Source: Beroe ovata (taxonomy: Eukaryota > Ctenophora > Nuda > Beroida > Beroidae). From it: a stretch of 27,155 nucleotides of DNA. Of this stretch, positions 1-27,155 are shown one piece after another. The notes below the pieces were generated by a model. The model searched no databases, had not been told where the DNA came from, and saw nothing but the letters and a program-made list of their open reading frames with translations. Both the position numbers and the translations under genes were made by a program. The stretch covers positions 1 to 27,155 of the forward strand of contig CAMPET010000470.1 of NCBI GenBank assembly GCA_946803715.1. The letters are read 5' to 3'. How positions within the stretch are numbered: the stretch's first letter is position 1; the number at the start of each line of letters is the position of its first letter.

Positions 1-109
1 ATAGAGAGTTTCTTATAGAAAAAACTGAGTGTAACACACACATTTGCAACACACAGCTAGTATAAACCCAGCTATATTGGTAACATCAGAGCGTCGGGTA
101 CAGACTTAC

Positions 110-1396
110 CACACTGGTCGAGTCAATTTCCAGTGCTTTTTTCAGCACTCTCTCCGCCTCTTCCAGTTCCCCCCTCTCCTCCAGTAGCTTCCCCTTTCTA
201 TACAGCGCTTTGGTGGAGTTAGGCTGTATCTGGAGCGCCCTATTTATAGCCACTATACCACGCTCACTGTTGCCACTCTTCAATTCTGATCATTGAGTAT
301 CGTTATTCGACACTGTGATAAACCAGTTGAAAATACTGTATATACAACCAGTTAACATAACTAAATACTATCCATACAGCCGGTATTGTATACAACACAA
401 TCTGCAACTTGAGAACTGCATAAGCGTCTTCTTCGTCTTAATACACAACTTAACATCGGTTTGTTGACACAAAGTTACTGAACTACAGTACCGACCTATG
501 ATCAATACTGATACAAGTTACACACACACACACACACACACACACACGGCTGTTAACCTGATAGAGCAAGGTTACACCATGTCTTTGCCTGGATGTCTTT
601 AATCTCCGCGCTAACTTCACAATCAAGTTCATAGCTTGGTGGGTCCAAGTATTTGCACGCACTGGAAATGTGCCATGAACCAAATGTAATAATGGAGGTA
701 ATAACACACACGTGTTCACTGTACGTTATTACGTGTAATAATGTCTTCCCATTTAACATGTGCTTTGTCAACTGTCCATGATATAACTGGCATTAATTGT
801 GACTGTAAGAAGTATGTCTCCATTTGATTCCCCACACAAATATAGGACACAAGTTATCCATGACAAGATCGATGAACTATGATCCAAACCAGGGAACACC
901 AGGGAATGACTGGGATATAACAAGTCAAATCATAGCAACTTTACCTGGTATAGTTGGTGGAAGCTCTGGCATAGTCGTGTCGAGCAAAGTGTTCGTTACC
1001 AATCTTCCTCTTTCTATCTCTGAAAAACGTGTTAACACACACGTGTTAGCATACACACGTGTTAACATACACACGCGTCAACACACACTTGTGTATGCTA
1101 ACACTCACAACACGAGACATGTAAACACTGATAAATCATAAAACAGCAGAATAAGAGTCTCCACAATACGCTGACTAGGAAAAGCTTACCCAATTTTCAG
1201 TCTCTCACTCTGGTCCAATACAGTAGGAGTGGCCTCAGTTTGAATGATCTCAATAACCATGAGTACAGAAGAGTTGGGACCAATGTGAGGCGGTCGACCG
1301 AGAATTCCATATGCAAATCGGGACTGGGCCATTGCCTCGTATACTTCACCGACTTTAGCCAAGTTAGCAGTGAGATCAATAGCTGAAATATTGTGT

Positions 1397-1440
<44 letters not shown>

Positions 1441-2914
1441 ATCAATTACCGTCTATGACTTCCCCATCACCGAGTTGAAATGTCTGTTCCACGTTATCGT
1501 CCACTATTTTCCCACTGGACAACATTAGTGTGAATTTCATCCTAACCTGCTGCCCTTTCTCTAAATTCGGCCCAGTTCCGGCTTTCTTCGTCTGAGAATT
1601 GGGGGTGTCATGGCAACGCCCTCAACATCAGTGGTGATATAAGCTAAACTCACTCACTTCAATCACTTAATCAATACATACTCGCTTTTTCAGTGCTCCG
1701 CTACCAAGAACATCGATCCAATCATCGCTAGCTTCTGAAGGACTGTCGGCCAATTCCTTCGATCCCTCCGTCACTACTTCCTCTGCCACAGACTCTTCTG
1801 CCAATTGTAGCGTTTCTTCTGGCGTTGTCTCTTGTGTCACTGTTTCTTGTGGCACTATCTCGTGTGGCACTGGCTCTGCTTCTTCTGCCAATGATAAAAT
1901 TTCTTGCGGAACTTCTTGTTGTGACACTGTTTCCTGTGACACTTTTTCTTCTGACATTGCTCCTTCTGTCACTGTTTCTTGTGGCACTACCACTGTTTCT
2001 TGTGGCACTGTTTCTTGTGGCACTACCACTGTTTCTTGTGGCACTGGAACTGTTTCTTGAGTCACTGTTTCTTGAGTCACTGTTTCTTGTGGCACTGGAT
2101 CTTGTGGCACTGGAACTGTTTCTTGCGGTACTATCTCGTGTGGCACTGGCACTGCTTCTTCTGCCAATTCTTCTTGCGGAAATTCTTGTTGTGACACTGT
2201 TTCCGGTGGCACTGTTTCCGGTGACATTGCTTCTTCTGTCACTGTTTCTTGTGGCACTACCACTGTTTCTTGAGGCACTGTTTCTTGTGACACTGGAACT
2301 ATTTCATGCGGAACAGCCACTGTATCAGGGGGTGGAAGGTCGGATGGATGGTTCAGATCAGAATGATTCACCAAATCGTTGTCCTGTGATGGATCCTCAG
2401 CACCAGTCACTCCCCTGTTTTCAACATCCGCCAATTCCACCATAGTGCTCTCATTCATGAAGACCCTCTGCTGAGCGATTGTGTCATTGGAGCATGTGGA
2501 AGCTGTGGACCACTTGCACATGTCATCTCCCGTCTGCTTGTATCTGAACAAATCATCAATCTGCCGGGAATCAACCGCTATCTCGGTCGAGGGTTTAGCG
2601 TCCACGTTAGCCAAGTTGTTCATATTCTCTATCTGGTCATCACTGATATTATCGTTGTTGTCCACATCGTCACTAATCATGTCGAATGACGAGTTCTTGC
2701 ACTCGTCGTCAAACTCCCCAAATTCCATCTCCTCTCGTTCCACCTGGACGTCTGAGAGTGTCCCCCGTGTAGTTTCTACTACAGTGGATCTGGGCGTGAT
2801 GAATGCATCTGAATCCGTTGCTATAGATACATCGTCAACAGCAGAGTTCAGATTGGATGTGTTAGATTGTGGTGCTCCGTGCTCCACAATTGGTACAGCT
2901 GGAACATTATCCAT
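110..2914 (-). CDS. FKBP8: FKBP8 ortholog (FK506-binding protein 8), 3' end missing
   Basis: Exons on the minus strand, read from splice motifs with matching phases: 2914-1682, 1591-1450, 1382-1190, 1019-945, 661-558, 285-110; the last ends in a GTAAGT donor and the rest lies off the left edge. The visible 641 residues hold an acidic N-terminus with a PQETV repeat block, the FKBP8 signature DDWIDVLGSGALKKR, an FKBP-type domain (GKIVDDNVEQTFQLGDGEVI, then FAYGILGRPPHIGPNS), and TPR helices (RKRKIGNEHFARHDYARA, NSTKALYRKGKLLEERGELE). Order and spacing match FKBP8, a tail-anchored mitochondrial/ER outer-membrane co-chaperone that binds HSP90 and BCL2 and acts in mitophagy. The C-terminal membrane anchor is not in the window. 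ATG 2914 is the first in-frame ATG; an upstream non-ATG extension to 2929 is not used. The N-terminus (about 411 residues before the FKBP domain) is much longer than in the roughly 410-residue human protein. Confidence 0.9.
519..547. repeat. (CA)n microsatellite in FKBP8 intron
   Basis: Uninterrupted CA dinucleotides lie about 10 bases inside the intron after the donor of the exon at 661-558. Confidence 0.95.
1028..1107. repeat. Intronic ACACGTGTTA-type repeat with inverted arms
   Basis: Alternating acacgtg/gttaac motifs sit in the FKBP8 intron between exons 1382-1190 and 1019-945. Arms at 1045-1061 and 1086-1102 are inverted copies (16 of 17 match), so the intronic RNA could form a stem. 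Composition resembles the minisatellite at 3430-3680. Confidence 0.7.
1385..1438. repeat. (TG)n microsatellite filling an FKBP8 intron
   Basis: A TG tract with two interruptions occupies most of the 67-base intron between exons 1591-1450 and 1382-1190, leaving only the donor region (GTAATTGATGG) and acceptor (ATATTTCAG) outside it. Confidence 0.9.
1850..2320 (-). repeat. PQETV-coding tandem repeat in FKBP8 exon 1
   Basis: Imperfect 15-18 bp units encode runs of PQETV, TQETV and VPQETV. A larger duplication is layered on top: about 1860-2018 and 2140-2288 are near-copies, each encoding a block with SQQE, (L)AEEA and VPHEIVPQETV. The encoded stretch is acidic, rich in Pro, Val and Thr, and likely disordered. 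I know of no such repeat in vertebrate FKBP8. Confidence 0.85.
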
Positions 2915-2939
2915 CGTACACCTGATCAAGATGTGAACT

Positions 2940-2972
2940 GTTTACCGAGATATCAATGATATCTCGGTAAAC
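2940..2972. repeat. 33-bp perfect palindrome, 16-bp arms, 1-base centre
   Basis: The left arm 2940-2955 is the exact reverse complement of 2957-2972. It lies 25 bases upstream of the FKBP8 start codon on the minus strand and abuts a second palindrome at 2971-3013. Confidence 0.95.
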
Positions 2973-3013
2973 TCACCAGTATCCATGATGTCATATCATG
3001 GATACTGGTGAGT
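2971..3013. repeat. 43-bp perfect inverted repeat, 19-bp arms, 5-base loop
   Basis: Arm 2971-2989 is the exact reverse complement of 2995-3013, and it shares two bases with the preceding palindrome. Read on the FKBP8 strand it holds several ATGs and a donor-like GGTGAGT. One upstream ORF, ATG at 2986 to TAA at 2942, is 14 codons plus stop and spans both palindromes. Confidence 0.95.
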
Positions 3014-3429
3014 CGTGAGACAACACCGATATTTGGCACTCCGAATGAAAATTTGGCAAAGATCAGATAAAGAGAAAGTGTACCAGTTCAGATTAAATAG
3101 ACACTGAATAAGTTATTAATGTAAAATAAAATGCCAGCAAACATGTCTGTATAATATACAGTGTGATATGTGTTTTCTGCCATATGCTGTTACAGAAACT
3201 GCACCTCGAGATTGCATTATTAAAAGAGAATTGGTGCGTGATATGCGCCCAGGACATGTGTAAAATACGTGTCGTCAAAATTCATACAGTTCTTGGAAAA
3301 CAATTGTTCGAAGTGTGTAGTGTTCATTGATAGAAAGAGTGAAAGATTTCTTGTCATGTGGCCAGTGAGGACACCCTCATGCACATACATGTCACTGCAC
3401 ATGTGACACATGCCAAATGCGACTTAAAT
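3014..3429. other. Intergenic, no gene recognised
   Basis: About 400 AT-rich bases lie between the FKBP8 5' region and the minisatellite downstream of RNPS1. Short open frames on the minus strand here have no family resemblance or splice context. Confidence 0.6.
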
Positions 3430-3679
3430 CACATGTCACACACGTGTAACACACATGTTACACACGTGTAACACACATGTAGCACACATGTAACACACGT
3501 GTAGTACATGTCAAATGCCACATGTAACACGCATGTCAAGTGCCACATGTAACACACATGTCACACACATGTAACACACATGTAGCACACATGTCAAGTG
3601 CCACATGTAACACACATGTAACACACATGTAACACACATGTAACACACATGTAGCACACATGTAACACACATGTAACAC
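3430..3679. repeat. Minisatellite, about 11-bp unit ACACATGTAAC
   Basis: Roughly 22 imperfect copies of an 11-bp unit centred on the self-complementary ACATGT or ACGTGT, with variants at the AAC positions. A longer module containing GTCAAGTGCCACATG recurs at about 3535 and 3593. The array ends about 7 bases from the RNPS1 stop codon, so it would form the start of that gene's 3' untranslated region if transcribed. Confidence 0.9.
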
Positions 3680-3685
3680 CGATCA

Positions 3686-4618
3686 CTAATCCGAAGAAGA
3701 GGAAGACGATGAAGAAGACGAGGCAGATCTCTTCCTCTTGGGCGATCGCTTCTTGTCGGGCGAGGTGCGGGACCTATTCCGCGCTGCTCGGGGTGAGCCC
3801 CGGCCAGGAGACCGTTTGGGGGACCTCCGTCTCGGTGGTGGCGAGGACCGTCTGGGGGGAGGTGACCGCTTGGCAGGAGGGGACTTCCTCCGCGGACTAT
3901 TGCCCCGTCTACCTCCCAACACCCTCTTAGGAGAGAGCTGTCTCTCCAGAGTGAACTGCACGGTGACCGGCTGTCCGTCGATCTGTCCTCCGTCCATGTA
4001 CTTGATAGCATTCTTAGCGTCCTCCGTGGAAGCGAAATCAACATACGCAACTCCCTTGTGAAAAGAAGTAACCTTGTCAATGAGGACTCGGCAGCTGTTT
4101 ACTTTCCCATAGTTTGAGAAAATCTCCTCTACGTGACCCTCCAGGACATTCCGACTCAGCTGACTGATTGCTATCTTAGTCTGGGAAACAGCTGGACTCT
4201 TCCGCCGTGGACTTGGCGATCGCTGTCTCTTCACAGGACTCCTGCCCCGGGGACTGCCCCTCCTGGCGGCAGGAGGAGGAGAGCGGCGTCTGGGGCCAGG
4301 CGGAGGGGTCCTGCGACGGGGCGGTGGGGGCGATCTCCCCTTCCTAACCGGACTCCTCTTGGGACTTCGTGATCGACGCGACGGTTTACGGAGGGGAGAT
4401 GATCGTTTAGGGGGTGGTGCAGTTGCCGTGGCTCCAGTTTCCTCCGCAGGTTTTGCTTTAGCGGGGGGAGGAGGAGAGGTTTTCTTCTTGTTTGGGCTGT
4501 GACCACTGCTTCCACCACTAGAACTGGAGCCTGAGGATGAGGAGCTAGAGTCGCTGGACGAACTGCTGTTTGAACTGGAGCTGTCTGAGCTTGAACTCCG
4601 AGGTTTAGCGGGAGCCAT
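3686..4618 (-). CDS. RNPS1: RNPS1-like RNA-binding protein with serine-rich domain
   Basis: This intronless 310-residue frame has the RNPS1 architecture: an N-terminal poly-Ser region (residues about 5-40), a Lys/Pro-rich then RS/SP-rich basic stretch (about 42-145), one RRM (about 147-226) and a C-terminal RS/KR-rich tail ending in poly-Ser. In the RRM, IAISQL serves as RNP2 and KGVAYVDF as RNP1, and the MDGGQIDGQ segment is characteristic of RNPS1. RNPS1 is a nuclear splicing activator and part of the ASAP complex at the exon junction complex. ATG 4618 begins MAPAKPRSSSS, and the frame upstream to 4666 lacks family character. TBL3 ends about 250 bases upstream on the same strand. SR proteins share the RS composition, but the single RRM with flanking basic and Ser-rich tails fits RNPS1 best. 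Confidence 0.9.
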   Translation of the reverse strand: MAPAKPRSSSSDSSSSNSSSSSDSSSSSSGSSSSGGSSGHSPNKKKTSPPPPAKAKPAEETGATATAPPPKRSSPLRKPSRRSRSPKRSPVRKGRSPPPPRRRTPPPGPRRRSPPPAARRGSPRGRSPVKRQRSPSPRRKSPAVSQTKIAISQLSRNVLEGHVEEIFSNYGKVNSCRVLIDKVTSFHKGVAYVDFASTEDAKNAIKYMDGGQIDGQPVTVQFTLERQLSPKRVLGGRRGNSPRRKSPPAKRSPPPRRSSPPPRRRSPKRSPGRGSPRAARNRSRTSPDKKRSPKRKRSASSSSSSSSSSD

Positions 4619-4872
4619 GGTGTCTAGAGCTGAGGGGGGGTGTGATTTAGTATAGTGGATCGACAATGAATACTCCGATACCTACATGTTAGCTGAATCA
4701 TATACCTATGTGCTTATGTGTTGTGGACAACTATGATATGACTGTTTAAATATTAAGAATCAAACTTCTGTCAAGAAGATACTCATAATATTCCAATAAA
4801 AGAACATATTATACGTCATGAGAACAAATTAAAAATCACCGCCAATAAATAATAAAAACATTTTCACGGTAG

Positions 4873-7143
4873 CTAAATATCGGAAAGCTTCATTCGGTCC
4901 CACATATATTGAATAAATGTTGCTTGTTGTTGTAGCAGAGAAATTCTCTCAAAATGTCGTTCAGTATATGGGATCAATGCTTCCCAATGTAACCTCAGTT
5001 TAGGATTACTGGATAAAGTATGGTACTGATTGCTACTGAGCAATGCAAACAGGACGTTTTGAGCAGTGACCGTGTGCTTAGAATTCGTATTCCAGGTAGC
5101 TAAATATTCCAGTAATGTTTCGATCTGATCCACTGCCAGCTTCTCTAGTAAGTCCCTGAGCAGAATTACACCATCACTCAGTAGCAACACTTTCTCTGCG
5201 ACAGCCAGACATTTGTATGGCATGTTTAGAGTCAACGACAGGGAAAGAGCTGCTGTGAAGTCTCCATTGAAGACCAAATTGCTGAGTTCCTGCTGTTTCT
5301 CACACCGCATCTCCTCCTCTTCCACCTCCCTCTGCTCTTCGCGAGCCGTCACATCATTCCAGAAACAGATGATGGAATCCGCTGCCCCGGACACTATCCC
5401 CCCAGTGTCGGTCAAGTGGAGAGCCCAGCACTTGTCGGAATGCGAGTCCAGGGTTGCTTGACACTCGGTACTTTGTGTATCCCATACTTTGATCAGACCG
5501 TCTGCACAGCACGACACTACCTGCTTACCAAGCTGTGTGAACTGACAATTCAATACAGAGGCTGAGTGACCCTCGTATGTTCTGATACAGCTGAAATCTG
5601 ACAACTGCCACAGTTTGAGGACTGCATCGCCTGAGCTTGTCACCACACACTGGTCCGCTGGACTGAATCGAGCCGACCATATACCTCTCTTGTGCCCCCT
5701 TAAAACCCCCTTCAAATCACCCTTATCCACAGACCAGACTTTGGCTGTCTTGTCTAGAGATCCTGTTACAATTAGTTTATCGTTGGGCGATACTGCAACA
5801 CAGTTGATATCCTTTTCATGCGCCTTCACAGTGTACACACACTTAGTCTTGTGTAGCTTGGTGACATTTCCCTGGGCAGATTGCCAGAGTTTGAGAGTGA
5901 GATCTGAACTGACACTACATATGAAGAAGTTCTCTGGTAAGTGTGACAGAGCAACCCCACTCACTGCCCCTGTGTGACCAGTACACGACAAGATTAGTTC
6001 ATAACCATTCCCCGCCCTCTTCCATAACTTCACACTACTGTCCTTGCTAGAGCTGGCCAGTATCCCATGCTCTAGACTAGTATCTATTGACAGCACAGTT
6101 TGGCTGTGTCCGGACAACACTTCGGCAGAGTGGGTCTCTGTGTTTATTATCCGGATTTGTTCTGAATTAGTGGCAACAGCAATATGGCCGTCAAACGCTG
6201 GCTTGATGTCAATAATCTCATCATTGTACCCCACAAGGTTCCTCTGGAGTTGAAGCTGGGAATTGTGCATCAGGATATTTTGATCGAATGTCACGCTGAG
6301 GACACCTGATTTATAGGGCAGCAACGCGAGGAACTCCCGTTTCAAGGCAGGCTGAGGTTGTTCAATGACACAAGTGTTCTTTGTAAGATCCCAAGCTCTG
6401 AGGACACCCTTTTCCCCGGCAGTAACAAGCAAATCACCACACTTCACCAGTCCCTCAATCACCTCAAATACAGGCAATGTCTGCTTCAGTTTACCAGTTT
6501 CACTGCTCCAAGTACTCAGTATTTTATCACGGCCCGCCGATACAAACGAATCGTCATTTAGCACAACTAAAGATGTCACAGGGCTTACATGACCCTTATA
6601 ATCGTACAAGAGAGATGATGTTTCCAAATCCCAGAGTTTTATTGCCAAATCGTCGGCGGAGGAGAAGAGCTGTAGTTTTGTGGGGTGAAACTGGAGGAGG
6701 GTCACTACCCCCTTGCTCCCCTTGAACTGATGTGTACAGTAATTGTTCTCTATGTCCCAGACCCGTATCACGCTATCCGTAGCGCCACTTGCCAACAGAG
6801 ACGCGGTGGGATCAATGGACATTGAGGTTACGGGGACCGGGTGTGCTTTGAATGATCTGACAAGTGCCTCCTCATTTTCAGCCCATCTCCACTGCTTAAT
6901 GAGGAATGAGGCACGATGAGCTGTGAAGAGGAGAGTGTCAGTGACACAGATTGTGATCACAGCATCCTCATCGTGTCCCCCAAAACATCTCACAGCAAGT
7001 CCGGTTGACAAGTCCACAACTTTAACAGCGTTGTTGCACTGACAAAACATGTGATCTTCACTTGGGTTGAGGAGCAGCATTCCACCCGTGTAGAGAGGCT
7101 CCAGCTTCTTCCCGATTTCAAACTTCATCTTGCTCGTCTCCAT
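4873..7143 (-). CDS. TBL3: TBL3 / UTP13, U3 snoRNP WD-repeat protein
   Basis: This intronless 756-residue protein has about a dozen WD repeats (for example DSVIRVWDI, DSSVKLWKR, DKTAKVWSVDKGDL, DAVLKLWQLSDFSC) that would form two beta-propellers. A C-terminal Utp13 helical domain follows (about 610-753), with EEQREVEEEEMRCEKQQEL, TWNTNSKHTVTAQNVL and LIPYTERHFERISLLQQQAT. These motifs match animal TBL3 closely. The protein is a subunit of the UTP-B complex of the nucleolar small-subunit processome, needed for 18S rRNA maturation. Start: METSKMKFEIGKKLEPLYTGG at 7143 aligns with the family N-terminus. The 32 residues in frame upstream do not, and the bases just before the ATG read ATTGATTGCAG, a possible splice acceptor, so a 5' UTR intron is plausible. 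Confidence 0.93.
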   Translation of the reverse strand: METSKMKFEIGKKLEPLYTGGMLLLNPSEDHMFCQCNNAVKVVDLSTGLAVRCFGGHDEDAVITICVTDTLLFTAHRASFLIKQWRWAENEEALVRSFKAHPVPVTSMSIDPTASLLASGATDSVIRVWDIENNYCTHQFKGSKGVVTLLQFHPTKLQLFSSADDLAIKLWDLETSSLLYDYKGHVSPVTSLVVLNDDSFVSAGRDKILSTWSSETGKLKQTLPVFEVIEGLVKCGDLLVTAGEKGVLRAWDLTKNTCVIEQPQPALKREFLALLPYKSGVLSVTFDQNILMHNSQLQLQRNLVGYNDEIIDIKPAFDGHIAVATNSEQIRIINTETHSAEVLSGHSQTVLSIDTSLEHGILASSSKDSSVKLWKRAGNGYELILSCTGHTGAVSGVALSHLPENFFICSVSSDLTLKLWQSAQGNVTKLHKTKCVYTVKAHEKDINCVAVSPNDKLIVTGSLDKTAKVWSVDKGDLKGVLRGHKRGIWSARFSPADQCVVTSSGDAVLKLWQLSDFSCIRTYEGHSASVLNCQFTQLGKQVVSCCADGLIKVWDTQSTECQATLDSHSDKCWALHLTDTGGIVSGAADSIICFWNDVTAREEQREVEEEEMRCEKQQELSNLVFNGDFTAALSLSLTLNMPYKCLAVAEKVLLLSDGVILLRDLLEKLAVDQIETLLEYLATWNTNSKHTVTAQNVLFALLSSNQYHTLSSNPKLRLHWEALIPYTERHFERISLLQQQATFIQYMWDRMKLSDI

Positions 7144-7693
7144 GCTGCAATCAATATTCAATATTAATATTAATATCAGTCCTTGACAATCTTTTGTTAT
7201 GAGTGAATCTTTCGTACTTGCATTGAGGAATGCAATCATTGAGTTGGTAACATAATATCATCATACATCGATGATGGAAGCATTGATAAAAAGTCAAGCA
7301 AAACAAGTCTAGAATTCGATGAACAACCCAGTGGTTAGTTTGTAATCAAGAAGAATGAATGATTTACTTTATTGTATCTGATGAATCTAAAATAATCAAC
7401 TAAAAACATTTATTAAATGGTATAACAATACAGTAGCGGTAAACCTGAGATATTATAAGTATACAAAATAGGTACATACCTCTATAAAATTATCTGTAGG
7501 GTAAAAAATATCGAAATGAAGGTACAAAGTGATAAGTGATACCTATTGCTGTTTGAAGTTAAAACACATTAAGTCTCTTAACAAGTTACGTAATGTATCA
7601 ACAGAAGTAATTCCGCAATCAATAATGATCATAAGAAAGGGTTTATTAAGCAATCTTGAGTAAGTAACAAGGTGGTGAAAAAAAGAAATATCT
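7144..7693. other. Intergenic between TBL3 start and receptor 1 stop
   Basis: AT-rich. It holds the TBL3 promoter side and the 3' untranslated region of the receptor at 7694-8728. A minus-strand AATAAA (plus TTTATT, 7642-7647) lies about 47 bases past that gene's stop and is a candidate polyadenylation signal. No further gene seen. Confidence 0.6.
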
Positions 7694-8728
7694 TCATTCC
7701 ATATTTGCACTTGTCCCATCATCGTCCTCACCTTGAGCTCCACTGGATTTGCTTTGCTCCATCTGATTTTTCATCGTGTATTCCAGATTCCTCGCATTGG
7801 TTTCAGCAGATGATCTTCCAAATGTGAAAGTAGTCTTTGACCAGGAACATATCGATCTCCAGAAAGTCTTTGGGTACAACTGGAACAGAGTTTCCTTGTT
7901 CAAGAGGAACAAACAAGCATTCACAAAACCGAACAACGGAGAAGTGATGGAGTGAGCGACAGATAAACCGAAATTGGGGTGATCTGGATGGGACCAGTTA
8001 TGAATCCTGTTGGCAATGGGGATACTAGCTAGCAAAATGTTGATGAATGGGTAAAACAGGAGAGGCCTAACGCTCCTTTTGAATTGTAGCTTGCTCTGCT
8101 CTTTTTCGGGGCTATAGTTTCCCTCATACGAATTTACCCTCTGCATAACTTTGAATATGATGAAGAAGTAAATGAGTGCTCCCCCAAATACCATCAGCAA
8201 GAGCCACATGTAGTAGCAAATAACTCGCAGAGCATTCTCATAATGAGTTCTCCCCTGAATCCAGCACCAAATACCAGCACTTCCATAGTGGTTTCCAAAG
8301 AGAGGGATGAGAGTGATGAGAAATGATAGTCCCCAAACAACACTGTGATAAATCTTTTCCAGGTGCTTGTATTTAGTTTGCATCAGTAGAACTGTCAAGA
8401 GATGAACATTTATACAGCATATCCAGTTGTTTTGGGCCAATCCCATGAAATTTCTGAAGAATCCTTTAGCAGCACACGGTGGTGAATCATGTCTTGCAAT
8501 AGTATGCAGGCTGAACAGCGCCATGAAGGTACAAGGAACGAGCAAATACATCACTAGACGCTGTGTAATGAACTTGAACTTCTTGTACACTATGATTACA
8601 GTGAACGCAAGTAAACAACCAATCAGTGAAAGTGATGCAGCTGTTGTGCGGCATATTTTCAACACTTGACACCGGTAATCATCATTTTCTGAAGAATTGT
8701 CACTGCATGTAGACAACCAAGTCGTCAT
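7694..8728 (-). CDS. cAMP-receptor-like seven-helix GPCR, copy 1
   Basis: A complete intronless 344-residue frame. A short extracellular N-terminus (with NSS, and Cys 8 and 20) is followed by seven hydrophobic helices at about 28-48, 54-78, 100-117, 128-147, 167-197, 219-241 and 254-276. Cys85 (start of helix 3) and Cys155 in WCWI of loop 2 are the expected disulfide pair. GNHYGSAGIWCWIQG, and FYPFINI with NRI in helix 6, are typical of the Dictyostelium cAR-like superfamily, which also occurs in animals (the WCWI motif is shared with GPR157). The tail is Ser-rich and likely phosphorylated. The ligand cannot be inferred; similarity to cAMP receptors does not show cAMP binding. The start at ATG 8728 leaves the usual short N-terminus. 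It is clearly paralogous to the gene at 12178-13182. Confidence 0.85.
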   Translation of the reverse strand: MTTWLSTCSDNSSENDDYRCQVLKICRTTAASLSLIGCLLAFTVIIVYKKFKFITQRLVMYLLVPCTFMALFSLHTIARHDSPPCAAKGFFRNFMGLAQNNWICCINVHLLTVLLMQTKYKHLEKIYHSVVWGLSFLITLIPLFGNHYGSAGIWCWIQGRTHYENALRVICYYMWLLLMVFGGALIYFFIIFKVMQRVNSYEGNYSPEKEQSKLQFKRSVRPLLFYPFINILLASIPIANRIHNWSHPDHPNFGLSVAHSITSPLFGFVNACLFLLNKETLFQLYPKTFWRSICSWSKTTFTFGRSSAETNARNLEYTMKNQMEQSKSSGAQGEDDDGTSANME

Positions 8729-9813
8729 GACAACTAAAATAACTTCACATGACTGGTCATTCGATCCCTGAGGATGATGAAATGTTAGAAACTAACTCTT
8801 AAAATCGATGGATAGTCAAGAGAATAAGTCATAATATCATCTTAATTCAAAGCTATATAACTCAGGAATGGAGTCAAACAAGGAAATAAATTTTGTGAAA
8901 AAATGAAATAAATATATCGTGACTCGACAAGTTACAATTCAGCTCTGGTTTAAGTGAATGTGAAGTGCAGGACACAATATTTTAGACTTCAACCACTTTG
9001 GAAATGATGCCTACTACTTACGGACTGTTCAACGAGTATGATTTTTTAAATCGACTTGAAAAGCTCATCCTTTGACAGTGTTCAGAGTCATATCAGTCTT
9101 CTACAATAAAGAATGATTTCACATAAATTACAATGATACATTGATTTTATACATAATAAACTATTAATACATTATACAAATACATTTCCATTTTTCAGGT
9201 GTTTGTTACAGTGCGGCATCATACGTGGGCATGCTGATGCTGGTTATTGGTTCACGAGGACAACCAATGAAGTCGAGTGGCGAAAGCTTGGTTTCTATGA
9301 TATATAAAAGTGAAAAATAAATACTTAACATGCCTCAAGAATGGTGTGACTTTTTGTCACTTTGATGATCAATAATTTAAAACCAAGCATAGTTAATCGA
9401 TATCTGCATCGAATAGATGTTCTGATCACCAAATCACGATGATAAATCTAAACACAGTAGGTATTGAGGTAAGAAAATGTGCCATGATGATGGATATACC
9501 TACATGACTCAACAGATTGATCCTTCCAATAATAAAAACTGTTTTTGTAATCCGGAATGATCAATGCTATTGAAAATTAAGCATTCATGAGGATCTATTC
9601 CTTTATTAAATTACTTACAAAACCTTCTTCAAAAAGTAAGTGAAGTCTGTGGCTGAATGATGAAAGCTGAACTATGTTCATTCAGTTATGAAACCTCATC
9701 GATAGGTTCATCAGTTGATGATAGCAGGCGACTCACAAGCCACATGTGTATTACAATAGGAATGATGCAGGGGACTTTAAGAATAAAGTTTCTGCCACAT
9801 CCAATAATCCCCA
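8729..9813. other. Intergenic, APP-like 3' side and receptor 1 5' side
   Basis: About 1.1 kb, AT-rich, with no convincing exons on either strand. A minus-strand AATAAA (plus TTTATT, 9602-9607) lies about 207 bases downstream of the APP-like stop and could be its polyadenylation signal. Confidence 0.6.
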
Positions 9814-11370
9814 CTAGTCCTGGTCGTCAAGATATTTCTGGGGCAATCGACAAGTTGGGTTAGCATAACCATTCTTCTGTAGGAATGTGACATATTGTTC
9901 ATTCGTGAGAATATCTGCAGCAGGGAGGGCAGTGAATTGGTCTTTTTGCAGAGTCCTTCTCACCACTAGAATAAAGAATATGAGGGCAACAAGGATGGTG
10001 ATGCATGACACTGCCGATACAATTGCAATCAAGTATTTTTGGTTCTGTAAATTTGTCTTATCAGTTCCGTTATCAACAGGCTCGTCAGTTTCGTTATCTT
10101 CCGGTGGCTTGTAAGGAGGTTTAGTAGTGTGAAGAGGGAAACACTCAATACAGTTCTCAATATCTTCCAGTTTGAGGAGAAGTTCAGTAGCTTGGAGTTT
10201 CAGCTTTTGCATCTGTCTGACAACAAATTTGTAAGCACTGGAAAGGTCGCCTTGATCACCATTCAAATGCCTCTCACAAATGCTTTTGAAAGATTCGTTC
10301 ACATCTTTCAATGTCATGGTCGCAAAGCTGATGCTGTCTCTGTAGAATTGACTCTTCTTGAGGCTTTTGGCAGTATATTGCTCTAAAAGGTCGGTGCAAT
10401 TTATCAGAAGAGCTTCAACTGTATTGGTCAGACAAGAGAAGTGATCAGAATACAGTACAATGACTTGTTGCTTTTTCTCGCTTTCAACTTTTGATATCTT
10501 ACCATAGATGATGCTTTGTCCCTGGTCATTGAGGTTGTTATATATATCCTTCATGATCTCAACAGTCTTCTCGGTGATTTTGTCTTCCTCCATCTCAACT
10601 TCGGTCAAGTTGCACCACTCCGGAGGGAGGTCTATCCCAGACGGGTTAGTGGGAGGGGCAACAGTGAACTGCGGCGGGAATGGGTTCATGATGCCACCGG
10701 GCAGAGTTGCTATGTTTGGCATGGCTGTTTCATCAGATTGAGATTTGTCCTTTGAGCAACACTGAACATCCGCGGAGAGCAGTCCATTTATTTGTGCCTC
10801 TGACGTGTCACTTTCTGCAATCCTACAACTGGTAACGTTCAACAACTTATTCATAGTCAAATTGTATTCTGAACAGAGGTCATTTTCCCACACTATCTTC
10901 ACACTGGTACAAGTTTCATGCCTGATATTGTGGACAGTTTCATTGTAACAAAACGAATCTCTGCTACCAGAGGCAGTTGAAATTGGGGTAGCTGTAAATG
11001 AATCTGTGTACTGATCACTCCTACTCACGCATATCCATGTTATCGCTTCTCTCTCAGAGCACTTCTCTCTATACTTGAAATTACAAAAGCTCAATGTGCG
11101 TAATTGTCCTTGTCGAGCATTCACAATGTCCAAGTCTGGGTACATTATCTGGCAAAAACCTACAATCTGGTCATGAGTTGGGTACTTCACTTTGAAATCC
11201 ACACTACCATCCCGCCATTCCCTCTCCTGGAGATTATAGAACTTGCTGATTTTCTTCTGCTGGAATGCTACCCTTGGTCGATCAAAAGGAATCCGGAAAT
11301 CAAAGGAGACTATTTCCTCAAAGAATAGACTGAATAAAACTAGTTGTATGATCATTTCCAGGAAGTTCAT
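9814..11370 (-). CDS. Amyloid precursor protein (APP)-like type I membrane protein
   Basis: A complete intronless frame of 518 residues. Signal peptide about 1-22. Residues 66-115 resemble the second half of the APP growth-factor-like domain: QIVGFCQIMYPDLDIVN aligns with APP's GILQYCQEVYPELQITN, and Cys 73, 96, 104 and 114 have nearly APP spacing. Six further Cys (141, 154, 166, 182, 204, 205, ending in CC) match the APP copper-binding-domain pattern. Residues about 262-411 are helical like E2. One transmembrane helix lies at about 446-470, followed by RR. The cytoplasmic tail has QFTALPAA and ends QKNGYANPTCRLPQKY, aligning with APP's QQNGYENPTYKFF. Differences: the first domain-1 disulfide pair is absent, there are no His copper ligands, NPTY is NPTC, and the Abeta segment is not recognisable. 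APP proteins act in cell adhesion and trafficking and bind PTB adaptors. A distant homolog is well supported; function is inferred. Confidence 0.78.
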   Translation of the reverse strand: MNFLEMIIQLVLFSLFFEEIVSFDFRIPFDRPRVAFQQKKISKFYNLQEREWRDGSVDFKVKYPTHDQIVGFCQIMYPDLDIVNARQGQLRTLSFCNFKYREKCSEREAITWICVSRSDQYTDSFTATPISTASGSRDSFCYNETVHNIRHETCTSVKIVWENDLCSEYNLTMNKLLNVTSCRIAESDTSEAQINGLLSADVQCCSKDKSQSDETAMPNIATLPGGIMNPFPPQFTVAPPTNPSGIDLPPEWCNLTEVEMEEDKITEKTVEIMKDIYNNLNDQGQSIIYGKISKVESEKKQQVIVLYSDHFSCLTNTVEALLINCTDLLEQYTAKSLKKSQFYRDSISFATMTLKDVNESFKSICERHLNGDQGDLSSAYKFVVRQMQKLKLQATELLLKLEDIENCIECFPLHTTKPPYKPPEDNETDEPVDNGTDKTNLQNQKYLIAIVSAVSCITILVALIFFILVVRRTLQKDQFTALPAADILTNEQYVTFLQKNGYANPTCRLPQKYLDDQD

Positions 11371-11855
11371 TGCAGTTTCTCATGTTAGGATCACATGACA
11401 TATAGGATAGAAAAATACTCGTCAATTCATACTCTGAAACAGATTCATTTTGTTAGTAAGATTTCTTAGTTAATCGCTTATTTTCAGCTTCAATAAGCAT
11501 TCTCAATATTAATTCTCAATAATACGCACACTAATGAATAATTAGTTAGATTTGATTTTTGATTTCACAACGGTTTGTTCTAGCCACGAAAAATGAATGA
11601 TGAATTATGAAAAGGGAACAATATTCAGTGGTAAAAATATAAAAATCATAAAAAACGATCATCAGCAAATCAACAAAATAGCACTCAAATTCATATTACA
11701 TTCACATTGACAATTTTGAAGTGTTCACGGATTCTTTAGCCTAAGATGCCTGCCCAAGACGTTTTTGTGATAGAATTTAAATAGAACAGCTGCAACCTTT
11801 CTCTTAAAACATATTAAGATCAATCATTGGAATAAAATAACGGCATTATAATTGA

Positions 11856-11930
11856 ATAATACCTTCTGGCGATAATGCCCGAACGCAGTTAGGACGAGCA
11901 CGTATCACGAAAACAGCCAGAAGGTATTAT
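11856..11930. repeat. Inverted repeat, 15-bp perfect arms
   Basis: 11856-11870 and 11916-11930 are exact reverse complements (ATAATACCTTCTGGC / GCCAGAAGGTATTAT) around a 45-base GC-richer core. The motif TAATGCCCG inside the core recurs at about 12101. Confidence 0.85.
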
Positions 11931-12034
11931 GTGTTATAATATTCTCCCTGTGATCTATAAAACAGATATATTTCAAAACAAAAAATACATATAGTCTGTC
12001 CTAGAAAGAGAGCTGTGAAAACAACAAAGGTATT

Positions 12035-12098
12035 CGCTGCTATAATCTTGCACCGCGAGCACTATTATCAGAAATAGTGAGCGTGCAACTTTAGCGGA
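12035..12098. repeat. Imperfect hairpin near receptor 2 stop
   Basis: TTGCAC (12048) pairs with GTGCAA (12083) and CACTATT (12060) with AATAGTG (12073), with mismatched bases between and GCTA/TAGC outside. It is followed by TATAATGCCCGG. It is possibly the other half of the small foldback element starting near 11841, whose CGGCATTATA is nearly the inverse of TATAATGCCCGG. Confidence 0.55.
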
Positions 12099-12177
12099 TA
12101 TAATGCCCGGAGAGTATTATAGATTGTTATGCTTCGTTGTTTACCTACCCATTACCCATGTTGTCCCCATTGGCATG

Positions 12178-13182
12178 CTATTCCATTGTCTGTATCGTCT
12201 GATAGCTTGTTGTGGTGTGGAGTGCCGCGTCAGGGACCCCTAGCACGGGACCAGGCCGAATTTCCTCCTGAGGCGTGCTGGAAATCATTGTATTGATTAT
12301 AGTGCACGGATTCAGCTGCTGCATAGTTTCTTTGTTCATGAAGTACATCATCATATTGAAGAAACCCCAAAGCGGATAAACGACAGAGTGGACCAAAAAC
12401 AGCGGGTAAATTGGATGCAATGGATCCAACATGTTTTGAACCCTGTTGATTGTTACAGGTATAGCCAGGATGAGATTCACCAATGGATACAACATAAGTG
12501 GATACATGTATTCCCGATATTTCCTTTTCATCTCGATTAATATAGGGTCATTCTTATTACCCAGTTGATGTAGTTGTTTGCATATTCGAGCTATAACGAG
12601 AGAGAAGCACACTATTTCAACCACAATACACAACCAGGCCCAAAAGTAAAAGCAATAGATTCTCAAATCATAGAGCTCGTAATGGCTTCTTCCCTGTATC
12701 CAACACCAAACCCCAGCTGACCCATAGTGGTTACCAAACAGAGGGATCAGACTCAGCACTAATGAAAACCCCCATATAAAAACATGAAACGCAGCTTCCA
12801 AATACCATGGCCTTGATGATTGAAAAGAGAAAACCAGCAAGTGAATCACTATACACAAGATTATGAAGCGCTGGGACAGTATTGCCCAGTTGAATAGAAA
12901 CCCACTCACTGCACATGACATTCTGTCATTGCTAATGATTGGATCAAGAGCCACACCTGCCACCACTAGAGTTGGGATCACCAAGTATAACACAAGTCGC
13001 TGAGTAAACCTGGTGTACTTCCTGTAGAGCAGTATTATGAACAAAACCAGTAAACAACCTATTATTGAAAGTGATGCTGCAACTGCTCTAGCATAGTAAA
13101 TTGTCCTACAACGATTATCATTGGAGTATGCACTGTAGCTGTAGTTAGAGCAGTTTTGAAGCCATGTGCTGCTTTCATTCAT
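12178..13182 (-). CDS. cAMP-receptor-like seven-helix GPCR, copy 2
   Basis: An intronless 334-residue frame with the same layout as the receptor at 7694-8728: a short N-terminus with NES, NCS and NYS sequons, seven helices, Cys90 and the loop-2 Cys160 in GNHYGSAGVWCWIQG, and LYPLVNLILAIP with NRV in helix 6, then MNKETMQQL after helix 7. A GRSHYE segment after WCWIQG corresponds to GRTHYE in copy 1, so the two are paralogs and not just family members. The tails differ entirely. ATG 13182 is chosen because the bases before it read TTTTTCTCAGG, a likely acceptor of a 5' UTR intron, and the in-frame extension to 13197 starts with TTG. Membrane receptor, presumably G-protein coupled; ligand unknown. 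Confidence 0.85.
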   Translation of the reverse strand: MNESSTWLQNCSNYSYSAYSNDNRCRTIYYARAVAASLSIIGCLLVLFIILLYRKYTRFTQRLVLYLVIPTLVVAGVALDPIISNDRMSCAVSGFLFNWAILSQRFIILCIVIHLLVFSFQSSRPWYLEAAFHVFIWGFSLVLSLIPLFGNHYGSAGVWCWIQGRSHYELYDLRIYCFYFWAWLCIVVEIVCFSLVIARICKQLHQLGNKNDPILIEMKRKYREYMYPLMLYPLVNLILAIPVTINRVQNMLDPLHPIYPLFLVHSVVYPLWGFFNMMMYFMNKETMQQLNPCTIINTMISSTPQEEIRPGPVLGVPDAALHTTTSYQTIQTME

Positions 13183-13618
13183 CCTGAGAAAAATCAACCA
13201 ATCAAAGTATGTGGATGTCTAAATTATCATAGGATCATAATATCATAGGATCATAATTCATTTTCCAAGAATTCAGCAGTGGAAACATAATACCATATCA
13301 AGTCTTTCTAGAAGAAATGCTCATAAGAGTTAGTTAAATTCATGAAAGTTTTATCAATTTCTCAAGCTTTATCTGAAACTTGTGACATTCTTTCATGTAA
13401 CAGTGCAATCTACTGTTATCTATACATCAATTGTAGTATCACCATAACTGGAAAACTAACTAGATTTCTTAGCAAAGAACGAGGGAATTAAGGTCATCTG
13501 CACTTCTCATACATCTCTAACATCACATGTACTGCACTAAACAAGCTACATACAGGAATTCACAAAAGTCAAAAATTCTCTGAAATATGAGGGATAACTG
13601 TTCAAATTGAATAATGAA
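13183..13618. other. Intergenic, no gene recognised
   Basis: AT-rich spacer between the receptor 2 start and the TMEM167B stop; it probably holds the receptor's 5' leader and the TMEM167B 3' untranslated region. Confidence 0.5.
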
Positions 13619-13993
13619 TTATTTCAAAACTAAAAGATAAACTGCCATGACAACACAAGATGTGGAAATAGCCCAATGCAGTCTTGTGCCAATAATTGAT
13701 GCTGAAAGATAGTTAGGTAAGTAAATTGCTGAACAATAACAAGTTCAACTGGATAAAGTTGGAGAGCATATTACCTTTATAAAGAGCTCCAAAAATACCA
13801 TTCTTTTCTGATAGGAAGATCTGCTTCAACTTGGGAACATTGCGTATGTATGCACAAGTACATGTAATAAGCAACACAAATGTCAAAATCCCATCAAATG
13901 AGTAAACTGAAAAGAGTTTTTCTGTGACAATTCATGAACATTGAACAAATATTCACACAAACTGAGATGAGGGGTGAACTCACCATTTACCAT
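13619..13993 (-). CDS. TMEM167B: TMEM167B / Kish-B, small secretory-pathway membrane protein
   Basis: Three short coding exons are joined by GT-AG introns with compatible phases: 13993-13984 (ATGGTAAATG, 10 bases, donor GTGAGT), 13906-13775 (acceptor TTTTCAG, donor GTAATA) and 13701-13619 (acceptor CTTTCAG, stop TAA). The product is 74 residues, the length of human Kish-B, and begins MVNVYSFDGIL as in the family. Other conserved segments are CTCAYIRNVPKLK, LSEKNGIFGALYK and IIGTRLHWA. Two hydrophobic helices lie at about 10-25 and 53-73. Kish proteins are Golgi-membrane proteins needed for secretion. The gene is split too finely to appear as one long reading frame; only family recognition and splice logic reveal it. 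The first exon continues upstream as 5' UTR, probably from about 14130. Confidence 0.9.
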
Positions 13994-14242
13994 CACAAAA
14001 TGAGGGCAGTTGGAGAACTTCACTAATATCTCACAAGCTATGCTTTCCAAATACTGACTATAGGATGCAACAATGAATAATCTCGCAATAAGTATAAGAT
14101 ATCCTAGAAAACATACTAGCATTTATTCTACTTCATGAATAGACAATTTTGTTGAAACAATTTTCTTACTAGAGACCTGAAAAATTTGATAATAGAATTT
14201 TCAAAGATGTATGCCACGCGCAATGTCGGGGTCCGTGGGTTT

Positions 14243-14315
14243 TTGCGCCCCTGCTGCGTGACCCAGTTGAAATGCTCCATGCTTTACAGATCACTGAGTA
14301 AATAAAGGGGCGCAA
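14243..14315. repeat. Short GC-rich inverted-repeat copy
   Basis: TTGCGCCCCT (14243-14252) and AGGGGCGCAA (14306-14315) are exact inverted arms. The copy shares GCTGCGTGACCCA, CACTGAGTA and AGGGGCGCAAC-TGT-GCACAT with the element at 23226-23493, so it looks like a degraded or shorter relative. Confidence 0.55.
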
Positions 14316-14460
14316 CATGTACTATGCACATGACTTTGATGTTTAACGACGCGCGAGAAACTGTACATGATTTGTCGATCGATGGTAGACCGTGCCGTGT
14401 TTCCACGGCCGCGTGACCCAAATACTCTGCGCGCGCTGCACGTCTCCATCCTAATTCTAT

Positions 14461-14772
14461 CGTCTGGCGATGTTAAACCACTGATGCAAGCCGCGGAGTG
14501 GCTTGCGTCGCGTCAGTTCACTGAGTACTACTCTGAGTAGATCAGGGGTGTGCACACCCGGCCCAGTCGAGAAATTCGTAATTTCGCGCGCGCGCGGCTT
14601 GCAAATGCATCATCAATCATACAAAAACCAATTTTTGTCGATCGATGATATAGACCCTGTCGATAATTTCGTTTCGCGCGCGCGCGGCGCAAATTTATTC
14701 TCAGACCTTGCTGACATGACGCAAGCCGTTTCGCGGCTTGCTGCTTGCATCAGCGGTCTAGCATCGCCAGAC
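14461..14772. mobile_element. Foldback (MITE-like) element, about 310 bp
   Basis: The left arm 14461-14516 and the right arm 14711-14772 are inverted copies. The outer 29 bases match at 26, and all three differences are transitions; the inner arms carry GCAAGCCGCG-GGCTTGCGTC-GTCAG with two small indels. Between the arms, a direct repeat containing TTTCGCGCGCGCGCGGC occurs twice (about 14582 and 14672). There is no transposase. The segment directly upstream, 14411-14447, is a 35-of-37 match to 23289-23325. Confidence 0.65.
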
Positions 14773-14791
14773 AAACCGATTCCTACTTATT

Positions 14792-14829
14792 AGGAAATTA
14801 AATCTAAATCAGGAAATTAAATCTAAATC
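14792..14829. repeat. 19-bp perfect tandem duplication
   Basis: AGGAAATTAAATCTAAATC occurs twice back to back just outside the foldback element. Confidence 0.9.
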
Positions 14830-16026
14830 GGATATCAAAAGTTGGCTAGCTCGGGCCGCCGCATCAATTGAAAAGCAATTCAGGCTATTTATTTGACTTA
14901 AAAACGATTCAGCGTCCAAAATTATGTAGGAATCGACGCGATTGTTTTTGCATCAAAATCGGTCAAAAAATATTTCGCCACTTTGGCTTAGGTGGCGACT
15001 CTGCTTTGGTGGCTTCCCATGTCGCCAATATGCAATACAACCATGTTATTGTTATGTATCATGATGCAATATTTCGTCTCCCTCACATCCATATTATTAT
15101 TAATGACATTAATCAGAATTAGCGTCAACAAGCCCCTATTTGTTAGATAGGACAACATCCAGGTCGCCATATCTGCTATAACATCTGCCTCAAAAATTCA
15201 GAATTGTGCTAAGTCAGAGAAAATGTCTGAGAATTTTCTGTCAGGACATAAATATTAAAACGAAACTACGTATAGACCATTTTTGAAGTTGAACGCTGAT
15301 TTCGGAATCGAGCTAGCTTGACGGTAAGAGGAGAAAACTTTTTTTTGGTCAAAAATGTTCTCCACCATATTCCCACCAGACCAAAGTTTCTCAAGGTATT
15401 ATTGACCTGAGATTCGCTCTCAGGACGTGACAAATGCTCCTAACTCACAAATGAAATCAAATTTGGTCAATAATATAGATATTTTTCCATAAATAACTGA
15501 TTTGTAAGACCTTTTTTTGGCAAACTTGGGCTAAGACTTTTGTGGCAAAGCCCAAAATAGTGGGAATTCTTTGCCAAAGTTTGCCTTACCCCCCCCTGCT
15601 ATATTGGTCGCNCCCCCCTCTTAGCTCGTACACACACATTTACACAGTCACCCACACACAGACACAGTCTCTCACACACTGACACATACACACCCTCGCT
15701 CTTAGCTAGTTTTCTATTTTTCAAGATATCACATAGTCAAGCATGGTTACACACGGGGATGAATATATAACTGGCGGAGCGCTTACATATTAACATGCAT
15801 CATTGTGCTCCGAGCATATTATAGCAACAGTGTGAGTCTCTGAGCACCGTCCTACGCTATACATTTTCCAAGCTAATTTCCTTCGTTCTGACTAATGTCG
15901 TGTGATTGATATTATCTGCTTCGTTGATATACTTAACGTCCTATAATCAAGAAAACTGGTACGTCTTTATCTGTTTGATCTGGTGGTTATAAGTGCAACA
16001 GCAACAGTCTAATTATCTCCCCTAGC

Positions 16027-17253
16027 ATGCTAAGACGAGAGTTACGCATTTTAGTCGGTAGTGCGAGCAGAGCTGCACTCAGAGCATGCAATGAAATTCC
16101 TCAGCCTCGTCTCTTAGCAACACAGAACTCACGTGATAGAAACAGGGGATACAACCAGGGTGGCCCCAAACTAGCGTTTTTAGCGGCCGGAGTGGCAGCT
16201 TTCAGCGGTATTGCTCTAGCCAATGATGGTTCGGATGAGGAAATCCCATTCAATTTGGCTGACATTCGCTACAGCAGTAGCAAATTGTTCAAACACTTCT
16301 ACTCATTTGCTTCGTACAAATACGACAACGAGTTGTTTATGTCGGGCGAGGATTTTCTCCGAGCGGTCCTCGACAAACAGCACCACGACTCATCCCCCGA
16401 GAGAAACGGCACAATCGTGGAGCTATCTGAAGTGGAGCATGTCATGATGCTGGAGGAAACTCCGATGCGGATAAAGAAAGCTGCAATATTCTCATCACTG
16501 GGAAGTCAAGCACTGATCAGTTTCCCAGAGTATTTGTTCCTGGTGTCAATTCTCAGCCAGCCAAAGAACCACCTTATCAAGATATTCCACATGATCGATG
16601 CAGATGGGAACCGGGTTTTGGATAAGGAGGAGTTTGAGTTGCTGGGAATGTTTTTCGGGGGAGTGAAGTTTGAATCACCGCACAACACTTCCCTCAAGTA
16701 TCACTTCTTCAAGGAAGATGGGTCGGGGATACTCAGCTCGAAGGCGTTTGTGCAGTTTATCGACAGCATTCAAACAGAGTGTCTCAAGGTTGAGTTCAAT
16801 GAGTATGCTAAAGGAAAGCGCAAGCTGACTGACACCGCCTTCACCCAACTTCTCTTGGATAGAACTTCACTGGGGGACAGTGATAAGAATGTCTACATTA
16901 AGAGAGTGGAACAGAGGAGCTATGGGGAGGAAAACATATCAAAAGTGGGGGTCACATTCGCACAGTACAAACAGTTCATGGACCTTCTCAACAACATACA
17001 CGACCTGGAAATGACACTTAGATTATTCCATCTTGCCAAGAAACCCGTCACTCCAGAGGAATTTGCACGTGCTGTCAAAGTGAGTACTGGCATTCCACTA
17101 ACATCAAGGATGATTGAACTGACATTCAAAATATTCGATGATGACGGTGATGGAGCTCTGAGTCATGAAGAGTTTGTGAAGATTATGAAGGAGCGGTTGC
17201 AAAGTCGAGGTATACTGGATAAAGAAATGGCTGATGTCGTAAATGGACAGTAA
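16027..17253 (+). CDS. MICU2/MICU3-like mitochondrial calcium uptake EF-hand protein
   Basis: An intronless 408-residue protein. The N-terminus (MLRRELRILVGSASRAALRA) is Arg-rich without acids, as in a mitochondrial presequence, and a hydrophobic segment follows at about 48-66. The core matches the MICU family: EF-hand 1 at 191-202 (DADGNRVLDKEE), a degenerate middle EF-like segment (FFKEDGSGILSSKAF), a helical linker (LEMTLRLFHLAKKPVTPEEF, then ARAVKVSTG) and EF-hand 2 at 371-382 (DDDGDGALSHEE). Both canonical loops keep the Asp/Glu calcium ligands. MICU proteins sit in the intermembrane space and gate the mitochondrial calcium uniporter. The phrase FAxAVKVxTG and the middle segment resemble MICU2/3 more than MICU1, but I cannot resolve the paralog. 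It is the only confident gene on the plus strand. Confidence 0.9.
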   Translation: MLRRELRILVGSASRAALRACNEIPQPRLLATQNSRDRNRGYNQGGPKLAFLAAGVAAFSGIALANDGSDEEIPFNLADIRYSSSKLFKHFYSFASYKYDNELFMSGEDFLRAVLDKQHHDSSPERNGTIVELSEVEHVMMLEETPMRIKKAAIFSSLGSQALISFPEYLFLVSILSQPKNHLIKIFHMIDADGNRVLDKEEFELLGMFFGGVKFESPHNTSLKYHFFKEDGSGILSSKAFVQFIDSIQTECLKVEFNEYAKGKRKLTDTAFTQLLLDRTSLGDSDKNVYIKRVEQRSYGEENISKVGVTFAQYKQFMDLLNNIHDLEMTLRLFHLAKKPVTPEEFARAVKVSTGIPLTSRMIELTFKIFDDDGDGALSHEEFVKIMKERLQSRGILDKEMADVVNGQ

Positions 17254-18135
17254 AAACTAGCACAGTATTCACATGGAAATACATGCAATAGGATGTCTCA
17301 ATAAGTTTTAATGTCTAGCAGAAGTCAAGTTTCATATTCTACTTTTTGAGATTACGCTCATTGGATGATCGCCTGAATGCTTGATATTAAATTAGTTATC
17401 GACCTGCATATTAATTGTTTCACTCATCCCTGATACGAATGTGTGTCTCAGCAAAAGACTCGGTGAAATGAGAATGATCGCACTCTGAGCACGGACCGGC
17501 ACGAAGCGGGGATCAGTGCGCGGCTTAGCGCGCCGACATAACCAGCGCGCGGCTGCTGAGAGCTTGTACTTTTTGTATGGGTGGAGGGAAAATTAATGCT
17601 GAAATTGTGTACTTGAATCATTTCTACGACGGAAAAATCTGATTTGGTTGCCCTTCTCGTTATAAGCAAATCCAGTGCTTCAAATCATAACTGATCAACT
17701 TGAAATGAGATATACATATCAATATTCTGCCCCAGAGTAATAACTTAAAATCTTATCATGATTGATGCCGCATCATTATGTGGCGACACACCAACTCCAC
17801 AAAGCGAATTGTTTTCCATTCTTCGTTTCGATGCTTCAATTATAATAGTAGGGGCCCAAAACGGATTTGTAAGCAAACATGTCATTATAAAAGAGTTTAA
17901 AATGGGGCTTCCTAGCCACAAACCTGATCTAAACGTGATCTCTTTCTCAGGATATCGATTTTCAGCTATTCTGTGCGCATGTTTTGACGAATCAACACGG
18001 CTTGAAATCAAAACTTGATTCGCTAACTATTCGTTTTAACGATCACTCACATAGCATCTGCATCAATTGAAATCCATGCAAAAGGTTCTCTATACAGTAT
18101 ACTGGAGTATAAGTGTTTAGAAAGGGTTAAAAATC
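17254..18135. other. Convergent spacer between MICU and TAF3 3' ends
   Basis: Contains the 3' untranslated regions of both genes, a CpG-rich patch at about 17478-17560 with repeated GCGCGGCT motifs, and a segment (17745-18018) open on both strands for about 87 codons. No family recognised in either reading, so no gene is called. Confidence 0.5.
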
Positions 18136-21100
18136 TCATGATTTACGTTTACGCTTGAAGGTCGCTTTTCGACCGGTCTTGTTTCTGATTTTAATGCACG
18201 GCGGGCAGAACCAATCTGAATGGTCTGGGGGTGCTTGCACTAGCCCAACACACGGCCTGGGTGAGTGGATATATCAGGGTAGATATAGAGGACAGAAATG
18301 GGGTTGTCATGAGTAATAATAGAGTAGGTTGGGTGGAATAGTCTCACCAGTGATACCACTCGTCACAAGTGTCACAGCCGACCATAGGAGAGCCGTCGTC
18401 AGGTAACATACAGGATGGACAATACCACACCTTCACTTGTCCCTGGGAAGCAAAGATACAGTATTTTATTGCGGGAGAGGGGGCAATGGTGAGTTGCTTG
18501 TTCCGGTTCATCGTCAGGCAACATACACAGCAATCAGCATGGACACTTAGCCACGAGTAGCAACTCCCTATTCCAGGAAAAGGGAAGAGGAGGTCCAGCG
18601 TGTGGGGAACACTACCCCCCCCACTATAACCCTCCCCCCTCTTGTGTAACGTTTATTTTGTATCTATGGGGGATATTACCTCGGATTGAGGCACAGTTTC
18701 GGACACGACAGTCTCGCTTATGAGTGTACTTTCCAGAGTACTTTCCACCTCGGCCACTGCTACAACATCTGGAGAGAGGGAATTGGTGACGAGTGGCCGT
18801 AACACCAGATCAGCAACTGCTCCTATCATAAACAGACGTTTACCTGTTCCAACAGGGTGACTCTTTTTATCTGAGACACCAGCTTGGAACTTCGCGTTTC
18901 CCTGGATGAAAATGTGAACATCAGCTAATGATGAAAATTGGTGTTAAAATTATCAAAATCGGACAAAATGTTTACATGTGTGTAAGTTGGGCATCAATTA
19001 TTGCTTACCTTTGCAGCGGATTTAGCAGGTTTTCTTTCATCCTTGACTTTTTTCGACTTCTTAATCTTCTTCTGACAAACTAGCAAGTCAGAACCAGATA
19101 CCTCTTTCTTCGTTGCGATATTGTCAGATATTTTTATCTTCAACGCCGGTATGGACACTGGATTATGCGAGTGATGATTTTTCACGACTTTAGAATGTGT
19201 TGAGATGGGCTGTGATGAATACAGTTCCTTCTCCCGATCTGAACTTGACTTGTCAGGTTGAAATGATGCCGCTTGGTTTTTAGGAACTGGATGCTTTTCA
19301 GATCCCTTTGCTTGATCTTTTGATGATTTTTCTATTGAAGAAAATCTTAGAGGAGAATCTGTCTTCAAATTAATCTTAGGAATTTCTGGTTTTTTGTCTG
19401 AAGAAGAAAGGGCACTATCAGAAATGGAGAATTCATTAGAGTCATGGTTGCCTCCAAACTTGATCTTAATTTTGGGAATTTTCAATGCCGCTCCATTTGC
19501 CGACAGTTCTGTTCTATCAATTTGCTTGGTTGCTGAAAACTGAGTGTCGAATGGCTCATTTGCCAATGGGTTTGACAGTTTCAGTTTCACAGAAGTGATT
19601 GGCGCAACTGACTTGGACTGTGGCAGTACGGATATTGCAGGCTTGGCGATTTTGATTTTAGTCCTGACATCAGCAGATTTCTTCTTCTTATCTGCTTCCT
19701 TTACAGGAGCTGTAAATTCTTTAGTACTTGAGTCATGTGATGGTACTGATGAAGGCCATGGGTTTTTAAGCTCAGCTTTAGTTTTGAATGTTCTCTTATG
19801 AGCTTTGTTATCTGTAGACTTCTTAACCTTAGAACCTTTTTTCGGCAAAAGATCCTTGAACCCCTCTAAAGAATCTGATGACAGGGAACTCAAATCATCA
19901 TCAGTATCTACAGTGCTCTTTGATTTGTATTTCGAGCTTTTGATACCTTTTATCGATATCTTTATTGATGTTGCCGACTTTGCATCTGACTTTTGAACTT
20001 CCTCAGCAACAACTTTAGGCGCTGGATTATTCTTCTTGCATTCAACTGTGGGATCAAGATTACTTGTTGCATCATGTTTATGATGCTTTGCTAACTTTTC
20101 TTGACTTTTACTCTTTGTTTCACTACTGGAGTCCTGCTTGCCTATTTTCTGATGTACACTGTTTTCCCCATACGGAATGGAGGCTGCATTACTTTTTGAC
20201 CTTAGTGCTCCATTTTCACAAGAACTCTGATGCGTGCTTTCTTTTTTCTGAAAGCTCTTAGCAATTTTATGGAAATCATTGTTGGGACTGAGTTTATATG
20301 TACATGAGAGCTCTGTTGAACTTTTCGCCATTTTAGATGGCTTGCTGCCGAGAGCCTTGCTTGATGAATAGCGATTTGACTCCAATTTGCAATCTTTTTT
20401 CACTTCTTTGGATTCTTTATCTGTAATCAAATCAGGTCGATTCTTGAGGAGAGTCCTGTCAATTGATGGTAAAGATGATGGACTGTCCAACCGTTTCCGT
20501 TTGTTAGGGGGGTATTTTGTCCCACTAATATCCATGGCAGACTCGTTTATCAAAGCTACTGGTTCCAAAAGGCGCTCCACGTTTTCCTTGGTAAGATCTC
20601 CAAAACCAGAACCATCAGAGTCAAAGTCCTCCACGAAATCATCGATGTCCTGTTTCTCGACTATGTTTTTCACCGCATTTTCCTTCGGACTTCCTCCCAA
20701 TGTACATAGTGATGACTGAACTTCAGAATCGAATTCCGCTGGAGATTGATGTAGTCCATTCTCAATAGCATTGAGAATGTTTTGAGGGGGACTCAACTTC
20801 GCTGTTTCAGGTGGACGTTCCTTGACAGTTAACTCTTCAGTCAAAGCTGGATCGTGTAGATTCTTTTCATCAGATGTAATGTTATTAAGAGAGATGGTGC
20901 TTTCTTCACACTTGATAGAGGTGCTTTCGTCAGGTGCATTATTGACAGTTGAATCATCTGATACCCTACCATTATCCTTCCCATTAACGTTACTTATGGA
21001 GGGCTGCTTTTCTTCCTTGGGCTTGTGGTGTTTTGACGCAAACACAAAGTCGTCAGAATTCTCTGATAATTGAAAACTATCAGACTGTGCAGCAGACTTG

Positions 21101-22195
21101 GGATAGATACTGTCTGTGTACTCTGTTTGAGAGGATGGATTCTTTGTGTTGATATTAACACGCTGGAAGCCCCAACTAGAGATACTGGGTACAGGTAAAT
21201 CAGTCTTGTTCACGAACGGGAAGTTAGGGGCTGTTGGGACACTTGCTGCAACCGCAGCATCAAATGGATCAGGATTCGACAAGGTTGTAGCAGATGATGC
21301 GTCCTCCTTAACACTGTTGTCTGAAAACATAGAACAAATTACTTCTCTAAAGAGGCCATGTTTAGCAATCAGCATTATCAAATCACAGTGATATCTATTG
21401 ATTCTAGCATATCAATGAGTGGAGTCTGACCAATGATCAATATACAGTGGGACATCACCTGGTAAAAGCTGAGTTTCTTGATCTTTTTGAACTGGCAAGT
21501 AACTTGGGATGTAACCAGCCCTTGATATGGGTGTTTCTGGAATGCCTAACTGCATAGGTAGAGGGGTGGGAAAATTGCAAACCTGGGAAATTCTATAATT
21601 AATATTCAATGAAAACTGTGTATTTATAGACGACATCACCATAGTTTATAGTTTATTTCTTGATGTCAATGCTAGAAAGGGACTCAACCTGAGGCAACCC
21701 TCTCATTGGTTCAGTTTCAGACCAAAATCTCTGAAGCTCTGACAAGCTAACTCCTAGCTCAGACATAGCATTGGCAAGGTCACTCAGATCAGTATCTAAT
21801 CTGCCACCTGTAATTAACATAATGTTACTGACAGGGCAGGACTGAAACACTCATAGATATCACAACTGCCATGTTATCAAAATCAACTCAAATAATGAAG
21901 CATAAGCCAGGGTAATGCCATGCATGGATCTACAAAATGGAACAAACTGTGGTCCAAAAGCTTAATCTAAAACAGAAAGTGATAACCCTGTTTAAATACT
22001 GAAGGAAAAAAAACAAGTCAAGAACTTACCATGAATAGAGTATTTGAGAGATGTGATTGCAATGTTACTAATATAGTGTTGTGCCAACTCTGAGAATAGA
22101 CACAAGCCAGACTTAGAGGCCTGATGCCACCCTTGCTGTTGGAACATCTGAGCTAGGGAGGAGATGAGCAGATGCTCAGCGAACTCATCTGCCAT
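18136..22195 (-). CDS. TAF3: TAF3, TFIID subunit with histone fold and PHD finger
   Basis: Eight exons with consistent phases: 22195-22030, 21807-21689, 21582-21459, 21320-19009, 18901-18844, 18768-18680, 18442-18348, 18256-18136; 1027 residues. Exons 1-2 encode the histone fold (MADEFAEHLLISSLAQMFQQ to ELGVSLSELQRFW) that pairs with TAF10 in TFIID. Exon 3 has the TAF3-like YIPSYLPVQ. The 770-codon exon 4 is Ser/Lys/Asp-rich, disordered, with many nuclear-localisation-like lysine clusters. Exons 7-8 encode a C4HC3 PHD finger (ligands Cys964, 967, 979, 982, His987, Cys990, 1005, 1008); VWYC, DDGSPMVGCD and CDEWYHW retain the aromatic and acidic residues that in TAF3 read H3K4me3. The tail is basic (KRKRKS). 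The PHD is cut by an intron inside the Trp codon of YHW. ATG 22195 may follow a 5' UTR intron (CTGTGACAG acceptor). Confidence 0.92.
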
Positions 22196-23225
22196 CCTAT
22201 CATGCCCTGTCACAGATACATTATATGGATTAGATATGGATGTTTTCATTTTCATTGAATGAAGAAAAACTGTGGTGAAAGTGGGTAGGTTTAATTAAAT
22301 TGACTTAAATTGATAAAAGTGTTAAATCATCTTAAGCATGTTTAATGCCTAAAGCATGTTTATTATTGTGGAAAAAATGATGAATTCAACTTTACCAAAG
22401 TCATGTGATTATGACTGATGGAGACTAATTGGGAAGGGAAGTATCATGGGATAAGTAATTGGCAGTGAATGTACATGTTATTTCTTGGTACTTACATAAG
22501 CTAATAATATTGGGATAAATTCAATATTGTTAGATTTGCCATGTTTTACTTTAATATGAATTAATTTTCTTTGCTGAGAAGCGTCTCCTTAGTGTGTAAA
22601 AAGATCAAGTAGGGAATGTTTAAATTCTGTTTTTCCTCGGATTTTGCGAGCTCAACAAATGAAACAAGAGTCTATTGTATTCGCAAGAGAACTTTCAATG
22701 TTACATCTTCATCAGTTTCTCAAATTTCATTGTATAAAGTAGTGTTGTAAAGTTTACAACTTGATATACAATGCGACTCTTAAATATAACCCCACTCACA
22801 CAACTGTGCAAAAAGACTCATGAAAACTACTTTTGAGCACACCATTAGTCTTATTTGAAATCTTTCAATCAGAGTAGTTTCCTGATGAATCCAATTCACT
22901 AACAACTCCATGCTGAATGCTGCACATCAGGAAGAAACACTAAAATCATTTTGCATGATGCCCAACAATGGGATCCTTACCAAACTCCCTATGGATCCTG
23001 ATTCCTGCCACCAACAAATAAAGCGTGGCACATAACCATTATCTAATTTCTCAATATTCGATCTTAAAATTATTATACAAAACCATATTGTCGAGGATTT
23101 TGATGTCCAAGCAATCTGCATGCCAAAATTCGTGCAGTAATGTAATTCGTATCACCATTCATGCTTCATGCGCGTGTGTCTCTGAAACAATGATCAGAGG
23201 ATGTTGTTGCTTAATGTAATACCAA
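22196..23225. other. AT-rich upstream region of TAF3, no gene recognised
   Basis: About 1 kb, mostly AT-rich, that would include the TAF3 promoter. Short frames at 22927-23219 overlap each other on opposite strands and show no family resemblance. Confidence 0.5.
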
Positions 23226-23493
23226 TCTCATGTGCACACGTTGCGCTCATAATTCGTGAAATGGGACTGGGGATTGTGTTCCCGCGCTGCGTGACCCAAA
23301 TACTCCGCGCGCGCTGCGCGTCTCCGTGGTTTCTACGTCTTTTCAGTTTACTGAGTAAAACAGTTGTAGAATTTCACCCTACCCTTGCTGGCGGGATTTT
23401 ATATATCCCTGGAATGGATTGAAAATCGCGCGCACCGACGGTAGGGTAAAATCCTACAAGTAGAACAGGGGCGCGCAACGTGTGCACATCAGA
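23226..23493. mobile_element. MITE-like element with nested inverted repeats, about 268 bp
   Basis: The outer arms are 23230-23246 (ATGTGCACACGTTGCGC) and its exact reverse complement 23473-23489, extendable by three pairs beyond one mismatch to 23226 and 23493. Inner arms 23364-23383 and 23440-23459 are inverted with 18 of 20 matches. The interior is GC-rich and shares 35 of 37 bases (23289-23325) with 14411-14447. No open frame or transposase; no clear target-site duplication seen. Confidence 0.7.
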
Positions 23494-23755
23494 CCACCAA
23501 GCTTTTACTCACGAGATTTACTTACATGATAATTGATGCTGGATGTACGACTGGTGATAATGTATACGAGCAAAGAGGGGAAACGCTCGCAGTGAATCGA
23601 GGAGTTATATGTTACACATGTTGTTGAACGTTACGCATCAATACGATGATGCGACGTCGCGCCATACGCCTATACATAATCAGTCGGTGAAACCACAAAT
23701 TTGCCACAGAGCCGGCGCTTGTACCAATACCACTTTCTGTAATTTTGGTGAAATA

Positions 23756-23811
23756 ATGGACAAATCANCCTCAAAGAGAGGAAGGTTTTTGAAAATTCGT
23801 CGCAAAACAAC
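23756..23811 (+). CDS. Possible first coding exon, unidentified gene
   Basis: ATG with A at -3 and G at +4 opens a 56-base frame, rich in Lys and Arg (KRGRFLKIRRK), ending at a strong GTAAGT donor (23812). The flanks are CpG-rich, as at a promoter. One codon contains an N. No downstream exon could be joined, and the product resembles nothing I know, so this is only a candidate. Confidence 0.25.
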
Positions 23812-23815
23812 GTAA

Positions 23816-24275
23816 GTTAACACGCGCAATTCTCCACCTTCGCGCGAAATCAAACACCAATAGAGAGATGAGATCTCACTAAGCTGAAGTAAAGAATTGG
23901 TTTTCTTGAAAGAATGTTTATCTGATGCTCCTGGATTGTGAAAAAATGCTGATTCCCGCCTTAAAAATGGTATTAAGTATGACATAAGCCGTTTCTGACA
24001 AAGTGAATGCTTACAATGAATGCTTTATTCATGATTTTGTCATTCGCTAAGCGCTGCTGAGCCAGCTGTCTGGAATGGAAAATTTTTCATGAAAATCATG
24101 GTGACCATGGATTGTGAAATGTCGGAGTTTTAGGCAGCAAGCAATAAAACACATCGAGAAGGGTTCAGGAGGCAGGAGGGGACTAGTGGAGAAGTTAGAA
24201 AGGGAGTTTAGTTGGTAGTGGGAACTGGGAGAAGGGGACTGGGGAGATGTTGGATCAGAAGGGAGGGCANAGGTC
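23816..24275. other. No gene recognised; purine-rich tract
   Basis: Contains a G/A-rich stretch at about 24130-24270 with one N at 24270. Open frames on the minus strand here are Ser/Pro-rich translations of that tract and are not credible genes. Confidence 0.5.
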
Positions 24276-24600
24276 TTAGTGTCTGTATATAAGAAAAGGG
24301 ACGATTTTAATTTCAATGTAGTTTCTTTGACCTCCCCTCAGAGTAATATTCCCCTAGAAGTTGGCCATAATGTATTCTTTAGTCAAATTCTAAGATATGG
24401 CAACATTTGTGCAGAATTTGAATCATTCATATCCACAAGTCTTCATATCCACAAGTCTTCCACAAGTTGAGAGAAAGAGGTTATGAACATTCTGATGTAG
24501 TTAACATTATCAAACGTTGCCTTAGGAAAAATAGTGCTACTTATCAAAAATATCATATCATAGATGATTATGCGATCTTAGATAGAGTCAGTTAGCTGGT
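24276..24600 (+). mobile_element. Remnant of a retroelement reverse-transcriptase ORF, C-terminal part
   Basis: Plus-strand translation gives KRDDFNFNVV, then SNIPLEVGHNVFFSQILRYG, then AEFESF, the conserved C-terminal RT-adjacent pattern (KRxDFxF...NIPxxxxxGVxxSQxxRY) of non-LTR-type elements in many invertebrates. After a 16-bp tandem duplication (24426-24457) the frame shifts and continues as KLRERGYEHSDVV and RKNSATYQKYHIIDDYAI. The coding part is thus frame-broken and no 5' portion is recognisable, so the copy is truncated and inactive. The following 600 bases may be its 3' untranslated region. Confidence 0.6.
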
Positions 24601-25850
24601 GTTCTAGTCTTTCGTTGGGTGACTTTGCAATAACATTGGAGTGCCTGACTTCTGTCAGCTTCCCCATACCTCAACGAACTGTTGGGCTAGTGGCACACTT
24701 TTATAGTGTGTTGGGCATGGGATAGGGGCGCAAGTTTCCCTAACTGGAAGCATAAACCCCCTTGTGAATTGGACTTTGGATCCGTCGGATCAGTCTACTC
24801 ACACGGGGCAATATACTGTATAAGTCACTTGACATTGAACTGGAAATATCCATACAGTATCTCAGGACAGTGTAGTTATTAACGTATTCATTTTACTTTG
24901 ATTTATTTATTCAGTTCAATTCTTCCCCTCTATTGATTCTTACCTCTAATCCCCCCATCTCTCTAAACTGTGAAGCTCAGAATCCCAGAGTTCTGGGTGG
25001 CCCAGCCTTGCAGTTGTAAGCTGCAAGGGGTACGGTGGGCCGAAACCCCTCCGTTCTCTCTTGCCACCTGCTGATACTGAGACCGAATCGCAGTTGACAG
25101 GAGAGGGCCTTATATCTGTAGGGTAACTGCTGATGATTCACAGTTTAGATTCTTCTCTCTCTTATGCCAATCCTTGGATTAGAAAAACGATATCCAGTAT
25201 TTTGCTATGTTTGCAGTATACCCATACACCTCTATAGATAAGACTTTGGATTATCATGTTATCACTTAGCATGTTTTGTTTCACGACTCTTCACAAATTC
25301 CTTGATTCATTTGCTTCATTTGTCACATTGAAATGAAAGATGTGAGGTTGCTAAGTTGAATTATTTTGAGCCACCAATTTGCAATAATGTCAACAACATA
25401 ATATCTTCTAACTATTGGTGTGCAGAAAAATGATCTTTTGATGACTTTGATGTTGATGATAAATAGCAATATTGTAGTGAATAGGTATCTCATTTTAGCA
25501 TTTCATTGTAGCAGTGAACGATCTGTTGCACAGCATAAGTCACTTGTCATTGTTCTTCAATGTATGGTACTAAATCATGAGATACAAAATATGTTCACAC
25601 GAATTATGTAATCATACCAAGTTTCTTAGTTTCCTCCTACATGACAGATGAATTGAGATATTGCAGCAGATTAATGCTTTGTTCCAAAGCTACAGCAAAA
25701 GTTTCATTAGGACACCAGCAGTGTTATGACAATCTAAGCTGTCAGCCATTTTAGTCTTTAGATTCGCTTTATCTCCACTCCCTGCTCTCTATGGTACTAA
25801 ACATCATTAAGATGTAGAGTAAATGATAGAACTATTTCATTGCTAAAGAT
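24601..25850. other. No gene recognised; probable retroelement 3' flank
   Basis: The first part (to about 25200) is of mixed composition and follows the RT remnant directly, with small inverted motifs such as CCTTGCAGTTGTAAGCTGCAAGG at 24999-25021. The rest is AT-rich unique-looking sequence without exons. Confidence 0.4.
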
Positions 25851-25852
25851 GT

Positions 25853-25950
25853 TTCTATACTTACTTACTATCTAAGTTTCTATACTTACTTACTATCTTT
25901 TCTATACTTACTTACTTACTATCTAAGGACTTAGATCTTACTTACTTACT
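25853..25950. repeat. CTTA-based tandem repeat
   Basis: Repeats of TTTCTATACTTACTTACTATCT occur about three times, then decay into (CTTA)n. It lies directly upstream of the second retroelement remnant. Confidence 0.8.
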
Positions 25951-26306
25951 AAGTCAGTATATGGTGATAAATCGTTCGCTAAAATGGGACCAAAACTGTG
26001 GAATTTATTACCTGATTACATAAAATTCATTACTGCCGTTGACTCTTTTAAGAATTCCTTAAAGACACATCTTTTCAAAGAAGCTTATTCTAATTGCAGT
26101 CAATGAACTTTAGCATTATTGGTATTTGCTTTCCAGTTTCATGTCCTGGACAGTGCTTGAGTAATAGCGTAAATCAGTTACTTTTCTCTTCATAGGTAAA
26201 TTAAAAACGCTCTGTCTATGTTTTAGTTTACTCGTTTCGTGGCACAGCTGAGTGTCAGAAGATGTGCCACAATAAATTATAAATTTAACTTATTATTATT
26301 ATTATC
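25951..26306 (+). mobile_element. 3' end of a CR1/L2-like LINE, truncated
   Basis: From 25951 to the TGA at 26104-26106 the frame reads YGDKSFAKMGPKLWNLLPDY and VDSFKNSLKTHLFKEAY, the well-known C-terminus of CR1/L2/Jockey-type reverse transcriptase ORFs (YGxRSFxxxxPxLWNxLPxxI, SFKxxLKTxLF). It is followed by about 180 bases of 3' untranslated region with AATAAA near 26270 and a (TTA)n tail at 26290-26305, typical of these elements. Only the last 50 or so codons remain, as expected for 5' truncation. Confidence 0.8.
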
Positions 26307-26344
26307 TTTTTTATGTGTGTTGCAGTTTGTCCTGAAATTATAGC

Positions 26345-26390
26345 CAGGTTTCTACCGTAATTTCAGTCAGGTTTGTACTGTAATTTCAGT
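26345..26390. repeat. 23-bp tandem duplication
   Basis: Two copies of a 23-base unit beginning CAGGTTT and ending TAATTTCAGT, with two mismatches. Confidence 0.85.
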
Positions 26391-26574
26391 CAGAGTATGA
26401 TCCTTTTCATTCAAATTGAAGTCCTCTTTGATGAAAACGATAGCAATAAGAGCAATATAATACATTTTGTAGCAATTGGCGTTTGTNACACATAATCTCT
26501 TTGTTATCAGATAATAAAGTCCAGCAAAGGATAAGACAGACCATTGTTCAGCTACAAATGTTGTTGGTCATTGG

Positions 26575-26665
26575 TCAGTGGTCATCTCCAACAGATACTT
26601 CCTGATGAAGCAAGCTTCCATCCGCTAAGGCATCATACTCTGCAGAGTCTCCATCTTCATGACAT
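26575..26665 (-). CDS. Possible terminal exon, unidentified gene
   Basis: After a GAATTTTAG acceptor-like site the minus strand reads CHEDGDSAEYDALADGSLLH, then QEVSVGDDH and a stop. The acidic, non-repetitive composition looks protein-like in otherwise AT-rich sequence. Its phase does not join directly to the candidate exon at 27058-27155, so an intermediate exon would be required. Confidence 0.22.
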
Positions 26666-27057
26666 CTAAAATTCGATGAGGTGAGACATCTAACTTTTGT
26701 AACTTCTTGAAATACTTTCAGATACTAAATTATAATTATGTTAGCCTCTGTGTAAATTAGGAGGATATTGAATGTGTACTATATGGACGTATAGGTAAAA
26801 CTAAGTCCACTTATCCATCGTCCATTTTTTGCCTGAGATTTAGTATCACAAGGTCCCACTAGATCGGCGGCGGTTCCCACATGGTGGGCACCTGGTAGTG
26901 AAACTCTAAACTTTGCATTAACTATTGTGGGTACCCGTACTACCTAGGGACATGATAAATGGAGAACCTGTTTCCTTCGTGTTTACTTCTCAGAGCCTAT
27001 GATTTGATCCTATGATTTTATGTGACCCACTGGTTCATTGCTGACACCATCACTTAC

Positions 27058-27155
27058 CACAGGTTGCCTGACAATTGACATCATGAGACTTCAGAATACT
27101 GTCAATTTTTGAACTCTCAGACAAGCAGGCACGCTCCTCTACGACATTGTCTGAT
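27058..27155 (-). CDS. Possible internal exon running off the right edge
   Basis: On the minus strand one frame is open from the window edge through NVVEERACLSESSKIDSILK to TGT-G, where a canonical GTAAGT donor (27057-27052) occurs; both other frames have stops. This suggests an exon of a gene upstream of TAF3 on the same strand. No family recognised. Confidence 0.3.

Follow-up and report, generated by a model that had tools for sequence, protein, structure and literature searches.

A probable, divergent APP-family protein with a helical domain in the E2 position, likely from a ctenophore

The gene at the centre of this report lies in the window, by which we mean the whole 27,155-nucleotide stretch of DNA analysed, and is a real, conserved and divergent gene of the APP family. 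Compared at the sequence level, its head domain and its tail are separately APP-like. We consider it likely that the protein is a divergent APP-family member, probably from a comb jelly (ctenophore), that carries a helical domain in the position of E2. The features of the gene are listed below, with the evidence for each in brackets.

9814–11370, minus strand: single-exon gene encoding a 518-residue APP-like type I membrane protein (open reading frame, 11 full-length homologues, single APP_N match)
11305–11370, minus strand: predicted signal peptide, approximately residues 1–22 (hydrophobic N-terminus, AlphaFold helix 3–21)
11017–11280, minus strand: growth-factor-like domain (GFLD) of E1, residues 31–118, with Cys 73, 96, 104, and 114 (Pfam, PDB profile, hhalign, Foldseek)
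10750–10965, minus strand: copper-binding-domain position, residues 136–207, with Cys 141, 154, 166, 182, 204, and 205 (order of the cysteines and CC end)
10159–10617, minus strand: four-helix domain in the E2 position, residues 252–404 (AlphaFold model)
9961–10035, minus strand: transmembrane helix, residues 446–470 (hydropathy maximum at about 447–470, AlphaFold helix 441–476)
9817–9960, minus strand: cytosolic APP-like tail, residues 471–518 (hhalign and family conservation)
9853–9873, minus strand: predicted adaptor-binding motif NGYANPT, residues 500–506 (NGYANPT in 11 of the 12 family members, NGYSNPT in P0003)
9602–9607, minus strand: possible poly(A) signal AATAAA, 206 nt 3' of the stop codon

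Results

Conservation and family assignment

The protein is encoded by one continuous frame of 518 codons, with an in-frame stop 12 nt 5' of the ATG, and when the window was shuffled 100 times by mononucleotide, no stop-free run exceeded 199 codons. A search of 5.8 billion proteins returned 11 full-length homologues with 38–71% identity over 96–100% of the query, which indicates a conserved gene, and a repeat search with the family alignment recovered the same 11 and no others. All 12 members of the resulting family match both APP_N and APP_amyloid at E values up to 1, in a comparison in which 25 of 26 Pfam families were listed. When the profile of the 12 sequences was compared with the PDB, 10 distinct E1 chains of APP or APLP2 were found (E 1.2e-6 to 1.1e-4), together with four APP C-terminal chains at E 0.25–0.79, none of them significant by itself. 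Six unrelated chains also appear up to E 10, and the best of them, a tape-measure protein matched over residues 255–383 (E 9.4e-4), was rejected as coiled-coil noise. With phmmer against the PDB, the single sequence reaches human APP at E 9.1e-4 only.

The mean pairwise identity within the family is highest in the tail (0.83) and the transmembrane segment (0.82, residues 443–470), followed by the GFLD (0.58), the copper-binding position (0.51), the helical domain (0.45), the signal peptide (0.42), and the linker (0.32), suggesting that the membrane and cytosolic end is the most strongly guarded by selection. Conservation is lowest in the juxtamembrane stretch (0.31), and we make no claim of a beta-amyloid sequence.

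The initial annotation described the gene as intronless, and this is borne out by the single-exon frame, yet the trait is common here, several other genes of the window apparently sharing it, whereas the presenilin gene of this genome is divided into exons. The lack of introns would also fit a processed retrocopy, or a pseudogene, derived from an APP gene with introns, which we regard as very improbable, given that APP_N matched a single locus in a profile search of the 77.8-Mb assembly (534 contigs), that the frame is kept in eleven full-length homologues whose tails have a mean identity of 83%, and that other genes in the window are apparently single-exon too.

The E1 head

From its sequence, the N-terminal half of the ectodomain is a growth-factor-like E1 head, minus two of the cysteines of APP. 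Pfam APP_N covers residues 32–114 with 28.9 bits, against a curated cut-off of 22.1. The blocks of the family alignment were further compared with human APP by hhalign, with 40 shuffled versions of the human segment as controls for each block, the cysteines being kept in place for E1, for the GFLD, and for one of the runs on the copper-binding domain. The GFLD scores 54.5 bits (P 96.5) and the whole of E1 56.2 bits (P 95.5), and none of the 40 shuffles does as well in either case. In Foldseek, ranks 1–17 are all E1 or GFLD entries of APP or APLP2, including contactin complexes and fusions, with rmsd values of 4.5–5.2 A for GFLD-only alignments and 13.2–15.5 A for alignments to whole E1. The AlphaFold pLDDT is 51–70 in the GFLD and 29–55 in the copper-binding block.

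An APP likeness reaching no further than the C-terminal NPT motif, which the initial annotation had set against its own reading, is thus not what we observe, the GFLD being recognized by Pfam, by the PDB profile, by hhalign, and by Foldseek. The same annotation read the GFLD from Cys 73, 96, 104, and 114, which we find at these positions, and proposed a signal peptide in front of it, which agrees with the hydrophobic N-terminus and the predicted helix.

Human APP has six cysteines in this domain (38, 62, 73, 98, 105, and 117), four of which are kept in the family with spacings of x22-24, x7, and x9, compared to x24, x6, and x11 in the human protein. The cysteines equivalent to C38 and C62 are missing in all 12 members. 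These two residues presumably form one disulphide in APP, and the loss of exactly one pair is compatible with a preserved GFLD fold.

The second block of E1 was annotated as six cysteines ending in CC, similar to the copper-binding domain. The pattern itself stands, since six ordered cysteines with a CC end occupy this position in 12 of the 12 family members, with spacings of x12, x9-11, x14-15, x18-24, and CC, compared to x10, x13, x15, x11, and CC in human APP. Taken alone, however, the block scores 11.5 bits in hhalign, where 10 of 40 shuffles do as well (7 of 40 when the cysteines were shuffled too), and Pfam APP_Cu_bd is not listed for the protein at E values up to 1. The block is thus supported by the order of its cysteines and by the E1 alignments that enter it, the hhalign alignment extending from the GFLD to residue 191, but not on its own.

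The domain in the E2 position

A helical stretch had also been annotated in the E2 position. It is there, AlphaFold modelling residues 246–412 with a pLDDT of 90.6 and a pTM of 0.84, but none of the tools used tied these helices to E2. In hhalign, the comparison with human E2 gives 12.1 bits and P 0.14–0.15, with 16 of 40 shuffles as good, which provides no sequence link, and Pfam APP_E2 is not listed for the protein at E values up to 1. When the helical model was used as a query, the best 50 matches of Foldseek and of VIA-align were generic bundles, without APP E2 among them, which does not in itself exclude E2; the VIA-align matches to the full-length model are confined to helices 247–413. 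In this middle domain, Cys 253, 313, 365, 407, and 410 are invariant in all 12 family members. As modelled, the domain may be an E2 that has diverged very far, or one of other origin that stands in its place.

The membrane helix and the cytosolic tail

The strongest hydrophobic stretch of the protein, at about residues 447–470, agrees with the one transmembrane helix of the annotation and suggests a type I topology. The annotated APP-like tail is recovered as well: aligned with the human cytosolic tail by hhalign, it scores 30.6 bits (P 90) and none of 40 shuffles is as good, and NGYANPT occupies residues 500–506. Pfam APP_amyloid covers residues 489–506 only, with 17.6 bits, below its cut-off of 27, so that of the four Pfam profiles that had been proposed as a check, APP_N exceeds its cut-off, while APP_amyloid remains under it and the two others are not listed. 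The residue that follows NPT is Cys rather than Tyr in all 12 members (NPTC vs NPTY).

These observations also bear on a second explanation, in which the protein would be an adhesion or receptor protein outside the APP family that combines a GFLD-like domain with an endocytic tail of the NPxY type and acquired its likeness to APP by convergence or domain capture. The missing last Tyr of NPTY would suit such a protein, as would the fact that the E2 and copper-binding blocks each lack independent sequence support. Nevertheless, two distinct regions, correctly ordered for an APP, each match APP better than any of the 40 shuffles does, the APP-type order of cysteines continues through E1, and APP_N matched just this locus in the genome, which together make a protein outside the family quite improbable.

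Partner genes and a possible mechanism

The same genome contains genes for the proteins that would act on an APP. Presenilin was found as five exon matches on one contig, the last exon ending in ISQVYL. PTB domains gave five matches, of which one is an X11/Mint-like exon (L009, best PDB match 4dbb, E 5.3e-8), another an exon similar to the second PTB domain of FE65 (L011, 3dxc, E 1e-12), and a third, read by eye, belongs to a SAM-SAM-PTB protein (L008). We take the 3dxc structure to contain the APP tail.

A mechanism can be proposed from knowledge of the family, to which the present data contribute directly the domains, their conservation, and the partner genes. At the cell surface, the protein would serve as a receptor or adhesion molecule of type I topology, with the helical domain in the place of E2, and its E1 head might bind an outside partner or heparan sulphate. 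The ectodomain would be shed, and presenilin/gamma-secretase would then cut the transmembrane helix and release the tail, whose NGYANPT turn would be bound by the FE65-like and X11/Mint-like PTB adaptors of the same genome.

Surroundings of the gene

Other apparently single-exon genes in the window encode a UTP13/TBL3-like WD40 protein, an RRM protein, a MICU-type EF-hand protein, and two related GPCRs. The GPCR genes (7694–8728 and 12178–13182, both on the minus strand) lie one on each side of the APP-like gene, share its strand, and are paralogues with 39% identity; the former matches Dicty_CAR above its cut-off, and the latter weakly matches GPR_Gpa2_C. A perfect inverted repeat, whose 15-nt arms enclose a loop of 45 nt, lies upstream of the APP-like gene (11856–11930) and might be a small mobile element or a hairpin. 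A 415-residue frame at 1667–2914 on the minus strand contains a degenerate array of 15-nt repeats (ETVPQ-type), with tandem repeats at 1812–2296, and is overlapped on the opposite strand by a leucine-rich frame of 184 residues (1891–2445). At 3430–3679, an 11-nt minisatellite, CACATGTAACA, is present in 22 copies and encodes the CYMCVTCVLHV-type repeat that ends a 177-residue ORF. Rfam has no match in the window.

Affinity of the host

The annotation discussed the gene under the supposition that its host is a sponge, and the gene content of the assembly speaks against this and leans towards a ctenophore. A first indication comes from the same contig.

16027–17253, plus strand: MICU2/3-type gene (51% identity to Mnemiopsis leidyi)

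Among the 7998 candidates scored, which were those sharing most words with the query and were compared without a sponge sequence, the nearest named relative of this gene is from Mnemiopsis leidyi at 51%, followed by four fish MICU3 proteins at 33–38%, and two unnamed relatives reach 71% identity. Its best PDB match is a MICU3 (E 2.2e-45).

One ionotropic glutamate receptor locus (iGluR L078) gives a similar indication. Among PDB chains, and with no sponge protein compared, its best match is ML032222a, which we take to be a Mnemiopsis protein; this 256-residue domain scores 219 bits compared to 211 for full-length kainate receptors, and in the ligand-binding domain the two sequences are identical at 113 of 247 residues. 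At another locus (iGluR L076), full-length kainate receptors come first with 217 bits, and ML032222a is at rank 12 with 196.5 bits.

Wnt gave nine matches on four contigs, which may represent a set of four genes, and one Wnt exon scores 73–89 bits against Wnt7a, 5a, 3a, and 8 alike. One of these matches, L016 (C64:262688–262834), consists of one partial exon next to a long stretch of N, which leaves this locus incomplete. Four Wnt ligands are given for Mnemiopsis and for Beroe, and three for Hormiphora (PMC11184263). A glass sponge host, suggested by the fit to single-exon-rich genomes of 60–80 Mb, was rejected on account of the Wnt matches, as the glass sponge O. minuta is reported to lack Wnt and dishevelled (PMC10280926).

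The homeodomain gave 87 matches in the genome, counted as exons, and no Hox was recognized by eye among the 25 homeodomains read from the best 30 of these 87 loci. The published number of homeoboxes is 76 for Mnemiopsis, and 32 is the number used for the sponge Amphimedon, from which Hox genes are reported to be absent too (PMC2959044). L028 and L029 are homeodomain genes that resemble each other but lie on separate contigs; each consists of one open frame and falls in no class evident by eye, and intronless unclassified homeodomains are reported from Mnemiopsis (PMC2959044).

Neither zf-C4 nor the nuclear-receptor ligand-binding domain has a match in the genome, both searches being without a positive control, and ctenophores are reported to be without the nuclear-receptor zinc finger (PMC3038971). 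COX1 has no match in the assembly, which is not decisive, as the assembly may lack the mitochondrion, or the mitochondrial sequence may have diverged too far. The GC content of 34–48% per kb is compatible with the 37.5–43.1% of ctenophore genomes but also with that of many animals, and a published compact Beroe assembly measures 91.6 Mb. Silicatein, tried as a sponge marker, was not informative, since the catalytic residue is Cys in the 15 motifs read from 20 fetched loci. The papain-type (C1) peptidases form a very large set (150 matches among 163 candidates, exon fragments included), and many of them are frames of about 330–600 codons that are apparently single-exon (e.g., L056–L075).

A sponge other than a glass sponge, carrying this same APP-family gene, nevertheless has some points in its favour. 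Sponges with compact, single-exon-rich genomes are known (PMC10282587), the lack of Hox is shared with Amphimedon, and 10 of the 11 homologues of the APP-like protein lie on contigs shorter than 5 kb in the JGI, Logan, and ENA collections, with unnamed hosts. Against it stand the number of homeodomain matches, which even as an exon-level count is far above the 32 of Amphimedon, and the proximity of the MICU gene and of iGluR L078 to Mnemiopsis within the comparisons described above. Such a host is therefore improbable, and the host is probably a ctenophore, judging from these genes.

None of the 11 homologues is an entry with a named source, though the collection includes Mnemiopsis proteins (e.g., P0014). 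Mnemiopsis may be without the gene, or its model there may be absent or have the wrong length; alternatively, the host may not be a ctenophore.

Discussion

The protein resembles APP, APLP1, APLP2, APPL, and APL-1 in its GFLD head, its six-Cys block ending in CC, its helical middle, its single transmembrane helix, and its short NGYxNPT tail, and its genome resembles theirs in encoding presenilin, FE65-like, and X11-like partners. It differs from these proteins by the lack of cysteines at the human C38 and C62 positions and of a detectable E2 sequence, by NPTC in the place of NPTY, and by the cysteines of the middle domain that are invariant in 12 of 12 members. Among other non-bilaterian animals, the placozoan APP homologues are likewise divergent, but they are reported to be without the canonical YENPTY, whereas the present protein retains GYxNPT (PMC11405698).

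The cnidarian APP-like genes of Hydra and Nematostella were the basis on which Tharp and Sarkar dated the origin of the ancestral gene or family in 2013 (PMC3660159). A 2024 survey reports APP in all of the species it examined except ctenophores, which appear to be without APP, and excludes sponges from its Mint analysis (PMC11405698). The queries of its BLAST searches came from human, worm, and fly, the threshold was E<1e-6, and in-house transcriptomes of Mnemiopsis and Hormiphora were included (PMC11405698). Given that the present protein reaches human APP by phmmer at an E value of only 9.1e-4, a BLAST search at that threshold would probably miss the gene. In the parts of the literature consulted, we found no report of a ctenophore or sponge APP.

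On balance we favour an interpretation in which ctenophores have a true APP along with presenilin, FE65, and X11, and in which the APP tail-signalling module would then go back to the last ancestor shared by all animals. In the earliest APP, a helical domain, which later became E2 or was replaced by it, would have stood between an E1 head and an NPT tail, and the gene would have been lost in some ctenophores, perhaps including Mnemiopsis. The family profile of 12 sequences can be used to search every ctenophore genome. If this interpretation is true, the set formed by APP, gamma-secretase, FE65, and X11 predates the split of ctenophores from the other animals, and the oldest parts of APP are suggested to be the GFLD and the tail, and perhaps not E2. 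The nervous system of ctenophores has been proposed to have arisen independently (PMC11405698), and APP would then occur together with a nervous system of possibly separate origin.
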